A stretch of DNA of 64,000 bases from Methylocystis sp. B8 (lineage in GTDB: Bacteria; Pseudomonadota; Alphaproteobacteria; Rhizobiales; Beijerinckiaceae), in assembly GCF_005771425.1 (NCBI RefSeq), contig NZ_VBTZ01000001.1:434001-498000 (forward strand). The letters run 5' to 3'. The notes under the pieces are model-generated. The model was not told the origin of the DNA, ran no database searches, and worked only from the letters and a program-made list of their open reading frames with translations. A program made the translations under genes and the position numbers. Every line of letters begins with the position of its first letter. The stretch's first letter is position 1. Below, one piece after another: positions 1 to 64,000 of this stretch.

Positions 1-2146
1 CGGCGTAGGCGTCATGCGGAATGTGTTGCGACACCATTGCGTCGATCACGTCGGCGCGCATATCGCCGACCTGCTCTTCGACGCTCTCCTCATCCATGAT
101 TTCGCGCCGGCGCTCGAAAATCACCTTGCGCTGGTCGTTCATGACGTTGTCGAATTTGAGGATGTTCTTGCGGATGTCGAAGTTGCGCGCCTCGACCTTA
201 TGCTGCGCCTTCTCGATCGCCTTGTTGATCCACGGGTGGACGATGGCTTCGCCTTCCTGCAATCCGAGCTTCACCAGCATCGAGTCCATGCGCTCCGAAC
301 CGAAGATGCGCATGAGATCGTCTTGCAGCGACAGGAAGAATTTCGAGCGGCCCGGGTCGCCCTGACGTCCGGAGCGGCCGCGCAGCTGATTATCGATGCG
401 CCGGCTCTCGTGGCGCTCCGTGCCGACGATGTAGAGGCCGCCGGAAGCGATCGCCTTTTCCTTGAAGTCGGCGACTTCCTCGCGGATTTCCGCTTCCTTC
501 TTGGCGCGCGCGTCGCCTTCGAGACCGGCGCATTCCTGCGTCACGCGCATTTCGACATTGCCGCCAAGCTGAATGTCGGTGCCGCGGCCCGCCATGTTGG
601 TGGCGATGGTGATCGCGCCAGGCACGCCCGCCTCCGCCACGATATAGGCTTCCTGTTCGTGGAAGCGCGCGTTGAGCACCGCGAAGAGTTTCGACGGCTT
701 GCCCGAGCGCGCCGCGTCATAGAGTTTGGAAAGGCCCTTCGGATCGGCGAAGTCGATCATCTTGTATCCCTGCGACAGCAGGAACTCCGCCAACTGCTCC
801 GACTTTTCGATTGAGGTCGTGCCGACGAGCATCGGCTGCATCCGTCCGTTCGCGTCCTTGATCTCGGCGGCGATCGCGTTGAGCTTCTCTTTGAAGGAGC
901 GATAGACCTCGTCGTCCTCATCGAGGCGGCAGACCGGGCGGTTTGTCGGAATTTCGACGACGTCGAGCTTGTAGATTTCGGCGAATTCGTCCGCCTCTGT
1001 CGCCGCCGTGCCGGTCATGCCGGCGAGCTTGTCATAGAGACGGAAATAATTCTGGAAGGTGATCGACGCGAGAGTGACGTTTTCAGGCTGAACCTGAACG
1101 CGCTCCTTCGCTTCGAGCGCCTGATGCAGACCTTCCGAATAGCGGCGGCCGGGCATCATGCGGCCGGTGAATTCGTCGATGATGACCACTTCGTTGTTGC
1201 GGACGATGTAGTCCTTATCTTTTTGAAAGAGCTTATGCGCGCGCAGCGCCTGATTGACGTGATGCACGAGCGTGACGTTGTGCGCTTCATAGAGCGCGCC
1301 GTCGGTCAGCGCTCCCGCTTCGACCAGCAGCTCTTCCATGTGCTCATTGCCAGCGTCGGTCAGGTGAACCGTGCGCTGTTTCTCGTCGAGCTCGAAGTCG
1401 TCGGCGTTGAGCTTCGGGATGAGCCTGTCGATCGTGTTGTAGAGATCGGATTTATCGTCGATCGCGCCCGAGATGATGAGCGGCGTGCGCGCCTCGTCGA
1501 CTAGGATCGAGTCCACTTCGTCGACGATCGCGAAATTATGTCCGCGCTGCACCATCTGCGAGAATTCATATTTCATATTGTCGCGCAGATAGTCGAAGCC
1601 GAATTCGTTATTAGTGCCGTAGGTGATGTCGCAGGCGTAGGCGGTCGCGCGGTCGTCGTCCATCAGATCGTGCACCACGACGCCGACGCTCATGCCGAGA
1701 AATTTGTAGATCTGGCCCATCCATTCGGCGTCGCGTTTGGCCAGATAATCGTTCACCGTGACGACATGGACGCCTTTGCCTGCGAGCGCGTTGAGATAGA
1801 CGGCGAGCGTGGCGACGAGGGTCTTGCCTTCGCCCGTGCGCATCTCCGAGATCGCGCCTTCATGCAGCACCATGCCGCCGATGAGCTGGACGTCGAAATG
1901 GCGTTGGCCTAGGGTGCGCTTGGCCGCCTCGCGCACTGTCGCGAAGGCCGGAACGAGCAGGTCATCGAGCGTCTTGCCGGCTGTGAGTTCTTCACGAAAC
2001 TGGCGGGTGCGATCCCGCAGCTCTTCGTCGGTCAGCGCCTCGACTTGCGACTCCAGGGCATTGATCGCATTGACCTTCGGCGCATAGGTCTTGAGACGGC
2101 GATCATTGGCCGTGCCGAAAATCTTCTTGGCGAGTGCGCCGATCAT
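1..2146 (-). CDS. secA: SecA preprotein translocase ATPase (3' end cut by window)
   Basis: The reverse strand encodes about 715 residues of SecA, the cytoplasmic motor that drives unfolded preproteins through SecYEG. The start [10 protein letters not shown] is canonical. The Walker A GEGKT lies near residues 104-109 and a Walker B/DEVDS segment near 210. The helicase-like signatures TNMAGRGTD and [11 protein letters not shown] are both present. The frame is open to the left edge, so the C-terminal tail, which usually carries a zinc-binding SecB/lipid contact, is outside the window. An AGAGG sits about 7 nt before the ATG. The gene is divergent from the small secreted-protein gene at 2494. Confidence 0.97.
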
Positions 2147-2493
2147 TCTTGCGAACCTCTCTCCCGCGCAGCGTCTGCCGCCTTCTCGGCGCGCCGGGGG
2201 ACGGCTGCCGGCGGAACGTCGCATAAAGCATGAATAACATCCGCCTGCGACATCGCCCCAATGGCGGCGGGGCGCCGAGATTGACGCGGCGTTTCCGCCG
2301 GAGAGATAAGAGCCGCCAGAAACCTTGTCAATGTAAGGGATTTCCGCGCAACGCTATGTGGAACGGGACTGGCTCATCGCCTGAGGGTAAGCCAAATGGA
2401 CGTTGACGGCGATCAACGCCGAGCCTAGCGTTGGCTCGCCATCCTATTTTAGGGCCGCGTCTTTATCTGCGGCGCATTTACATGGAGGCTCTT
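2147..2493. other. Intergenic region between secA and a divergent small gene
   Basis: About 350 nt separate divergently transcribed secA and the small exported protein. It must hold promoters for both, but I cannot place convincing -35/-10 boxes. Short reading frames here (for example the reverse frame at 2143-2331) show no family features and overlap the secA start, so I do not call them genes. Confidence 0.5.
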
Positions 2494-2787
2494 TTGACGA
2501 GACGTCATTATTTGCTGGTCACGGCTTTAGGCGCCGCGATTGTTCTTTACGGCGCGACGGCGCAGGCCCAGCGCCGAACCCCGTCCGGATCCGCCGTCAG
2601 CCCGACGGAACATTTCGGCGATAAGGCGCCTCCAAAGGAAGAGGCTGCGCCCCCGAGCAAGAAACCGATTTCCGGTGAGGAGGAGGCTCGGCCCGGCGTC
2701 GGCGAAGTTTCCAAGGAACCGCCCGTTCCGACCAAGGCGCGCTCCATCCGTTTGGATCCTAAGGCCCAGCCTACGCCCAAGCCCTAA
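2494..2787 (+). CDS. Small exported Pro/Lys/Glu-rich hypothetical protein
   Basis: A protein of about 97 residues with a signal peptide (MTRRHYLLVTALGAAIVLYG, then ATAQAQ), cut probably after AQA, followed by a low-complexity tail rich in Pro, Lys and Glu. No enzyme motif is visible. The start is chosen as TTG at 2494 because GGAGG at 2484-2488 sits 5 nt upstream. The ATG at 2482 would overlap that ribosome-binding site. The protein is probably periplasmic. The function is unknown. It lies 39 nt before another exported-protein gene and may be co-transcribed with it. Confidence 0.6.
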   Translation: MTRRHYLLVTALGAAIVLYGATAQAQRRTPSGSAVSPTEHFGDKAPPKEEAAPPSKKPISGEEEARPGVGEVSKEPPVPTKARSIRLDPKAQPTPKP

Positions 2788-2826
2788 TTTTCATTGCGTC
2801 CCGGCGCATTTTGCAACGAGGGGACT

Positions 2827-3243
2827 ATGCGCAAATTTTTGATCTTATTGGCGACGCTCAGCGTCATCTGCGGGCCGAACGCCGCTCAGGCCTGGTTCAA
2901 ATTTCACAATAAAACGAACGCCACAGTGTGGGTGTCGTTCCTCTGGTATTCGCCGGGCTGTTCCGACGGCGGAGATTGGACAAAAAAGGGCTGGTGGAAA
3001 TTAGACCCCGGCCAGACCAAGACGGTCTTTGGCCAGGATCTGCAGAGCGTCAACACCTATTATTATTGGTATGCCGAATCGAACGACGGCGCGAAATGGA
3101 GCGGTCCTTTCAATATCTGCGTGCCGCAGAGCGCGTATCAGTGGTGCATCAACACCTGTTGCACGCCGACGTGCCGGACAGTCGGCTTCCGCGAGAAATA
3201 TATCGGCAGCTACAACAATTACACGATCAATCTCGTCAAATAG
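2827..3243 (+). CDS. Exported DUF1036-like protein
   Basis: A protein of 138 residues with an N-terminal signal peptide ending ...NAAQA, followed by WFKFHNKT. The mature part is rich in aromatic residues and cysteines (WYSPGC, CVPQ, CINTCCTPTC) and resembles DUF1036, a family of small secreted proteins of unknown role. The start at 2827 is preferred over the upstream ATG because CGAGGGG lies just upstream and because it puts the hydrophobic leader at the N terminus. The mature domain would probably be disulfide-bonded in the periplasm. Confidence 0.7.
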   Translation: MRKFLILLATLSVICGPNAAQAWFKFHNKTNATVWVSFLWYSPGCSDGGDWTKKGWWKLDPGQTKTVFGQDLQSVNTYYYWYAESNDGAKWSGPFNICVPQSAYQWCINTCCTPTCRTVGFREKYIGSYNNYTINLVK

Positions 3244-3248
3244 CGCGC

Positions 3249-4223
3249 TTAACGCGCTTCATTGAGCGGCCGCAGCGGGCGGGGCATCGCGCCCGTGTCC
3301 ATGAGCCGCGAAAACAGTTTTATGCCGACTGGCTCATTGCCATTGGGGTGCACGAGCACGATCGAGCCCGGTCGGGGCCTTAGGCCGAGCGCCAGCCAGC
3401 TGTCCGCCCCGAGCGGGATCAGATGGCGATCTCGGATATGCTCCAGCAGCGCGGAATCTGCGACCAATCCTGGAAATCGAAAAAAGACCGATGGCGTCGC
3501 CCCTTCAGCGATGATGAGCTTTTCCGTCTCGAATATCTCGCGATCGACATCCACGCCCGGGCGCAGAAAATAATTCTGCCTGTCTGGAAGACCGGCGACA
3601 TAGGGATGGCTGTAGGAATGGCTTGCCCATGTGATAGCGAGCGCTCCGGTCCGCGCCTTTTCGCGCAGCCAGGCGAAATCGGCGCGATGATGCGCAAGCC
3701 ATGCGCCCGAGACGGCTAGCGCGACCGGCGTATGTGGGCCCTGCGCGGCGAGCTTTTCGAAGAAGGCGCGGTCCAGCGGCTTGTGTGTGGGACAGAGATC
3801 GCCGGTGACGAAGGCGCCGTCTCCGGCCCCTTGAATGAGGCCAGCGTTGACGAGCGCCGGCGGGCGCGCCGAGTCTTGAGTCGGATGCAGCGCCTTCAAA
3901 TAGCGTGTCTCGGCCTGCGCCGCGTCGCTCGTCTCTTCGCAGCGCCAGCACGCCGCGCGCTCCAGCGAAGTCTGCAATGATTGCGGATCGACTGTGAGAA
4001 GCAGCGCCTCTCCGTCGACGTTCATCCGTCGAATGGCGAGTCGCGACTCGTCACCATTATCGCAGGCTTCGAAAACCGGCGGGTAGTCGCGCACCCGCTC
4101 ATCAGCCGGCGTGGGGCCGGGCGTGATTTCGACAGGCGCGCAGGAGATCTCTTCGCCATACGCCGTTGCGGCGCCGGCGACGGACGCCCACAATAGCAGC
4201 ACGAGGAGCCGTCTTACGATCAT
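3249..4223 (-). CDS. Exported polysaccharide deacetylase-family protein
   Basis: A protein of 324 residues with signal peptide MIVRRLLVLLLWASVAGAAT. It has NodB/polysaccharide deacetylase-like features: GDLCPTHKPLDRAFFEKL, a WASHSYSHPY motif matching the conserved H-S/T-x3-H metal site, a FFRFPG motif, and VLVHPNG near the end. Members deacetylate carbohydrate polymers such as peptidoglycan or exopolysaccharide in the periplasm. The usual first-motif double Asp is altered here (TGDLC), so activity is uncertain. Its ATG (4223-4221) overlaps the start of the divergent GNAT gene. Confidence 0.75.
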   Translation of the reverse strand: MIVRRLLVLLLWASVAGAATAYGEEISCAPVEITPGPTPADERVRDYPPVFEACDNGDESRLAIRRMNVDGEALLLTVDPQSLQTSLERAACWRCEETSDAAQAETRYLKALHPTQDSARPPALVNAGLIQGAGDGAFVTGDLCPTHKPLDRAFFEKLAAQGPHTPVALAVSGAWLAHHRADFAWLREKARTGALAITWASHSYSHPYVAGLPDRQNYFLRPGVDVDREIFETEKLIIAEGATPSVFFRFPGLVADSALLEHIRDRHLIPLGADSWLALGLRPRPGSIVLVHPNGNEPVGIKLFSRLMDTGAMPRPLRPLNEAR

Positions 4224-4653
4224 GATCAAAAACGAAGTGGTTGAGAAAATCGCTTTTTCAATCGAGTCAGCCGAATCGGCCGAGCTTGCGGCAAGGCTCG
4301 GCGAGGAAGTTGCGGCCCAGTTCGGCGCGCGCGATGAAAGGCCCCTTTCAATAGTGGCGCGCGATGCGCAGGGGGCGTTCGTCGGCGGACTCAATGGCGT
4401 CTCGCACTGGCGTTGGCTTTACGTTCGTCATTTGTGGGTGGAGAAGTCACAGCGCGGGCGCGGCCTCGGACGTCGGGTTATGACGGAAGCCGAGCGGCTC
4501 GCCCAGGAACGCGGCTGCGTCGGGGTCTATGTCGACACATTCGACCCGCAGGCGGCCGCCTTCTATGAAGCTCTCGGATTTACGCGAGCGGGAAAGATCG
4601 TCGGCTTTCCTCCCGGACATGCGCGGCTCTTTTTTAGAAAGTTGCTGCGTTGA
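4222..4653 (+). CDS. GNAT-family N-acetyltransferase
   Basis: A protein of 143 residues with the acetyl-CoA-binding motif QRGRGLGRRVM and the late GNAT signature DTFDPQAAAFYEALGF. These enzymes transfer acetyl groups from acetyl-CoA to amines, and the substrate cannot be told from sequence. The ATG at 4222 overlaps the divergent deacetylase start by two bases within CATG. An internal start is possible, but no better ribosome-binding site is visible. Its TGA overlaps the upstream TTG start candidate of the alcohol dehydrogenase gene. Confidence 0.85.
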   Translation: MIKNEVVEKIAFSIESAESAELAARLGEEVAAQFGARDERPLSIVARDAQGAFVGGLNGVSHWRWLYVRHLWVEKSQRGRGLGRRVMTEAERLAQERGCVGVYVDTFDPQAAAFYEALGFTRAGKIVGFPPGHARLFFRKLLR

Positions 4654-4658
4654 CAGTG

Positions 4659-5645
4659 ATGATGAAGGCCATGGTCCTGCAGCGGCCGAATACGCCGCTT
4701 GTCTTGGAGGAGCGACCGCTCCCAATTCCCCGGGCCGGCGAACTGCGGCTCAAGGTTGAAGCTTGCGGCGTTTGCCGCACCGATCTTCATGTCGTCGACG
4801 GCGAACTCACGCAGCCGAAGCTTCCCATCATTCCGGGCCATGAAATCGTCGGGCGCGTCGATGCGATCGGCGCCGCCGTGACTGGTTTCTCCCCGGGGCA
4901 ACGAGTCGGCGTTCCTTGGCTCGGCCATACCTGCGGGCATTGTCCCTACTGCATGAGCGCGCGCGAAAACCTATGCGACGATCCGCTCTTCACCGGCTAC
5001 ACGCGCGACGGCGGCTATGCGACCCACGCTGTCGCCGACGCCTCTTACTGCTTCCCACTGCCGGAGAGCGGCGATCCGGCGACGCTCGCGCCGTTGCTCT
5101 GCGCGGGTCTCATCGGCTGGCGCACGTTGAAGATGGCGGGTCCGGCGGTAGTGATTGGGATCTACGGCTTCGGGGCCGCCGCGCATATCATCGCTCAGGT
5201 CGCGATCGCGCAGGGCAAGCGCGTTCACGCTTTCGTGCGGCCGGGCGATCAGGCTGCTGCTGATTTCGCGCTGTCGCTTGGCGCCGCGTCAGCGCAGGAC
5301 TCTGACGCGCCCCCGCCCGAGCCGCTCGACGCCGCGTTGATCTTTGCGCCGGTCGGCGCGCTTGTCCCGCGCGCCCTCGCCGCGACGAAGAAGGGCGGCG
5401 CCGTCGTCTGCGGCGGCATTCACATGAGCGACATTCCGAGCTTTCCCTATGCGCTGCTCTGGGAGGAGCGGCGACTTCTGTCGGTGGCGAACCTCACGCG
5501 CGAAGATGCGCGCGAGTTTCTCGCGCTGGCCCCGACGTTGCCGCTGAAGATGCACACGGCGCGCTATCCGCTCGCGAAGGCGAACGAGGCGCTTGCTGAT
5601 TTGCGCGAAGGTCGGCTGCAAGGCGCAGCGGTGCTCATCCCGTAG
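4659..5645 (+). CDS. Zinc-dependent alcohol dehydrogenase (MDR family)
   Basis: A protein of 328 residues. Catalytic zinc ligands are in ACGVCRTD (C36) and GHE (H61, E62). The structural zinc cysteines are C92, C95, C98 and C106 in TCGHCPYC...ENLC. A Rossmann glycine motif GIYGFGAAAH follows. It probably oxidises or reduces short alcohols or aldehydes with NAD(P). The start is ambiguous: TTG 4650 overlaps the preceding stop, and ATG 4659 and ATG 4662 follow. I use 4659. It is probably co-transcribed with the GNAT gene and ends just before the palindromic repeats. Confidence 0.9.
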   Translation: MMKAMVLQRPNTPLVLEERPLPIPRAGELRLKVEACGVCRTDLHVVDGELTQPKLPIIPGHEIVGRVDAIGAAVTGFSPGQRVGVPWLGHTCGHCPYCMSARENLCDDPLFTGYTRDGGYATHAVADASYCFPLPESGDPATLAPLLCAGLIGWRTLKMAGPAVVIGIYGFGAAAHIIAQVAIAQGKRVHAFVRPGDQAAADFALSLGAASAQDSDAPPPEPLDAALIFAPVGALVPRALAATKKGGAVVCGGIHMSDIPSFPYALLWEERRLLSVANLTREDAREFLALAPTLPLKMHTARYPLAKANEALADLREGRLQGAAVLIP

Positions 5646-5675
5646 TCGGTCAACGCGCGAAGCCTCGACATTTGG

Positions 5676-5760
5676 CCGTCATTGCGAGGCGCGTAAGCGC
5701 CGAAGCAATCCAGGCCGCTTCGCGATTCTGGATTGCTTCGCCTTCGGCTCGCAATGACGG
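5676..5760. repeat. Compound palindromic repeat, copy A
   Basis: The outer arms CCGTCATTGCGAG (5676-5688) and CTCGCAATGACGG (5748-5760) are perfect 13-nt inverted repeats. The inner arms CGAAGCAATCCAG (5701-5713) and CTGGATTGCTTCG (5728-5740) are a second perfect 13-nt pair. The element can fold into a long cruciform. It lies downstream of the alcohol dehydrogenase gene and upstream of a similar element, between convergent genes. The ends GTCAT...ATGAC and inner ATCCA...TGGAT recur in copies B and C. Confidence 0.85.
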
Positions 5761-5772
5761 CTCATACTACCG

Positions 5773-5875
5773 GTCATTCCCGACGAACCGAAGGTTCGAT
5801 CGGGAATCTAGGAGCAACGTCACGGATGGTTTCCCTGGATTCCCCATCGCGCGCTTAGCGCGCGTCGGGAATGAC
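5773..5875. repeat. Compound palindromic repeat, copy B, overlapping a gene 3' end
   Basis: The outer arms GTCATTCCCGAC (5773-5784) and GTCGGGAATGAC (5864-5875) are perfect inverted repeats. Local hairpins lie inside each half (GAACCGAAGGTTC; GCGCGCTTAGCGCGC). The near-inner arms are GGGAATCTA and TGGATTCCC. The architecture matches copies A and C. The right arm encodes the last residues (VIPDAR and stop) of the reverse-strand kinase gene, so the repeat probably inserted at or supplied that gene end. Confidence 0.85.
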
Positions 5876-7381
5876 GTAGTTGACGGCTCCTTGCGACAAT
5901 GACTCAAAAGTCGCCGCAATCTCAGTGGCGACTTTCGCTGCATCTTTCGACGCATCGATTTTGAGCCATTCGATCTCGCCGGTCGCTTTCTCCATTTGCG
6001 CGTGAAGCACGTCGCGCGTGGCGTCGGACACGTCGTTGACGCGCGCGTCGACGCGCGCCACGCGCTGGGCGAGATCGAGATCGAGCCAGACGCCCAGGAA
6101 CGGCGCGCGCGCATGTTCGGCCGCGGCTTGTATCGCTTCGCGGTCTTCAGGACGATCGAAGACGGCGTCGACGATGACCGGCCAGCCGAGCGCGGCCGTT
6201 CGCGCCGCAACGTCGAACATCTCGGCATAAACTTTTGCTGAAACAGTGCTGGCGTAGGCTTCGTGGGGAAGACGTTCGGTCGGCGCGACGCCAAAGAGCC
6301 GCTTGCGGATGCGGTCGCTGTTGATCACGCGCGCGCCCGGCGGACATCCGATGTGTGGCGCGAGCACCGCGGCGATGCTCGACTTGCCTGATCCGCTGAG
6401 GCCGCCGATTGCAATGATGGCGCCTTTGGCCGGCGTGAGCAGCGTCTCGGCGAGATTGAAATAGAGCCGGGCGCGTTCAGCGTTTTGTTGTGACGCTTCA
6501 ACATGTGCGCGTATGGCGGCGCGCAGCGACATGAAAAAAGGGAGAAGCGGCAAGCCGTCGGTTTCGTCGCGCGCATCGAGATAGCGGTTGAAGGCGACAT
6601 TTGAGAAGTCGTAAGCGCCGACCCGCCAGAGATCCATCAGCAGGAAACCGACATCATACAGCACGTCGATCGTTGCGATCTCGTCATCGAATTCGAGACA
6701 GTCGAAGAGCGTCGGCGCGCCTTCGAACAGGCATATGTTGCGTAGCGTCAGATCGCCGTGGCAGCGGCGCACCTTGCCCTGCGCCTTGCGCGAGTCGAGC
6801 AGCGCGCTCTTCGTATCGAGCGCCTGGCTGAGTCGTGCGACAAGCGCGTCGATCCGCTTCGCGCTGGCAGCCGCCGCCTTGTGCAGACTCAAGGCTGTCT
6901 CATCAAGGATTCGACGCATCGCCGCCGCGCCGCCGCGCGTGCGGTCTGGCGCCGCATCATCATGAGACTTGGCGATTTGACGCGCGAGCGACTCGACCAT
7001 TTCACGCGTCAGGCGGTCGTCCTTCGCAATCTGGTCGAATAGGTCGTCGTCGGCGAAACGCCGCATAACGACCACGGCGTCGACCATCTCCCCCGCGCCG
7101 TCGAGCGCCAGCCGCCTGTTCGACTCGCGGGTGACGCGGCGCGAGCCGAGATAGAGTTGAGGCGCGAAGCGCTTGTTGAGCGTCGCTTCGCGCTCGCACA
7201 TGTCCAAACGGCGCGCCGGCGTCGAGAAGTCGAGATAGGGGAAGCGCACCGCTTTCTTGAGCTTATAGGCGTGCGTCTTGCTGAGCGCGACAATGGATAT
7301 GTGAGTCGTGACGATCCGCTCCGCGCCGCCGTCGAGCGACGCAAGAAAGCGCACGACTTCATCCTGCGCGCCAAAATCCAT
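5855..7381 (-). CDS. Bifunctional aminoglycoside-phosphotransferase-like / P-loop kinase protein
   Basis: A protein of 508 residues. The N-terminal half resembles APH-type kinases (COG2187), with HGDLTLRNIC as the Brenner-like catalytic loop and DCLEFDDE as the metal site. The C-terminal half is a P-loop kinase (COG0645), with Walker A GGLSGSGKSS and a following INSDRIRKRLFG segment. The fused family is widespread in Proteobacteria and its substrate is unknown. The start MDFGAQDEVV at 7381 is preferred to an upstream ATG in a poorly conserved leader. The last six residues are encoded by palindromic repeat B. Confidence 0.85.
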   Translation of the reverse strand: MDFGAQDEVVRFLASLDGGAERIVTTHISIVALSKTHAYKLKKAVRFPYLDFSTPARRLDMCEREATLNKRFAPQLYLGSRRVTRESNRRLALDGAGEMVDAVVVMRRFADDDLFDQIAKDDRLTREMVESLARQIAKSHDDAAPDRTRGGAAAMRRILDETALSLHKAAAASAKRIDALVARLSQALDTKSALLDSRKAQGKVRRCHGDLTLRNICLFEGAPTLFDCLEFDDEIATIDVLYDVGFLLMDLWRVGAYDFSNVAFNRYLDARDETDGLPLLPFFMSLRAAIRAHVEASQQNAERARLYFNLAETLLTPAKGAIIAIGGLSGSGKSSIAAVLAPHIGCPPGARVINSDRIRKRLFGVAPTERLPHEAYASTVSAKVYAEMFDVAARTAALGWPVIVDAVFDRPEDREAIQAAAEHARAPFLGVWLDLDLAQRVARVDARVNDVSDATRDVLHAQMEKATGEIEWLKIDASKDAAKVATEIAATFESLSQGAVNYVIPDAR

Positions 7382-7454
7382 AAAGCGCCTCGCCGAGCCT
7401 CGCTTATAGCCTGCTTGCGAGGGCCTTCCCAAGAGCGAGGCTTGCGGGCGAACG

Positions 7455-7703
7455 CTATTCCATGCCGAGCGCGGAAAGATAGAGGTCGAGGATCTCCTCT
7501 TCCTCCTGCCGCTTGTGCTTGTCCAGTCGGCGGATCGACACGATCTTGCGCATCACCTTGGGGTCGAACCCCGTCCCCTTAGCTTCCGCGTAGACATCCT
7601 TGATGTCGTCGCCGATCGCGCGCTTCTCCTCTTCGAGCTTCTCTATCCGCTCGATGAAGGCGCGCAAATGTCCGCCGTCGACGGCGTTGCTGTCCATGTG
7701 CAT
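7455..7703 (-). CDS. gapR: DUF2312 / GapR-like nucleoid protein
   Basis: A protein of 82 residues, highly charged and helical: [19 protein letters not shown], then [19 protein letters not shown] and [16 protein letters not shown]. This is the alphaproteobacterial DUF2312 family, whose Caulobacter member GapR clamps overtwisted DNA ahead of replication and transcription. The length and the [11 protein letters not shown] core fit the family well. It sits 73 nt upstream of the kinase gene on the same strand, with no obvious functional link. Confidence 0.9.
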
Positions 7704-7882
7704 TTCCCGAGGCTGCGCCGGGGGCAGGGCGCGCGCCGGCTGGGCGGGAGCCTTGCGACAAAGGAGGCGCCTCCGTCAAGGCGGCGCGGCGACTAATCCC
7801 CGAATTCCGCAGCCCGAGCGGCGCACTTGAAACCGCGCTTATGGCCGCCGATCTTTGGCGGAACAACCGAAAGCCGGAGTTG

Positions 7883-8365
7883 ATGACCGAGCGCGATCCC
7901 TTTTCTAGCGGCGAGCCGCCCATCAATCCAATCGGCGCGCGCGCCGCGCCTTACATTCCGCCGCAGGCGCTCGAAGGCGTTCGCACGCGCCGCATCATCG
8001 CCGTCATGCTCGACCTGATCCTCGTCTCCGGCATGTCGGCGGCGCTGTTCATCGCTCTCTTAATCCTCAGCGCCGGATTATCGGCGCTCATCCTGCCGCC
8101 GCTGTTTCCGATCGTCGCCTTTTTTTACAATGGGCTGACCGTCTCGGGCCGGCGAATGGCGACGCTTGGCATGGCGTTTATGGACCTGGAGATGCGCACC
8201 ATGGACGGAGATCCGGTGCCGTTTTTGCAGGCGGCGGTCCATGCCGTGCTGTTCTATATCACCTGGCTCTTCCCGCCGCTGCTGCTCGTTTCTCTGTTTA
8301 CGAGCGACAAGCGCTGCCTGCACGACATCCTGGCGGATGTGATCGTTTTGCGGCGGTCGTCTTAA
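7883..8365 (+). CDS. RDD-family membrane protein
   Basis: A protein of 160 residues. A Pro-rich cytoplasmic N terminus leads to RTRRIIAVMLDLILVSGMSA, which begins the RDD domain with the Arg/Asp pair at the membrane edge. Further hydrophobic segments follow (ALFIALLILSAGLSALIL; FLQAAVHAVLFYITWLFPPLL). RDD proteins are small inner-membrane proteins of poorly defined transport-like roles. ATG 7883 is chosen because CCGGAG lies just upstream. A start at 7841 would add 14 residues. Confidence 0.8.
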   Translation: MTERDPFSSGEPPINPIGARAAPYIPPQALEGVRTRRIIAVMLDLILVSGMSAALFIALLILSAGLSALILPPLFPIVAFFYNGLTVSGRRMATLGMAFMDLEMRTMDGDPVPFLQAAVHAVLFYITWLFPPLLLVSLFTSDKRCLHDILADVIVLRRSS

Positions 8366-8451
8366 ATTTTGCAACTTTCCCGCCGCAAATCTGGCCTTGG
8401 CGCGCGCCGCTCGGGCGCTCTAGATTAATTTCGAATCGGGAATGATCGAGC

Positions 8452-9183
8452 GTGACCAAAGAGCCGCGCGACGCGCCGCAATTCTACCTGACCTCTCCAG
8501 CGCCTTGCCCCTATTTGCCGGGACGCGAGGAGCGGAAGGTCTTCACCCATCTCATCGGGCTGCGCGCGCCGGCGCTCAATGACACGCTGACGCAATCAGG
8601 CTTCCGTCGCTCACAGACCATCGCGTACCGCCCTGCCTGTGAGCAGTGCCGAGCCTGCGTTTCCGTGAGGGTGAAGATCGAGGAGTTTGCGCCCTCGCGG
8701 GGGATGCGCCGCATTCTCCGGCGCAACGACAATCTTGTGGCCGAGACGCGTCCGGCGCGCGCGACGCATGAGCAATACGCCTTATTTCGCCGCTATGTCG
8801 GCGCACGCCATTCGGACGGCGGCATGGCCGACATGAGCATGGTCGACTACCAGATGATGATCGAAGACAGTCACGTCGACACGCGGCTGATCGAATATCG
8901 TCTCGCGACAGGGAATGGCGAGAAGGGTCCGTTGGTGGCCTGTTGCCTGACCGACCGGCTCACTGACGGCCTGTCGATGGTCTATTCCTTCTATGAGCCT
9001 GAACTCGAGCACCGTTCGCTCGGGGCCTACATGATTCTGGATCATGCCGCGCGCGCTCGAGGCTTCGGCCTGCCGCACGTCTATCTAGGCTATTGGGTCG
9101 AGGGCTCGCGTAAGATGGAATACAAGTCCCGCTTCCTGCCACAAGAGCGGCTTGGCATGAGCGGATGGATCCGGGTGGGTTGA
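8452..9183 (+). CDS. bpt: Aspartate/glutamate leucyltransferase (N-end rule)
   Basis: A protein of 243 residues starting with GTG ([14 protein letters not shown]). It matches the bacterial Ate1/Bpt family: [16 protein letters not shown], the cysteine cluster [11 protein letters not shown], and [17 protein letters not shown] with [18 protein letters not shown]. Bpt transfers leucine from Leu-tRNA to N-terminal Asp or Glu, marking proteins for ClpS/ClpAP degradation in the cytoplasm. It is a single gene after the RDD gene, and the length is normal for the family. Confidence 0.93.
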
Positions 9184-9349
9184 GCTTGGGATTGGCGGGC
9201 GCTTCGGCGCCGTAGCTCCGCAGGCCACAAAATCGCCGGACTATTCGCGCCTTGTTAACGCCGAAGATGCACAACTCGATCAAAACAGCCGGCGCGGTCC
9301 CTTAGGCGGCGCCGTCTTTCGGCTTGACCACCGGGGGCGTTTCCCGGCG

Positions 9350-10702
9350 ATGCGATTGGAGCGATCTGTGCGAGAATCCGCATTTCTGCAATTTATACGC
9401 GGCGTTGCGCTCGTTTTTGGCGCTGTCGCTCTCACCTCCGCCTCGGCCGCCTGGGATCAGGACGGACAGGCCGAGTGGGCGCAGCGCTACGACGCCGACG
9501 CCCGCCTGACCGTTTCCCGTTCGACAACCCCCATTCTCTCGACTCAGACCGTGGCGGCTACCGAGGCTGCGATCGAGCGCATCCGCGAAATCGTCGCCAA
9601 CGGCGGATGGCCGCAGGTGCCCTCAGGCCAGCAATTGCGGCTCGGCTCAAATAGCCCGGCTGTGTCGGCTCTGCGCCGCCGACTGATTGTTTCCGGCGAC
9701 ATCGGGGCTGAAACCGGCGCGAGCCCAGTTTTCGACTCTTACGTCGAGGCGGCGGTCCGCCGTTTTCAGGAGCGTCACGGGATTATCGCCACCGGCGTCG
9801 TCAACCAGCAGACCATCCAGGCTTTGAATGTGCCTGCTGAGACCCGACTGCGGCAGCTCGAAACCAATCTTGTGCGTCTGCGCAGCTTCTCGCGCGACCT
9901 CGGCAACCGCTACGTCACCGCCAACATCCCGGCCGCTTCAGTGGAGACGGTCGAGAACGGCGAAGTCATGACCCATCACATGGCCGGCGTCGGCAAGATC
10001 GACCGTCAATCGCCGGTAATGCAGACCAAGGCGATCCAGGTCAATTTCAACCCGTTCTGGACGGTGCCGGCGTCGGTGATCCGCAAGGACCTGATTCCAA
10101 AGATGCAGGCGGATCCAAACTATCTCAACGCCAACCACATTCGCGTTTACAACAAGGACAATCAGGAGCTCCAGCCTGAACAGATCAACTGGCGTTCGCT
10201 CGATGCTCTGAATTTCCGTTTCCGCCAGGACATCGGCGGCGACTTCAACTCGCTTGGCGTCGTGCGCATCGACATCGCCAATCCCTACGGCGTCTATATG
10301 CATGACACGCCCGCCAAAGGCGTTTTCGGCGACGATTTCCGCTTCGTCTCGTCGGGCTGCATCCGGCTTCAGAATGTTCGCGACTACGTCGCCTGGCTCT
10401 TAAAGGAGACGCCCGGCTGGGACCGCGACCATATTGATCAGGTCATCGCTTCCGGCGAGCGCGTGGACGTCAAGATCGCGCCGGCCGTTCCTGTCTATTG
10501 GGTCTACATCACGGGGTGGGCGACGCCTGATGGCGTCACCCAATTCCGCGACGACATCTATCAGCGCGACGGGCTCGGGGTGCGCTCAGCCGGCGGTGAT
10601 TCGGTCGCCCCGACGGTCGTCCAGGCCGCGCGTCCAATGCCCGCCGACGGGTTGCTCTCTGGCGACGACGACAGCTACTTCGAGGAACGTCCGCGGCGAT
10701 AG
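9350..10702 (+). CDS. L,D-transpeptidase with peptidoglycan-binding domain
   Basis: A protein of 450 residues. A hydrophobic leader (FIRGVALVFGAVALTSASAA) targets it to the periplasm. A PG_binding_1-like repeat follows at about 90-165 (SPAVSALRRRLIVSGDIG ... AAVRRFQERHGI). The YkuD catalytic domain carries HDTPAKGVF and SSGCIRL with the nucleophile Cys337. The order matches the YcbB/LdtD type. It would form 3-3 cross-links or attach proteins to peptidoglycan. The C-terminal tail after about 400 is low complexity. It converges on the small exported-protein gene with a 6-nt gap. Confidence 0.92.
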   Translation: MRLERSVRESAFLQFIRGVALVFGAVALTSASAAWDQDGQAEWAQRYDADARLTVSRSTTPILSTQTVAATEAAIERIREIVANGGWPQVPSGQQLRLGSNSPAVSALRRRLIVSGDIGAETGASPVFDSYVEAAVRRFQERHGIIATGVVNQQTIQALNVPAETRLRQLETNLVRLRSFSRDLGNRYVTANIPAASVETVENGEVMTHHMAGVGKIDRQSPVMQTKAIQVNFNPFWTVPASVIRKDLIPKMQADPNYLNANHIRVYNKDNQELQPEQINWRSLDALNFRFRQDIGGDFNSLGVVRIDIANPYGVYMHDTPAKGVFGDDFRFVSSGCIRLQNVRDYVAWLLKETPGWDRDHIDQVIASGERVDVKIAPAVPVYWVYITGWATPDGVTQFRDDIYQRDGLGVRSAGGDSVAPTVVQAARPMPADGLLSGDDDSYFEERPRR

Positions 10703-10708
10703 CAGCGG

Positions 10709-11131
10709 CTAATGCGTCGCGGCCTCGCTACGCGACGCGCGCCAGGTTCCGCCGCAAAGGTCGGTTGACGACGACCACGCGCCGGAGCCCTTGCCGCCCC
10801 GCAACGTTCCGTGGAAACGCACGACGCGCTCTCCGTTGCCTGTGAAACGGGCGACGATCGTCCCTTCATCGTCAACATAGCCCCAGGACGAGACAGCCGG
10901 CCCCGGCGCGGATGCGATCTTGTTGTCGACGATGTCGAAAGTGGGCGGAATGAAGAGCTGGCACTCGCCGACCGTCGTGGCGGCTTCGATGTTCCACGTG
11001 CCGTTTGGATCGCCGACCGGGCCGGTCAGAGCCTGCTCGTTCTCCGGCTTCGCTTTTGGGCCGCGTGGCTGTTTCGCGTGCGCTCCCCCAGCCGCCACGC
11101 AGGCTGCAAGCGCCAACGCTAGAATTCTCAT
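10709..11131 (-). CDS. Small exported hypothetical protein, overlapping mutA
   Basis: A protein of 140 residues with signal peptide MRILALALAACVAAGGAHA. The mature part has two cysteines (GECQLF, STDLCGGTW) likely to pair, and beta-rich segments. I do not recognise a family. Its ATG overlaps the mutA stop as ATGA (11128-11131), which suggests translational coupling. A link between a periplasmic protein and methylmalonyl-CoA mutase is not obvious, so the arrangement may only reflect compact packing. Confidence 0.65.
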   Translation of the reverse strand: MRILALALAACVAAGGAHAKQPRGPKAKPENEQALTGPVGDPNGTWNIEAATTVGECQLFIPPTFDIVDNKIASAPGPAVSSWGYVDDEGTIVARFTGNGERVVRFHGTLRGGKGSGAWSSSTDLCGGTWRASRSEAATH

Positions 11132-12993
11132 TTGGCCTCCGAAAACGCGCGCTGCAGCGCGCCCTGCATATCGCAGCCCGCGTAAATAAATTCGGTCACG
11201 CCGGCGTGGCGCAGACGCTCCTCGAGCTCGCCCGGCCGTCCGGCGAGATAAAGCCTAGCGTCTGCGCCTTTGAGCGCAAGCGCCGCCGTTTCCGCCGCGT
11301 CTCCATAGATCCTGTCGGACGAGCAGATGCAAGCGAGTTTGGCGCCGGACTCCCGGAAAGCATTAACGATCTCAGTCGTCGACTCGGTTTCGGGTCCGAA
11401 AACCGCTTCCACGCCGCCGGCCTCGAAAAAGTTTTTGGCGAAATTCGCCCGCGCCGTGAAGGCGGCTACCGAACCGAGATTGGCGAGGAAAATCTTGGGA
11501 CGGGCGCCCGATTCCGCCGAATAGGCGTCCGATTCTTCGCGCAGGCGCTCGAAAGGCTCCGCAAGGCGATGCGGCGTGAGCGGGGCGATCTTTAAGGCGC
11601 CGACCGGCGGCTCAACGGTTTCGGCGGCGGCGTCATAGGGCGCCAGAACGTCGAGCGCGCCCTCGTGAATGTCAGGAAATTGGTTAGCGCCGATAAGCTT
11701 ATCCTTGGCGCGGGCGACGTTCTTCGCGCGCAGCTCCGCGACTTCAGCGACGCGCGCCTGGAAGCCGCCTCTCTCCAGCGCGTTGGGCAGCCCGCCTTCG
11801 GCTTCGATCTGCTGAAAAAGCGCCCAGGCTTGCTTGCACAGCTCGTCGGTCAGCGCCTCGAAGCCGCCTGCGCCATTCGTCGGGTCGTCGACTGCATCGA
11901 TATGGGCTTCGTCCTGCAGCACAAGCTGCGTATCGCGCGCCAGCCGACGCGCGAATTCGTCCGGCGCGCCCAGCGCCTGGGTGAAGGGAAGAACGGAAAT
12001 GGCGTCGGCCCCGCCGACCGCCGCTGAGAAGACGGCAAGCGTCCCGCGCAAAATATTGTTCCAGGGATCGCGCCGAGACATCATGCGCCAGGCTGTCTCA
12101 GCGAAGACCAGCGCGGGCTGCGGCGCGAGGCCGCAGGCCTCTTCGACTCGCGCCCAAAGGCGACGCGCCGCGCGGAATTTGGCGACCCCCAGCAATTCGT
12201 CCGCGTCCGCGCAGAATCGGAACGCGATCAGGCCCCGCGCCGCATCGAGGTCGAAACCGCCGTCCGCTAACGCCCGTAGATAGGCGAGCGCGGAGGAAAG
12301 CGCGAACGCAAGCTCCTGCGACTCGGTCCCGCCGGCCGAATGCACGACGCGGGCGTCCGCGACCGCGGTCGCATAGACAAAGCCAGCCTCGGCGACGGCC
12401 TTCACCTCCCTCGCGAAGCTCTTTGAAGCTTGCGCCCAAGGCTCTGCGGCGGACCCATGCCGCGCCTGCGCGCCGAGCGGATCGAAGCCCATGGAAACCC
12501 GGGTGATCGACGGCTCGATATGCTGCTGGTCGATGAAACGCATGAGCGCCTGGGCGGCGCCGGGCGCGCGGGGGGAATAGTCCAGCGTCAACGGGATGCC
12601 GTAGTCGAGACGAACATTGGCGAGCGCGCGGGCGATCGCGTCATCGTCGTTACGGACGAGCCCCCCGCCATAGGCCCCAATCGAGCCGGCGAAGACGAGA
12701 TGCAGTCCGTCCGCTCCCCCGTCGAGGTCCTGCAGCGCCAGGCGGTTGGCCGCGTCGGGGTCTGAGACGTCGACACGGGCCAGAATGGCCCAGCGGCCCG
12801 GATTCTTACGCAAGGCGGAGCGGGGCGAACCCGCGGCGCGGGCGTAAAGCGGCTCAATAGAAAGACCATCATAGGTCTTGGAGACGAGCGTTTCGAAGGA
12901 TGCGCCTTTGAGCGCCCGCTCGATGAGGGCGCGCCACTGCGCTTCCGTGGCCTGTGGAAAAACACCCGCCAGCGCCGTCTCCTGTCCCGTCAT
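11128..12993 (-). CDS. mutA: Methylmalonyl-CoA mutase small (beta) subunit
   Basis: A protein of 621 residues. MutA is the non-catalytic partner of MutB in the B12-dependent interconversion of methylmalonyl-CoA and succinyl-CoA. The sequence follows the family: QWRALIERALKGASFETLVSKTYDG at the start, a TIM-barrel region, and a degenerate C-terminal cobalamin-like fold ending ...EFIYAGCDM. The DxHxxG cobalamin motif is absent, as expected for the small subunit. ATG 12993 (MTGQETALAG) is preferred over upstream starts in a basic leader. No mutB is present in the window. Confidence 0.9.
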   Translation of the reverse strand: MTGQETALAGVFPQATEAQWRALIERALKGASFETLVSKTYDGLSIEPLYARAAGSPRSALRKNPGRWAILARVDVSDPDAANRLALQDLDGGADGLHLVFAGSIGAYGGGLVRNDDDAIARALANVRLDYGIPLTLDYSPRAPGAAQALMRFIDQQHIEPSITRVSMGFDPLGAQARHGSAAEPWAQASKSFAREVKAVAEAGFVYATAVADARVVHSAGGTESQELAFALSSALAYLRALADGGFDLDAARGLIAFRFCADADELLGVAKFRAARRLWARVEEACGLAPQPALVFAETAWRMMSRRDPWNNILRGTLAVFSAAVGGADAISVLPFTQALGAPDEFARRLARDTQLVLQDEAHIDAVDDPTNGAGGFEALTDELCKQAWALFQQIEAEGGLPNALERGGFQARVAEVAELRAKNVARAKDKLIGANQFPDIHEGALDVLAPYDAAAETVEPPVGALKIAPLTPHRLAEPFERLREESDAYSAESGARPKIFLANLGSVAAFTARANFAKNFFEAGGVEAVFGPETESTTEIVNAFRESGAKLACICSSDRIYGDAAETAALALKGADARLYLAGRPGELEERLRHAGVTEFIYAGCDMQGALQRAFSEAK

Positions 12994-13315
12994 TTTCGCC
13001 GTCGCCCTCCGTTGTTTCGGGCGGCGTTTTCGCATGAAGCGCTCCGCCGGGCCACTGCAAATCCGCCAAGAGCGGAGCGTGAAATCCGCCAAGAGCGGAG
13101 CGGGCTTTATTTTCGAGGCCAAACGCCTTAACCAGTGCCGATCGCGCTCGAGGGCGGATTAACAGAGCGCTGGGGCGGAATAGCCGGAATATGAAGCGGG
13201 CGGTCCGGCAATGCGGCCCGAATTTCGAGGCGTCGGATCGGCGCCGCCGCGTCAATGCGCCGCGCGCGCGTCAGTTGTCGCCGAGGCGGCGAAGACCCCT
13301 GAAACGGAGGAACTC
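12994..13315. promoter_or_regulatory. Divergent mutA / ACP-operon control region with tandem operator-like repeats
   Basis: This 322-nt region separates mutA from the divergent lipid operon. It holds two perfect 21-nt copies (13059-13079 and 13082-13102), each containing TCCGC-CAAGA-GCGGA, an inverted repeat with a 5-nt centre. The centre-to-centre spacing is 23 nt, about two helical turns, which suits cooperative repressor or activator binding. I cannot name the regulator, and promoter boxes are not clear. The operator role is inferred. Confidence 0.5.
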
Positions 13316-13591
13316 GTGACAGACAATGTTCAGGAAAAGAGCCAACTCGTCGACGAGATCGTCGAGGTGATCGCGGCGGAAGGCATGGTCGACAAAAGCA
13401 AGATCACTCCTGACGCGACGATTGAGAGCCTCGACCTCAAATCCGTAGACATCGTTATGATTCTCACGGCGCTTGAGGAGAAGTTCAACGTCTACATCCC
13501 GATGGACGGGTCGCTGCAAGAAGCCAAGGACGTCAAGAGCCTGATCGAGGCGATCGCAGACCACATTCAGAAAGAACGCGAGAAGCAGTAA
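13316..13591 (+). CDS. Acyl carrier protein (dedicated, non-AcpP)
   Basis: A protein of 91 residues, acidic and four-helical. The likely phosphopantetheine site is Ser43 in LDLKSVDIVMIL, replacing the classic DSL with LKS. GTG 13316 is chosen because GGAGG at 13306-13310 lies 5 nt upstream. A longer frame upstream lacks such a site. It abuts the ketosynthase with no gap (TAA then ATG). Context says it carries the growing acyl chain for the operon's ketosynthase and dehydratases rather than serving housekeeping fatty acid synthesis. Confidence 0.88.
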   Translation: MTDNVQEKSQLVDEIVEVIAAEGMVDKSKITPDATIESLDLKSVDIVMILTALEEKFNVYIPMDGSLQEAKDVKSLIEAIADHIQKEREKQ

Positions 13592-14827
13592 ATGGCGTTC
13601 TCGCGAGCGCGCCCCGAGGGGCGGCGCGTCGTTATTTCCGGCATGGGCGCGGTTTGCGCCTCGGGCGTCGGCGCGCAAAAGCTTTGGGAAGCTGCGCGCG
13701 ACGGCGTGGCGCAGATTCGTCCGCTCAAGACTGAACGCCCTTATGACGGCCGCATCAAAATCGCGGCTCAGGTGCCGGATTTCACTCCGGCGGAATACAT
13801 CGAGCCCAACGTTCTTCCCTTCTGCGATCCCTTTACGCAGTTTTGCATCGTCGCGGCCGACGAAGCGATGGCGCAGGCCGGATTTGAACGCAAAGATATC
13901 GCTGGTCCAAAGACCGCTGTGATCATCGGCTCTGGCATCGGCGGCATGACCACGATCGAGGACGGCATCTATCGATATTACGTCGAAGGAACGCGCCCCG
14001 AGATGTTGAGCGTCCCGAAGCTCATCCCCAGCGCAGCGCCCGCGACGATAGGCATGCGCTATTCCTGTCTTGGTCCGACATTCGCAGTCGGCAGCGCCTG
14101 CTCGTCGGCGTCGCAGGCGATCGGACTCGGCATGCAGATGATTAGACAGGGCCTTGTGGACAAGGCGATTGTCGGCGGCGCCGAGGCTTGCGTCATCAAT
14201 GCGACGATCCGCGCGTGGGAAGGCCTTCGCGTGATGACCCCGAATTTGTGCCGCCCCTTCTCCAAAGGCCGCAACGGCATGTCGCTTGGCGAAGGCGCGG
14301 CGGTTTTTATTCTTGAAACCGAAGAATCGGCCCGTGCGCGCGGCCACGAGCCTCTATGTGAACTTGCCGGCTACGGCACAACCAGCGACGCCAAGGATCC
14401 GGTGCGGCCCGACCTTGAAGGCGCGTCGAACTCGATCGCCTTGGCGCTCGAGGATGCAGAAATGGAGCCGCGGGAGATTCATTACGTAAACGCGCATGGC
14501 ACCGCGACCCACGCCAATGACATCACCGAAGCCGAAGCCATTCTGCGCGTGTTCGGCGATTATGGACGGGTCGTGCCGGTCTCGTCGACAAAGCCCATCC
14601 ACGGCCATGCGCTTGGCGCGAGTGGCGGGCTGGAGCTCGCGATCACCATCAAGGCGCTGCGCGAACAGATCGCGCCTCCCACCATCAACTTCCTGGAGCC
14701 GGACCCCAAGTGCCCGCTTGACGTTGTTCCGAATGTCGCGCGTAAGCATAAGATCGACGCCGCCATGTCGAATTCATTCGCCTTCGGAGGGATCAACGCC
14801 GTGTTGATCGTGCGCCATGCCGCTTGA
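13592..14827 (+). CDS. Beta-ketoacyl-ACP synthase (FabF-like)
   Basis: A protein of 411 residues that condenses malonyl-ACP with an acyl primer. The Cys-His-His triad is visible: Cys170 in GSACSSAS, His302 in NAHGTATHAND and His339 in KPIHGHALGAS. Length and motif order fit KAS II/FabF. It directly follows the ACP gene and overlaps the next gene by 11 nt. Such FabF-like enzymes next to private ACPs typically build specialised acyl chains. The product cannot be told from sequence alone. Confidence 0.92.
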   Translation: MAFSRARPEGRRVVISGMGAVCASGVGAQKLWEAARDGVAQIRPLKTERPYDGRIKIAAQVPDFTPAEYIEPNVLPFCDPFTQFCIVAADEAMAQAGFERKDIAGPKTAVIIGSGIGGMTTIEDGIYRYYVEGTRPEMLSVPKLIPSAAPATIGMRYSCLGPTFAVGSACSSASQAIGLGMQMIRQGLVDKAIVGGAEACVINATIRAWEGLRVMTPNLCRPFSKGRNGMSLGEGAAVFILETEESARARGHEPLCELAGYGTTSDAKDPVRPDLEGASNSIALALEDAEMEPREIHYVNAHGTATHANDITEAEAILRVFGDYGRVVPVSSTKPIHGHALGASGGLELAITIKALREQIAPPTINFLEPDPKCPLDVVPNVARKHKIDAAMSNSFAFGGINAVLIVRHAA

Positions 14828-15212
14828 GTCGCCGTGCGCGCTCGGACCCTTTCGGCTGCGCGTCGATCCAGCGCGGGCCGCGGCCTATGCACGCGAGACC
14901 GGAGGGGACGTGGAGACCGTTCCGCTCGCCTATCCTGCGATCTGGCTCGCCGAGCCCTCGCTTTTTTCGGTCGTACGCGACCTTTGCGATGATCTCGATG
15001 TCGTGCCGGTGCATGAGTCGCAAAGCTTCTCCTATGACGCGCCTCTCGTTGCCGGAGAGAGCTATGATTTTAGCGTCACTATAAGCCGTGAGGACACGCC
15101 GCCGCGTCTGACGCTGGTGGCGATGGTCGCAAGATTGGACGGAGAGCCTTGCGCTCGAGTCGAAACAATGATGCGGCTCGTGCCGCGTGCGGCGCTGGCG
15201 AGCGTGTCATGA
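14817..15212 (+). CDS. Hot-dog fold dehydratase-like subunit (MaoC N-half type)
   Basis: A protein of 131 residues. It has the size and feel of a MaoC/hydratase N-terminal half: VVPVHESQSFSYDAPLVAGESYDFSVTI, then TLVAMVARLDGEPCARVETMMRLVP. No clear catalytic Asp-His pair is present, as expected for a structural partner. It overlaps the ketosynthase gene by 11 nt and the next dehydratase by ATGA. I infer a heterodimer with the next protein, like the split HadA/HadB enzymes of mycobacteria. Confidence 0.75.
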   Translation: MPLESPCALGPFRLRVDPARAAAYARETGGDVETVPLAYPAIWLAEPSLFSVVRDLCDDLDVVPVHESQSFSYDAPLVAGESYDFSVTISREDTPPRLTLVAMVARLDGEPCARVETMMRLVPRAALASVS

Positions 15213-15613
15213 GCGGCGATATCAAAGTCGGCGACATAATTCCCGAGACCATCATCGGTCCCTTCGACGCGCCTTCGCTCACTCGTTACGCCGAGGTTTC
15301 GGGCGACGCCAACCCATTGCATCTCGACGATGCCGTGGCGGCGGCGATTGGCCTCACCGCGCCGCCGGTGCACGGGATGAAGCTTCTTGCCGCCTTTGAA
15401 CCGATGCTGAGAGCGTGGCGGGACGATCTCATTATCTCTTCGCTTGCCGGAAGGTTTGTGCAACCGATTCTGCGCGGCGACACTGTTAGGCTGTCGGGAC
15501 GCGTTTTACGAGCGACGGATGATGAGATTTTTGTTCGTCTGACCGCTTATGGCGCTGCGCGAGCCCCGGGCATCATTGGCGAAGCGACTCTGCGGCCAAA
15601 GGCGGGCGCATGA
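15209..15613 (+). CDS. MaoC-like (R)-hydratase/dehydratase
   Basis: A protein of 134 residues. The hydratase-2 motif is clear in YAEVSGDANPLHLDDAVAA, with the catalytic Asp and His. PPVHGMKLLA and GRFVQPILRGDTVRLSGRV complete the hot-dog fold. It probably dehydrates 3-hydroxyacyl-ACP (or hydrates enoyl-ACP). The start ATG at 15209 overlaps the preceding stop (ATGA), which fits translational coupling and subunit pairing. It is followed 21 nt later by the SDR gene. Confidence 0.88.
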   Translation: MSGDIKVGDIIPETIIGPFDAPSLTRYAEVSGDANPLHLDDAVAAAIGLTAPPVHGMKLLAAFEPMLRAWRDDLIISSLAGRFVQPILRGDTVRLSGRVLRATDDEIFVRLTAYGAARAPGIIGEATLRPKAGA

Positions 15614-15634
15614 ACTTTCGGATGGGGCTTTCAC

Positions 15635-16495
15635 GTGGCTAAGAGCGCCGTCCGTGTCTTCATAACGGGGGCCTCGAGCGGCATTGGACGCGCGTTGGCG
15701 GTCGCATACGCCAGCGAAGGCGCGAGCCTTGTCTTGCTCGGCCGCGACGCTGAGCGGCTCGAAGCCGCTGCGCGCGCATGCCTCGCGGCGGGCGCAGAAG
15801 AGGCCGAGACCCACGTCGCCGACGTTCGCGATCGCGAATCCATGGCGCGGATCGTGCAGTCCGCACAGGACAAACTCCCCATCGACATTCTTATCGCCAA
15901 CGCCGGCGTCGCAACGGGCCTTTCGCCCGGCCAGCTCCTCGAAACCCCCGAGGCGGTCCGAGCAATGCTCAAGATCAATGTCGAGGGAGTCTTCAACACC
16001 GTCGAGCCTGCGATCCTGCCGATGTGTGCCCGCAAGAGCGGCAGGATCGCCATCGTGGGCTCGATGGCCGGCGTGCGCGCGCTGCCCCATTCGCCGGCCT
16101 ATTGTGCGGCGAAGGCGTGCGTTCACATGTGGGCGGACAGCCTGCGCGGCCAACTCGCGGCCTATGGCGTGCATGTCGCGCTTATCGTGCCCGGTTATGT
16201 GAAAACGCCAATGTCGGCGCGCACCATCGTGAAGACGCCGTTTTCGGCGCGCGCCATCGTAAAGACGTCGGCGTCGGGGGACGTCGAGTCCTGGCAACCC
16301 GGGGCCCTTTCCGACGAAGAAGCCGCGCGCATCATCAAGAACGGGCTCGAACGACGCCGCGACGTCATCGCCTTTCCACGTTATATGTATTGGGCGATGC
16401 GCCTCTTTTCCTTTTTACCGGCGGCGCTCGTCGACGGCGTCATGCGCCAGTTTCCCGCCGAGGTGCCGGAAACGTCGGAGCGCGGGGAAACGTGA
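15635..16495 (+). CDS. Short-chain dehydrogenase/reductase with internal duplication
   Basis: A protein of 286 residues starting with GTG. The SDR signatures are TGASSGIG (11-18), NAG (89-91), Ser143 and the catalytic Y156xxxK160. In this operon it is the probable ketoreductase that follows the ketosynthase, although sugar or sphinganine-like substrates are possible. Residues 189-211 contain an in-frame duplication (VKTPMSARTI / VKTPFSARAI / VKT) after the PGYVKT loop that normally caps the active site. A hydrophobic C-terminal stretch (YWAMRLFSFLPAALV) may touch the membrane. Its stop overlaps the next GTG. Confidence 0.9.
   Translation: MAKSAVRVFITGASSGIGRALAVAYASEGASLVLLGRDAERLEAAARACLAAGAEEAETHVADVRDRESMARIVQSAQDKLPIDILIANAGVATGLSPGQLLETPEAVRAMLKINVEGVFNTVEPAILPMCARKSGRIAIVGSMAGVRALPHSPAYCAAKACVHMWADSLRGQLAAYGVHVALIVPGYVKTPMSARTIVKTPFSARAIVKTSASGDVESWQPGALSDEEAARIIKNGLERRRDVIAFPRYMYWAMRLFSFLPAALVDGVMRQFPAEVPETSERGET
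16199..16276 (+). repeat. In-frame 30-nt tandem duplication inside the SDR gene
   Basis: Two 30-nt units (16199-16228 and 16229-16258) and the start of a third (from 16259) begin GTGAAAACGCC, GTGAAGACGCC and GTAAAGACGTC. The copies differ mostly at third positions, so the duplication is not recent. It lengthens the substrate-loop region of the SDR by at least ten residues. Confidence 0.85.
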
Positions 16496-17649
16496 TCTTC
16501 GACGTCATCATGTGGGCGGCGGCGATCTATTGGCTCATCGCCATGGCGCTGCTCTTCGTCTCAATCGCGGCGACCATCGCCCAACCTTGGCTTGCCGTCC
16601 GCCGCGCCACGCGACGAGATCAGCCGGCGGTCTCGGTGGTTCTTCCGGTCAAGCTGATTGACGATCAATTTGATCGCACGCAAGAGTCCGCGCTCACGCA
16701 GCACTACCGCAATTTCGATGTGACGGTGTCGTCAACCGACCTTGATGCGCCAGCCGTCCAGCGTATGCGCGCCATTCTTGCGCGTCATCCGACCGTGCCT
16801 TCGCGGGTCGTTCTTTCGACCGCGAAATTCGCGGTCAGTCCGAAGGTCGATAATCTTTACGCGCCCTTCATACAGGCGTCACACGACGTCATCTTCATGA
16901 AGGACGCGAATGTGCTGCTTGAGCCGGACGCCTTGGCGCAACACATGCGGGAGCTGACGGACGATGTGGGGCTTGTCTGCGCCATCCCATATTGCGCGCG
17001 GCTCGAAAATTTTGCCGCTCACGTCGAGGCGGCGATCATCAATGGACCGCATGCTCGTATGCTATTTCTCGCCTCGGCGTTAGGGCAGGGGCACGGCGTG
17101 GGGAAAATTATGCTATTTAGGCGGTCGGACTTCCTGCGCGCGGGCGGCTTCGACGCGATTTCCCATACGGTGGGGGAAGACAACGCCTTGGCGAAGGCGA
17201 TGCGGCGGATTGGCAAAAGGCCGGTCTTTTCCCACAGACCTGTCCGGCAGGAGCTTGGCGTTCGCAACTTTGCGGATGTTTATCATCGGCAATTGCGTTG
17301 GAGCGTCATTCGCCGAAACGACGAACTCATTTCCTTTCTCGCCGAGCCAATATGCCAAGCGCTTCCGGCGGTTATCGCTTCGGCCCTCGCGGCGCCGCTC
17401 ATCGGCCTCGCGCCCATCGTCGCGGCGTCGGCGACCCTTATTGTGTGGTTTACGCTCGAAACATTGCTTTCCATGGCCAAAGGATGGCAGTTATCTTGGG
17501 CTGCGCCTGCGGTGTTTGTAATTCGCGAGGCGACGATGTTGGCGGTCTGGTTGAACGCCTGGGTCACCGACCGCGTGGTCTGGGCAAAGAGCAGCGTGAA
17601 CGCGCGCACGGGGGCAAAGCCCTCTCCGGTTCCGCATGAAGAAGGATAG
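16492..17649 (+). CDS. Membrane glycosyltransferase, ceramide-glucosyltransferase/HpnI-like (GT21)
   Basis: A protein of 385 residues. An N-terminal membrane segment (IYWLIAMALLFVSIAATIA) precedes a GT-A domain: VSVVLPVKL, MKDANVLL as the metal-binding motif, GEDN as the base region and RQLRW as the GT21 QxxRW signature. C-terminal hydrophobic segments follow. This pattern matches ceramide glucosyltransferase and hopanoid HpnI-type enzymes, which glycosylate a membrane lipid. GTG 16492 overlaps the SDR stop (GTGA). The lipid acceptor is unknown; context points to the operon's own acyl product. Confidence 0.85.
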   Translation: MIFDVIMWAAAIYWLIAMALLFVSIAATIAQPWLAVRRATRRDQPAVSVVLPVKLIDDQFDRTQESALTQHYRNFDVTVSSTDLDAPAVQRMRAILARHPTVPSRVVLSTAKFAVSPKVDNLYAPFIQASHDVIFMKDANVLLEPDALAQHMRELTDDVGLVCAIPYCARLENFAAHVEAAIINGPHARMLFLASALGQGHGVGKIMLFRRSDFLRAGGFDAISHTVGEDNALAKAMRRIGKRPVFSHRPVRQELGVRNFADVYHRQLRWSVIRRNDELISFLAEPICQALPAVIASALAAPLIGLAPIVAASATLIVWFTLETLLSMAKGWQLSWAAPAVFVIREATMLAVWLNAWVTDRVVWAKSSVNARTGAKPSPVPHEEG

Positions 17650-17654
17650 GCCGT

Positions 17655-18959
17655 TTGGTGCTGGGGCTTTTTCAATTCATCTTTGATGCGATCACGATTG
17701 TCTGCGCTTCGATCATGGTTGTGATCGGTATTGGCTATTTGATCGTCATCGGTCGTTTCTTATACGACCAGCTGCGCGGCGTGCGCGATTCCGAAGCGCC
17801 TGCGACGCCTGATTCGGAGCTGCCAAACGTTCTGCTGCAAATCCCGGTGTTCAATGAGCCGCTCGTAACCGAGCAATCGTTGCGCTGCGTCGCGCTTCTC
17901 GACTGGCCCAAAAATAAGCTGCGCATTCAGCTTCTCGACGATTCGACTGACGAGACGAGCGCGCGCGCCGATGTGGTGGCGGCAGAGCTTCGCGCCGGCG
18001 GCGCCGTTATCGACCATGTGCGGCGGTCCGACCGCTCGGGATTCAAAGCCGGCGCTTGCGCGCACGGCCTTACGATCACGGACGAACCCTTCGTCGCGAT
18101 GCTCGACGCTGATTTCCGTCCGCCTCCCAATTGGCTGAAGCGGACGGTTCCGCTTTTTCTCACCGACGATCACGTCGGATTCGTGCAGTCACGCTGCGAG
18201 TTCCAGAACTTCGAGAAGAACTGGCTGACGCGCGCGCAGGGTCTCGTGCAGGACGGGCATTACCTCGTGGAGCAGCGCTCGCGCGCACACGCGGGCTGGC
18301 TCTTTCAATTCAACGGCACGGGCGGCATCTGGCGGCGCGCCACGATCGACGACGCCGGCGGCTGGTCGGATTATTCGCTGTGCGAGGACCTCGATCTTAC
18401 CGTTCGCGCGGCGCTCAATGGATGGCATGGGCTGTTTGTGTCGGAGCCGCCGATTCCCGGTCAGGTGCCGGAGGGAATTCGCGATTTCAGACGTCAGCAG
18501 AGGCGCTGGTCAAACGGTTTCGTGCAGGTCGCGCAAAGGACCGTCTTGCCGATCTGGCGTTCGCCATGGAGTCTGACGCGCCGCGTGATGGCGATCTCCC
18601 TTATCGCCCATCAGATTTTCTTCCCGACCGCCGCCGTCGGGTTCATCGCCCTTGTTCTTGGCGCGATCCTGCACGGGTCTCTCGCGCCCTACGCGGACAT
18701 GTTGGAGATTATCGGGATCATGACCCTGCTGGTGGCGCTCGGCGTCACGCTTCCGCCATACCTGGCGTTAAGGCGGGGGACCATCGTCGACTACGTCAAG
18801 ACGGTCGCGTCCATTCCGCCTCTGATGATCTATCTCGCCTTCGCCAATGGCGCGAAGATTCTGCAGACTTTGCGCGGACGGAAATCGACATTTAAGCGCA
18901 CGCCCAAGCTCGACCATGAAGCTACGGCGCGAGAGCCAATTGACGCTAAAGTAGAATGA
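17655..18959 (+). CDS. Processive-type membrane glycosyltransferase (GT2, cellulose-synthase-like)
   Basis: A protein of 434 residues. Membrane helices lie at the N terminus (FDAITIVCASIMVVIGIGYL) and after about 310. The GT2 motifs are LLDDSTDET, MLDADFRPP and QQRRWSNG (QxxRW). It resembles CsA-like enzymes that use UDP- or GDP-sugars to extend a glycan on a lipid or glucomannan. TTG 17655 is chosen because AAGGA at 17642-17646 is 8 nt upstream; GTG 17658 is the alternative. It is the last gene of the operon and converges on the DsbD-N-like gene. Confidence 0.85.
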   Translation: MVLGLFQFIFDAITIVCASIMVVIGIGYLIVIGRFLYDQLRGVRDSEAPATPDSELPNVLLQIPVFNEPLVTEQSLRCVALLDWPKNKLRIQLLDDSTDETSARADVVAAELRAGGAVIDHVRRSDRSGFKAGACAHGLTITDEPFVAMLDADFRPPPNWLKRTVPLFLTDDHVGFVQSRCEFQNFEKNWLTRAQGLVQDGHYLVEQRSRAHAGWLFQFNGTGGIWRRATIDDAGGWSDYSLCEDLDLTVRAALNGWHGLFVSEPPIPGQVPEGIRDFRRQQRRWSNGFVQVAQRTVLPIWRSPWSLTRRVMAISLIAHQIFFPTAAVGFIALVLGAILHGSLAPYADMLEIIGIMTLLVALGVTLPPYLALRRGTIVDYVKTVASIPPLMIYLAFANGAKILQTLRGRKSTFKRTPKLDHEATAREPIDAKVE

Positions 18960-18974
18960 GCGAAGAGGGGCGCG

Positions 18975-19784
18975 CTACTCCAGCCGCGCCGGGGCTTCGA
19001 AAGCGCCGACGTCGGTGACGATCGTAAGGGTCGTATCTGCGGCCTTAGCCGGGGCGACGCCAGAAAAGAGCTTAAGCTCGAAGCCCTCTCCAGCGCGCGT
19101 GCTCTCAATGAAAAGCGGCTCTTTTGCTTCCGCAAAGAGGTCCTTCGCCTTGCCAGGGCCGAGATAACGCAATCGCCATGACCCCTCCGCGCCGTTGCGC
19201 GACAGAGAGAAGCGCTTTTTCGCTTCGTCCGCGGTGAGCTTCTTCGGCACAAGCCTTTCCGCCTCGGCGATCGCCGCGGCGTGAGGCGAGGCGCCGACGC
19301 GCGGCAGCTCCAAAGACAGTTCGGCGCGCGCGGGCAGACAAATCTTCCCACATGAGGCGTAGTCGAGCGTGAGATTGAGCGTCACCGGCGCGTTCGGATC
19401 ACGCGGCGTCACCCTCAAGGGCAAAAGCACGCGCGAATCATAGCCGGCGACGACGGTCCCGGCCTCGTCGATATGCTTTGGCGCCGGAAAGGACGGCTCG
19501 ACCGCGGCGACATTGACGGATTTCGAAAAGTCGAATGCGGGCGCCGAGCCCGCCTCGCCTGGTTGACGCCAGTAGGTGATTGTCTCTGGATCGAGTGTGA
19601 TCTCGACCGCTGCGTGGTAGGCGCCTGCTTGTGGAGACCCGGCGGATAGGAGCCGAGCGCGCGAGGCCGAGCCCTTAACGATAGCGGAAGCAAACACGGC
19701 GCTCTCGGCGGCCGTCTTTGTGGGATAACCCTGCGCGAGCGCTACGGCTAGCGTCGCGACGACAAACAGTTTTAAACGCATCAT
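18975..19784 (-). CDS. Exported DsbD N-terminal-like (thiol-disulfide) protein
   Basis: A protein of 269 residues with a signal peptide (LKLFVVATLAVALAQG). The body matches the DsbD alpha/ScsB N-terminal domain: TYWRQPGEAGSAP and YASCGKICLPARAEL, with a Cys pair spaced like the DsbD-N active site. No transmembrane DsbD core or thioredoxin domain follows, so it would need a partner to receive electrons. The gene is divergent from yqgE, an arrangement seen in related alphaproteobacteria. Confidence 0.8.
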   Translation of the reverse strand: MMRLKLFVVATLAVALAQGYPTKTAAESAVFASAIVKGSASRARLLSAGSPQAGAYHAAVEITLDPETITYWRQPGEAGSAPAFDFSKSVNVAAVEPSFPAPKHIDEAGTVVAGYDSRVLLPLRVTPRDPNAPVTLNLTLDYASCGKICLPARAELSLELPRVGASPHAAAIAEAERLVPKKLTADEAKKRFSLSRNGAEGSWRLRYLGPGKAKDLFAEAKEPLFIESTRAGEGFELKLFSGVAPAKAADTTLTIVTDVGAFEAPARLE

Positions 19785-19875
19785 AGTTTGCGGCGGTTCG
19801 TCCTCTAGTGAAGGCAGTCAGTTACATAGTTTTGCGCCGCTTGTCCTCAGGGCTCGGCGAGCGTAGCATGACCCT

Positions 19876-20526
19876 ATGAGGCCAGCCGGCAAGAAGCAAG
19901 ATTTCGCGGCGAGAGTGAACGAGCGCCGCAGCAGTCGTCCTGCTGATCGGCGCTATCTCGACGGCCAATTGCTGATCGCAATGCCGAGCATGTTGGATCA
20001 GCGCTTCGCGCGGTCGGTGATCTATCTCTGCGCCCATTCCGAAGAGGGCGCGATGGGCATCGTGGTAAACCAACCGGCCCGCGTTCGCAATTTTCCGGAT
20101 CTTCTGGTGCAGCTTCAGGTGATCGCTCCCCAGGAGCGCATCAGTCTGCCGAGCCGCGCCGAAGACATCCAGGTGCTTTCGGGCGGACCGGTGCAGACCG
20201 ACCGCGGCTTTGTGCTGCACTCGCCGGATTTCTTCCTCGATAATTCGACGTTGCCGATCGATGACGGCGTGTCTCTGACAGCAACCATCGACATTTTGCG
20301 CGCGATCGCGGCGGGGCGCGGCCCCGATCAGGCGCTGCTCGCGCTCGGCTATGCGGGCTGGGACGCAGGTCAGCTCGAAGAAGAGATACAGCGCAATGGC
20401 TGGCTGAATTGTCCTGCCGATCCTGGCTTGCTGTTCGATCGCGAGCTGGAGACCAAATATGCGCGCGCCTTGCGCTCGATCGGCGTCGATCCTGAGCGGC
20501 TGTCTGCGAACGCGGGACACGCCTGA
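19876..20526 (+). CDS. YqgE/AlgH (UPF0301) family protein
   Basis: A protein of 216 residues. UPF0301 features are clear: [20 protein letters not shown] near residue 27, [29 protein letters not shown] and [16 protein letters not shown]. The family is a conserved cytoplasmic protein of unknown biochemical role, once linked to alginate regulation. It is slightly longer at the N terminus than usual, so a downstream start is possible. It ends 10 nt before the convergent GNAT gene. Confidence 0.9.
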
Positions 20527-20535
20527 GCGTCGGAC

Positions 20536-21030
20536 TCAGAGTCGGTCGAAGGCTGGCGCATAGTCCACCTGTCCCTCCCTGGCCGGAAGCTCGCCGTTGA
20601 GCGCCATCGCCAGGAAATGCGGCCCCGAATATGGCGAGCCAAAGCCAGTCGCAAGCTCCGTTCGGAATCCGAAACGGCCGTAAAAATCTCCGTCGCCCAA
20701 TACGAAAATCGCGCGCCACTGATCTTTCTGTTCGCGCGCCAGTGTCCAGCGCAAAAGGGCGCTGGCGACGCCTTGCCGGCGATGCGCTGCGGCGACGGCG
20801 ACAGGACCGAGCCCAAGCGCAGGAAAGGGAGCTCTCATTCTGGATAGGGTGGCGTGGCCGACGATGAAGCCGTCGATGGCGGCGACGCAGCCAAAAACTA
20901 AATCGCCGTCCTTGCGCAGCGCCTCGATGAGGTCTGCCTCGCCGGGCCTTTGGAAGGCTGCAAGAAGCAGTTCGCGTGTCGCCGGGTAATCTTTCGGCGT
21001 TTCACTGCGAAGACTTGCGCTTTCGCTCAT
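20536..21030 (-). CDS. GNAT-family N-acetyltransferase (YhbS-like)
   Basis: A protein of 164 residues. The GNAT core is visible: LGLGPVAVAAAHRRQGVASALLRW carries the acetyl-CoA motif (R-R-Q-G-V-A) and VLGDGDFYGRFGFRTE is the typical YhbS C-terminal signature. The substrate is unknown. Its start overlaps the upstream aldo/keto reductase stop by 4 nt, so the pair is probably one transcript. Confidence 0.88.
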   Translation of the reverse strand: MSESASLRSETPKDYPATRELLLAAFQRPGEADLIEALRKDGDLVFGCVAAIDGFIVGHATLSRMRAPFPALGLGPVAVAAAHRRQGVASALLRWTLAREQKDQWRAIFVLGDGDFYGRFGFRTELATGFGSPYSGPHFLAMALNGELPAREGQVDYAPAFDRL

Positions 21031-22076
21031 GGCGCAGGGTTGCTGTGGAGCGCATGAATGGCGTCGATGCGCCGCTCGATTTCAGGCGTGATCGCGAGGT
21101 TCATCGAAGCAAGGTCGGTTTTGAGTTGCGCCATTGTTGTGGCGCCAATGATGTTTGAGGTCACGAAGGGCCGCGAGGTCACGAAAGCGATTGCGAGCTG
21201 CGCCGGATCGACGCCAAGGTCCCGCGCGAGATTTAGATAAGCGTCGACGGCCAGTTCGACTTCCGGCTTCTCATAACGCTGCGCACGCTCAAATAGAGTG
21301 GTGCGCGCGCCCGGCGGTCGTGCGCCGCCCTGGTATTTGCCGGTGAGATAGCCTTGGGCGAGCGGCGAATAGGCGAGCAAACCGACGTGGTCGCGCGCGG
21401 CGAATTCGGCTAAGCCCATTTCGAAAGTGCGGTTGACCAGATTATAGGCGTTTTGAATCGAAACGACGCGCGGCCCGTGGCCGAGTTCGGCGGCGCGCAG
21501 GAAGCGCGCGACCCCCCATGGCGTTTCATTGGAAAGGCCGATGTGACGAACCTTCCCGGCTTCTACCAGCCGCGCGAGCGCTTCCAGCGTCTCTTCAATC
21601 GGGATTTCCTCGCGTCGCGTTGGTCGCCGATAGGTCGTGCCGCCCGCGCCCCAAAGCGGCAGTGAACGATCCGGCCAATGCAATTGATAGAGATCGATGT
21701 AGTCGGTCTGCAGCCGCTTGAGCGAGCCTTCGACCGCATAGTCGATGTTCTTGGCGTCGAGAACGGTTCCGGCGCTTCCGGGACGCAACCAATTGGCGTC
21801 GCCGCGCCCGGCGACCTTGGTCGCGATGATAACCTTGTCCCGGTTCTTGCGCGCGGCAAGCCAACTCCCAATGATGCGTTCGGTCGACCCATGAGTCTCT
21901 CGCCGTGGCGGAATCGAATAGATTTCCGCAGTGTCGACAAAATTGACGCCGCAATCGAGGGCATAGTCCAGTTGGGCGTGACCTTCCGCTTCGCTGTTCT
22001 GCTGTCCCCAAGTCATCGAGCCGAGACAGATTGCCGAGACTGAAAGATCCGTGTTTCCGAGTTTGCGGTATTCCAT
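21027..22076 (-). CDS. Aldo/keto reductase (Tas-like)
   Basis: A protein of 349 residues beginning MEYRKLGNTDLSVSAICLG. The AKR catalytic set is visible: Asp and Tyr in NFVDTAEIYS, Lys in VIIATKVAG and His in LYQLHWPDR. The long family form (about 345 residues, with HGSTERIIGSWL) matches Tas/YajO-type NADPH-dependent reductases. Its physiological carbonyl substrate is unknown. The start is set by the conserved N-terminal strand; a longer frame upstream has no support. Confidence 0.9.
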   Translation of the reverse strand: MEYRKLGNTDLSVSAICLGSMTWGQQNSEAEGHAQLDYALDCGVNFVDTAEIYSIPPRRETHGSTERIIGSWLAARKNRDKVIIATKVAGRGDANWLRPGSAGTVLDAKNIDYAVEGSLKRLQTDYIDLYQLHWPDRSLPLWGAGGTTYRRPTRREEIPIEETLEALARLVEAGKVRHIGLSNETPWGVARFLRAAELGHGPRVVSIQNAYNLVNRTFEMGLAEFAARDHVGLLAYSPLAQGYLTGKYQGGARPPGARTTLFERAQRYEKPEVELAVDAYLNLARDLGVDPAQLAIAFVTSRPFVTSNIIGATTMAQLKTDLASMNLAITPEIERRIDAIHALHSNPAP

Positions 22077-22086
22077 GGGGCGGCCG

Positions 22087-22800
22087 TTAACGAAGAAATT
22101 CGCTCGATTGCAGCTCAAGCCGCAGTTCGAAGCTCTGAAACTGGGTGAAGATCGGCAAGAGCCAGGCTTTGAGCGCAGCGCGAACCACAAGGGACATTCC
22201 TGGCGGCGGCTCGCTCACGAAGCGGGATAATGACAGATCGACGTCGTCGAGCGCTCGAGCCATCGGCGCCTCAAGGCGGGGAATCACGAATTTGCCGCTC
22301 GTCGGATAGCGCGCAAGGATTGTTAGCGCGTTCCGGCCAAGCGGCGACGCGCCGCGATTGTGAATGACGCTCATCGTCAGATCAGGCCAGGTGGTCTTCA
22401 GGACGAGCGCGCTATTGGCCGCGCTCTCCGTGACGTCTGTCTGAAAGAGCACGATTGGCTCCACGCAGAGCCTTCGCGCTTCTTCAAGAAAGCCGATTTC
22501 AGCAATCGTTGCAAACAGGCGTTCATAAGAGCGGTGCCAGACGTCGACGATCTTAGGTCTTTCGTCGGCGACGAGAAGGCGATCGAAAAGCGAGATCTGT
22601 CCCTTGACTTCGTCAAGATCGACGACGCGCGTCCTTTCAGGAAAGAACAGCGCATAAAGCGGCTCGCGGGAGGCGGTGTCGAAGCCATCAACGCGGACAT
22701 TGCGCGATAGATAATAATCGGTCAGTAAACGCGCCGCAGTCGTCACGCCTGTTTTCGAGTGCGGCGAGCAAACAAAGAAAACGAGCGTGCGGCGCATCAT
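22087..22800 (-). CDS. ParA-like protein with degenerate P-loop
   Basis: A protein of 237 residues. The N terminus (LVFFVCSPHSKTGVTTAARL) aligns with the deviant Walker A of ParA/MinD-type ATPases, but GKT is replaced by GVT, so the main P-loop lysine is missing. GFDTASREPLYALFFPERT and VVDLDE echo the family's Walker A' and B strands. It may bind but not hydrolyse nucleotide. It sits 36 nt downstream of an intact ParA-like gene on the same strand, suggesting a paired system. Confidence 0.7.
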   Translation of the reverse strand: MMRRTLVFFVCSPHSKTGVTTAARLLTDYYLSRNVRVDGFDTASREPLYALFFPERTRVVDLDEVKGQISLFDRLLVADERPKIVDVWHRSYERLFATIAEIGFLEEARRLCVEPIVLFQTDVTESAANSALVLKTTWPDLTMSVIHNRGASPLGRNALTILARYPTSGKFVIPRLEAPMARALDDVDLSLSRFVSEPPPGMSLVVRAALKAWLLPIFTQFQSFELRLELQSSEFLR

Positions 22801-22836
22801 GTGGTCTTAGACAATCTGCGCCGTCGCCTCGGTCCT

Positions 22837-23694
22837 TTATCGCCTCTTTTCGTCGAGGAGTTCGAGTAGGCCTACTCTTTCGAACTCATCTGCGACGCGC
22901 GCGAGCCAGGTCCGGACATACCCGCGCAGCACGAAGGAATGCTCAGCCGCGCGGCCCTGCGCATCCTGATTGGCGACGAATGTTGAAAAAGGCGCCCCGC
23001 AGAGTTCGACCTGCTCGTAAGCGAGTTCGCTGAGCTTGGGGATGGTGATCTCGCCTGAGGTGACGACGTCCTCGAAATATTTGGCGTGCGTTTGAGGATC
23101 CCACTCGAAGAAAGTCGTGTCGTTGACGTGATTTTTCACCATGAAGTAGTTGGCCTCCGCAACGTAAGGCGCAATTTCGGCGATTTCCTCCAGCGAGGAG
23201 ATCGAGGGTCCGATGACGTGTAGCAGGATGAAGCGGAACTCGCCGCCTTTCACCGCGTCGAAGAACCCGATCTCGTCGAGAGCCTGAAGCGCCGGACTTA
23301 AGCCGCCGGCGCGCACGTCGATGACGCTGACTTTGGCCTGCGACGAATTCAGCGTGTCGATAATCTTCATCTGGTCCGCCGGCTCGGTCAGATCGACGAT
23401 CATCGTGTGGTCGGGGTGAAAGCGATGAAGCGTTCCGCGCGGCGTCTCGGTGTCGAAGGCGCGCGCGTGGATGTCGTTGAGCGAAAGAAAATCGAGGATC
23501 GCTCTGGCGATCGTCGTTTTGCCGACCCCACCCTTATCCGCGCCCACGACGATGACCGCCGGCCGAGCGGCGCCTTTGGGAGCGGCCACCGCAGTCTTAG
23601 CTGTTTGAGCTCGACTTGGGGCCTGTTGAGCTCGACTTGGGGCCTGTCGTTTGGCTGGCGCTGCCCTGGTAATTTTGACCGGCTTCTTGACCAT
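22837..23694 (-). CDS. ParA/MipZ-like ATPase with basic Ala/Pro linker
   Basis: A protein of 285 residues. A basic, low-complexity N terminus (KRQAPSRAQQAPSRAQTA) precedes a canonical deviant Walker A, GADKGGVGKTTIARAIL, near residue 52. Later segments such as FDTETPRGTLHRFHPDHTMIVDL fit the ParA fold. Members position DNA or protein machines by ATP-dependent dimerisation. No ParB-like gene is adjacent. The QAPSRAQ duplication comes from a perfect 21-nt tandem repeat. It is probably co-transcribed with the degenerate paralogue. Confidence 0.8.
   Translation of the reverse strand: MVKKPVKITRAAPAKRQAPSRAQQAPSRAQTAKTAVAAPKGAARPAVIVVGADKGGVGKTTIARAILDFLSLNDIHARAFDTETPRGTLHRFHPDHTMIVDLTEPADQMKIIDTLNSSQAKVSVIDVRAGGLSPALQALDEIGFFDAVKGGEFRFILLHVIGPSISSLEEIAEIAPYVAEANYFMVKNHVNDTTFFEWDPQTHAKYFEDVVTSGEITIPKLSELAYEQVELCGAPFSTFVANQDAQGRAAEHSFVLRGYVRTWLARVADEFERVGLLELLDEKRR
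23606..23647 (-). repeat. Perfect 21-nt tandem repeat in the ParA-like gene
   Basis: Two identical 21-nt units occupy 23606-23626 and 23627-23647. They keep the reading frame and encode QAPSRAQ twice in the basic N-terminal linker. The exact identity suggests a recent slippage or duplication. Confidence 0.9.
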
Positions 23695-23829
23695 GGGTGC
23701 TCCCCTATCGGATTCGCGCTGCGCCGCTGCTTATGAAGGAGACAAGTACATTTAACAAACATGGTTTTCGGCGCTTGTCATGCTCCGATTCAGCTAATCC
23801 TCGATGGCGCTGCAATTGTGACGTCATAA

Positions 23830-23852
23830 AATAACATTATATTTATGTTATT
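23830..23852. promoter_or_regulatory. AT-rich inverted repeat upstream of the sulfur operon
   Basis: The arms AATAACAT (23830-23837) and ATGTTATT (23845-23852) are a perfect inverted repeat around TATATTT. It is strikingly AT-rich for this GC-rich genome and lies about 50 nt upstream of a likely promoter. LysR-type sulfur regulators such as CysB bind AT-rich dyads, so it may be an operator. That role is inferred. Confidence 0.45.
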
Positions 23853-23881
23853 ATTAATATGCTCCATAGCTGGAACGTAAA

Positions 23882-23910
23882 TTGACATTCGTGCGTTTTG
23901 CAGGTTTATG
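23882..23910 (+). promoter_or_regulatory. Putative sigma-70 promoter of the sulfate-assimilation operon
   Basis: TTGACA at 23882-23887 is a perfect -35 box. It is followed after 17 nt by TTTATG (23905-23910), a weak -10. Transcription would start near 23917, which favours the ferredoxin ATG at 23974 over the one at 23908, because the latter lies inside the promoter. Confidence 0.5.
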
Positions 23911-23973
23911 CGTTCGAAATACAGAACGTCCGTGGCTGCTCGCCGGCGCGGACCAGATTCGCGCGTCAGGGAC

Positions 23974-24348
23974 ATGAGCAGCTTCGAGAATATGGTCGTA
24001 CAGCGGCCCGCCGAGTCATCGTCGCAGCAAGGTCTGGCGACTCTGCACGTGGAGGACCGCAACGGCGTGGTTCATGAACTCGAAGCCGTTGAAGGCTGGC
24101 GGCTGATGGAGATTTTGCGCGACCATGGCGTCGGTATGGATAACACCTGCGGCGGCGCGCTCGCCTGCGCGGAATGCCACGTCATCCTCGATGTGGAATG
24201 GGCGCGCCGCGTGCCGCCGCCCCGCGAAGAAGAAATTGAAAAACTCGATGAATTGCCGATGCTTTACGAAAATTCGCGTCTCTCTTGCCAAATCATTTGG
24301 TCGGACGAGATGAGCGGTCTTCGACTGAAGCTCGCGCAGGAGACATGA
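23974..24348 (+). CDS. Adrenodoxin-type [2Fe-2S] ferredoxin, first gene of the sulfur operon
   Basis: A protein of 124 residues. The cluster ligands are the Cys residues in NTCGGALACAECHVIL (CX5CX2C) and the distant RLSCQI, the pattern of ISC/adrenodoxin-type ferredoxins. In the usual Rhizobiales order this slot holds cysG, so this ferredoxin is a good candidate electron donor for the downstream CysI. ATG 23974 is chosen because the likely promoter overlaps the ATG at 23908. Its stop overlaps the next gene as ATGA. Confidence 0.88.
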   Translation: MSSFENMVVQRPAESSSQQGLATLHVEDRNGVVHELEAVEGWRLMEILRDHGVGMDNTCGGALACAECHVILDVEWARRVPPPREEEIEKLDELPMLYENSRLSCQIIWSDEMSGLRLKLAQET

Positions 24349-24665
24349 TGGCCGCCTTCAAACATCCCCAGATCCTCATCGCCTCAAATCTGGCGGACGG
24401 CGAAGTGGTGTTTCTCGGGCCGTCCGGCTGGGAGCGCGACCATCGTCGCGCATGCGTGGCGCAGAACGCTGACGAGGCTGCGGCGTTCGAAGCGGCGGGC
24501 AAGCGCGACGTTTCCGCCAATCGAGTGGTCGACGTCTATCTTGCCGACGTCGAGATCGGCGGGGATGGCGCGCCGACGCCATTGCATTATCGCGAAAGGA
24601 TGCGCGTGAAGGGGCCGAGCGTGCGCCTCGATCTCGGCAAACAGTTCCCCGGGAGCGCGGCATGA
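24345..24665 (+). CDS. DUF2849 protein of the sulfite-reductase operon
   Basis: A protein of 106 residues. DUF2849 proteins are small, of unknown function, and nearly always sit immediately before cysI in alphaproteobacteria. The LADGEVVFLGPSGWERDH and VVDVYLADVEI segments fit the family. It starts at the first of two adjacent ATGs (24345), overlapping the ferredoxin stop, and overlaps cysI by 4 nt (ATGA). A role in sulfite reductase assembly or regulation is inferred from position only. Confidence 0.85.
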   Translation: MMAAFKHPQILIASNLADGEVVFLGPSGWERDHRRACVAQNADEAAAFEAAGKRDVSANRVVDVYLADVEIGGDGAPTPLHYRERMRVKGPSVRLDLGKQFPGSAA

Positions 24666-26386
24666 CGGCGGTCGATTTGCGCGTGGCGCAGCGGCCCAAT
24701 GCGCCGGTGACGACTTATCGCTACGACGAATATGACGCGGCCTTCGTGCGCGAACGCGTGGCGGAGTTTCGCGAGCAAGTGCGTCGTCGGCTTTCCGGCG
24801 CGTTGACGGAAGAGGAATTTCGGCCGTTTCGGTTGATGAATGGACTCTATCTGCAGCTTCACGCCTATATGCTGCGCGTCGCTATTCCCTATGGCACGCT
24901 GACGGCGCGCCAGATGCGCCGCCTCGCCGATATCGCCGACAGATGGGACAAGGGCTACGGCCATTTCACCACTCGCCAAAATCTGCAGTACAACTGGCCG
25001 AAGCTTGTCGACACGCCAGACATCCTCGAAGCGCTTGCCGACGTCGAGATGCACGCGATCCAGACGTCCGGCAACTGCATCCGCAATGTGACGGCTGATC
25101 ATTTCGCTGGCGTGGCGCCGGATGAGATCGAAGATCCCCGCCCGACGGCGGAGTTTTTGCGGCAGTGGTCGAGCCTGCATCCGGAGTTTTCATTCCTGCC
25201 CCGCAAATTCAAGATTGCGGTGACGGGCGCCGAGCACGACCGCGCGGCGATCATGGTGCATGACGTCGGCCTGCGTATTCTCAGGAACGAAAGAGGCGAG
25301 ATTGGCTATCAGGTCGTCGTCGGCGGCGGTCTCGGCCGTTCGCCCTTTGTCGGCAAGATTGTCGGCGACTTCGTGCCGCGAGAGGATTTGCTCGCCTTTC
25401 TCGAGGCGATCATGCGCGTCTACAACCGCTTCGGCAGGCGTGACAACAAATACAAAGCGCGCATAAAAATTCTCGTCCACGAGAAAGGGATTGACGAAAT
25501 CCGCGCTGCGGTTGAAGCCGAATTTGCGGCGATGGACTGCTCGGTTTTTTCCCACGATCCCGCCGAGTTTGAGCGCATCGCGTCTTTTTTTGCGCCGCCG
25601 CCTTATGAAACGCTGCCCGCCGCTTCTTCGGCGCTGCGCACCGCAAAATTGGAGACGCCGGCCTTCGCCAATTTCGTTGATGTCAACGTCAGCGCGCACA
25701 AGATACCCGGCTACGCCATCGTCACGGTTTCATTAAAGCCCATCGGCGGCATTCCCGGCGACGCCACGTCCGAACAGATGCGCGTCCTCGCCGACGCGAG
25801 CGAGCGCTTCGGTTTCGGCGAGTTGCGCGTCAGTCACGAGCAAAACATCATCCTGCCGCATGTGAAGCAGGACGATCTTTTAGCGCTTTGGCGGATGCTC
25901 GAGCCAGTTGGTCTTGCGACGGCGAACGCCGGCCTTGTCTCGGACATCATCTCATGCCCGGGTCTCGATTACTGTTCGCTCGCGACTGCACGCTCGATTC
26001 CTATCGCGCAGGCGATCTCGAAGCGTTTCTCAGACATGTCGCGGCAGCGGCGCATCGGCAAACTCGGCATCAAAATCTCGGGCTGCATCAACGCCTGCGG
26101 TCATCATCACGTCGGCGCGATCGGCGTTCTCGGCCTGGAGAAGAAAGGCCAAGAGTCATACCAGATCACGCTCGGCGGCGATCCGACCTTTTCCGCGTCG
26201 ATCGGCGAAATCCTTGGGCCTGGCGTCACTGCGGACCAGGTCCCGGACGTCATCGAGCATCTCGTCGATTTCTATCTTGCCGAACGCGCGGAGGGCGAAG
26301 CGTTCATCGACACCTGGCGCCGCATCGGTCATGTGCGGTTCAAAGACGTCTTGCGTCGGGAGGGCGAAGATGGCGCTGATATCTGA
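24662..26386 (+). CDS. cysI: Sulfite reductase hemoprotein (siroheme/[4Fe-4S])
   Basis: A protein of 574 residues that reduces sulfite to sulfide. The siroheme/4Fe-4S cysteines are in SCPGLDYC (CX5C) and SGCINACGHHH (CX3C). HFTTRQNLQYNW and TSGNCIRNVTAD are typical sirohaem-enzyme motifs. No flavoprotein cysJ is adjacent, so electrons probably come from ferredoxin, and a ferredoxin gene opens this operon. The family also includes nitrite reductases, but the cysHDN neighbours settle the sulfur role. Confidence 0.95.
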   Translation: MTAVDLRVAQRPNAPVTTYRYDEYDAAFVRERVAEFREQVRRRLSGALTEEEFRPFRLMNGLYLQLHAYMLRVAIPYGTLTARQMRRLADIADRWDKGYGHFTTRQNLQYNWPKLVDTPDILEALADVEMHAIQTSGNCIRNVTADHFAGVAPDEIEDPRPTAEFLRQWSSLHPEFSFLPRKFKIAVTGAEHDRAAIMVHDVGLRILRNERGEIGYQVVVGGGLGRSPFVGKIVGDFVPREDLLAFLEAIMRVYNRFGRRDNKYKARIKILVHEKGIDEIRAAVEAEFAAMDCSVFSHDPAEFERIASFFAPPPYETLPAASSALRTAKLETPAFANFVDVNVSAHKIPGYAIVTVSLKPIGGIPGDATSEQMRVLADASERFGFGELRVSHEQNIILPHVKQDDLLALWRMLEPVGLATANAGLVSDIISCPGLDYCSLATARSIPIAQAISKRFSDMSRQRRIGKLGIKISGCINACGHHHVGAIGVLGLEKKGQESYQITLGGDPTFSASIGEILGPGVTADQVPDVIEHLVDFYLAERAEGEAFIDTWRRIGHVRFKDVLRREGEDGADI

Positions 26387-26876
26387 AGGCCGTTTCGTCG
26401 AAGATTCATGGCGCCGCCTCGCCGACGAGGAAGCGTTGCCAAAGACTGGCGAGGTCATCGTGTCGCTGCCGCGACTTGAACATGCATTGGAGGTTCTCGG
26501 GACGGAATCATCGCTCGGCGTGATCGTCCCGAACACGACCGAGCCTTCGTCGCTCATTCAGGCGTTGCCGCGACTTCAGCTTATCTCAATCTCTTTTCCG
26601 GCCTTCTCCGATGGTCGCGGCTTCTCCTTGGCGGCCCTTCTGCGCCGCGCGGGATTTAAAGGCGAGTTGCGCGCGAGCGGCCGACTTGTGGCCGACCAAT
26701 ACGCTCATGCGATCGGCTGTGGCTTCGATACGATCGAAATCCCCGACGATCTCGCCGATCGTCAGGATGAAGAGCAGTGGCGCGTTGCGCTCAACACCTA
26801 TTCGATGAGCTATCAGCGCGGCTATGCCGGGCGCGGATCGATTCTTGAGGCCCGTAGGAGGGCCGCGCGCTCATGA
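26370..26876 (+). CDS. DUF934 protein of the sulfite-reductase operon
   Basis: A protein of 168 residues. DUF934 is a small family that accompanies cysI and cysH in alphaproteobacteria. Typical segments are EALPKTGEVIVSLPRL, ISISFPAFSDGRGFSLAALL and GCGFDTIEIP, and the end AYAGRG-like motif (QRGYAGRGSI) is conserved. Its exact role is unknown; an accessory function in sulfite reduction is assumed. The start ATG lies inside the cysI 3' end (17-nt overlap), with GGGAGGG upstream. It overlaps cysH by 4 nt. Confidence 0.88.
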   Translation: MALISEGRFVEDSWRRLADEEALPKTGEVIVSLPRLEHALEVLGTESSLGVIVPNTTEPSSLIQALPRLQLISISFPAFSDGRGFSLAALLRRAGFKGELRASGRLVADQYAHAIGCGFDTIEIPDDLADRQDEEQWRVALNTYSMSYQRGYAGRGSILEARRRAARS

Positions 26877-27622
26877 AACCTTCCATCGCTGAAACGCTGG
26901 CGCCGCGACTCGCGCCGCTCGATCTTGATCATCGCCTGGTGCTGGTGCGCGAGTTCATTCCCGGCCGGATCGTGTTCACCACGAGTTTCGGGATAGAGGA
27001 TCAGCTCATCACGCATTCGATCTTCACGCAGGGACTCGATATCGACGTCGCGACGATCGACACGGGGCGGCTGTTTCCCGAAACCTATGAGCTATGGGAG
27101 CGCACGGAAGCGCGTTATGCGCGGCGCATTCGGGCGGTCTGCCCGCAGGCTGCGCCGCTTGAAGCGCTGATCGAAGATCAGGGAATCAACGGTTTCTATT
27201 ACTCCGTTGAGGCGCGCAAGGCCTGCTGTCATGTGCGCAAGGTCGAACCGTTGTCGCGGCTGCTTGCCGGCGTTTCAGGCTGGGTGACGGGGCTTCGGGC
27301 GGATCAGTCTCAGGCGCGCTCGGACGCGCCAATTATCGCCTTTGATGAGACTCACAGGCTGCTCAAGCTTAATCCGCTTGCAGATTACACGCGCGACGCG
27401 GTCGTTGCGGCGGTTGAGGAGTTTTCAGTGCCCATCAACGCGCTTCACGCCAAGGGCTTTCTGTCGATCGGCTGTGCGCCTTGCACGCGCGCGGTGCTTC
27501 CCGGCGAAAGCGAGCGCGCTGGCCGCTGGTGGTGGGAAGAAGACAATAAGAAGGAGTGCGGCCTTCATGTTGGCGAAGACGGCGTGTTGCGCCGTGGCGC
27601 GCCGCAAGAGGCGGACCAATGA
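26873..27622 (+). CDS. cysH: APS reductase, [4Fe-4S]-type
   Basis: A protein of 249 residues. The cluster cysteines are in [12 protein letters not shown] and CAPCTRAV, which marks the iron-sulfur form that reduces adenosine 5'-phosphosulfate (APS) directly rather than [17 protein letters not shown] is the substrate-binding PAPS-reductase motif. This fits the operon, which has no CysC kinase domain. It overlaps DUF934 and cysD by 4 nt each. Confidence 0.93.
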
Positions 27623-28536
27623 CAGCGCTCGCGGCGCGTCCGCTCGGCCATCTCGATCGACTCGAGGCCGAAAGCATCCACATCATGCGCGAGACCGTCG
27701 CCGAATGCGAACGGCCGGTGATGCTTTATTCCATCGGCAAGGATTCGGCGGCGATGCTGCACATCGCCATGAAGGCCTTTTATCCGTCGAAACTGCCGTT
27801 TCCATTGCTCCATGTCAATACAACATGGAAATTTCGCGAGATGATCGAATTTCGTGATCGTCGCGTGAAGGAGCTTGGAGTCGAACTCATCGAATATATC
27901 AATCCCAAAGGGATTGAGATGGACATTAGCCCCTTTGTTCATGGCTCGAAGCTTCATACCGAGATTATGAAGACCGAGGCGCTGAAACAGGCGTTGGACA
28001 AATACAACTTCGACGCGGCTTTCGGCGGCGCGCGTCGCGACGAGGAAAAGTCGCGCGCCAAGGAGCGTGTGCTGTCATTTCGCACGGCGCAGCACCGTTG
28101 GGACCCGAAGAATCAGCGCCCGGAATTCTGGCGTCTCTACAATACGCGAAAAGCGCCAGGCGAAAGCTTGCGGGTTTTCCCAATGTCCAACTGGACCGAG
28201 GCGGATATCTGGGATTACATCGCGCGCGAGAACATTCCCGTCGTTCCGCTCTATTTCGCCAAAGAAAGGCCTGTCGTGCGCCGCGGCGGCACGCTTATCA
28301 TGGTCGATGATGATCGCATGAAGCTCGCGCCAGGCGAGTCGATCGAACATAAAAAGGTGCGCTTTCGCACGCTCGGCTGCTACCCGTTGACGGGCGGCAT
28401 AGAAAGCGATGCGTCCACTCTCGACGAGATCATTGCGGAAATGCGCGAGAGCCGTTCCTCGGAGCGTCAAGGGCGGCTTATCGACCACGACGGCTCCAGC
28501 TCAATGGAGCAAAAGAAGCAGGAAGGATATTTCTGA
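27619..28536 (+). CDS. cysD: Sulfate adenylyltransferase subunit 2
   Basis: A protein of 305 residues. The PP-loop [11 protein letters not shown] near residue 38 activates sulfate with ATP to give [20 protein letters not shown], with [13 protein letters not shown] and [12 protein letters not shown], is diagnostic for CysD. The canonical length is about 300 residues, so the gene looks intact. ATG 27619 overlaps the cysH stop. It pairs with the GTPase CysN encoded 1 nt downstream. Confidence 0.95.
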
Positions 28537-28537
28537 C

Positions 28538-30166
28538 ATGCACGGCGCCGTCGCTGCCGCATTGCCTTCGCGCGCGCCTGCACGGTTAGTCGGCGAAAAG
28601 CCGCTCCTGCGGTTCATCACCTGCGGCTCGGTCGATGACGGCAAATCAACGCTGATCGGGCGTTTGCTCTACGACGCCGATCTTGCGCCCGACGACATTA
28701 TCGCAGCGCTCGAAAGCGACTCCAAGAAGCATGGCACGCAGGGCGAAGCGCTCGACTTCGCCTTGCTCGTCGACGGACTTGCCGCTGAGCGCGAGCAGGG
28801 CATCACGATTGACGTCGCCTATCGTTATTTTGCGACGGACAAGCGCAAGTTCATCGTCGCCGATACGCCGGGCCACGAGCAATACACGCGCAACATGGCG
28901 GTCGGCGCCTCGACAGCCGACCTCGCCATTCTGCTTGTTGACGCGCGCAAGGGAATCCTGCCGCAAACGCGCCGACACAGCGTCATCACCTCGATGTTCG
29001 GCGTGCGTCACGTCGTCGTCGCTGTCAACAAGATGGATCTCGTCGGCTACAGCGAAGGGGTCTTCCGCAAGATCGAAGCGGATTTTCACGCATTCGCCAA
29101 TAATCTTCGCTTTGCCTCCATCTATGTCGCGCCGCTTGTCGCCAAGGATGGCGACAATCTTGTCCACGGCAGCGCCAATATGTCTTGGCATCAAGGCCCG
29201 CCGCTGCTCTCCTATCTTGAGGGCGTCGCGGTCGAAGATGTGATGCAGATCGCGCCCTTTCGGATGCCCGTGCAATGGGTGAATCGACCCAACCTCGACT
29301 TTCGCGGCTTTTCCGGCTTCATCAGCGGCGGCAATATTCGGCCGGGGGACATTATCCGCGTTCTACCCTCGGGGCGGGATACGCGTGTCGCGAGAATTGC
29401 CACATTCGATGGCGATCTCGAAAGCGCGCTGTCTGGTCAGTCAGTGACGCTGACTCTTTCTGAAGAAATCGACATCTCGCGCGGCGATCTCTTGTGTTCG
29501 CCAGTGTCGCCAGCGAAAACCGGAGATCGTCTCGAAGCGAAGCTCCTATGGCTCGTGCGCGAGCCTCTCCTCGTCGGCAAGAACTATTTGTTGAAGCTCG
29601 GGACGAAGACGGGGCCTGCGGCCGTAACCGAGGTCGATGCGCGCATCGACATTGAGAGTGGCCTTCCGCAACCGCTGGCCGATGGTTCGACTCTCGCCTT
29701 CAACGAAATCGGCGACGCGCGACTGTCGCTTGAAACCGTGATCGCCTGCGACCCCTATGTCGAGAACCGCGAAACCGGCGGATTTATCCTCATCGACCGC
29801 ATCACCAATGAAACGGTGGCTGTCGGCATGGTCAAAGCGGTCGCCGCATCAAACGGCCGCGCGGCGGCGCCGCTGACGGAGCTCAGCTACGCCTCTATGG
29901 AAGGGCTGCCGCTTGTGCGGGAGTCGTTTCGACCAAGTCCGACGCGCAGCCTAGTAAAGGCGCTGTCGTGGCTCTTGCCAGCAAGCGTTTCGACCTTTCT
30001 CATCGTATACGCCTTTGTCCAAAACGCAGAGCTTGCCGCCGAAATCACCGGCGTTGAGCTGCTTGCGATGTTCGCGCTCTATTATTTCCACGAGCGGTTT
30101 TGGACGCGATTGAAGTTCGGGCTGGCGACGGAAGAAACGCAGCCCGGAGACGACCCAGGGCTCTGA
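28538..30166 (+). CDS. cysN: Sulfate adenylyltransferase subunit 1 fused to a DUF2061 membrane domain
   Basis: A protein of 542 residues. The CysN GTPase part has G1 GSVDDGKST (30-38), G3 DTPGHEQY and G4 NKMD, followed by EF-Tu-like barrels to about 460. The last part, about 470-530 (SLVKALSWLLPASVSTFLIV ... LLAMFALYYFHERFWTRLKF), matches DUF2061, a small predicted membrane domain ending in the YYxHERxW signature. E. coli CysN is about 475 residues. No APS kinase domain is present. The fusion would tether ATP sulfurylase to the membrane. Confidence 0.92.
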   Translation: MHGAVAAALPSRAPARLVGEKPLLRFITCGSVDDGKSTLIGRLLYDADLAPDDIIAALESDSKKHGTQGEALDFALLVDGLAAEREQGITIDVAYRYFATDKRKFIVADTPGHEQYTRNMAVGASTADLAILLVDARKGILPQTRRHSVITSMFGVRHVVVAVNKMDLVGYSEGVFRKIEADFHAFANNLRFASIYVAPLVAKDGDNLVHGSANMSWHQGPPLLSYLEGVAVEDVMQIAPFRMPVQWVNRPNLDFRGFSGFISGGNIRPGDIIRVLPSGRDTRVARIATFDGDLESALSGQSVTLTLSEEIDISRGDLLCSPVSPAKTGDRLEAKLLWLVREPLLVGKNYLLKLGTKTGPAAVTEVDARIDIESGLPQPLADGSTLAFNEIGDARLSLETVIACDPYVENRETGGFILIDRITNETVAVGMVKAVAASNGRAAAPLTELSYASMEGLPLVRESFRPSPTRSLVKALSWLLPASVSTFLIVYAFVQNAELAAEITGVELLAMFALYYFHERFWTRLKFGLATEETQPGDDPGL

Positions 30167-30169
30167 GCA

Positions 30170-33163
30170 TCAGTGCGCCTCGTCCCAATTGGCGGCGGCG
30201 CGCGCATCGACTTTCAGCGGCACGGTTAGATGAACGGCAGGTGAGGGCGCCTGCTCCATCACGCGACGCGCGACTTCGATCGTCGCCTCGGCTTCATTGA
30301 TCGGCGCTTCGAATACAAGCTCGTCATGCACTTGCAGAAGCATTTGCGCTGAAAGTCCGGCGCGCGTGAGCGCGTCATCCATCCGTGTCATGGCGCGACG
30401 GATGATATCGGCGGCCGCGCCCTGGATTGGCGCATTGATCGCGGCGCGCTCGTAAAAGGCGCGATCTGAAGCATTGGCGGAGCCGATGCCAGGGAAGTGA
30501 TAAACCCGGCCGAAGATCGTCGAGACTTCTCCCTTCTCGCGCACGGTTTTGCGGATTGAATCCATGTAATCGCGAATGCCGGGAAAGCGTTCGAAATAAC
30601 GCTTGATATAGGCGCTTGCCTCTTCACGCGGGATGCTCAGCTGATTGGCGAGTCCGAAAGCGGAGATACCATAGATAATGCCGAAGTTGATCGCCTTGGC
30701 GCGGCGGCGCGTTTCGGGCGGCATGTCCTTGATTGGCACATTGAACATTTCGCTGGCCGTCATCGCGTGAATGTCTAGGCCATCGGCGAAGGCGCGTCTG
30801 AGCTGAGGAATGTCGGCGATGTGGGCGAGCAGCCGCAGCTCGATCTGCGAATAATCCGCAGAAATCAGCACGCGGCCGGGCGCTGAGATGAACGCCCTGC
30901 GAATCTTGCGCCCCGCCTCGTTGCGCACGGGGATGTTCTGAAGATTCGGCTCTGATGAAGAGAGCCTCGCCGTCGTCGTCGCAGCGAGCGCATAGCTGGT
31001 GTGCACGCGGCCGGTGTCAGCATTGATATAGCCGGGCAGGGCATCGGCGTAAGTGCTCTTGAGTTTCGAGACCTGTCGCCAGTCTAGAATGCGACGCGCG
31101 AAATCATTGCCGTCGCCAGCGAGGTCTTCGAGAACGCTTGCGGAAGTCGACCAGGCGCCCGTGGCTGTCTTTTTCGCGCCGGGCAGCCCCATTTTGCCGA
31201 ACAATATGTCGCCCAGCTGCTTAGGCGAGCCGAGGTTGAAATTCTCGCCGGCAAGCTCGAATATTTCGGCTTCGAGACGCGCCATGTTCTGCGCGAATTC
31301 GCCGGAGAGGCGCGATAAGATCGTGCGATCGACGGCGACGCCTCTTCGCTCCATGCGGGCGAGCGTCGCGACCATCGGCCGCTCCAGAGTCTCGTAGACC
31401 GTGGTCATGCGCTCTGACGAGAGCCGCGGTTTCAACACGCGCCAAAGGCGCAGGGAAATATCCGCCCGTTCTGCCGCATATTCCGTCGCTGCCGTGAGCC
31501 CCGCACGGGCGAAACCGACGAAATTGCGGCCGGCGCCAGCGACGGAGGCGAAGGTCAAAGCGTCATGGTCGAGATAGTGGCGCGACAGCTGTTCAAGGCC
31601 ATGGTCGTTGCGTCCTGAATCCAGCGTGTAGGACATAAGCATCGCATCGTCGATCGGCGCGACGTCGATTCCGTACCGCGAGAGGACAAGCAGATCATGC
31701 TTCATGTTGTGTGCGATTTTGAGGATCGACGAGTCCTCAAACAGCGGCTTTAGTCGCGTCAGAGCCGCCTCGATCGGAATTTGTCCCTCGACCAAATTGG
31801 CGCCGGCGAAAAGGTCAGCGGACTCGCCAGATCGATGCTGCAGCGGCACATAACAAGCCTGTCCCGGCGCCGTCGCCATAGAGACGCCGACGAGTTCTGA
31901 ACGCATCGGATCCGGCACGGTCGTTTCGACATTGATCGAGACGAGACCAGCGCCGGCGGCGTCCGCGATCCATTGGTCCAGACGCTCGGCCGAGGCGATC
32001 GTCTCATAGGTAGAGCGATCGATCTTGTTCGTCTTCGCTTCGGCGAGACGCGCCGAGACGAGCCTCGTCGGCGTGAGCGCTTCACTTGTCCGCTTCTCGA
32101 CGGGTTTCGGAGCCTCAGAAGCAGGCGCGGCAGTCTCTGAGAATTCGCCATCCCGAGTTCGCCAGCCGGCGGCCCCGACAAAGTCCGGATCAGGCGCGAT
32201 GTCCTGCGCATGCACCCCATACATCTCAGCGACTCGGCGGGTGATCGTGGTGAACTCCATCGCTTGCAGAAAGGCGATGAGTTTCGCAGGGTCCGGCTGA
32301 TGAAGGCCGAGGTCTTCGAGCGGCGTTTCGAGAGGCGCGTCGCGCACGAGTTCGCAGAGCTTCTTCGAAATAAGAATGCGCGCGACCGCATCTGGCTCGG
32401 TCAGAGCTTCGCGCCGCTTCGGCTGCTTGATGCCCGACGCCTTGGCGAGCAGCGTTTCGAGATCGCCATATTCGTTGATGAGCTGAGCGGCCGTCTTGAC
32501 GCCGATACCTTTCGCGCCCGGCACATTGTCGGTCGAATCGCCTGCAAGCGCCTGCACGTCGACGACTTTATCGGGAGTGACGCCGAAATAGTCGACCACC
32601 TCGGCTTCGCCAAAGAGGCGTTCTTCACGCGCGCCCTTCGTTCCGGCGGTTCCCGAGGCGGGGTCGTACATTCTCACGCCGGGCCCGACGAGCTGCATCA
32701 AATCCTTGTCGGCCGAGACAATCAGCACGTCCGCGCCCTTGGCCTGCGCCTGCGTCGCGTAAGTGGCGATCAGATCGTCGGCCTCGTAGACATCCTGTTC
32801 GATCGGGGTGAGGCCGAAGGCGCGCACGGCGGCGCGCATGAGCGGAAATTGCGGAACGAGGTCTTCCGGCGGTTCGGAGCGATGCGCTTTGTAGTCGGGA
32901 TAAAGGTCCTTGCGGAACGAATGTTCGCTTTTGTCAAAGATGATGGCGAGATGCGTGGGCTTCACGCCCGCCGCCCCCTCGCGCACGAATTGGAGCACCT
33001 TCGTGCAGAAAAGCCGCACGGCGCCGGTGGGCAGCCGGTCGGTACGATAATTATATTTCGCATCCTGCCGGATCGACTGGAAATAAGCGCGAAAGACGAA
33101 GGAGGAGCCGTCAACGAGGAAGATGTGGCTGCCGGGGCCGACGGGCTTATTGGTGAGGGTCAT
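30170..33163 (-). CDS. polA: DNA polymerase I
   Basis: A protein of 997 residues with all three parts. The 5' nuclease (1 to about 300) has YEADDLIATY and SADKDLMQLV. The 3'-5' exonuclease region follows at about 380-560. The polymerase domain has SADYSQIELR, RRRAKAINFGIIYG and VHDELVFE. The first exonuclease aspartate, normally DTE, is Asn here (INVETT; codon at 31933-31931), while the HNMKHD and YAAERAD motifs remain. Proofreading may therefore be weak. The gene converges on cysN with a 3-nt gap and is divergent from aroC. Confidence 0.97.
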   Translation of the reverse strand: MTLTNKPVGPGSHIFLVDGSSFVFRAYFQSIRQDAKYNYRTDRLPTGAVRLFCTKVLQFVREGAAGVKPTHLAIIFDKSEHSFRKDLYPDYKAHRSEPPEDLVPQFPLMRAAVRAFGLTPIEQDVYEADDLIATYATQAQAKGADVLIVSADKDLMQLVGPGVRMYDPASGTAGTKGAREERLFGEAEVVDYFGVTPDKVVDVQALAGDSTDNVPGAKGIGVKTAAQLINEYGDLETLLAKASGIKQPKRREALTEPDAVARILISKKLCELVRDAPLETPLEDLGLHQPDPAKLIAFLQAMEFTTITRRVAEMYGVHAQDIAPDPDFVGAAGWRTRDGEFSETAAPASEAPKPVEKRTSEALTPTRLVSARLAEAKTNKIDRSTYETIASAERLDQWIADAAGAGLVSINVETTVPDPMRSELVGVSMATAPGQACYVPLQHRSGESADLFAGANLVEGQIPIEAALTRLKPLFEDSSILKIAHNMKHDLLVLSRYGIDVAPIDDAMLMSYTLDSGRNDHGLEQLSRHYLDHDALTFASVAGAGRNFVGFARAGLTAATEYAAERADISLRLWRVLKPRLSSERMTTVYETLERPMVATLARMERRGVAVDRTILSRLSGEFAQNMARLEAEIFELAGENFNLGSPKQLGDILFGKMGLPGAKKTATGAWSTSASVLEDLAGDGNDFARRILDWRQVSKLKSTYADALPGYINADTGRVHTSYALAATTTARLSSSEPNLQNIPVRNEAGRKIRRAFISAPGRVLISADYSQIELRLLAHIADIPQLRRAFADGLDIHAMTASEMFNVPIKDMPPETRRRAKAINFGIIYGISAFGLANQLSIPREEASAYIKRYFERFPGIRDYMDSIRKTVREKGEVSTIFGRVYHFPGIGSANASDRAFYERAAINAPIQGAAADIIRRAMTRMDDALTRAGLSAQMLLQVHDELVFEAPINEAEATIEVARRVMEQAPSPAVHLTVPLKVDARAAANWDEAH

Positions 33164-33258
33164 GCGCCTATCTTAACGGCGCGCGCGCGCCGCGTCATGG
33201 CGCGGTCGCCCGAAACCGCATCGTTTGACCGGCGCCGGCGCGAGGCATAGAAGACCGC

Positions 33259-34341
33259 ATGTCCCACAATAGTTTTGGCCATCTGTTTCGCGTCACCACC
33301 TTCGGCGAGAGCCACGGGCCGGCGCTTGGCGCGATCGTCGACGGATGTCCGCCGAAAATTCCGCTCGAAGTGATGGACATCCAGGGTTTTCTAGATAAGC
33401 GCAAGCCGGGACAGTCGCGGTTCACGACGCAGCGGCGAGAAGCTGATGAGGTGAAGATTCTTTCCGGCGTCTTCTCCTACGGCGACGGCCGACAGGTGAC
33501 GACCGGAACGCCGATTGCGCTCGTGATTGAGAATACCGACCAACGCTCCAAAGACTACGGAGAAATCGCCGACAAATACCGTCCCGGCCACGCTGATTAT
33601 GTTTACGACGCGAAATATGGCGTGCGGGATTATCGCGGCGGTGGGCGCTCCTCGGCGCGTGAAACCGCGGCGCGGGTCGCCGCTGGCGCTGTTGCGCGCA
33701 AGGTGATCCCAGGCGTGACGATTCGCGGCGCGCTGGTGCAGGTCGGTCCGCATAAGATCGATCGGGCAAGTTTTGACTGGGCCGAGATTGAACGCAACTC
33801 GCTTTTTTGCCCCGATGCGCGCGCGGCGGAAATATGGACGGACTATCTCGATAACGTGCGAAAGGACGGCTCGTCCATCGGCGCTGTGATCGAGATCGTC
33901 GCGGAGGGCGTTCCGGCTGGCTGGGGCGCGCCGGTTTACGGCAAGCTCGACGCCGATCTCGCCGCCGCGATGATGTCGATCAATGCCGTGAAAGGCGTCG
34001 AAATCGGCGCGGGATTCGCCGCGGCCGAGCTCACCGGCGAAGAAAACGCCGACGAGATGCGCGCCGGAGACAAAGGACCGCAGTTTTTGTCCAACAACGC
34101 CGGCGGCGTGCTCGGCGGCATTTCGACAGGACAGCCCCTCGTCGTGCGCTTCGCGGTAAAACCGACGTCTTCAATTCTGACGCCGCGCCGCACCATCGAT
34201 CGTTTCGGCAAGGAGACCGACATCGTCACGAAGGGCCGTCACGATCCCTGCGTTGGCATTCGCGCCGTGCCGGTTGGCGAAGCGATGATGGCCTGCGTGC
34301 TGGCCGACCATTTCCTGCGTCATCGCGGGCAGGTCGGCTGA
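33259..34341 (+). CDS. aroC: Chorismate synthase
   Basis: A protein of 360 residues converting EPSP to chorismate with reduced FMN. All three family signatures are visible: [17 protein letters not shown], the [18 protein letters not shown] region, and [17 protein letters not shown]. The length is standard. It reads divergently from polA and converges on the ACP-FAAL-PlsC gene. Confidence 0.97.
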
Positions 34342-34360
34342 CGCAAGGTTTGCAATCACC

Positions 34361-37207
34361 TCACCCCGCCATCATTACGCGTTCGTGGCCAAGGTCGGGT
34401 TCGCCGCAACGCTCTAATATCTTTTGGCGCGCAGCGTCGCGCAATGCGACCGCCGCTTGAAAGTCATCGCCTTTAGGCTCGATCGGCGCGCCAATATGAA
34501 CGGCGATGGGACCGCGCCTGAACAGCCATGAATCGCTGCGCAAAATCGAACGTGTGCCCCGGATCGTGATGGGCACGACCGGGAGCCCCAATTGCGCGGC
34601 GGTCGAAAAGGCGCCGATATGGAACCCGAGCAGTCCCGGCATTCGCGAAAAGGTTCCTTCCGGAAACCAGACCAACCGCACGCCCGCGCGCGCTGACTGC
34701 AAGGCGGCTCGCGCATCGGCGACGCCGCCTGCCGGATCAGTCCGCCGCACAAAGATCGCGCCAAGGCGCCGCAAGAAAGGACCAGCGACGCGCTGATGCG
34801 CGAGCTCTTCCTTCGCAATGAACGAAAGCTCTCCGGGACAGACGGCGACAAGCACCGCGCTGTCCAGATAGCTCGAATGGTTGGCGATGAGAATCGCGCT
34901 TTCCTGCGGGACCGCCGTGTCGCGCGTAATGGTAAGCGGGCAGCCGATCAAGCGAAAAAACAATCGCGCGGCCGAGCCGACAAGATGGTGACGCCATATC
35001 CGTCTTGGCGTCAACAGCACGCATGGCCACACGAAGGCGCCGATCAACGCCAGCATGCTCCACGCAAAGGCATTGTAGGCCGAAATCGCGAAATTGGCTG
35101 AGAGGCGGCGCAGCCGAGGCGCGACGCCGGAGAGGGCGACACGCACAAGCTGCCATTGCGGGCTCGTCCCCTTCGTTCGTAACTGACCAGTTTCGAACAT
35201 GGCGCGCGCGGCCGAGCGTCTTATCTTTCCGCTCGATGTTTTCGGGATGGTGTGCGGTGGAACGAGAACGACTTCATCCGGAGCAAGATCAAGCAAGGCT
35301 TGAGAGGTTTCGCCGATCCTTTTGCGCAAAGACTCCCGTCGCGCATCGTCGGTCAGGCGCGTTTCAGCGAGAACAATCAGCCTTTCCGTCCCAGCGCGCG
35401 CATCGATCGCTGCAAACGCCGCGACGCAGCCCTTTCTCGCTCCTTCAAGGGAGCAGACAGCTTCTTCCAGTTCCTGCGGATAGATGTTGCGTCCGGCGCG
35501 CTTGATCAGATCCTTGATACGGCCGGTGATGAAAATATCGCCGCCTGCGATGTAGCCGCGATCGCCGGTCTCAAGCCAATCGCCATCAAACAGCGCGGCA
35601 GTCTTTTCCGGATTTTGGAAATATCCTCGCGTCGCCGACGGCCCTCGGAACTGTATGCGTCCCTCCTGTCGCTCCGGCAATTCGCGACTGGCGTCGTCGA
35701 CGACGCGGATTTCGTGGTGAGGCAGAGGCCGTCCACAGGCCACTAATGAGATGACGCCTTCGACGCCTGGGTCTGCGATCCGTGCAATGCCGTCGCGATC
35801 GAGCGCCTTGCGATCTACGCGATCGATGAGGGGTCCTCGGCCGGGCGGCGGGAAAGCAAGTCCAACGGCGTTTTCCGCCAGCCCGTAAACCGGAGTCATC
35901 ATCTCGGGTCGAAAGCCGTAAGGCGCAAATCGTTGAGCGAAGCGCACAAGGGACGTCGGGCTCACGGGCTCTGCGCCGTTCATGATCGCCCGCAAAGATG
36001 AAAGATTGAGGCCGTTGATCTTGGCGTCGTCGATCGCCTTCAGGCACAGTTCATAAGCAAAATTCGGGGCTGCGGAGATCGTCGCCTTATGCGTGTCGAT
36101 CGCCCAAAACCAGCGCGCCGGATCAGCGAGAAAGGACAGCGGCGACATGATGAGCGCCGACGCTCCGTAATAAAGACTGCCAAGCCAGCAGCCGATCAGC
36201 CCCATGTCATGATAGAGCGGCAGCCAGCTGACGACCCTGTCCGCTGACGAAGCCTTCAGCACGCCGCCCATGGCGCGGATGTTTGCGAGAAGATTGGCGT
36301 GAGACAGCACGACGCCCTTTGGATCGCCGGTGCTGCCTGACGTGTATTGGATCAGCGCCGTGGCGTCGGGCGGCGCTGGCAATGGCGCGGATATTGGCGC
36401 AGCAGAGTTCAGATCTGGAATCGTAACGATGTGTTGAAGCGCGCTCACGAGCCCATAGAGCAATTTACCTACGACTCTGATCTCGGCGTTGGTGATGAGC
36501 ACGCTGGCTTCAGCGTTCGACAATATCCCGGCCTGGCGGCGAAGATGATCCTCGATCTGCGCTAAGCGAAAGGGTGGATAGATCGGCACGGGAACAGCGC
36601 CGCAGAACAAAACCGAAAAAAACGCGATGAAAAAATCGCGGCTTGTCGGCAGCATGATCGCGATGCGATCTCCAAAGCTCACGCCCCGCTCAATGAGCCC
36701 GCCCGCCGCGGCGCGCGCGGCATGATAGAGCTCGCCATAGGTCAGCGGCTCTGGAGGACCTTCGGGCCGCCAAAGCAAAACATGTTCGCGGTCGCCGTGA
36801 CGCTCGGCATGTTGTGCAAGCGCGTCGATCAGCGTTTTGGCCTCGATCGGCTCGTCCACCGTCTCAAGCGTGGTGGGCGAGGCGGGTCGAGGCGATGTTG
36901 GCGCAATAGCCGCTCCGGCGGCGAGGACCGCATTTACGAGATCGCGAGGACGGTTCGCTTCTCCGATGAGTCTTTCGGGGAGCTGCACCTTGAATTTGTG
37001 ATTAAGCCGTAACAGCAGCTCTGCGCGCGACAGGCTGTCGAGCGCCAGATCTCGATCAAGGTCGCTGTCAAGTTGCACGAGTCGAGAATCGACGAAATCC
37101 GGATGCAGCTCGATGACGAGCCCGCGAACGACCTCAAGCACAGCCGTCTGCGAATTTTCCAAAGGGCGCGATGCGCCGTTCTCAAGGCCTGTATCCGCCT
37201 CTGGCAT
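34361..37207 (-). CDS. ACP - fatty-acyl-AMP ligase - PlsC acyltransferase fusion
   Basis: A protein of 948 residues with three parts. Residues about 20-95 are an acyl carrier domain with Ser58 in DLALDSLSRAEL. Residues about 125-700 are a FAAL/AMP ligase with YTSGSTGDPKG, WLPLYHDMGLIG and GRIKDLIKRAGRNIYP. After a membrane segment (WSMLALIGAFVWPCVLL), about 760 on is a PlsC-type acyltransferase with NHSSYLD (HX4D) and FPEGTFSR. It could load a fatty acid onto its own ACP and transfer it to a lipid acceptor. ATG 37207 has GAAGG 5 nt upstream; TTG 37219 is less likely. Confidence 0.88.
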   Translation of the reverse strand: MPEADTGLENGASRPLENSQTAVLEVVRGLVIELHPDFVDSRLVQLDSDLDRDLALDSLSRAELLLRLNHKFKVQLPERLIGEANRPRDLVNAVLAAGAAIAPTSPRPASPTTLETVDEPIEAKTLIDALAQHAERHGDREHVLLWRPEGPPEPLTYGELYHAARAAAGGLIERGVSFGDRIAIMLPTSRDFFIAFFSVLFCGAVPVPIYPPFRLAQIEDHLRRQAGILSNAEASVLITNAEIRVVGKLLYGLVSALQHIVTIPDLNSAAPISAPLPAPPDATALIQYTSGSTGDPKGVVLSHANLLANIRAMGGVLKASSADRVVSWLPLYHDMGLIGCWLGSLYYGASALIMSPLSFLADPARWFWAIDTHKATISAAPNFAYELCLKAIDDAKINGLNLSSLRAIMNGAEPVSPTSLVRFAQRFAPYGFRPEMMTPVYGLAENAVGLAFPPPGRGPLIDRVDRKALDRDGIARIADPGVEGVISLVACGRPLPHHEIRVVDDASRELPERQEGRIQFRGPSATRGYFQNPEKTAALFDGDWLETGDRGYIAGGDIFITGRIKDLIKRAGRNIYPQELEEAVCSLEGARKGCVAAFAAIDARAGTERLIVLAETRLTDDARRESLRKRIGETSQALLDLAPDEVVLVPPHTIPKTSSGKIRRSAARAMFETGQLRTKGTSPQWQLVRVALSGVAPRLRRLSANFAISAYNAFAWSMLALIGAFVWPCVLLTPRRIWRHHLVGSAARLFFRLIGCPLTITRDTAVPQESAILIANHSSYLDSAVLVAVCPGELSFIAKEELAHQRVAGPFLRRLGAIFVRRTDPAGGVADARAALQSARAGVRLVWFPEGTFSRMPGLLGFHIGAFSTAAQLGLPVVPITIRGTRSILRSDSWLFRRGPIAVHIGAPIEPKGDDFQAAVALRDAARQKILERCGEPDLGHERVMMAG

Positions 37208-37604
37208 GAGAGCCTTCAACTCAAGCGCTACGCCACCTTGCGACTACGTCGCGTCATCGATCGCGCCGCCGCATAATAGAATTTATGACAGCGTGTCCGT
37301 TTCGGCGAGCAGCTTGTATTCCATGCCTGAGCTTGACCAAGGAGGATCGCTTTCGTCGAAAGCCATCAAATTCTGAAAAAAGCTACGTCAAATCGACGAT
37401 AGCGATCGAAGGAATAATCACTGTCAACGAAGTCCGATCAGTTCGAGAGCGAAACTCGAAATTTAATTTGAAAACAGGCCCATCGATCGAGGTCTTGTCG
37501 CGCGTCAATTTCGTGGCGTCGTTTCGTCGCATGGCGAACTTCGACGGCTTGCTTGACCGCGCCCGCGATCGACCTAACGTTGGCTCCGGAACCGAGAGGC
37601 GGCG
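37208..37604. other. Intergenic region, nothing identified
   Basis: About 400 nt between the divergent ACP-FAAL-PlsC gene and the small exported-protein gene. It is less GC-rich than the neighbours and holds a small hairpin GCTTTC-GTC-GAAAGC near 37350. Short frames here show no family features. Promoters for both flanking genes are expected but not resolvable by eye. Confidence 0.4.
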
Positions 37605-37985
37605 GTGACTCCAAACTTTCAGCGGATGCGTCTGCGCGCGCGCATATTCGCGGCGATCGTCGCATGCCTTTTTCTCACGCAGACGTCGATCGCGGTCGCA
37701 CATGCTGCGGCGCTCGGAGAACGGATCGGCGCGGTTTGCGCGCCGCAAGAGGAAGCGAATAACGGCGAACCGCCGCTAGTCCCCGATAGCGGCCATTGCC
37801 AAGGGTTCTGCTGCATTCTTCATCACGGCGCGCTGGATGCGCCTCCTTTAAAACCAATCGCTTCAAGCGCTCTGAATTTTCCAGCGGAGGCTCTTTCACT
37901 TCCGCTGGAGAGTTCCGATCATTCGCCGCGCATCGAACCAAAACGCGCGTCTCAATCGCCACGGGCGCCTCCTCAGCAGGTCTGA
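37605..37985 (+). CDS. Exported Cys/His-containing protein upstream of pmoC
   Basis: A protein of 126 residues starting with GTG at 37605, with GAGAGG about 5 nt upstream. A hydrophobic leader (FAAIVACLFLTQTSIAVAHA) precedes GHCQGFCCILHHG, a compact Cys/His cluster that could bind copper or another soft metal. The overall plan recalls DUF2946-type small exported proteins, but the match is not firm. It reads toward the lone pmoC gene 191 nt downstream, so a copper-related role is suggested by motif and neighbourhood only. Confidence 0.65.
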   Translation: MTPNFQRMRLRARIFAAIVACLFLTQTSIAVAHAAALGERIGAVCAPQEEANNGEPPLVPDSGHCQGFCCILHHGALDAPPLKPIASSALNFPAEALSLPLESSDHSPRIEPKRASQSPRAPPQQV

Positions 37986-38132
37986 AGCTTTTCTCGCGGA
38001 CGAGCGACTCCCTCGCCGCCATTTCGATGGCGATGCGGCGAAAGGCGCGCGAAGTTCTCAGACTCTTCCGCTCAGTCGGCCGCGGTAACCAATGCAGCTC
38101 CCGACTTTAGCGGACACATCAGACCTTTGAGG

Positions 38133-38150
38133 AGGGGAGCTAGACCCCCT
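38133..38150 (+). promoter_or_regulatory. Small dyad in the pmoC leader
   Basis: AGGGG and CCCCT flank GAGCTAGA-like sequence about 30 nt upstream of the pmoC ATG. It may be a leader hairpin or operator. No clear promoter boxes are visible beside it. Confidence 0.3.
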
Positions 38151-38176
38151 GACAGCTCAGACATTTGGAGACAATC

Positions 38177-38950
38177 ATGAGTACGACAAAAGCCGAAGCC
38201 CGTTCCGCTGCCGTGCGCGCGGAACAAATCATGGATACGAAGCCCGTTCTCATCAGCCTCGCTGCGCTGATGATGTTTGTGATCATCCTGCGTCTCTATG
38301 AGCAATTTTTTGCCTGGAGCGTCGGCCTCGATTCATTCGCGCCGGAGTTCCAGGTCTATTGGATGGGCCTGCTGCAATTTGCGATTCTCGCGTCGTGCCT
38401 CGGCGCGGCCGGCTTGGTCGGCTTTCTGTGGCGCACGCGCGACCGCGATCTGGCGAACCTGGCCGCCCCGACTGAAATGCGCCGGCTCATTTATCTGGTT
38501 CAGTGGCTGCTTGTTTTTGCGGTCGCCCTCTATTGGGGCTTGAGTTTCTTTTCGGAGCAGACGGCCGTCTGGCACATGACCGCCGTACGCGACACGGATT
38601 TCACGCCAAGTAATATCATCACCTTCTACGTTTCATATCCGCTTTTCGCGATCATCGGGCTAGGCGCGTTCTTCTACGCAAGGACGCGCCTACCCACTTT
38701 CGCGAAGGGCTATTCTCTCGCCTTCGTGGTTCTTGTGGTCGGCGTCTTCATGACCATACCGAATGTGGGATTCAACGAATGGGGCCACACGTTCTGGGCG
38801 ATGGACGAAGGCTTTGCAGGTCCGCTGCACTGGGGCTTCGTCTTTTTCGGATGGATGTCGCTCGCGATGTTTGGCGTCGTGCTGCTGATCCTTGGCCGCA
38901 TTGGCGAACTTCTCGGCCCTGATGCGCTGGAGAAATTGTACCAGCGCTAA
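38177..38950 (+). CDS. pmoC: Stand-alone particulate methane monooxygenase subunit C homologue
   Basis: A protein of 257 residues with about six membrane helices, matching PmoC throughout (LDSFAPEFQVYWM, RDTDFTPS, NVGFNEWGHTFW, GFVFFGW). Known type II PmoC uses Asp129, His133 and His146 for the CuC site; here these positions are Thr129, His133 and Asn146. The CuD-site set Asn200, His204 and His218 is intact. No pmoA or pmoB follows, so this is one of the lone pmoC copies known in type II methanotrophs. ATG 38177 has GGAG 6 nt upstream. Confidence 0.93.
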   Translation: MSTTKAEARSAAVRAEQIMDTKPVLISLAALMMFVIILRLYEQFFAWSVGLDSFAPEFQVYWMGLLQFAILASCLGAAGLVGFLWRTRDRDLANLAAPTEMRRLIYLVQWLLVFAVALYWGLSFFSEQTAVWHMTAVRDTDFTPSNIITFYVSYPLFAIIGLGAFFYARTRLPTFAKGYSLAFVVLVVGVFMTIPNVGFNEWGHTFWAMDEGFAGPLHWGFVFFGWMSLAMFGVVLLILGRIGELLGPDALEKLYQR

Positions 38951-38969
38951 GTTCGCCCTGAACGCTCAG

Positions 38970-38996
38970 CCGGCGCCGTCTATTGAGCGGCGCCGG
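38970..38996. terminator. Hairpin between pmoC and hemW
   Basis: CCGGCGCCG (38970-38978) pairs with CGGCGCCGG (38988-38996) across a 9-nt loop. It lies between convergent pmoC and hemW. There is no T-run, so termination is plausible but not certain. Confidence 0.5.
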
Positions 38997-39020
38997 TCGC
39001 GCCTTCTCTGAGGGAATCCG

Positions 39021-40190
39021 CTACGCCGCGAGATCGGCGACGACCGCGTCAAGCACTGGAAAGCCTTCCGAGCTTACGCGAAGCTTGTTCTCGCGGGTGA
39101 ATTCGACGAGCCCGTCGCCAATCAGTTCGCTGATGCGCGATTGCGACAGGCGCTTGCCGGTGAGCAGGAAATAGCGCTGCGGATCGAGGCCTTCGCGCAA
39201 CCTAAGCCCCATCAGTAGGAATTCGTCGCCCTCCTGCTCGGATGAAAGCAGTTCATCTTCGATGAGGCCGTGCCCCTCTGTCTCGACGCAGGTCAGCCAC
39301 ATCTCGGGGTGCCGCTCGGCCGCCTGGGCGCGCCGTCCGCGAGGCGTAACGATCCGCCCATGAGCGCCGGGGCCGACGCCGACATATTCGCCATAGCGCC
39401 AATAGACCAGATTGTGCCGGCACTCGGCGCCTGGCCGCGCGTGATTGGAGACTTCGTAAGCCAGCAGGCCCGCGCGGGCGGTGACTTCCTGAGTCACGTC
39501 CCAGAGCGCGCGTTGAACGTTGGCATCCGGCAACGCCATCTTGCCGGCGTTGACCATGCGCTCGAACATCGTGTCGGGCTCGATCGTCAGCTGATAGAGC
39601 GAGATATGCTCCGGCGCGCGGGCGAGCGCCAGCTCCAGCTCTTTTCGCCATGCCGCTGGGGTCTGACCCGAACGGCCGTAGATCAGATCGAACGATGTGC
39701 GCTCGAAAACAGAATTGGCGACATCGAGCGCCATCAGGGCTTCCGCGACGGAATGTTGCCGTCCGAGCGCGCGAAGGTCGATGTCGTTCAAGGCCTGCAG
39801 GCCGAGGGACACGCGGTTGACGCCGGCGGCCTTGAAGCCTTTAAACCTCGAGGCCTCGACGCTCGTTGGATTGGCTTCGAGCGTGATCTCGCAATCTTTG
39901 GCGAGAGTCCAATGGGTCGAAATCTGAGATAGGATCGCTTCGGCCGTGGAGGGCGACATCAGCGAGGGCGTGCCGCCGCCAAAGAAGATTGAACGGACCT
40001 CGCGTCCGGGCGTCAGAGCGGCGCGATGCGCGAGTTCGACGCTAAAGGCTTCGACGAAGCGGTCCTCGTCGACGTCGCCGCGCCGGACGTGGCTGTTGAA
40101 GTCGCAATAGGGGCATTTCGACAGGCAAAACGGCCAGTGGACATAGACGCCGAAGCCTGGGTCGAAAGCGTTGCGAATCGGTGTCGCCAT
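39021..40190 (-). CDS. hemW: HemW-like radical SAM protein
   Basis: A protein of 389 residues. The radical SAM cluster motif is in WPFCLSKCPYCDFN (CX3CX2C) and the family signature FFGGGTPSLMSP follows. The C-terminal HemN-like domain ends ...GFPVLDAVVADL. HemW is a haem chaperone related to, but distinct from, oxygen-independent coproporphyrinogen oxidase; the HemN-specific N-terminal extension is missing. Most alphaproteobacteria keep it next to rdgB/rph, which are not here. Confidence 0.9.
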   Translation of the reverse strand: MATPIRNAFDPGFGVYVHWPFCLSKCPYCDFNSHVRRGDVDEDRFVEAFSVELAHRAALTPGREVRSIFFGGGTPSLMSPSTAEAILSQISTHWTLAKDCEITLEANPTSVEASRFKGFKAAGVNRVSLGLQALNDIDLRALGRQHSVAEALMALDVANSVFERTSFDLIYGRSGQTPAAWRKELELALARAPEHISLYQLTIEPDTMFERMVNAGKMALPDANVQRALWDVTQEVTARAGLLAYEVSNHARPGAECRHNLVYWRYGEYVGVGPGAHGRIVTPRGRRAQAAERHPEMWLTCVETEGHGLIEDELLSSEQEGDEFLLMGLRLREGLDPQRYFLLTGKRLSQSRISELIGDGLVEFTRENKLRVSSEGFPVLDAVVADLAA

Positions 40191-40264
40191 GGCTCTTTAT
40201 CGCACGGAATGGCGGGAAAAGGCACGGCGGCAGAGCCGATGCGGCCGGCCTTTCGGGAGGCTGT

Positions 40265-40750
40265 ATGTCGTTTTGGAAAGCTTGGCGGTCCTGGCGGCGA
40301 GATGCGGCCGCTCACCCCGACCCCGCGATGCTGGCGATCGCTGAAGCGATCTCCCGTAATCTCGCGGCGCTTGGCCTCTTCGTCGATTCGAAACAATACG
40401 GGCGCGGCTTTTTCGAAATCAAGGCGTCGACATCGCCCAAGCTCATCACCACGCCTGATGGGACAGAGGCGTCGGGAATTGCGCTCCTGCTCGCCGGCGG
40501 ATACGCGCCGCCGACGCTCGTTTTCGAACAGATCAACTCTCTGCAGCGCGGCTTGGGACGCGCCATGGTCGAGGCGGTCATAGCAGGTGTAAAAGAGTTG
40601 CCGGGCGCCTTCGGGCGGCTGCGGGTCAACGACCTTTCGCCGCGCTTGCAAGACGGGCGGCGATGGTGGGAGCATGTCGCGGCGGCGCATCCGGAATTCG
40701 AGTGGGTGATCACGCATGAGGAGCCGTTTCGAAGCGCGTCCCCGAGGTGA
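40265..40750 (+). CDS. Hypothetical protein, possibly GNAT-like
   Basis: A protein of 161 residues starting at ATG 40265 with GGGAGG upstream. The only suggestive motif is LQRGLGRAMVEAVIAGVKEL, which resembles the acetyl-CoA loop of GNAT enzymes but lacks other supporting motifs. The protein is Trp-rich at the start (FWKAWRSWRRD) and end. It overlaps the next gene by about 35 nt if that gene starts at 40716. I do not assign a function. Confidence 0.6.
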   Translation: MSFWKAWRSWRRDAAAHPDPAMLAIAEAISRNLAALGLFVDSKQYGRGFFEIKASTSPKLITTPDGTEASGIALLLAGGYAPPTLVFEQINSLQRGLGRAMVEAVIAGVKELPGAFGRLRVNDLSPRLQDGRRWWEHVAAAHPEFEWVITHEEPFRSASPR

Positions 40751-41417
40751 AGGGCGGGGATTCGGGGCGCTTTCTATTCTGCGCTGCTGGCTTGGCGCTG
40801 CGCCGCCGCGACATGCTGCCGCGGCGCCCGACCGGACAGCAAGCGAGATTGAAAATCTCTCCCACTTCTTGAAGAAGCAGGAAACGCTCCAGAGGCTCGC
40901 GCGCGAGTTCGGCTATGACGCCAGCAAAGTTACGCTCAGCCCACAGACGAGAACCTTTGACTACCTTGGTCAAAGCTTTACTTCCGAAGGCCAGTCTTTC
41001 CCCGACGGCCGCATTGAAATCTATTACGACCCGCAAATGACGGACGCGCGCCTCGGCTGCTGCCTCGCGCATGAACTGCAGCATGTGCGTTATTTCGTTG
41101 TACGAGACGCATACTGCGCGGAGCCGACAGATGGTCCCCTGCATCGACGCTTCGCCAAATATGCGCCGGAAGCGCTCGGGGCGCAGCGAGGCGTCTCTAA
41201 CTATTCAAATGAACATTGGGACGCTTGGAAAGGCGACGCGCCGCCGAAGCTTTTTTCTATGGAATTGGAGATGGGAAAAAGCGAACCCATCAATGAGACG
41301 ATCGCGGAGGTCGCCAAGGCGCTTTACAACTGGGGACCTGACGTGCGCATCAATCCTCTATGGAGAGAGTTGCACGACGCGATCAATGAGGAATATGCGG
41401 CGCTTCGCAGCGCATAG
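40716..41417 (+). CDS. DUF6782-like putative metallopeptidase with HExxH
   Basis: A protein of about 233 residues. LAHELQHVRYF supplies an HExxH zinc-protease motif near residue 130, and the downstream ETIAEVAKALYN helix could provide the third ligand. The rest is Asp/Tyr-rich and has no other clear signature. The N terminus has a possible hydrophobic leader (GALSILRCWLGAA) before AAAAPDRT, so it may be exported. The start is uncertain because it overlaps the previous gene. The family label is tentative; the HExxH motif is the firm part. Confidence 0.55.
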   Translation: MRSRFEARPRGEGRGFGALSILRCWLGAAPPRHAAAAPDRTASEIENLSHFLKKQETLQRLAREFGYDASKVTLSPQTRTFDYLGQSFTSEGQSFPDGRIEIYYDPQMTDARLGCCLAHELQHVRYFVVRDAYCAEPTDGPLHRRFAKYAPEALGAQRGVSNYSNEHWDAWKGDAPPKLFSMELEMGKSEPINETIAEVAKALYNWGPDVRINPLWRELHDAINEEYAALRSA

Positions 41418-41425
41418 AGCCGTCG

Positions 41426-42517
41426 TTACGGCTTGCGTTCTCGTTGAAGCAACTCACGCTTTCTTTCGACTCCCCAGTAATAGCCGGAAAGCGCGCCGTC
41501 GCTGCGCACGACGCGATGGCACGGCACTGCGAGCGAAACCGGGTTGGCCGCGCATGCCTGGGCGACCGCGCGCGTCGCTTTCGGCGCGCCGATGCGTCGC
41601 GCGATCTCGCCGTAGCTTGCCGTCTCGCCCGCTGGAATCTCGCGCAGCGCAGCCCAGACGCGCTGTTGAAACGCCGTCCCGCGCATGTCGAGCGGCAGAT
41701 CGAAGCGTGAGCAAGGTCGCTCCACCATGCCCACCGCCGCGGCGACATAGCGTTCGAACGCCGCATCGCCGCCGATGAGCGTCGCCTTCGGAAATCGATC
41801 CTGCAGATCGCGCAGCAGTTCTTCTGAATCGTCGCCGAGCGAAATGGCGCAGACGCCCTTCGCGCTCGCGGCGACAAGCACCGCTCCGAGAGACGAATGG
41901 CCGATCGCGAAGCGGATCATCTCGCGTGCGCCGCCAGCGCGATAGGCGCTCGGCGTCATGCCCAATGTTTCCTTCGTTGTCGCGTAGAAGCGCGCGTTCG
42001 AATTATAGCCTGAACCATAGATCGCCTCGGTCACCGTGCGGCTGTCTTTCAGCTCATCGCGCAGGCGGGCGCGCCTGTGCGCCTGTGCATAGGCTTTCGG
42101 CGTGACGCCCGCGATGCGCGAAAACAGTCGGTGGAAATGATAGGGGCTCAACCCGACTGTTCGCGCAAGCTGCGCAAGCGTTGGCGGAGCTTCGGCCGCT
42201 TCGATCACCCGACAGGCGCGGGCGATTTTTTCAGCGTCTTGCTCCTGCTGCGACGGCGCTTCAGGTCGACAGCGACGGCAGGGACGAAAACCCTGAGCCT
42301 CGGCTTCTTCAACTGTGGCGCAAAAGCGCACATTGGCGCGCTTAGCCGGCCGAGAGGGGCATGATGGCCGGCAATAAACGCCGGTCGTTTTGACGCAATA
42401 GTAAAAGTCGCCATCGTGACGGGCGTCGCGCGCGACAACCGCCGCCCAGCGGGCCTCATCAAGATCCAGGGTATTTGCCTGCTTCATGTCGTTGGCTTGC
42501 ATACACGCATCATCCAA
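41426..42517 (-). CDS. ada: Ada: bifunctional DNA alkyl repair protein and regulator
   Basis: A protein of 363 residues. The N-terminal zinc site that senses methyl phosphotriesters is Cys49, Cys53, Cys80 and Cys83 (same spacing as E. coli Ada 38/42/69/72). An AraC-type DNA-binding domain follows (LSPYHFHRLFSRIAGVTPKAY). The C-terminal O6-alkylguanine transferase has the active Cys in VPCHRVV. It repairs methylated DNA and activates the adaptive response. No alkA/alkB is adjacent. The exact start is uncertain; an internal Met at 42487 is possible. Confidence 0.93.
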   Translation of the reverse strand: MDDACMQANDMKQANTLDLDEARWAAVVARDARHDGDFYYCVKTTGVYCRPSCPSRPAKRANVRFCATVEEAEAQGFRPCRRCRPEAPSQQEQDAEKIARACRVIEAAEAPPTLAQLARTVGLSPYHFHRLFSRIAGVTPKAYAQAHRRARLRDELKDSRTVTEAIYGSGYNSNARFYATTKETLGMTPSAYRAGGAREMIRFAIGHSSLGAVLVAASAKGVCAISLGDDSEELLRDLQDRFPKATLIGGDAAFERYVAAAVGMVERPCSRFDLPLDMRGTAFQQRVWAALREIPAGETASYGEIARRIGAPKATRAVAQACAANPVSLAVPCHRVVRSDGALSGYYWGVERKRELLQRERKP

Positions 42518-42624
42518 CTTTCGCCGTTCGTCGCAATGCGTTTCTTGCTGTCCAATCCAAATCGGGCTGACATGCTCATTGCAAACTCCTATGCTGTGCG
42601 CCTGAAGCCGAGGGCCGGACGGGG

Positions 42625-43650
42625 ATGACGCGAACAGGTGACGCTGCAGCCTTCACGCGCCGGGCCGCAATCGCCGGCGCGAGCGCGAGCCTCGCTTGCC
42701 TTGGCGCGCGTGCTGAAACAACTTCGACGCTGCTCGTCACACATCCCGCGGCGCTGGCGCACGAGATGGGGCCGACTCATGTCGAACGGCCTGAGCGTCT
42801 CCGCGCCATTTTGCGCGCGCTTGAAGATTTGCGTTTCGCGGGTCTTATCCGCGCTGAAGCGCCCTTGGCGCCGCAGGAGGCGCTGCTGCGCGCCCATAGT
42901 TCAGAGCATTTGTTGCGCCTCGCAAAGTCGGCGCCCTCCGAGGAGTATGTGCGCATTGGTCCGGACGTCGTCATGAATGGCGCCACGCATGAAGCGGCGT
43001 TGCGCGCGGCAGGCGGCGCAATCGCCGCCGTCGATGCGATCATGCGCGGCGAAGCCAAAAACGCTTTCGTCGCCATGCGGCCGCCTGGACATCATGCGAC
43101 CCGCAATACGCCGATAGGCTTTTGCTTTTTCAATAACGCCGCCGTTGCGGCTTTGCATGCGCGCGCGGCTCATGGCGCGTCGCGTATCGCTATCGTCGAT
43201 TTCGACGTGCATCACGGCAATGGCGTGCAGGAGATTTTCTGGAGCGACCCGAACGTGCTTTACGCGTCGACGCATCAGATGCCGCTCTATCCCGGCACTG
43301 GCGCGGTGAGCGAAACCGGCGCGCATGACACTATCGTCAACGCGCCGCTCGTGAAGGGCGACGGCGGCGCGCAATTTCGCGAGGCGCTCGCATCGCGCAT
43401 TCTGCCGCGTCTCGACGCATTTTCGCCCGATCTCATTATCTTTTGCGCCGGCTTCGACGCCCACCTACACGATCCGCTTGGCGGATTGCGTCTCGTCGCT
43501 GAGGATTTCAGAGACGTGACTCTGCATGTGATGGAGATCGCCGCGCGCCGCTGCAAGGGACGCATCGTTTCGCTGCTCGAAGGCGGATATCGACCTGAAG
43601 ATCTTGAGCGCAGCGTCACGGCGCATGTCGGCGCATTGATGGGGGCTTGA
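42625..43650 (+). CDS. Histone-deacetylase-family amidohydrolase with Tat-like leader
   Basis: A protein of 341 residues. The N terminus (TRRAAIAGASASLACLGARA) looks like a twin-arginine signal. The HDAC fold motifs are RPPGHHA, DFDVHHGNG, YPGTGAVSE and GFDAHLHDPLGG, giving the zinc-binding Asp-His-Asp set. Relatives deacetylate acetylated polyamines or small amides. If the leader is real, the enzyme works outside the cytoplasm, which is unusual. It is a single gene between ada and hisG. Confidence 0.88.
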   Translation: MTRTGDAAAFTRRAAIAGASASLACLGARAETTSTLLVTHPAALAHEMGPTHVERPERLRAILRALEDLRFAGLIRAEAPLAPQEALLRAHSSEHLLRLAKSAPSEEYVRIGPDVVMNGATHEAALRAAGGAIAAVDAIMRGEAKNAFVAMRPPGHHATRNTPIGFCFFNNAAVAALHARAAHGASRIAIVDFDVHHGNGVQEIFWSDPNVLYASTHQMPLYPGTGAVSETGAHDTIVNAPLVKGDGGAQFREALASRILPRLDAFSPDLIIFCAGFDAHLHDPLGGLRLVAEDFRDVTLHVMEIAARRCKGRIVSLLEGGYRPEDLERSVTAHVGALMGA

Positions 43651-43662
43651 ATCAGGCTGCAA

Positions 43663-44637
43663 TCAGCCAAGCCGCCCTGCGAGCTTGCTCCACAAGGCGT
43701 TCTCCGCCTGAAACACATAATCGAGCCGCGCGCTGGTGACGCTTTTGGCGCCTTGGGAGATCAGCCAGTCCGCGAGCGCCGCGACGGTTTTTGACGGACA
43801 GGAGAAGGTCGCGCAATCTTCGGCCCTTTCATGCACGCTGGCGCCGAAGTTCGCCTCAGCCTCACGCAGAATCTGGTCGCCTAGCCCAGGCAGATTCACC
43901 CGCACGTCGCGTGTCGTGCGCGCTTCTTCTTCCGCGGCGATGCGCGAAAGAATGATGCGCGCCGCTTCGCGCGCCGTTTCGCTCCAGGGCGCCGTCAGAG
44001 AAGCGACGAGATTGGCCTGCGAGCGCAAGATCACCCCGTCCTCGATCACCTTCAGCGCATTCGCCGCGAGCGTCGCGCCGGTTGTGGTGATGTCGACGAT
44101 GAGATCGGCCGAGCCTGCTGCGGGCGCGCCTTCAGTCGCGCCGGAGCTCTCGACGATGCGGTAGTCGGATACATCATAAGCGGCGAAGAAGCGTCGCGTG
44201 GTATTGACGTATTTTGTCGCGACCCGCAGCCCCCGGCCGTGGCGCGCACGAAATTCGTCTGCCACGTCGGCAAGATCGCTCATGTAGCGCACGTCGATCC
44301 AGGCTTGCGGCACCGCGACGACGACATTGGCGGCGCCAAAGCCAAGCGGCGCGAGAAGCTCGACCGTCTTGTCGGCGTCGGCGATCTCCTCGCGCACCAA
44401 ATCTTCGCCGGTGACGCCGAGATGCGCTTCGCCCAAGGCGAGCCGGCGCGTGATCTCGGAAGCGGAGAGATAGGCGACTTCCGCGCCTTCGACTCCGGCG
44501 ACGGCGCCGCGATAATCTCTCGCGCCTCGTCCTTGCGTCAGCTCCAAGCCGGCGCGCGCGAAGAAGGCGGCGGCGTTTTCCTGCAGACGGCCTTTCGATG
44601 GGGAGGCGACGATGAGTTTTTGCACGCGCGCCATCAT
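43663..44637 (-). CDS. hisG: ATP phosphoribosyltransferase catalytic subunit
   Basis: A protein of 324 residues for the first step of histidine synthesis (PRPP + ATP). [38 protein letters not shown] and the PRPP loop in [20 protein letters not shown] fit the family. A HisZ gene lies directly upstream, so this is the hetero-octameric HisG-HisZ form, although the chain is longer than the typical short HisG (about 210-230). Two adjacent ATGs (44637, 44634) overlap the hisZ stop. Confidence 0.9.
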
Positions 44638-45779
44638 GCCTCTCCGGCGTTCGGCAAAAGCCGGTCGATCCAAATTGCGGCGCCGACCGCCGGTATGTCC
44701 GAGGCTGCGCCAAGCGTCTTGAGCAATCGGTCGTAGCGTCCGCCCCCGATCACCGGTTCGCAATCATTGCCGTGACGGGCCTCGAAAACAAAGCCGGTGT
44801 AATAGTCGAGATGGCGCGCAAAGCTTGCGGAGAAGCGCATGTCATTGACCGCGAGGCCGCGTGCGGCGATGGCGCGCGCGCGCGCATCGAAAGCGTCGAG
44901 CGCGGCTGAGAGGTCAAGCTGCGCGTCGGCGGCCAGCCGGCGCATGGCTGCGGAAGCGGACTCGGGCGCGCCGTCTATGGCGAAAAAAGCTTCCGCCAGC
45001 GCGCGAGTCTCGTTGGAAACTGCGGCGCCTTCGGTGAGCGTGGCCTGATCGAGGAAGCGCTCGGCGATTTCCGCCGCGCTTCGCCCGCCAACTGCAGTGA
45101 TGCCGGCGATGGACAGCAAATCTTCAACCAGACGGCGTGCATCTGCGGGATCGACTTTGGTCAACGCCGCCAATACGCCCGACTGATCCGGACCGCCGTT
45201 GCGTCTCGGTGGCGTGAAGATGTCCGCAATCCTTTGACCGCGCGCGTGGCCGGCGGCAAGACGTCGGCGCCAGACTGCGGGAACGTCGAGCCTTTCGAGA
45301 AAGGCGGCGACGAGGCCCGCGTCGCCGATGTGAACATTAAGCGCCGTCGCGCCGGCCGCCGCCGCGGCTTCGAGCGCAGCGGCAAGAATTTCAGCGTCCG
45401 CGGCTTCGCGGTCCTGACGGCCGAAGCTCTCAAGGCCAGCCTGAAGAAATTCGCCGTCGCCGGTCGCGCCATGTTCGGGCGCGCGGAAGATCGAACCCCC
45501 ATAAGCGAACGCCGCCGGCTCGCCCGCTTGAGCGGAGGCGAGATAATCGAGGCAAACGGGGATCGTATATTCCGGGCGCAGGCAGAATTCCGCGCCTGAG
45601 CCGTCGCTCGTCAGATAGAGACGGCCTCGAAAATCCTCTCCGGAGCGATCGAGAAAGACGTGCGCCGGCTGCAGGAGGCGTGGCTCGCAGCGCGCGAACC
45701 CCTCGCGCGCGAAATGCGCAAGGATAGCCGCAAGGCTCACGGCCTGGCGATTGTCTGGCTCGGCTGGCGCAGCGATCAA
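44634..45779 (-). CDS. hisZ: ATP phosphoribosyltransferase regulatory subunit
   Basis: A protein of 381 residues, a HisRS-like paralogue without tRNA ligase activity that activates HisG and senses histidine. [35 protein letters not shown] and the motif 3-like [11 protein letters not shown] are visible. The start is set to TTG 45779 because AGAGGA lies about 9 nt upstream; an ATG at 45839 lies in a poorly conserved leader. It overlaps hisG (ATGA). Confidence 0.88.
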
Positions 45780-45977
45780 AGTGCAGATTCCTCTCAAAAA
45801 TTTTGCGCTCTCTTTAGCAACTGCGCAGTTGCAGCGCACCCGATTTTGGGGGAGAGGGTGAAGAAAGCTCGGGGGGAAGAAGACCGACCAGGGCGTTGAG
45901 TTTGGTCAAACGGTTTTGACGAGGCCGGTCCGTTATCTTGGCGAACCGGCCAAATTGCGAAAAAAGGGACAATATTG

Positions 45978-46826
45978 ATGCGCGCCTATCACATGATGGC
46001 CATCGCCGCCGCCATTATTTGGGCGACTCCCGCAAAGGCCGGCTGCTGGCCCAGCGAGAATTTTCCGCTGGCCTGCTGGCTAGATACCTATGGGCTCGCC
46101 TGCGAACATCATCGCGCTCTAACGAGCGCGAAGGCGGTTCAATGGCCGGAGCCGCGACTTTCGATCTATGAGTTCGAAATCGTCGACTGGTGGACCTCCC
46201 ATCCGACAGTGGCCTGTCCGCCGACGAAAACGGTGACGGTCAGCGGCGTCTGGGATCGCGAGACCGGAAAGGCGGAAGAATCGTCGCCGTCCGCCGGGTC
46301 GCGTTACGTTTATTGCAACCGCAATCCGTGGACGGGGCAGGGGCCCAACGCGCCAACATTGTGCAGCGCGCCAGCGAATGATCCGAACCTGGGGCTCCCT
46401 GTCACTTCCGCCATGCTGTCGCAAAGCCAGAGGCAGTCGCTGCTTCTGGCGCAGGAGCCCGTACACACGCGCTGTCAGCAAGTGGAGCCGTCCTCGATCG
46501 GTTCGCAGTGGCTGAAGGGGAACTCGCTGGTTCGCGTCGTCGCCGCTCATCACGAGCACCAGAAAATCGAATGGCGCTTATTCTTTCTCGATTTTTATGA
46601 GTTTGGCCCATGGCACGACGTGACGCCGCCGAAATTGCCCGCGCCAGCGCCCACCTACACAAAATACACGGAGAGGCGCATCGCCACGACCACCCGCCGC
46701 TTTTGGTTGAATAAGCCCGGGCGCTGGCTGGTCATCCCCGTGGCGAAGCCGGCCTCGACGCTTGCTCAGATGAGCTCCCCAGGTTGGCAGGATGACTGCC
46801 CCGGCGCGGTTTTCAACGTGGAATGA
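45978..46826 (+). CDS. Exported Trp/Cys-rich hypothetical protein
   Basis: A protein of 282 residues. The signal peptide AYHMMAIAAAIIWATPAKAG is clear. The mature protein is rich in Trp and Cys (GCWPSE, LACWLDTYGLACEHH) and carries HHEHQK and PWHDV. Six or more cysteines suggest disulfides. No family is recognised. ATG 45978 has AGGGA about 8 nt upstream; TTG 45975 is the alternative. Confidence 0.65.
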   Translation: MRAYHMMAIAAAIIWATPAKAGCWPSENFPLACWLDTYGLACEHHRALTSAKAVQWPEPRLSIYEFEIVDWWTSHPTVACPPTKTVTVSGVWDRETGKAEESSPSAGSRYVYCNRNPWTGQGPNAPTLCSAPANDPNLGLPVTSAMLSQSQRQSLLLAQEPVHTRCQQVEPSSIGSQWLKGNSLVRVVAAHHEHQKIEWRLFFLDFYEFGPWHDVTPPKLPAPAPTYTKYTERRIATTTRRFWLNKPGRWLVIPVAKPASTLAQMSSPGWQDDCPGAVFNVE

Positions 46827-46875
46827 AGAAGGTTTTGCGGAGGCCAGGGCTCGCAGCTCCGACGCAATGCGAGCC

Positions 46876-46904
46876 TTGCATCGCCTGTCGTCCTCTGCCA
46901 CATA
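46876..46904 (+). promoter_or_regulatory. Putative promoter of the SRP RNA gene
   Basis: TTGCAT (46876-46881) and CACATA (46899-46904) are separated by 17 nt and end about 7 nt before the proposed RNA start at 46911. The spacing is ideal, though the -10 is weak. Confidence 0.5.
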
Positions 46905-46910
46905 AGGGCC

Positions 46911-47004
46911 GGGAGGTTGGCGGTGGACGCTTCACTCGCCAACCGGGTCAGGTCCGGAAGGAAGCAGCCCTAACGAGCTTGGGCGGGTCTTCGTTCAGCC
47001 TCCC
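46911..47004 (+). ncRNA. ffs: Signal recognition particle RNA (4.5S)
   Basis: The diagnostic core GTCAGGTCCGGAAGGAAGCA, followed by GCCCTAA, at about 46946-46973 is the SRP RNA apical loop that binds Ffh. The ends GGGAGGTTG and CAGCCTCCC pair, giving a single 94-nt hairpin, the usual bacterial small SRP RNA size. The location just upstream of dnaX is common. The RNA directs membrane-protein targeting with Ffh and FtsY. Confidence 0.93.
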
Positions 47005-47080
47005 ACCTTCGCCCCGAGGGACGCCGGCCAAGCGGCGGGGCGCCGCCTTCCTCTCGGCTGGCCGCGACGAGGAGAGCGAC

Positions 47081-47437
47081 ATGAGCGAGGCGCTTTATCA
47101 CGGCTCCTGCCAATGCCAAGGCGTCGCTTTCGAGGCTTCTCTCGACCTCGACCATACCGTCACCTGCAATTGCTCGCGCTGCCAGCGCCTCGGCTCTGTG
47201 CTGAGCTTCACGCCCGCGACGAAGTTCACGTTACGGCTGGGCGCCGAGGCTTTAAGCGAATATCTCTTCAACACGAAGAAGATCAGGCATCAATTCTGCA
47301 AGACGTGCGGGATCGAGCCTTTCGCCTATGGCGAGGATCGCGACGGTACGCCGATCGTCGCGGTCAACGTCAATTGTCTCGAAGGCGTCGATCCGCGCGC
47401 GCTGAAATCGACCCATTTCGATGGGCGAAAACTTTGA
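47081..47437 (+). CDS. GFA/CENP-V family zinc protein
   Basis: A protein of 118 residues. Zinc ligands are in GSCQCQ, CNCSRCQ and FCKTCG, the classic pattern of the glutathione-dependent formaldehyde-activating (GFA)-like family. Most members have no proven activity. In a methylotroph it might touch formaldehyde chemistry, but many relatives are unrelated. GGAGAG lies about 6 nt before ATG 47081. It is followed closely by dnaX. Confidence 0.88.
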   Translation: MSEALYHGSCQCQGVAFEASLDLDHTVTCNCSRCQRLGSVLSFTPATKFTLRLGAEALSEYLFNTKKIRHQFCKTCGIEPFAYGEDRDGTPIVAVNVNCLEGVDPRALKSTHFDGRKL

Positions 47438-47443
47438 GCCTCC

Positions 47444-49261
47444 ATGAGCGACCAGCTCTTCCTTGACGATTCCGGCGCGGGGACCGCGCCGTCGGCCTAT
47501 CGTGTGCTGGCGCGCAAATATCGACCGAAGACCTTCGCGGATCTGATCGGCCAAGAGCCGATGGTGCGCACGCTCGAAAACGCCTTCGATCTCAACCGAA
47601 TTCATCAGGCCTATCTGCTGACTGGCGTTCGCGGCGTCGGCAAGACGACGACGGCGCGCATCCTCGCGCGCGCATTCAATTACGAACTGCCGGCGCGAGA
47701 CGGCAAGCCTGCGATCAATCAGCCGACGATCCATATGGAGGAGCTTGGCGTTCACTGCCAGGCGATCATCGATTCGCGCCACGTCGACGTGCTGGAAATG
47801 GACGCCGCCTCGCACACAGGCATCGACGACATCCGCGAGATCATCGACAATGCTCGCTATCGCCCGGTGATGGCGCGCACCAAAGTCTACATCATCGACG
47901 AAGTGCATATGCTTTCGAAGGCGGCTTTCAACGGCCTGTTGAAAACGCTTGAAGAGCCGCCGGAGCATGTGAAGTTCATCTTCGCGACGACCGAAATCGA
48001 CAAGGTGCCGGTGACGGTGCGCTCGCGGTGCCAGCGATTTGATCTGCGCCGCATCGACGCCGGTTTGCTCGCCGATCACCTGCTCAATGTCTGCAAGGCC
48101 GAGGGCGTCGCCATTGACCCGGAAGCGCTCGCTATGATCGCGCGCGCGGCGGAAGGCTCGGCGCGCGACGCGCTGTCTTTGCTCGATCAGGCGATCGCTT
48201 ATGGCGCGGCGCATTCCGCAGGCGGCGCGATCGCCGCCGAAGATTTGCGGCTGATGCTCGGCGTCGCCGACAAGGCGCGAATCATCGATTTGTTCGAAGC
48301 GGCGATGGCGGGCGATATCGCCAAGGCCATCGGCATACTCGAAGATCAGTATAATGGCGGCGCCGATCCGGCGCAGGTGCTGCTCGAACTTGCAGAATTC
48401 ACGCATCTTGCCACGCGTCTGAAGCTTGCGCCGGAGACCGCGCAATCGGCGGCTCTAACGCCTGAAGAAAAGCGTCGCGGCGAAGACGCCGCGATGCGCC
48501 TTTCCATTCCGGCGCTTACGCGCGCCTGGCAGATTTTGATGAAGGGCGTCGAGGAATTGCGCGGGTCGCAGCGACCGCTGGCGGCGGCCGACATGGTGTT
48601 GGTGCGGCTCGCTTACGCCTCTGACATGCCGACGCCCTCGGAGGCGCTTCGGCGTCTGGGCGTTACAGAGAATGCGTCGTCGACCGACTCTCGCTCGCCG
48701 TCAGCGCGAAGCGCGGAATCTGCCGGAGGCGGCGCAGCGCCCGTGCGCGGAGGTCCGCGACTCGCGGCGGCGTCACGCCCCGCAGAGCCGTCTCCAGTGG
48801 TGGCTCCAAAGCCGGCGGCGGCTCCAAGAACGGTAATCGAGAGCTTCGACGCTCTTGTGGCGCTTGCCGCGCAGAAGCGAGATATGCGCCTCAAAATCGC
48901 GCTCGAATCCGAAGTGCGGATGGTTCGATTTGAACCCGGACTGATCGAATACGAACTCGCCCCCGGCGGCGCGCGCGATTTGGCTTCGACTCTGATGCAG
49001 AAGCTGCAGGCTTGGACTGGCGAGCGTTGGATGGTTTCGATCGTCGCCTCGGGCGGCGCGCCGACGCTCAAGGAACAACGCGAAGCTGAGGAACTCAAAC
49101 GCCGCTCCTCGCTCGAATCCGATCCACTCGTAGCGAGCGTGCTCGCGCGTTTTCCTGGCGCGCAGATTGTCGCCGTGCGAGGCAGGGATGAAGGCGCGGC
49201 GTCCGCCGAAACGCTTTATGATGACGCGTCGCCACTCGAGGAAGACGACGGAGAAGCTTAA
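47444..49261 (+). CDS. dnaX: DNA polymerase III subunits gamma and tau
   Basis: A protein of 605 residues that loads the sliding clamp. Walker A is GVRGVGKTTTA, Walker B DEVHML, the SRC sensor is VRSRCQRF, and EMDAASHTGIDDIR is the AAA+ signature. The Cys4 zinc module of E. coli is reduced (only HCQ remains), typical of this class. The region after about 400 is an Ala/Pro-rich linker followed by the tau C-terminal fold. Its stop is adjacent to the ybaB ATG. Confidence 0.95.
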   Translation: MSDQLFLDDSGAGTAPSAYRVLARKYRPKTFADLIGQEPMVRTLENAFDLNRIHQAYLLTGVRGVGKTTTARILARAFNYELPARDGKPAINQPTIHMEELGVHCQAIIDSRHVDVLEMDAASHTGIDDIREIIDNARYRPVMARTKVYIIDEVHMLSKAAFNGLLKTLEEPPEHVKFIFATTEIDKVPVTVRSRCQRFDLRRIDAGLLADHLLNVCKAEGVAIDPEALAMIARAAEGSARDALSLLDQAIAYGAAHSAGGAIAAEDLRLMLGVADKARIIDLFEAAMAGDIAKAIGILEDQYNGGADPAQVLLELAEFTHLATRLKLAPETAQSAALTPEEKRRGEDAAMRLSIPALTRAWQILMKGVEELRGSQRPLAAADMVLVRLAYASDMPTPSEALRRLGVTENASSTDSRSPSARSAESAGGGAAPVRGGPRLAAASRPAEPSPVVAPKPAAAPRTVIESFDALVALAAQKRDMRLKIALESEVRMVRFEPGLIEYELAPGGARDLASTLMQKLQAWTGERWMVSIVASGGAPTLKEQREAEELKRRSSLESDPLVASVLARFPGAQIVAVRGRDEGAASAETLYDDASPLEEDDGEA

Positions 49262-49585
49262 ATGATGGACTTCCTGGGCTTGATGAAGCAGGCGCAGCAG
49301 ATGCAGGCCAAGATGGCCGAAGCGCAATTGGAGCTCGAACAGACCGTCGTCGAGGGTGAAGCGGGCGGCGGCATGGTCAAAGTCGCGCTTACCGCCAAGG
49401 GCTCGATGAAAAGCGTCTTCATTGACCCGAGCCTGTTGAAGCCGGAAGAGAAGGAAATACTCGAGGACCTGATCCTCACGGCCCATATGCAGGCGCGCGC
49501 CAAAGCCGAAGAGGCGATGGCCGAAAAGATGAAGGCGCTGACTGGCGGCCTGCCGCTGCCGCCTGGCCTCAAGCTGCCGTTTTAA
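49262..49585 (+). CDS. YbaB/EbfC nucleoid-associated protein
   Basis: A protein of 107 residues. The family pattern is intact: FLGLMKQAQQMQAKMAEAQ, then EAGGGMVKVALTAKGSMKSV and ILTAHMQARAKAEEAMAEKM. It forms a dimer that binds DNA, and its gene nearly always sits between dnaX and recR, as here. Two adjacent ATG codons follow the dnaX stop directly; the first is used. Confidence 0.93.
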   Translation: MMDFLGLMKQAQQMQAKMAEAQLELEQTVVEGEAGGGMVKVALTAKGSMKSVFIDPSLLKPEEKEILEDLILTAHMQARAKAEEAMAEKMKALTGGLPLPPGLKLPF

Positions 49586-49608
49586 TTTTTGCGTATCGCT
49601 GCGCTTCT

Positions 49609-49719
49609 CGCGTCATGGCCGGCCTTGAGCCGGCCATCCACGTGATGACGCCGCCCAACGCTTCCATTTATACGTAACATTCTGGCGTGGATGCCCGCGA
49701 CAAGCGCGGGCATGACGCG
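49609..49719. repeat. Compound palindromic repeat, copy C
   Basis: The outer arms CGCGTCATG (49609-49617) and CATGACGCG (49711-49719) are inverted repeats. The inner arms CATCCACG (49635-49642) and CGTGGATG (49686-49693) pair as well. Each half also has its own GC hairpin: ATGGCCGG/CCGGCCAT and ATGCCCGCG/CGCGGGCAT. The plan equals copies A and B. It lies between ybaB and recR and ends 27 nt before the recR start. Confidence 0.85.
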
Positions 49720-49746
49720 AAACCTCATGAGGCGTTTGATCCGGCC

Positions 49747-50352
49747 ATGGCTGAAAAAGTCGCCGGCCCAGAAATCGAAAAACTCGTGCAGCTTCTAGCA
49801 AAGTTGCCCGGGCTCGGCCCGCGCTCGGCAAGGCGCGCTGTGCTGCATCTCATTCGCAAACGCGAAGAACTGCTGGCGCCGCTCGCTGACGCGATGCGTA
49901 TTGCAGAGGAGCGTATCGTCGTCTGCTCCGTCTGTGGGAATATCGACACGAGCGATCCTTGCACGATCTGTCGCGACGCGCGCCGCGACGCGTCGATCCT
50001 CGTTGTCGTCGAGACGGTCGCTGACCTATGGGCGCTGGAGCGCGCAGGGCTGCTCAATGCGCGCTATCACGTTCTCGGGGGCGTGCTATCGCCGCTCGAC
50101 GGCGTCGGGCCCGACGATCTCGCCATCGCGAGCCTCGTGGCGCGCGTGCGCGCCGAGGAGACTCGCGAAGTAGTGTTGGCGGTCAACGCCACTGTCGACG
50201 GACAGACGACTGCGCATTACGTCGCCGATGTGCTGTCTCCCTCAGGCGTGAAGGTAACGCGGCTCGCCCATGGCGTGCCGGTTGGCGGCGAACTCGACTA
50301 TCTTGACGAGGGCACGCTTGCGGCGGCGCTGGAACGCCGGACAGTCTTTTAG
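49747..50352 (+). CDS. recR: Recombination mediator RecR
   Basis: A protein of 201 residues, the canonical length. The helix-hairpin-helix [13 protein letters not shown], the zinc finger [16 protein letters not shown] and the Toprim motif [15 protein letters not shown] are all visible. RecR with RecO and RecF loads RecA at gaps. ATG 49747 ([10 protein letters not shown]) is chosen; a longer frame from 49687 would run through the palindromic repeat and has no family support. Confidence 0.95.
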
Positions 50353-50370
50353 AGGGCGCTTTCCAGAGAC

Positions 50371-50403
50371 GTCATGGCCGGGCTGGGCCCGGCCATCCAT
50401 GCG
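50371..50403. repeat. Half-element of the palindromic repeat family
   Basis: ATGGCCGGGC-TGG-GCCCGGCCAT (50374-50396) is a perfect 10-bp stem. It is flanked by GTC before and CCATGCG after, nearly identical to the left half of copy C. It lies between convergent recR and the DsbA-like gene and could act as a two-way terminator. Confidence 0.8.
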
Positions 50404-50413
50404 TAGAAATCAA

Positions 50414-51067
50414 TTACTTCGCGGCGGACTTCGATGCGATGATCTGGTCGAGATCGGCGACGGTCATTTCGCCAGTGTATTTGTCGCCATTGATGAAAAA
50501 TGTCGGCGTGGAGTTGACCCCTAATTTTTCAGCAGCGCGGTTACGAACCTTGTTCACATTATCGTAGAGCGCTTGATCTTTGAGAACCGCCTCGAACTTT
50601 TCCTGACCGATCCCCGTCTGCTTCAGGACATTCGCCAGACCATCGAGCGGCTTATCGGCGAAGGCCCAGTTCTTCTGCTGCGAGAATAGAAGATCGACCG
50701 CCGCATCGCGCTTGTCGCCAAGTTGGCGCGCCAGCATGAAGGCCGCTGTCGCCAGCGGATCAAGCGGAAACTCGCGCAGGATGAATTTCACTTTGCCGGT
50801 GTCGATGTAATTCTTCTTCAGCTCAGGATAGACATCGCGATGGAACGCCGCGCAATGGCTGCAGGTCATCGAGGCATATTCGACAATTGTAACGGGAGCA
50901 TTCGCCGAGCCTTCCACAACGTCGGGCAGCGCGTCCGGCGCCATCAACTCCTCGACCGAGACTTTGCCTGCTGGCGACTTCTCGGCGTAAGCGGGCGTTG
51001 CGGCAAAGAGCGCGCATGCGGCAGCCATAAGAAGGAAATCACGACGGGTCGAAAAAGCGAGGGGCAT
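50414..51067 (-). CDS. DsbA/ScsC-type periplasmic thioredoxin-fold protein
   Basis: A protein of 217 residues. The N terminus (STRRDFLLMAAACALFAATP) looks like a twin-arginine or Sec leader. The thioredoxin fold has the active site TCSHCAAFH (CxxC) near residue 71, FILREFPLDPLA and STPTFFINGDKY. DsbA-like relatives oxidise or isomerise periplasmic thiols. The single-domain DsbA_3 form with an inserted helical region is common in alphaproteobacteria. No DsbB is adjacent. Confidence 0.88.
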   Translation of the reverse strand: MPLAFSTRRDFLLMAAACALFAATPAYAEKSPAGKVSVEELMAPDALPDVVEGSANAPVTIVEYASMTCSHCAAFHRDVYPELKKNYIDTGKVKFILREFPLDPLATAAFMLARQLGDKRDAAVDLLFSQQKNWAFADKPLDGLANVLKQTGIGQEKFEAVLKDQALYDNVNKVRNRAAEKLGVNSTPTFFINGDKYTGEMTVADLDQIIASKSAAK

Positions 51068-51163
51068 GTGCAGTCCGTAACTGTTGCGATGCGGGAAGAC
51101 CTTAAACTCTTCAACAAATGTGGCAAATCAAATTTGGGCAGGAACTTGGACGAGAAGCGAAGC

Positions 51164-51367
51164 TCACAGTCCGTGTTTCGGTCGTATGAACCAATAGAGC
51201 ACGCCGATCGCCGCAAGAACGACGCCGAACCAGAAAACCACGTCGCCGATCTGCAGGTCCTTCATAGTATAGCTGAGGACGCTGACAAGCAGCCCGCCGA
51301 TCGCGATCCATAGCGGACGCTGACTGCGTTCGGTCTCCGCCGGCCGCTTCTTCGATAGGTTGGACAA
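51164..51367 (-). CDS. Small two-helix membrane protein
   Basis: A protein of 67 residues with a charged start and two hydrophobic helices (LWIAIGGLLVSVLSYTM and VVFWFGVVLAAIGVLYWFI). Start TTG 51367 is supported by GGGAGAGG directly upstream (GGAG about 6 nt away). No family is recognised. The gene is downstream of rpsD but separated from it by a strong terminator. Confidence 0.65.
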   Translation of the reverse strand: MSNLSKKRPAETERSQRPLWIAIGGLLVSVLSYTMKDLQIGDVVFWFGVVLAAIGVLYWFIRPKHGL

Positions 51368-51484
51368 GCGCCTCTCCCTTGGGCGTTCATTCGCGCAACG
51401 CCCTTTTTCACGTCGCTTGCACGCGGCGGCGGCGTTCTGTGCTTAGACTTCCCGATGGCGCTCTTACAGTCAAGAATTGCGCGC

Positions 51485-51516
51485 AAAAAAACAGCCGCTC
51501 GAAGCGGCTGTTTTTT
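51485..51516 (-). terminator. Rho-independent terminator of rpsD
   Basis: ACAGCCGCT (51491-51499) pairs with AGCGGCTGT (51503-51511) across a CGA loop. An A-run lies on one side and a T-run on the other, so it works in either direction. It sits 20 nt after the rpsD stop. Confidence 0.92.
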
Positions 51517-51536
51517 CCATATTCCTGCGCGCCGAT

Positions 51537-52154
51537 TTAACGCGAATAGAATTCGATGACGAGATTCGGCTCCATCTGCACGGGATAGGGCACTTCCGTC
51601 GCATGCGGCACCCGGATGAGCTTCGCAGTCATCTTCGAGTGATCGACGTCGTAATATTCCGGCGCGTCACGCTCGGCGAGCTGAACCGACTCGAGAACCG
51701 TCACCGCCTGTTTCGAGGCTTCCTTGACCTCGATCACGTCCCCGATTTTCACCTGGTAGGATGGGATGTTGACGCGCTTGCCGTTGACGCGGATGTGCCC
51801 GTGATTGACGAACTGGCGGGCGGCGAAAACCGTCGGCACGAATTTCGCGCGATAGACGATGGCGTCGAGGCGCCGCTCCAAAAGGCCGATCAGATTATCG
51901 CCGGAGTCGCCTTTCATGCGGATCGCTTCCGCGTAATATTTGCGGAACTGCTTTTCCGAAATATTGCCGTAGTAGCCCTTGAGCTTCTGCTTGGCTTTGA
52001 GCTGGGTGCCGTAGTCGGAGAGCTTGCCCTTGCGCCGCTGCCCGTGCTGCCCGGGGCCGTATTCACGGCGGTTGACGGGGCTCTTTGGCCGACCCCAGAT
52101 ATTCTGGCCCAGGCGGCGGTCGAGCTTGTATTTTGCTTCTGCGCGTTTCGTCAC
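51537..52154 (-). CDS. rpsD: 30S ribosomal protein S4
   Basis: A protein of 205 residues. [36 protein letters not shown] and the S4 RNA-binding domain ([38 protein letters not shown]) are standard. S4 starts assembly of the 30S body. The gene stands alone, as in other Rhizobiales, rather than in the alpha operon. Confidence 0.97.
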
Positions 52155-52298
52155 TTTGACTGTCGTCCTCTATGATCGCGTTGGCGCGAGAGAGGCGACA
52201 GGACGAAAATCGCCCGGAGCCTTGCGCTCGGAGCGTCGTCCAAGATCGCGTCTCTCGCTCCCCGTCAGCGCGGGGGCCTCGAGAACGCGCCCTCCTCT

Positions 52299-52337
52299 GC
52301 CGGATTATCCGGCCGACAGGCGTTTGCAGCAAACGCC
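52299..52337. promoter_or_regulatory. Two adjacent hairpins upstream of rpsD
   Basis: GCCGGATTATCCGGC (approximately 52299-52313) and GGCGTTTG-CAG-CAAACGCC (52319-52337) are perfect dyads, 145-185 nt upstream of the rpsD start. They could be a leader structure for S4 autoregulation, or a terminator for the region upstream. No T-run follows. Confidence 0.4.
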
Positions 52338-52434
52338 ACGGGTGCTTACCCGATGCGAACAGATCGCGTCAGGTCCGTGGGGAGCTAAAGGAAAGCGCTC
52401 CCCAAGTCAAGATTCTCGTCTGGAATAGCCCGAC

Positions 52435-52773
52435 TTACGGCCACCAGAAGGGAAGACCTTCGTCGTAAGGAACGATCATATCCGTGTTGTAGGGCGGACG
52501 CTGTGGCAGCGTCTCCTGCATGTACCAGCTGCGCTGGTTGCGTTCGATGGGGTCATGATTGAGATAAGTCTGCTGAATCATGTAGCGATTGGTGCTGCCG
52601 ACCGGCACCTGCGTGCCGGGATCGAGCCAGCTGCGGCGCTGGATGTCGATTGGGCCGCGGCCGCAACAAACTTCGTTTGAGGCAACGCGATAGCGCGACT
52701 TGGCGAGCGCGTCGCCCGCCGCGAACAACACGAGACAGGCAAGCCCCGCCGACAGCACTTTATTCCTGCGCAT
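52435..52773 (-). CDS. Small exported hypothetical protein
   Basis: A protein of 112 residues with signal peptide MRRNKVLSAGLACLVLFAAG. The mature part is polar and aromatic (SRYRVASNEVCCGRGPID, SWYMQETLPQRPPYNTDM) and ends GLPFWWP. One CC pair is present. No family is recognised. ATG 52773 has AGGGG 6 nt upstream, better than the GTG 3 nt before it. Confidence 0.65.
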   Translation of the reverse strand: MRRNKVLSAGLACLVLFAAGDALAKSRYRVASNEVCCGRGPIDIQRRSWLDPGTQVPVGSTNRYMIQQTYLNHDPIERNQRSWYMQETLPQRPPYNTDMIVPYDEGLPFWWP

Positions 52774-52885
52774 CACGATCCCCTTTTAACTGAAACTAGG
52801 GGTTATAATAGCGGAACGTTTCGCAAAAGCGAGTTGGAGGCGCGTTTTCCCGCCAGCCATCCGCCGTCAGGGTGAACGCCTCGCG

Positions 52886-53824
52886 CTAGCGGGGCGTCGG
52901 CGCGCTTTGACGCGATGTTTTCGCATGCGCGCGCCGTGCGCCCTGCGCCGAACGCGCGGCATTCTTTTGCGCCGGAATCGTCGCGGTGAGGTCGTCGCGA
53001 GAGATATTGGCGCAATCGATGGAGCTAGCCGACGCCGCTTTCGAGAAGAAATCGTTCAATGCGGGTTTATCCGGGCTCGCCGTGTAGGTGATGCGGTCGA
53101 GCAAGCAGCCAAGCGCGACTCGATCGATTGGACTCGCGGTTTCGCCGCACGCGAGTCCGGCAATTTCAAGCGCCAGCTTCTCGTCAATGAAGCGCGTGGC
53201 GAGACAGCTGCGTTCGCTCGCCGCCACGCCCTGGGACGAGGGTTGCCACAGACGTATGTCGGCTGTCTCGAAGGATCCGAATTTCGTGATCAGCGCGCTG
53301 GGTTGACCGATTTTTGCGACATTCAGTCCCGCGTCTACGGCGTGGCGGGCCATATCCAAAAAGAAATCCGACGCCTTTTCCTTGTCGACGATGTCTTGAT
53401 GAATGTCGATGCGCATGAACGGCGCGCCCACCGCGAATTGCCCCACGGCGATCGTGTCGATGCGACCGGAGCCGTTCTCGCCGTCACGGACTGCGATCGT
53501 CTTTTTCTCGCGCTCGAATTCGCGCGCGGCGACGTCGAAGGCGCTGAAGGGTCTCGCCATTAGCGCCGAAGCCTCGACGGCGTCGACGGAGACTTTGGTG
53601 GTGATTTTGCCTGATGGCGCGAGAGCGACAGCGCGAGGCGGCTCGAGGTTCGCAGCGACCTTCGGTTCAAGGTTGTCCGACCCGCGTGGAAACAGAACGA
53701 GTGCGGCGACAAGAATGAGCGTCGAGCTGACGCTCATTCCGATCGCTGCGCGGACGCCTGTCGGACGCGCGCGCAGCGGCTGCGCATAACGCCTGTAGTT
53801 TTGTTCGGACTGGGCAACGCTCAT
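52886..53824 (-). CDS. Membrane-anchored hypothetical protein
   Basis: A protein of 312 residues. A single N-terminal helix (AIGMSVSSTLILVAALVLFP) anchors a large periplasmic part with cysteines (RSCLATRF, GLACGETA, LGCLLDR, IDCANIS) that could form two disulfides. The end is basic and Ala-rich (AQKNAARSAQGARRAHAKTS). No family is recognised. It stands alone between two convergent or parallel neighbours. Confidence 0.65.
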   Translation of the reverse strand: MSVAQSEQNYRRYAQPLRARPTGVRAAIGMSVSSTLILVAALVLFPRGSDNLEPKVAANLEPPRAVALAPSGKITTKVSVDAVEASALMARPFSAFDVAAREFEREKKTIAVRDGENGSGRIDTIAVGQFAVGAPFMRIDIHQDIVDKEKASDFFLDMARHAVDAGLNVAKIGQPSALITKFGSFETADIRLWQPSSQGVAASERSCLATRFIDEKLALEIAGLACGETASPIDRVALGCLLDRITYTASPDKPALNDFFSKAASASSIDCANISRDDLTATIPAQKNAARSAQGARRAHAKTSRQSAPTPR

Positions 53825-53958
53825 AAGAGGCGACTCCGGCGGCCCGCAGGCAGTTGCGGGCAGGAAAACGCGCCGAGTTTGCGCCCACGTTTCAAAATTA
53901 GGGTTAACAAATCCGCTTGAATTGCATCTTGGTGAATGAAGGGTTCACGCGCGCGCAA

Positions 53959-53988
53959 GAAAAAACCCGCGCCTTGCGGCGCGGGTTC
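53959..53988 (-). terminator. Rho-independent terminator of rpsA
   Basis: AACCCGCGCC (53964-53973) pairs with GGCGCGGGTT (53978-53987) across TTGC. On the reverse strand a T-run follows the stem. It lies just after the rpsA stop. Confidence 0.93.
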
Positions 53989-54010
53989 GAATCTGACGAT
54001 CGAGGAATTT

Positions 54011-55753
54011 TTACTCCTCGGACTTCTTGCCCTTCTTGGGCGTTTCGTCGCGGGCCTTTAGCGCCGCGCCGAGAATGTCGCCAAGCGAAGCGCCGGAGTC
54101 GGCAGAGCCATATTGCGCGATGGCCTCCTTCTCCTCGGCGACCTCGAGCGCCTTGATCGAGACGGAGATCTTGCGCGCCTTGCGGTCGAAGAGCGTCACG
54201 CGGGCGTCGACCTTCTCGCCGACGGCGAACCGATCTGGACGCTGGTCGGCGCGGTCGCGAGCGAGTTCGCTGCGCTTGATGAAGGTCGTAAGATCAGTGC
54301 CGGCAATCTTCACGTCGATGCCGGAGTCCTTCACCTCAATCACTTCGCAGGTGACGACGGCGCCTTTCTTGATCTCGCCGCCTTCCTCGGCGCTGACGGA
54401 AGCGAAGGGATCGCCCGCAAGCTGTTTGACGCCAAGGGAAATGCGCTCCTTCTCCACGTCGACGTCAAGGACCTGGGCGTTGATGATGTCGCCCTTCTTA
54501 TATTCCTCGATCACCTGCTCGCCGGGACGGTTCCAGTCGAGGTCCGACAGATGGACCATGCCATCGACATCGCCGTCGAGGCCGATGAAAAGACCGAATT
54601 CGGTCTTGTTCTTGACTTCGCCGGAAACGGTCGAGCCGACCGGATGTTTCTCGGCGAATCCCTCCCACGGATTCTGCAGGCACTGCTTGAGGCCGAGCGA
54701 GATGCGGCGCTTGACCGGATCGACTTCGAGCACTTGGACGTCGACCTCCTGGCTCGTCGAGACGATCTTGCCGGGATGAACGTTCTTTTTCGTCCAGCTC
54801 ATTTCCGAGACGTGGACGAGTCCTTCGATGCCAGGCTCCAATTCGACGAAAGCGCCGTAGTCGGTGATGTTGGTCACGCGGCCATGGAATCTCGCGCCGA
54901 TCGGATATTTCGCCTCGATGCCCTGCCACGGGTCCTCGAGAAGCTGCTTCATGCCAAGCGAGATGCGGTGCGTCTCGTGGTTGATCTTGATGATCTTTAC
55001 CTTGACGGTCTGGCCGATGGTCAACACCTCGGACGGGTGATTGACGCGCCGCCAGGCGATGTCGGTGACATGCAGCAGGCCATCGATGCCGCCGAGATCC
55101 ACGAAAGCGCCGTAGTCGGTGATGTTCTTCACGACGCCGTCGATCACCTGTCCCTCTTCGAGATTGGCGACGATCTCGTGACGCTGCTCGGCGCGGCTCT
55201 CCTCGAGCACGGTGCGGCGAGACACGACGATGTTGCCGCGGCGCCGGTCCATCTTCAGGATATGGAAGGGCTGCGGCACATTCATCAGCGGGCCGACGTC
55301 GCGGATGGGTCGGATATCGACCTGGCTGCGCGGCAGGAAGGCCACGGCGCCGTCGAGATCGACGGTAAATCCGCCCTTGACCTGGTTGAAGATCACCCCG
55401 TCGACCTTTTCATTGGTCTCGAACGCCTTTTCGAGCTTCACCCAGCTCTCTTCGCGGCGCGCCTTGTCGCGCGAGATGACGGCTTCGCCGAGCGCGTTCT
55501 CGACTCGCTCCAGATAGACTTCGACCTCTTCGCCGACCTGCGGGGCGGGGTCTCGGCCATAACCGGTAAATTCCTTGATGGCGACTCGGCCCTCGGTCTT
55601 GAGGCCGATGTCGATGACGGCGACATCCTTTTCGATGGCGACGACGCGGCCCTTGATAACGGAGCCTTCGAAGGCTTCATTCTGGCCATAGCTTTCGTCG
55701 AGCAGAGCGGCGAAATCTTCGCGCGTGGGCGCGCGATCGGTAGTGACGGACAT
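54011..55753 (-). CDS. rpsA: 30S ribosomal protein S1
   Basis: A protein of 580 residues with the usual run of S1 RNA-binding domains, the later ones repeating the motif D-Y-G-A-F-V-(D/E)-L (DYGAFVDLGGIDGLLH, DYGAFVELEPGIEGLVH). S1 recruits mRNA to the 30S subunit. ATG 55753 (MSVTTDRAPT) has AGGAG close upstream; an extra 7 codons upstream have no support. The cmk gene that often precedes rpsA is not here. Confidence 0.97.
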   Translation of the reverse strand: MSVTTDRAPTREDFAALLDESYGQNEAFEGSVIKGRVVAIEKDVAVIDIGLKTEGRVAIKEFTGYGRDPAPQVGEEVEVYLERVENALGEAVISRDKARREESWVKLEKAFETNEKVDGVIFNQVKGGFTVDLDGAVAFLPRSQVDIRPIRDVGPLMNVPQPFHILKMDRRRGNIVVSRRTVLEESRAEQRHEIVANLEEGQVIDGVVKNITDYGAFVDLGGIDGLLHVTDIAWRRVNHPSEVLTIGQTVKVKIIKINHETHRISLGMKQLLEDPWQGIEAKYPIGARFHGRVTNITDYGAFVELEPGIEGLVHVSEMSWTKKNVHPGKIVSTSQEVDVQVLEVDPVKRRISLGLKQCLQNPWEGFAEKHPVGSTVSGEVKNKTEFGLFIGLDGDVDGMVHLSDLDWNRPGEQVIEEYKKGDIINAQVLDVDVEKERISLGVKQLAGDPFASVSAEEGGEIKKGAVVTCEVIEVKDSGIDVKIAGTDLTTFIKRSELARDRADQRPDRFAVGEKVDARVTLFDRKARKISVSIKALEVAEEKEAIAQYGSADSGASLGDILGAALKARDETPKKGKKSEE

Positions 55754-55861
55754 TTGTTCTCCTGAGGGCCCCATAGGGCGGCGCCGGCAATTGGTTAGCG
55801 TTGCGGATCGGCTTTCGGCGATCGGACGTCCCCCGCGGCTAGAACGCGAGGCTTGACGAAA

Positions 55862-55880
55862 AGTTCGCTTTAAGCGAACT
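55862..55880 (-). promoter_or_regulatory. Dyad in the rpsA upstream region, terminator- or attenuator-like
   Basis: AGTTCGCTT and AAGCGAACT form a perfect 9-bp stem around one base, about 110 nt upstream of rpsA. On the reverse strand it is followed by TTTTC. It may end upstream transcription or attenuate rpsA. Confidence 0.45.
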
Positions 55881-56324
55881 GCCGGCGCGGCCCGATGTCG
55901 AAAACCAAAGCGAATGCGCCGGCTTGGTCTCCGGCGCGGCGCTTATCTATCAGCGACGCGTCGCAGCCGCAAGCGCGTCGACGTGAAAAGCATATGATAG
56001 GCGCTTCGGCAAAGCTCTGATTTTGCGCTGCAATATCGAAATAATATACTGATTGTATGTATTAAACATAATGCGCAAGCGCGCCAATTTACTGCTGGCG
56101 GAATCGCAAGCGCGCGCATAGTCTGCCAAATTGCCAAGCTTCGATGCGCTTTCGCGTTCGCATAGGGCGAAGTCACAGAGATGGGACGAAGGCGAGGTTG
56201 CCGTTTGCCCTGGCGTCGTCTGGCAGGATGGAAACAAGCGTCAGCCGACCAGTTGGGGACAAAAAGTCCGGGAGCGCTAAGTAGAAGCTAGCACGCGCCG
56301 CGAGAGCGGCGACAGCGTCGCCTT

Positions 56325-56341
56325 CCCCTCGTTGCGAGGGG
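56325..56341 (+). promoter_or_regulatory. Leader hairpin before the bufferin-like precursor gene
   Basis: CCCCTCG (56325-56331) and CGAGGGG (56335-56341) pair across TTG. The ribosome-binding site AGGAG follows at once, 12-18 nt after the stem, so the hairpin could control translation of the precursor. Confidence 0.45.
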
Positions 56342-56359
56342 ATATAAGAGGAGAAAGAA

Positions 56360-56593
56360 ATGAAGCCTAATATTATTTCAGGATCGGCTCTCGCCGCGGC
56401 GGCCGTCGCCCTTGCGTTGAGCGGCGCGTCCATCGCGCCCGCACACGCGCACGGCGCGAAGGCGCCCCACATGAAGAGCCATTGCGGCGGCAAAGGAACC
56501 TGCCGCGGCATGGCCAAATGCCATCACAAAGCGCAGTGTCACCATTACAAGGGCCACTGCAATATGAAAAACCGCTGCCACACCAAGAAGTAA
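56360..56593 (+). CDS. Bufferin-like secreted Cys/His-rich RiPP precursor
   Basis: A protein of 77 residues. A long signal peptide (residues 1-30, ending APAHA) is followed by a core with six cysteines at 42, 48, 54, 60, 67 and 73. The spacing is almost regular (x5, x5, x5, x6, x5), with histidine doublets between. It lacks the EGKCG motif of HvfA-type precursors. The next two genes encode an MNIO enzyme and a DUF2063 partner, which marks it as the likely substrate. Related bufferins bind copper. Start ATG 56360 has AGAGGAG upstream. Confidence 0.85.
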   Translation: MKPNIISGSALAAAAVALALSGASIAPAHAHGAKAPHMKSHCGGKGTCRGMAKCHHKAQCHHYKGHCNMKNRCHTKK

Positions 56594-56675
56594 TCGCCTC
56601 ATGCGGGGGCGGTTCATCCTGGCCGTCCCCGTCACCGGCTCTTGCATGAGCGGCGGCGCCTGAGGGGGAGATGTC

Positions 56676-57521
56676 ATGGAAAAGCCCGCGCCTCTCGGCT
56701 ACGGCTTAGGACTGAGGCCCGTCTATTACGACGAGATCCTGGCGTCGCGCCCGCCGATCGACTGGTTCGAAATCATCTCTGAAAACTATATGCTCGCCGG
56801 CGGCAAGCCTTTGGCGATGCTCGATCGCATCCGGGCTGATTATCCAGTCGTCATGCATGGCGTCTCTATGTCGTTGGCCTCAACCGATCCGCTCAACTTC
56901 GATTATCTGCGGCAGTTGCAGGCGCTCGCCGAACGCGTCCAGCCGGCCTGGATTTCAGATCACGTCGCCTGGACAGGCGTTCACGGCGTGACGCTTCACG
57001 ATCTGTTGCCCATTCCCTATACGCGCGAGTCGCTTGCGCATATCGTCGAGCGCATCCTGCGGGTGCAGGATTTTCTCAAGCGCCGGCTCGTGGTCGAAAA
57101 CGCCTCGACTTATGTTTCCTTCGTCGATTCCGAAATGAGCGAGCATGAGTTCGTCCGCGAAATGGCGGAGCGCGCCGATTGCCTGTTGCTGCTCGACGTC
57201 AATAATGTTTTCGTTTCGAGCTTCAATCACGGCTTCGATCCGATCGCCTTCATCGACGGCGTTCCGGCCGAACGCGTCGTGCAGTTCCATATGGCAGGCC
57301 ATACCAATAACGAGACGCATCGGGTCGACACCCATGACCAGCCGGTCTGCGAAGAAGTCTGGGCGCTCTATGAGCACGCCCGCTGGCGATGTGGCGACGT
57401 CTCCGCCATGATCGAGCGCGACGATAATTATCCGCCGCTCTCCGAGCTTCTGGACGAACTCCAGCATATGCGCGACATCGACGCGCGCATCGCAAACGAG
57501 CGAGCGCTCAGCGCGGCATGA
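56676..57521 (+). CDS. MNIO enzyme (DUF692, BufB/HvfB-type)
   Basis: A protein of 281 residues in the multinuclear non-haem iron oxidase family. Likely iron ligands lie in the conserved strands of the TIM barrel: His61 (VVMHGVS), Asp95/His96 (WISDHVAW), Glu141 (VVENAST), Asp174 (LLLDVNN), His205/His209 (FHMAGH) and Asp218/His220 (VDTHDQ). These enzymes oxidise cysteine in peptide precursors to oxazolone/thioamide or thiooxazole. GGGGGAG lies 5 nt before ATG 56676. MbnB of methanobactin synthesis is in the same superfamily. Confidence 0.93.
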   Translation: MEKPAPLGYGLGLRPVYYDEILASRPPIDWFEIISENYMLAGGKPLAMLDRIRADYPVVMHGVSMSLASTDPLNFDYLRQLQALAERVQPAWISDHVAWTGVHGVTLHDLLPIPYTRESLAHIVERILRVQDFLKRRLVVENASTYVSFVDSEMSEHEFVREMAERADCLLLLDVNNVFVSSFNHGFDPIAFIDGVPAERVVQFHMAGHTNNETHRVDTHDQPVCEEVWALYEHARWRCGDVSAMIERDDNYPPLSELLDELQHMRDIDARIANERALSAA

Positions 57522-58354
57522 AGCTCGCCGATTTCCAGTCCCTTTTTCAGGAGCGCGTGCTGGCCGGCTCTGGAGAGGCGGACAAGCCGCTCCTGAAAAA
57601 ATTGAGATCGTCGCCGCGTGGCGCAACTCCTGAGACGCTGCTCGATGTCTATCAGACCGGCTACCGAATACGATTAGCCGATTTCGTTTCCCAGGATCAC
57701 CCGGGGCTGCGCGCGATTCTCGGAGACGAGACTTTTGAGGCGCTGGTCGACGACTACATCGATTGGCGTCCGTCGCGCGAGCCTAACGCGCGCTTTTTTA
57801 CGACCGGACTGCCGGATTTCATGCGCGAAAATTCGCCCTGGCGCGACGACGCTCGGGCGGTCTCCATGGCGCTGTTCGAACGCGCGACGGTGGACGCCTT
57901 CGATGCTGCCGATGAAACCTCCTTGGCGGTGCAGGCGCTGGCGGACTTTACGCCCGAGGATTGGCCTCGCCTCGCCTTCGATTTCGACCCGAGTCTGACG
58001 CTGCTCGAACTCGCAGCCGGAACAGTTCGCGCTTATGACGCGGCCATCAATGAGGAGGAGGCGGAGAAAGTCGATGCGCCTACGGCGGGCGATCAAGTCG
58101 AATATGCGGCAGTGTGGCGAGTCGCGCACGAATCCGCCTACCGCCAGCTCGAGCCCGACGAATATGTCGCGCTCAACGAAGCGCGCGCCGGGCAGGCCTT
58201 CGGAGACATTTGTCAGATGACGGCGTTCCAGCAGGCCGGGGAGATCGCGCCGGAGCGTTTGGCGCAATGCCTATCGAGCTGGTTCCAGGACGGAATGATT
58301 ATCGGCGTGCGCGTGCGCGACGATCATTCTTCAAATACGCCTTCAAGCGCGTAA
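57518..58354 (+). CDS. DUF2063 partner protein (BufC/HvfC-type)
   Basis: A protein of 278 residues. The N-terminal DUF2063 domain begins LADFQSLFQERVLAG and contains VYQTGYRIRLADFVSQDHPGL with DYIDWRPSREPN. It is thought to bind and present the precursor to the MNIO enzyme. The C-terminal half has helical repeats (DPSLTLLELAAGTVRAYD) typical of the family. ATG overlaps the MNIO stop (ATGA). Its 3' end overlaps the convergent Fae homologue by about 31 nt. No DoxX-type BufD follows. Confidence 0.92.
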   Translation: MKLADFQSLFQERVLAGSGEADKPLLKKLRSSPRGATPETLLDVYQTGYRIRLADFVSQDHPGLRAILGDETFEALVDDYIDWRPSREPNARFFTTGLPDFMRENSPWRDDARAVSMALFERATVDAFDAADETSLAVQALADFTPEDWPRLAFDFDPSLTLLELAAGTVRAYDAAINEEEAEKVDAPTAGDQVEYAAVWRVAHESAYRQLEPDEYVALNEARAGQAFGDICQMTAFQQAGEIAPERLAQCLSSWFQDGMIIGVRVRDDHSSNTPSSA

Positions 58355-58866
58355 TGCTGCACGCTCTTGCGGTTGGCGATGAGTTCGTCGGCCGTCGGCT
58401 CGCCCTTCATCGCGCGTGAGATCGCGAGCTTCGTCGCTTCGTAATTGGTGCGATAGAGGTCTTTCTTGTCGAGCTTCTTGTGCTTGGCGCACCGCGGATC
58501 GAGCCAGACCATGATGACCATGCACAGCTCGTTGATCTGATCTTTAGGGATAATTCCTTCTGCGATGCAATCGACGATGGCGTCGCCTGTCGCCGCCTGC
58601 ACGACGCCGCCCAGTAGCTCGACATATTCTTCCGATTTGACCGTCATTTTGGTGGTCATCATTGTCGCCGGCCGCACCTGCTGGTTGAGGTCGCGGATGA
58701 CGAACATGCGCGGATGGCCCGCGACCTGACCCGCCATGCTGGCGAAGGCGTGTCCGACCGGACCCTTGACGTTGCCGATCATCACTTCCGGCATGGCGTC
58801 GGTATATTGTCCGTCCGCCGCCAGAACCGTCGCTTCGCCCGTCGCCAGCCAGATATGCTCGGTCAT
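58324..58866 (-). CDS. Formaldehyde-activating enzyme homologue without the catalytic His
   Basis: A protein of 180 residues related to Fae, which joins formaldehyde to tetrahydromethanopterin. EGIIPKDQINELCMVIMVWLDP, TNYEATKLAISRAMKGEPTADE and NRKSVQHYALEGVF clearly follow Fae. The loop that holds the active His in true Fae (AHIDLIIG) reads AMPEVMIG, so that residue is Met25. It is probably a Fae2/Fae3-type paralogue of unknown role in methylotrophs. The gene converges on the DUF2063 gene with about 31 nt overlap. Confidence 0.88.
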   Translation of the reverse strand: MTEHIWLATGEATVLAADGQYTDAMPEVMIGNVKGPVGHAFASMAGQVAGHPRMFVIRDLNQQVRPATMMTTKMTVKSEEYVELLGGVVQAATGDAIVDCIAEGIIPKDQINELCMVIMVWLDPRCAKHKKLDKKDLYRTNYEATKLAISRAMKGEPTADELIANRKSVQHYALEGVFEE

Positions 58867-58940
58867 GATTTTTCCTCTTGTTGAAGACGCGTTCGCATAG
58901 CATCGGGCGCTGTCACAGGGAAGGTGGGGTTGTCGCGTCG

Positions 58941-59435
58941 TCAGACCTCAAGCGCCGGGGCGAATTTGAGAACGCCGTTTGGCGCTGGTCCACGAAAGAC
59001 GATGCGCTGTACGAATTCGGGCTCAAGGTTTCGATACGTCAGCCGCCCATCGCTAGCGAAGCCGACGCTGTGGTAGACGTCAGGATCGCCAATCAGGGCG
59101 CACCCATTGGCGCCTTGTGCTCGCAACAATTCCAGGCCGCGAAAGATGAGCGTTCTTCCAATTCCTTGCCGCTGTCTCTCCGGCTTGACCGCGATTGGGC
59201 CAAGGCCAAACCAGCCATAATGCGCATCGTCGATCGTCACGGGCGAGAATGCGATATGGCCGAGGATCTCGCCGCCATCCTCAGCGACGAGCGAGATCGT
59301 CAAATCTCCGTCAGCGCGAAGCGCGTCGATGGAGTCCGCTTCCGTATCGTCGCTGAAGCGCATGGGCTTGAACGCCGTCCAAGTTAGATCATGGATGGCT
59401 CGGATATCGGCAGGGGTTTCATGTCGAATGAGCAT
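58941..59435 (-). CDS. GNAT-family N-acetyltransferase (YhbS-like)
   Basis: A protein of 164 residues. The core reads YGWFGLGPIAVKPERQRQGI, with RTLIFRGLELLRAQGANG next, then ALIGDPDVYHSVGFASDG, the YhbS-type signature. It resembles the GNAT at 20536 but is not a close copy. The substrate is unknown. It is not overlapping its neighbours and appears to be a single gene. Confidence 0.88.
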   Translation of the reverse strand: MLIRHETPADIRAIHDLTWTAFKPMRFSDDTEADSIDALRADGDLTISLVAEDGGEILGHIAFSPVTIDDAHYGWFGLGPIAVKPERQRQGIGRTLIFRGLELLRAQGANGCALIGDPDVYHSVGFASDGRLTYRNLEPEFVQRIVFRGPAPNGVLKFAPALEV

Positions 59436-59473
59436 TCCACATGGTCCCCTCTATTAACCGTCAATCAGGCGGC

Positions 59474-60529
59474 TCAACTGAACGTCGCCATCTTGCGGCC
59501 TATAAGCATGGCAAGCGTGGCGTTTTCGCGTTCGAGCATTTCGAGCAGACCGATTTTGATGCGCGAGATGAGTGCTGGGCCCTCATATGCCAGCGCGGAA
59601 TAGAGCTGGATTAGCGTCGCGCCGGCTTCGATTTTGGCGAGCGCCGCTTTCGCGCTGCCGATGCCGCCGACGCCGATCAGCGGAAACTGCCCTTCGACTC
59701 TCAAATAGGTTTGCGCGAGCATGCGCGTCGAGAGATCGAAAAGAGGCGCGCCGGAAAGTCCGCCGGTCTCCTTCGCGAATTTCGAGCGAAGCGAAGCGGG
59801 CCGCGAGATCGTCGTATTCGAAACGATCATGCCGTCGATGCGCCGCTCCCGCGCGACGCGCACGATATTATCGAGCTGATTGAGCGTGAGGTCCGGCGCG
59901 ATTTTCAGGAGCAGGGGACGTCGGATCGGCGCCGCGTCGCGCGCTTCGATGACACGCGCGAGCAGATCGGAAAGCGCTTCAGGCTCCTGCAAATCGCGTA
60001 AGCCAGGCGTATTCGGCGAACTGACGTTGATCGTGAAATAGCTCGCGACGTCGGCGAAGGCGCGAACGCCCGCGACATAGTCCGCAACACGGTCTGCGGC
60101 GTCCTTGTTGGCGCCGATATTGACGCCGACAATCCCGCGTTGCGCGCGCTTCGAGAGGCGCACAAGCGCCGGCGCATGGCCATCATTGTTGAAGCCGTAG
60201 CGATTGACGATGGCGCGATCTTCGACGAGACGAAAGGCGCGTGGACGCGGATTGCCGGGCTGCTCGCGCGGCGTCAGCGTCCCGACTTCGACGAAGCCGA
60301 ACCCGAAACCAAGCATCGCGTCGGCGACTTCAGCGTTCTTGTCGAAGCCAGCCGCCAGCCCGATCGGATTGGGGAAGTCGAGTCCGAAGGCTGAAACCGA
60401 GAGACGCGCGTCGTCAGATTGCGGCGCGTTTGCCGGCATCAATTTCAACGCAGCAATCGTCGCGCGATGCGCCGTTTCCGCGTCGAGCAGGCGCAGGAGC
60501 GGCGATGCGATCGCAAAGGCGTCGATCAT
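59474..60529 (-). CDS. pyrD: Quinone-dependent dihydroorotate dehydrogenase (class 2)
   Basis: A protein of 351 residues that oxidises dihydroorotate in pyrimidine synthesis. [52 protein letters not shown] and [14 protein letters not shown] are class 2 features, with the membrane-associated N-terminal helix at the start. The serine base lies in the NVSSPNT loop. It overlaps the upstream DUF952 gene by 4 nt (ATGA). Confidence 0.95.
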
Positions 60530-60870
60530 TTGAGAAGGCCGGAGAAGGCGTGCCGACCGTCAGCGCCGATGGGCAGCGGATCGACGCGCGCCGCCGCCTC
60601 CAGAGAAAGCGGCGCGTAGAGATGCGGAAACAGCGCGCCGCTGCGCGAGGCCTCCCATCTGAGCGCGTCGCCAAGCTTTGCGGCGTTCACCGCAATGAGC
60701 AGCAGATCCGTTTGACCGGCGAAATATTTTGCGGCTGTTTCCTCGACCTGTTCAGCGGTCGAAAAATGAATAAAGCCGTCAGCAAGATCGATCGCAGCGC
60801 CGCTAAAAACGCCTGCGCTTTCCGCCGCGCGCCAATCAGATCGAGAGACGATCTTGTAGATATGGGTCAC
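60526..60870 (-). CDS. DUF952 protein
   Basis: A protein of 114 residues. [18 protein letters not shown] and [20 protein letters not shown] are typical of DUF952, a small ADP-ribosylation-fold-related family of unknown role that commonly precedes pyrD in alphaproteobacteria. The start is GTG 60870 (MTHIYK). The rest of the long frame upstream is a shadow of opgH. Confidence 0.88.
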
Positions 60871-60899
60871 TGCCGAACCAGCCTTATGCTCTATGCCGG

Positions 60900-63128
60900 T
60901 CACTCGGCGGCGCGCGCTGTTTCCTGCGCCGCTGCGGCGAGGACGGCGCGGCGCGGCAGACGCGCGATCATGCCGATAAGCGCGCGGTCCGAGAGCGCGA
61001 CGAGCCTCTCGCCGCGGTTGAGCCAATTGACCGCGTCCTCGATCGTCTCGGCGTCGGCGATTTTGGCTTCGGCGAGAGCGCGGTCCGCGCCGATCTGTCC
61101 GCGTTGCCTCGGTCGGCGCGTGGGCAACCAGTTCTCGTGCAGCGCCCGCAACTCCGGGTCTTGGTGAATGGCGATCAATCCATTGACGTCGTCCTCGCCG
61201 GCGCGCCCCAGCGCCTTCGAAAGAGCCTTGCCGCGCTTGGCGATCGGCGGCGTCGTTGTTTCTTCCGGAGTGATCAGCGCGCCGGCGCGCCGAAACATGA
61301 GGCCGAGCCAACGTTGGCTCGTCGCCCATGAAATGATGATTGCAAGCACAAGGCCGGCGATCGTGGGCGACATCCAGGCGACGAGCGAGGGCGAAATCAT
61401 GAAGCCGGCGACGAGGCTGAGCACGCCCAGCGCGACATGCCAGATGTGACGACGGACGATGTCGCTGAATGGCACGGAGCCATCGTCGCGCCGCTGAGGG
61501 TCCCAGCCGGTGTCGAAGCCGAACACGATATGCAGCACATGGCCGGTCTGAATGAGCATCATGATCGGCGCGAGCAAAGCGGACAGCACGATTTCGAAAG
61601 CTGTCGAGACCAGCAGCATAATAACGCCGCCAGACCCTTTGCGCGTTTCCGGCTCACGAATGGCGACGATTAGCCCGAAGAGCTTGGGAGCAAGCAGAAT
61701 GCCCATGGTGAGGCCGAAGAGTTCAAGCGACCGCTCAGCGTCGAACCGCGGAAAGGTCGGAAAGAGCGCGAATTCGCCGGTGAAATATTCCGGGCGAAAA
61801 TAGCTCGCCTGGAACACGATCACGATACCGATGAGCAACTGCAAGAGCCACAGCGGCGAAGTCAGATAGCCGAAGATGCCGGTGAGAAAATGCTGCCGCG
61901 ACGCCCAGTGAAAGCCTTCGCCGAACAATACGCGCGCATGCTGCAGATTGCCCTGGCACCAGCGACGGTCGCGAATTGAGAGATCGATCAGCGAAGGCGG
62001 ACTCTCTTCGTAAGAGCCGCCGAGAGTCGGCATCATGTAGACAGCGTAGCCGGCGCGCCGGATAAGCGCGGCTTCAACGAAATCATGGCTCAGGACGTGG
62101 CCGCCCCAAGGCGGACGGCCGCGCAAGTCCGGTAAACCGCAGTGCTTCGCAAAGGCCTCCGTGCGAATGATGGCGTTATGGCCCCAATAATTGCCGTCGC
62201 GGCCCATCCAGGCCGATAGGCCCATCGCGATGACAGGACCATAGATGCGCGCGGCGAATTGCTGGACCCGGGCGAACAGCGTGTTGCGATTGATGATGAG
62301 CGGCAACGTCTGAATGATGCCGCTGTCGGGATCGGCCTCCATCGCGGCGGCGAGCTGGACGATGGTCGGGCCGCTCATCAGGCTGTCGGCGTCGAGCACG
62401 ACCATGTGGCTATAGGCGGCGCCCCAACGCGAAACGAAATCTTCGATATTGCCGGCTTTACGCGCCGTGTTCTTTTCGCGCCGCCTGTAAAAGATTCGCG
62501 CCTGCGGGCCGAGCCGTCGGCGGATGGCGATGAAGGCGCGCTCTTCCGCGACCCAAATGTCGGGATTGGTGGTGTCGGAGAGGAAGAACCAATCGAAATG
62601 CGCGCCGAGACCTGTGGCTTGCAAATCTTCGTAGATCGTTTGCAGCGCGGCGAAGACGCGGCTCGGCGCTTCGTTGTAGATCGGCATCACGACGGCGGTT
62701 TTTTCGGCGAGAGTCGACGGGAGCGTCGGCCGCTTGCGCCGGCGCATCAACACGGCGAAGCCGACGACGCAACTTGCGAAGGAGAGCGCGATCCAGGAGA
62801 AGTTGAGCACGAACAAGGCCAGCAGCGCCCACTTCAAAATGGTGACGCCGCCGACGTCGATAACTTTGTACATTTGGGCGGCGCCATAGGCGGTCAGCGC
62901 CAAGCCGCCGCCGAAGGTGACAAGCCGCGCGAGCCATGGCGTGCGCCATAGCCACGGCGCCTCCCTCTTGCGCCGCTGACGCTTATCGAATTTGAACAGA
63001 TTTTGGGCCGGCATCGGCAGCCGGCTCTCGACAGGAGTCGGCGGAGCCGCTGCTGGATCGGAACTGGCGGTTCTCCGTTCCAGCGCCGGCGGAGAGTCAT
63101 CTGTGGCGGCGAAGTTTACGACGTCCAT
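60900..63128 (-). CDS. opgH: Glucan biosynthesis glucosyltransferase H
   Basis: A protein of 742 residues that builds the beta-glucan backbone of osmoregulated periplasmic glucans in the inner membrane. Helices flank a GT2 domain with VVMPIYNEAPSRVFA, FFLSDTTNPDI, VVLDADSLMSG, HDFVEAALIRRAGY and RDRRWCQGNLQH (QxxRW-like). The C-terminal cytoplasmic tail is shorter than in E. coli OpgH (about 850). It overlaps the upstream opgG by about 13 nt. Confidence 0.93.
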   Translation of the reverse strand: MDVVNFAATDDSPPALERRTASSDPAAAPPTPVESRLPMPAQNLFKFDKRQRRKREAPWLWRTPWLARLVTFGGGLALTAYGAAQMYKVIDVGGVTILKWALLALFVLNFSWIALSFASCVVGFAVLMRRRKRPTLPSTLAEKTAVVMPIYNEAPSRVFAALQTIYEDLQATGLGAHFDWFFLSDTTNPDIWVAEERAFIAIRRRLGPQARIFYRRREKNTARKAGNIEDFVSRWGAAYSHMVVLDADSLMSGPTIVQLAAAMEADPDSGIIQTLPLIINRNTLFARVQQFAARIYGPVIAMGLSAWMGRDGNYWGHNAIIRTEAFAKHCGLPDLRGRPPWGGHVLSHDFVEAALIRRAGYAVYMMPTLGGSYEESPPSLIDLSIRDRRWCQGNLQHARVLFGEGFHWASRQHFLTGIFGYLTSPLWLLQLLIGIVIVFQASYFRPEYFTGEFALFPTFPRFDAERSLELFGLTMGILLAPKLFGLIVAIREPETRKGSGGVIMLLVSTAFEIVLSALLAPIMMLIQTGHVLHIVFGFDTGWDPQRRDDGSVPFSDIVRRHIWHVALGVLSLVAGFMISPSLVAWMSPTIAGLVLAIIISWATSQRWLGLMFRRAGALITPEETTTPPIAKRGKALSKALGRAGEDDVNGLIAIHQDPELRALHENWLPTRRPRQRGQIGADRALAEAKIADAETIEDAVNWLNRGERLVALSDRALIGMIARLPRRAVLAAAAQETARAAE

Positions 63129-64000
63129 CGGTAAAGCCAGGTCTCACTGATCGGGCGATCGTCCGACTGCAGAACCAGTCGAAGCTCGCAATAGTTCTCG
63201 CCGGCGGGGTCGACGTCGAAAACGACACGGCAGGACTTCGCCGACGAATTCAAATAGGTCTGAATATTGGTCGCCAATCCGGGGGAGGTCGTCAACGCCG
63301 CTTTAAGTTGCGCCGTCCGCTGTGGGTCCGCCAATACGTCGCCGGAAAAGACGACAACAAAACGGCGGAGTTTACCCCCTGGCGCGCGACCGGAGCGTGC
63401 GCTTGTGGCGACCGCAAATGGCGGGCGCGCCGGCGGCTCCCAGCACCAGAACTGACGATAGGCGAACGATGTCTCCTTGCCGGCGACGAGAGCGGTCCTC
63501 GGCCGCCAGTAGGCGACGACATTGGCGTTGATTTCGGACTCTGATGGAATCTCGACGAGTTGCAGGGCGCCGTCGCCCCATTCGCCGAGCGGTTCGACCC
63601 ATAGCGACGGACGGCGCTCCCAGTGCTGCTGGTCATCCTCATAATCATCGATGTCGCGTTGCCGGATCAGCGAACCGAAGCCCTGGGGATTGCCGTCGAC
63701 GAAGGAGGAGAATTGCAGAATCTCGCGGTTCGACACTGGTCGCCAAAGCCATTCGCCTTGGCCGGTGAGCATCTGAATGCCGTTGATGTCGGCGACCATC
63801 GGCCGCCAATCGTCGGGCCGGGGACGGTCGAGCGGCGTGAAGAGCGAAGCCGCGGCAAAGCCCGCGAGCCCGAAGTGATCGACCGCCGTGCGCGGGTAAA
63901 GCGTCAATTCGGTGTCAATGAGCGTCGCTTCGCCCGGCCGCAGCGTGAAGCGATAGACGCCGGCGACGCTGGGGGAATCCAGCAAAGCGTGAACGACGAG
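63116..64000 (-). CDS. opgG: Glucan biosynthesis protein G (5' end cut by window)
   Basis: About 294 residues of the C-terminal part of the periplasmic MdoG/OpgG. AAASLFTPLDRPRPDDWRP, NREILQFSSFVDGNPQGFGS, ERRPSLWVEPLGEWGDGAL and LVEIPSESEINANVVAYWRP are family-specific. The frame stays open to the right edge, so the signal peptide and N-terminal domain are outside. It precedes opgH on the same strand, the standard opgGH order. Confidence 0.93.
   Translation of the reverse strand, partial: LVVHALLDSPSVAGVYRFTLRPGEATLIDTELTLYPRTAVDHFGLAGFAAASLFTPLDRPRPDDWRPMVADINGIQMLTGQGEWLWRPVSNREILQFSSFVDGNPQGFGSLIRQRDIDDYEDDQQHWERRPSLWVEPLGEWGDGALQLVEIPSESEINANVVAYWRPRTALVAGKETSFAYRQFWCWEPPARPPFAVATSARSGRAPGGKLRRFVVVFSGDVLADPQRTAQLKAALTTSPGLATNIQTYLNSSAKSCRVVFDVDPAGENYCELRLVLQSDDRPISETWLYRWTS

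Follow-up and report, generated by a model that had tools for sequence, protein, structure and literature searches.

Introduction

The systems closest to the locus described here are the bufferins, peptides that are encoded beside MNIO enzymes. In the parts of PMC12452194 drawn on here, Buf1 is reported to bind copper, and the case is made that Buf2 resembles it (Discussion). The bufferin whose function is known protects against excess copper, the signal peptide is part of the recognition in preliminary work on Buf1, and for some MNIO peptides the authors propose functions other than copper handling. Section 14 of that paper gives six conserved cysteines in 90% of the members of Buf2 (Buf_6/12Cys), section 18 names both a TglHI-type partner and NGO1945 as MNIO partners, and Table S2 holds hundreds of unclassified precursors with 1–18 cysteines. 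In the part of PMC13097082 drawn on here, BufA2 is placed in the "Cys-Lys" group of captophorins, and an Asp beside the catalytic Asp of BufB2 is proposed to contact the Cys-Lys lysine.

The window, a 64,000-nucleotide stretch of the Methylocystis sp. B8 genome, contains an MNIO operon that a sequence-only reading had singled out for an unusual six-cysteine precursor. That reading compared the precursor with the HvfA and DUF2282 bufferins alone and omitted the Buf2 family; with Buf2 considered, a six-cysteine precursor is not in itself unusual. A search for Methylocystis or Methylosinus together with bufferin, MNIO or DUF692 found no paper on the Methylocystis operon, and Table S2 of PMC12452194 may list some of the precursors. 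The analysis below makes it probable that this is a bufferin-2-derived RiPP operon whose peptide buffers copper in the periplasm. By analogy with its relatives the operon likely works like a bufferin, and the copper role proposed for the peptide comes from these relatives.

Structure of the operon

The features of the locus are collected in Table 1. The gene order is that of bufA-bufB-bufC, the precursor gene being directly 5′ of the BufB-type MNIO and DUF2063 genes. There are 82 nt between the precursor stop codon and the MNIO gene start; the MNIO gene shares its last 4 bp with the DUF2063 gene. The MNIO sequence gives 370.9 bits with the NCBIfam BufB model (NF050167, cut-off 310) and 361.7 bits with Pfam PF05114. 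The bufferin-type operon of precursor, DUF692 and DUF2063 genes, as first read from the letters, is confirmed. A fae (formaldehyde-activating-enzyme) gene at 58324–58866 lies in convergent orientation to the DUF2063 gene, with a 31-bp overlap between the two. Neither a DoxX gene nor a pmo gene was found beside the operon.

Table 1. Features of the operon and its upstream region (positions in the window)
Feature	Position	Strand	Remarks
Inverted repeat GATTTTGC-GCT-GCAATATC	56019–56037	.	candidate operator, this operon or divergent rpsA
AT-rich block after the inverted repeat, between rpsA and precursor gene	56043–56071	.	11 aligned sequences
Leader hairpin CCCCTCG-TTG-CGAGGGG	56325–56341	+	6 nt before Shine-Dalgarno
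Shine-Dalgarno GAGGAG of precursor gene	56348–56353	+	
Precursor gene (bufA2-derived, His-rich variant)	56360–56593	+	77 aa
Signal peptide of precursor	56360–56449	+	by eye
Core of precursor	56450–56590	+	
Intercistronic stem-loop, precursor-MNIO	56605–56630	+	folding z
MNIO gene (DUF692, PF05114), BufB2 type	56676–57521	+	281 aa, ERDDN motif
DUF2063 partner gene (PME-type 1/BufC-like)	57518–58354	+	278 aa

The partner gene product matches DUF2063 (PF09836) with 56.1 bits (cut-off 27.2); in a PME-type 1 (BufC) partner this domain is fused to one of RRE type. The AlphaFold2 model of the gene product has a mean pLDDT of 56.6, with values below 50 over most of the C-terminal third. With this low-confidence model the best fold matches in the PDB are the TglHI chains 8hi7_A and 8hci_A and then NGO1945 (3dee), with probability 0.99–1.00 and E-values of 0.02–0.03; no match reaches E ≤ 0.001, and the remaining 20 have a probability of 0.06 or less. 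Chains A of these two TglHI entries (269 and 268 residues) were taken as TglI because the DUF692 chain has 304 residues. A search of the partner sequence against PDB sequences gave no match.

The precursor peptide

The 77 aa length and the six-cysteine spacing 5-5-5-6-5 (residues between successive cysteines) given by the sequence-only reading are correct. A signal peptide can be recognized by eye from the MK start, a hydrophobic stretch and an AHA site, with predicted cleavage between APAHA and HGAK, and this is conserved in relatives. The predicted mature 47-mer lacks acidic residues and has 6 Cys, 9 His and 11 Lys/Arg. The residues that follow the six cysteines are, in order, G, R/H, H, H, N and H. 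A structure model of the precursor has a mean pLDDT of 51.2 and shows no confident fold.

The dN/dS values of the precursor gene are 0.05–0.26 against all 16 of the compared orthologues of 76–77 aa. Since these values are low and 22 of 28 Methylocystis loci with the family beside rpsA share the exact spacing, this is not a chance open reading frame; the gene is under purifying selection.

With the NCBIfam BufA2 model the precursor gives 21.5 bits, below the cut-off of 60. The Buf1 precursor of the same genome gives 21.9 bits, no worse a score, and the match to the model by itself thus decides nothing. A Pfam search found no DUF2282 match in the window precursor; the Buf1 gene of the same genome gives 86.2 bits.

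Among 30 precursors from 28 loci, a set that excludes the two- and three-cysteine tandem genes and the sister genus, none has an acidic residue from position 31 onward, and 29 have His directly after the predicted AxA site. This His may, speculatively, provide an N-terminal copper site.

Distribution in Methylocystis

A precursor search of 61 genomes matched 30, all of the same genus as the window; 26 of these carry the His-rich precursor family, and four have weaker canonical paralogues alone. Scanning of named genomes gave 16 loci, 11 in genomes titled Methylocystis and five in drafts with broader names. Orthologue loci include those of M. rosea SV97, M. silviterrae and M. suflitae. When a profile of the His-rich family was run against 385 class-level genomes, two matched: the window's own genome and one weak hit (E = 3.4e-4).

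In 28 of 39 Methylocystis genomes, the interval from rpsA to the MNIO gene contains a precursor of the His-rich family. The listing of these 28 loci required at least four cysteines and an MK start and missed two- and three-cysteine tandem genes. It shows 22 loci with the exact 5-5-5-6-5 spacing, two of which also carry a tandem nine-cysteine gene, four loci with nine cysteines, one with eight and one with five. In all 28 the precursor is followed by the MNIO gene and rpsA is upstream; fae was detected downstream in 18. The other 11 genomes consist of four with a canonical BufB2 operon only and seven with no BufB2-type MNIO by score, five of which are 64–81% complete. Two genomes of the genus that are 98–99% complete (G003, G008) gave no match for MNIO, BufA2 or pmoA.

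The sequence-only reading had proposed a search for precursors of the same cysteine pattern beside MNIO and DUF2063 genes; these are the 22 loci above, and DUF2063 matches are present at the loci. Precursor homologues without MNIO genes, which it had named as evidence against its own proposal, were not encountered: the cognate MNIO adjoins the precursor in 35/35 genomes. Thirty-three of these were found via the precursor and two (G061, G062) via the MNIO, which biases those two toward adjacency.

Additional genes encoding two or three cysteines and a similar signal peptide are present upstream of the operon in 6 of 18 loci (L045, L048, L049, L051, L091, L098). As judged from their sequences, they suggest substrate diversification behind one leader. 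A separate case is G009:C1:2340266-2340832, where an MNIO match over 193 of 281 residues is found beside a canonical BufA2 gene. It may be a canonical operon in decay, the species having the His-rich operon as well.

Probable origin from bufferin-2

In another Methylocystis species (L099) a canonical BufA2 gene with spacing 5-5-6-5-13 occupies the place between rpsA and fae, and in two more species (L097, L098) a canonical operon is found beside fae. The spacing 5-5-6-5-13 as a mark of Buf2 comes from the canonical sequences collected here. A sister genus, probably Methylosinus, with pmoA in 7/7 genomes, has an intermediate core beside an MNIO that is 72–77% identical to the window MNIO.

Profiles of the mature cores, with five of the seven sister-genus cores used, give a probability of 98.4% for the His-rich family versus the sister genus and 52.9% for the sister genus versus canonical Buf2. 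The His-rich family compared directly gives 7.1% with canonical Buf2, 0.1% with Buf1 and 0.8% with a shuffle in which the cysteines were fixed. Because the direct core comparison with canonical Buf2 is weak, the case for descent from Buf2 is built on the enzyme tree, synteny and the intermediate cores of the sister genus.

MNIO enzymes were typed by identity since Pfam scores separate BufB2 from Buf1 poorly. The split is ≥60% for BufB2-type, including the one partial match in G009, and ≤44% for Buf1; the Buf1 MNIO of the window's own genome is 40% identical to the window MNIO. A tree of 50 rows (43 BufB2-type, 7 Buf1) places the window MNIO inside the BufB2 clade. The enzymes of the Methylocystis His-rich family form one clade of 20 rows (support 100/99), next to four enzymes of the genus that accompany canonical BufA2, then the sister genus (94/92); the branch that joins the His-rich clade to these canonical sisters is supported only at 85/72. 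The tree carries long-branch warnings for L168, L173 and several Buf1 rows. It leaves out the near-copies L049, L061, L064, L065, L072, L073, L090, L092 and L100. Two more sister-genus MNIOs of BufB2 type (60% identical) are likewise absent from it.

On this tree, two changes of precursor type are required. Tree and precursor types together indicate an enzyme that was kept beside a substrate that was remodelled, in two separate events or in a single one that was later reversed. The core seems to have been rebuilt from a Buf2 ancestor, with a new spacing, loss of Cys-Lys and an acid-free His-rich composition. As proposed here, this would have happened in the Methylocystis/sister-genus lineage by re-spacing of the cysteines and replacement of Cys-Lys by Cys-Arg/His, and the enzyme would have changed little while the substrate core was rebuilt.

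Loss of Cys-Lys and enzyme recognition

Cys-Lys is absent from all 22 six-cysteine His-rich precursors and occurs 3–4 times in each of the 12 canonical BufA2 precursors compared; the nine-, eight- and five-cysteine relatives keep 1–3. The window MNIO reads ERDDN, and an Asp is present after the presumed catalytic Asp, as read from the motif and not from an alignment to published BufB2. The Asp proposed to contact the lysine thus appears to be retained.

Under the proposed mechanism, the precursor would be made with a Sec signal peptide that doubles as the leader. In the cytoplasm the MNIO-DUF2063 pair would oxidise some of the six cysteines; 5-thiooxazoles are the most likely products. Export would follow, and the modified cysteines together with the many His residues would bind copper in the periplasm, either as buffered excess or as a store for a copper-hungry methanotroph. 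Without a Cys-Lys for the proposed Asp, however, modification could be reduced or absent.

This difficulty leads to a reading in which the peptide is no longer a substrate and acts as a metallothionein-like thiol/His metal binder, the MNIO-DUF2063 pair being kept for stand-alone Cys-Lys BufA2 peptides. The missing Cys-Lys beside an enzyme that keeps the Asp discussed in PMC13097082 speaks for it. So do the genomes of the close clade, where canonical BufA2 is above cut-off in 17/17 and there is no BufB2-type MNIO other than that of the operon in 15/17. Against this, precursor and MNIO genes are adjacent in all 28 listed loci, and the signal peptide, which has a part in recognition in the preliminary Buf1 work of PMC12452194, is conserved. 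Positive charge is partly kept through Arg/His after cysteines 2–4, and the relatives with more or fewer cysteines retain some Cys-Lys. On balance a non-substrate peptide is considered unlikely.

Modification of the peptide by its own operon remains the preferred reading. The Asp may have been kept because the enzyme is shared with canonical BufA2 peptides: the MNIO-DUF2063 pair may serve several precursors in trans, including stand-alone canonical BufA2, and in most close relatives it is the sole BufB2-type pair that could do so. The operon offers a natural experiment on cysteine selection by MNIO enzymes, as the Cys-Lys dyad is lost, the spacing altered and the enzyme Asp kept. The identity of the modified cysteines would tell whether the captophorin Cys-neighbour rules or the signal-peptide leader determine specificity.

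Copper-related loci and alternative functions

The host is a methanotroph, as the sequence-only reading had supposed: its genome has two pmoA matches. The genome also encodes methanobactin, from which the precursor is distinct. MbnA (55.1 bits, cut-off 24), MbnB (449.8 bits on the MbnB model) and MbnC are all above cut-off and away from the window operon. The earlier proposal of a second, non-methanobactin copper peptide holds for "non-methanobactin", but the peptide is not merely a second one. A Buf1 operon, which has a sigma factor and DoxX, two stand-alone canonical BufA2 genes (101.3 and 90.1 bits) and a TIGR04222-MNIO locus are also present. One of the BufA2 genes is near the Buf1 operon and the other is beside a gene for the copper-storage protein Csp1. 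The operon would be one more part of copper handling beside methanobactin and Csp1, and it is widespread in Methylocystis.

Three of these loci can be described further. At L041:4509-5377 (C1 of the same genome, ~695 kb) the stand-alone canonical BufA2 gene converges on the Csp1 gene, and no MNIO match of the genome was found near it. At L042:4433-6742 (C12, ~47 kb) a TIGR04222 membrane protein with a Cys-rich tail is encoded directly upstream of an MNIO gene; the two open reading frames as listed overlap, and nearby genes resemble pqq genes by eye. At L043:4336-5232 (C22) a longer sigma-factor-like open reading frame ends with the MbnA peptide in the same frame. NCBIfam has a model for a sigma-factor/MbnA-type fusion; the 30-aa MbnA part alone was compared here.

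Copper supply in place of protection would make the peptide a loader that delivers copper in the periplasm to particulate methane monooxygenase and complements methanobactin. In a pmoA search of eight genera of the taxonomic family two matched, and the same two carry the His-rich precursor family, although two related genera may represent a single event. In 29 of 30 precursors the predicted cleavage would leave His at the N-terminus, which is compatible with an N-terminal His copper site. However, a draft genome that is 99% complete (G001) has the operon and no pmoA match, which counts against a tight link of the operon to methane oxidation. In addition, pmo genes are absent beside the locus, and the bufferin of known function counters copper excess (PMC12452194). 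A supply role is accordingly rated as very unlikely.

A broader proposal, quite unlikely as a whole, is that a bufferin-2 enzyme of type II methanotrophs acquired a new variable substrate family, consisting of tandem cores with 2–9 cysteines behind one conserved signal peptide, and oxidises Cys-His. The peptide, with thiooxazole/His and N-terminal His copper sites, would load or buffer copper for particulate methane monooxygenase, beyond detoxification.

The metal itself might be another, e.g. gold, silver, nickel or zinc. The core is His-rich, and non-copper roles are proposed for some MNIO peptides in PMC12452194. The bufferin studied in that paper nevertheless binds copper, and the genome contains pmoA as well as methanobactin and Csp1 genes, so that buffering of a different metal is judged highly improbable. 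Buffering of copper remains the favoured function.

Regulatory and RNA features

The leader hairpin that the sequence-only reading placed next to the ribosome-binding site is present, but its support across close loci is modest. The shuffle z is -3.2 in the window and +0.3 to -1.9 in 16 other close loci. Twelve aligned sequences of the 17 in the close clade keep the stem, with C-G, G-C, T-G and G-T variation; L063, a close locus outside this alignment, does not form it.

The intercistronic stem-loop is the firmer feature. Of 40 MNIO-proximal intergenic regions, 38 have a folding z of at most -1.2; the other two are L097 (+0.5) and L098 (-0.9). The position of the stem-loop is kept, with differing sequences, in the His-rich family and most of the canonical bufferin operons compared. 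It would fit an excess of precursor over enzyme mRNA.

The inverted repeat upstream is, with low confidence, a possible operator. Its core TTGC-N3-GCAA is found in 11/11 aligned close upstream regions, and with up to two mismatches the repeat matches once in the window versus 0.02 expected. The exact ATTGC-N3-GCAAT was not found at the Buf1, BufA2 or mbn loci of the same genome. With one mismatch the repeat occurs at eight places in this genome versus three for the reversed control, and no regulon is established. The AT-rich block is recognisable in close orthologues and is a possible promoter region, with no direction assigned. An Rfam search of 55700–58400 with E up to 0.5 found nothing. A scan for sigma-70 promoters and terminators gave 2 and 6 sites versus 1.0 and 3.6 in shuffles, none of them at the operon start.

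Comparison with known MNIO systems

The oxazolins (Buf_EGKCG, HvfA) have a signal peptide, an MNIO and a PME-type 1 partner; in the window operon these correspond to a putative signal peptide, an MNIO and a partner that resembles PME-type 1. The window precursor differs in lacking the EGKCG repeat; the absence of this motif, stated in the sequence-only reading, was confirmed on the 77-aa translation. Its MNIO gives 268.7 bits with the HvfB model, below the cut-off of 360, and on these two grounds an HvfA/oxazolin identity was rejected.

Methanobactin (MbnA/B/C) is a copper peptide made with an MNIO and encoded in the same genome. Unlike the window operon with its putative signal peptide, it has no signal peptide, an MbnC partner and a distant MNIO. 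A methanobactin identity was rejected because the window MNIO gives 76.5 bits with the MbnB model (cut-off 325) and no MbnC match is present at the operon.

Buf1 (DUF2282, PF10048) has in common with the window operon the signal peptide (putative in the window precursor), the MNIO and the DUF2063 partner, but it has four cysteines, its own MNIO clade, the DUF2282 domain and a sigma factor and DoxX nearby. As the window precursor has no DUF2282 match, a Buf1 identity was rejected.

Buf2 (BufA2, NF050166) is the nearest system. Six cysteines, a putative signal peptide recognized by eye, the bufA-bufB-bufC order, an MNIO of the BufB2 clade and a DUF2063 partner are shared. The differences are in the peptide. 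The spacing is 5-5-5-6-5 in the window and 5-5-6-5-13 in canonical Buf2, and the window precursor has no Cys-Lys. The His-rich family lacks the C-terminal cysteine 13 residues on, and its mature part has 9–12 His and no Asp/Glu. The window precursor is also far below the BufA2 model cut-off. By the curated definition a BufA2 identity was rejected on score, non-canonical spacing and absence of Cys-Lys. The precursor thus fails the formal BufA2 tests, yet most likely descends from the BufA2 family.
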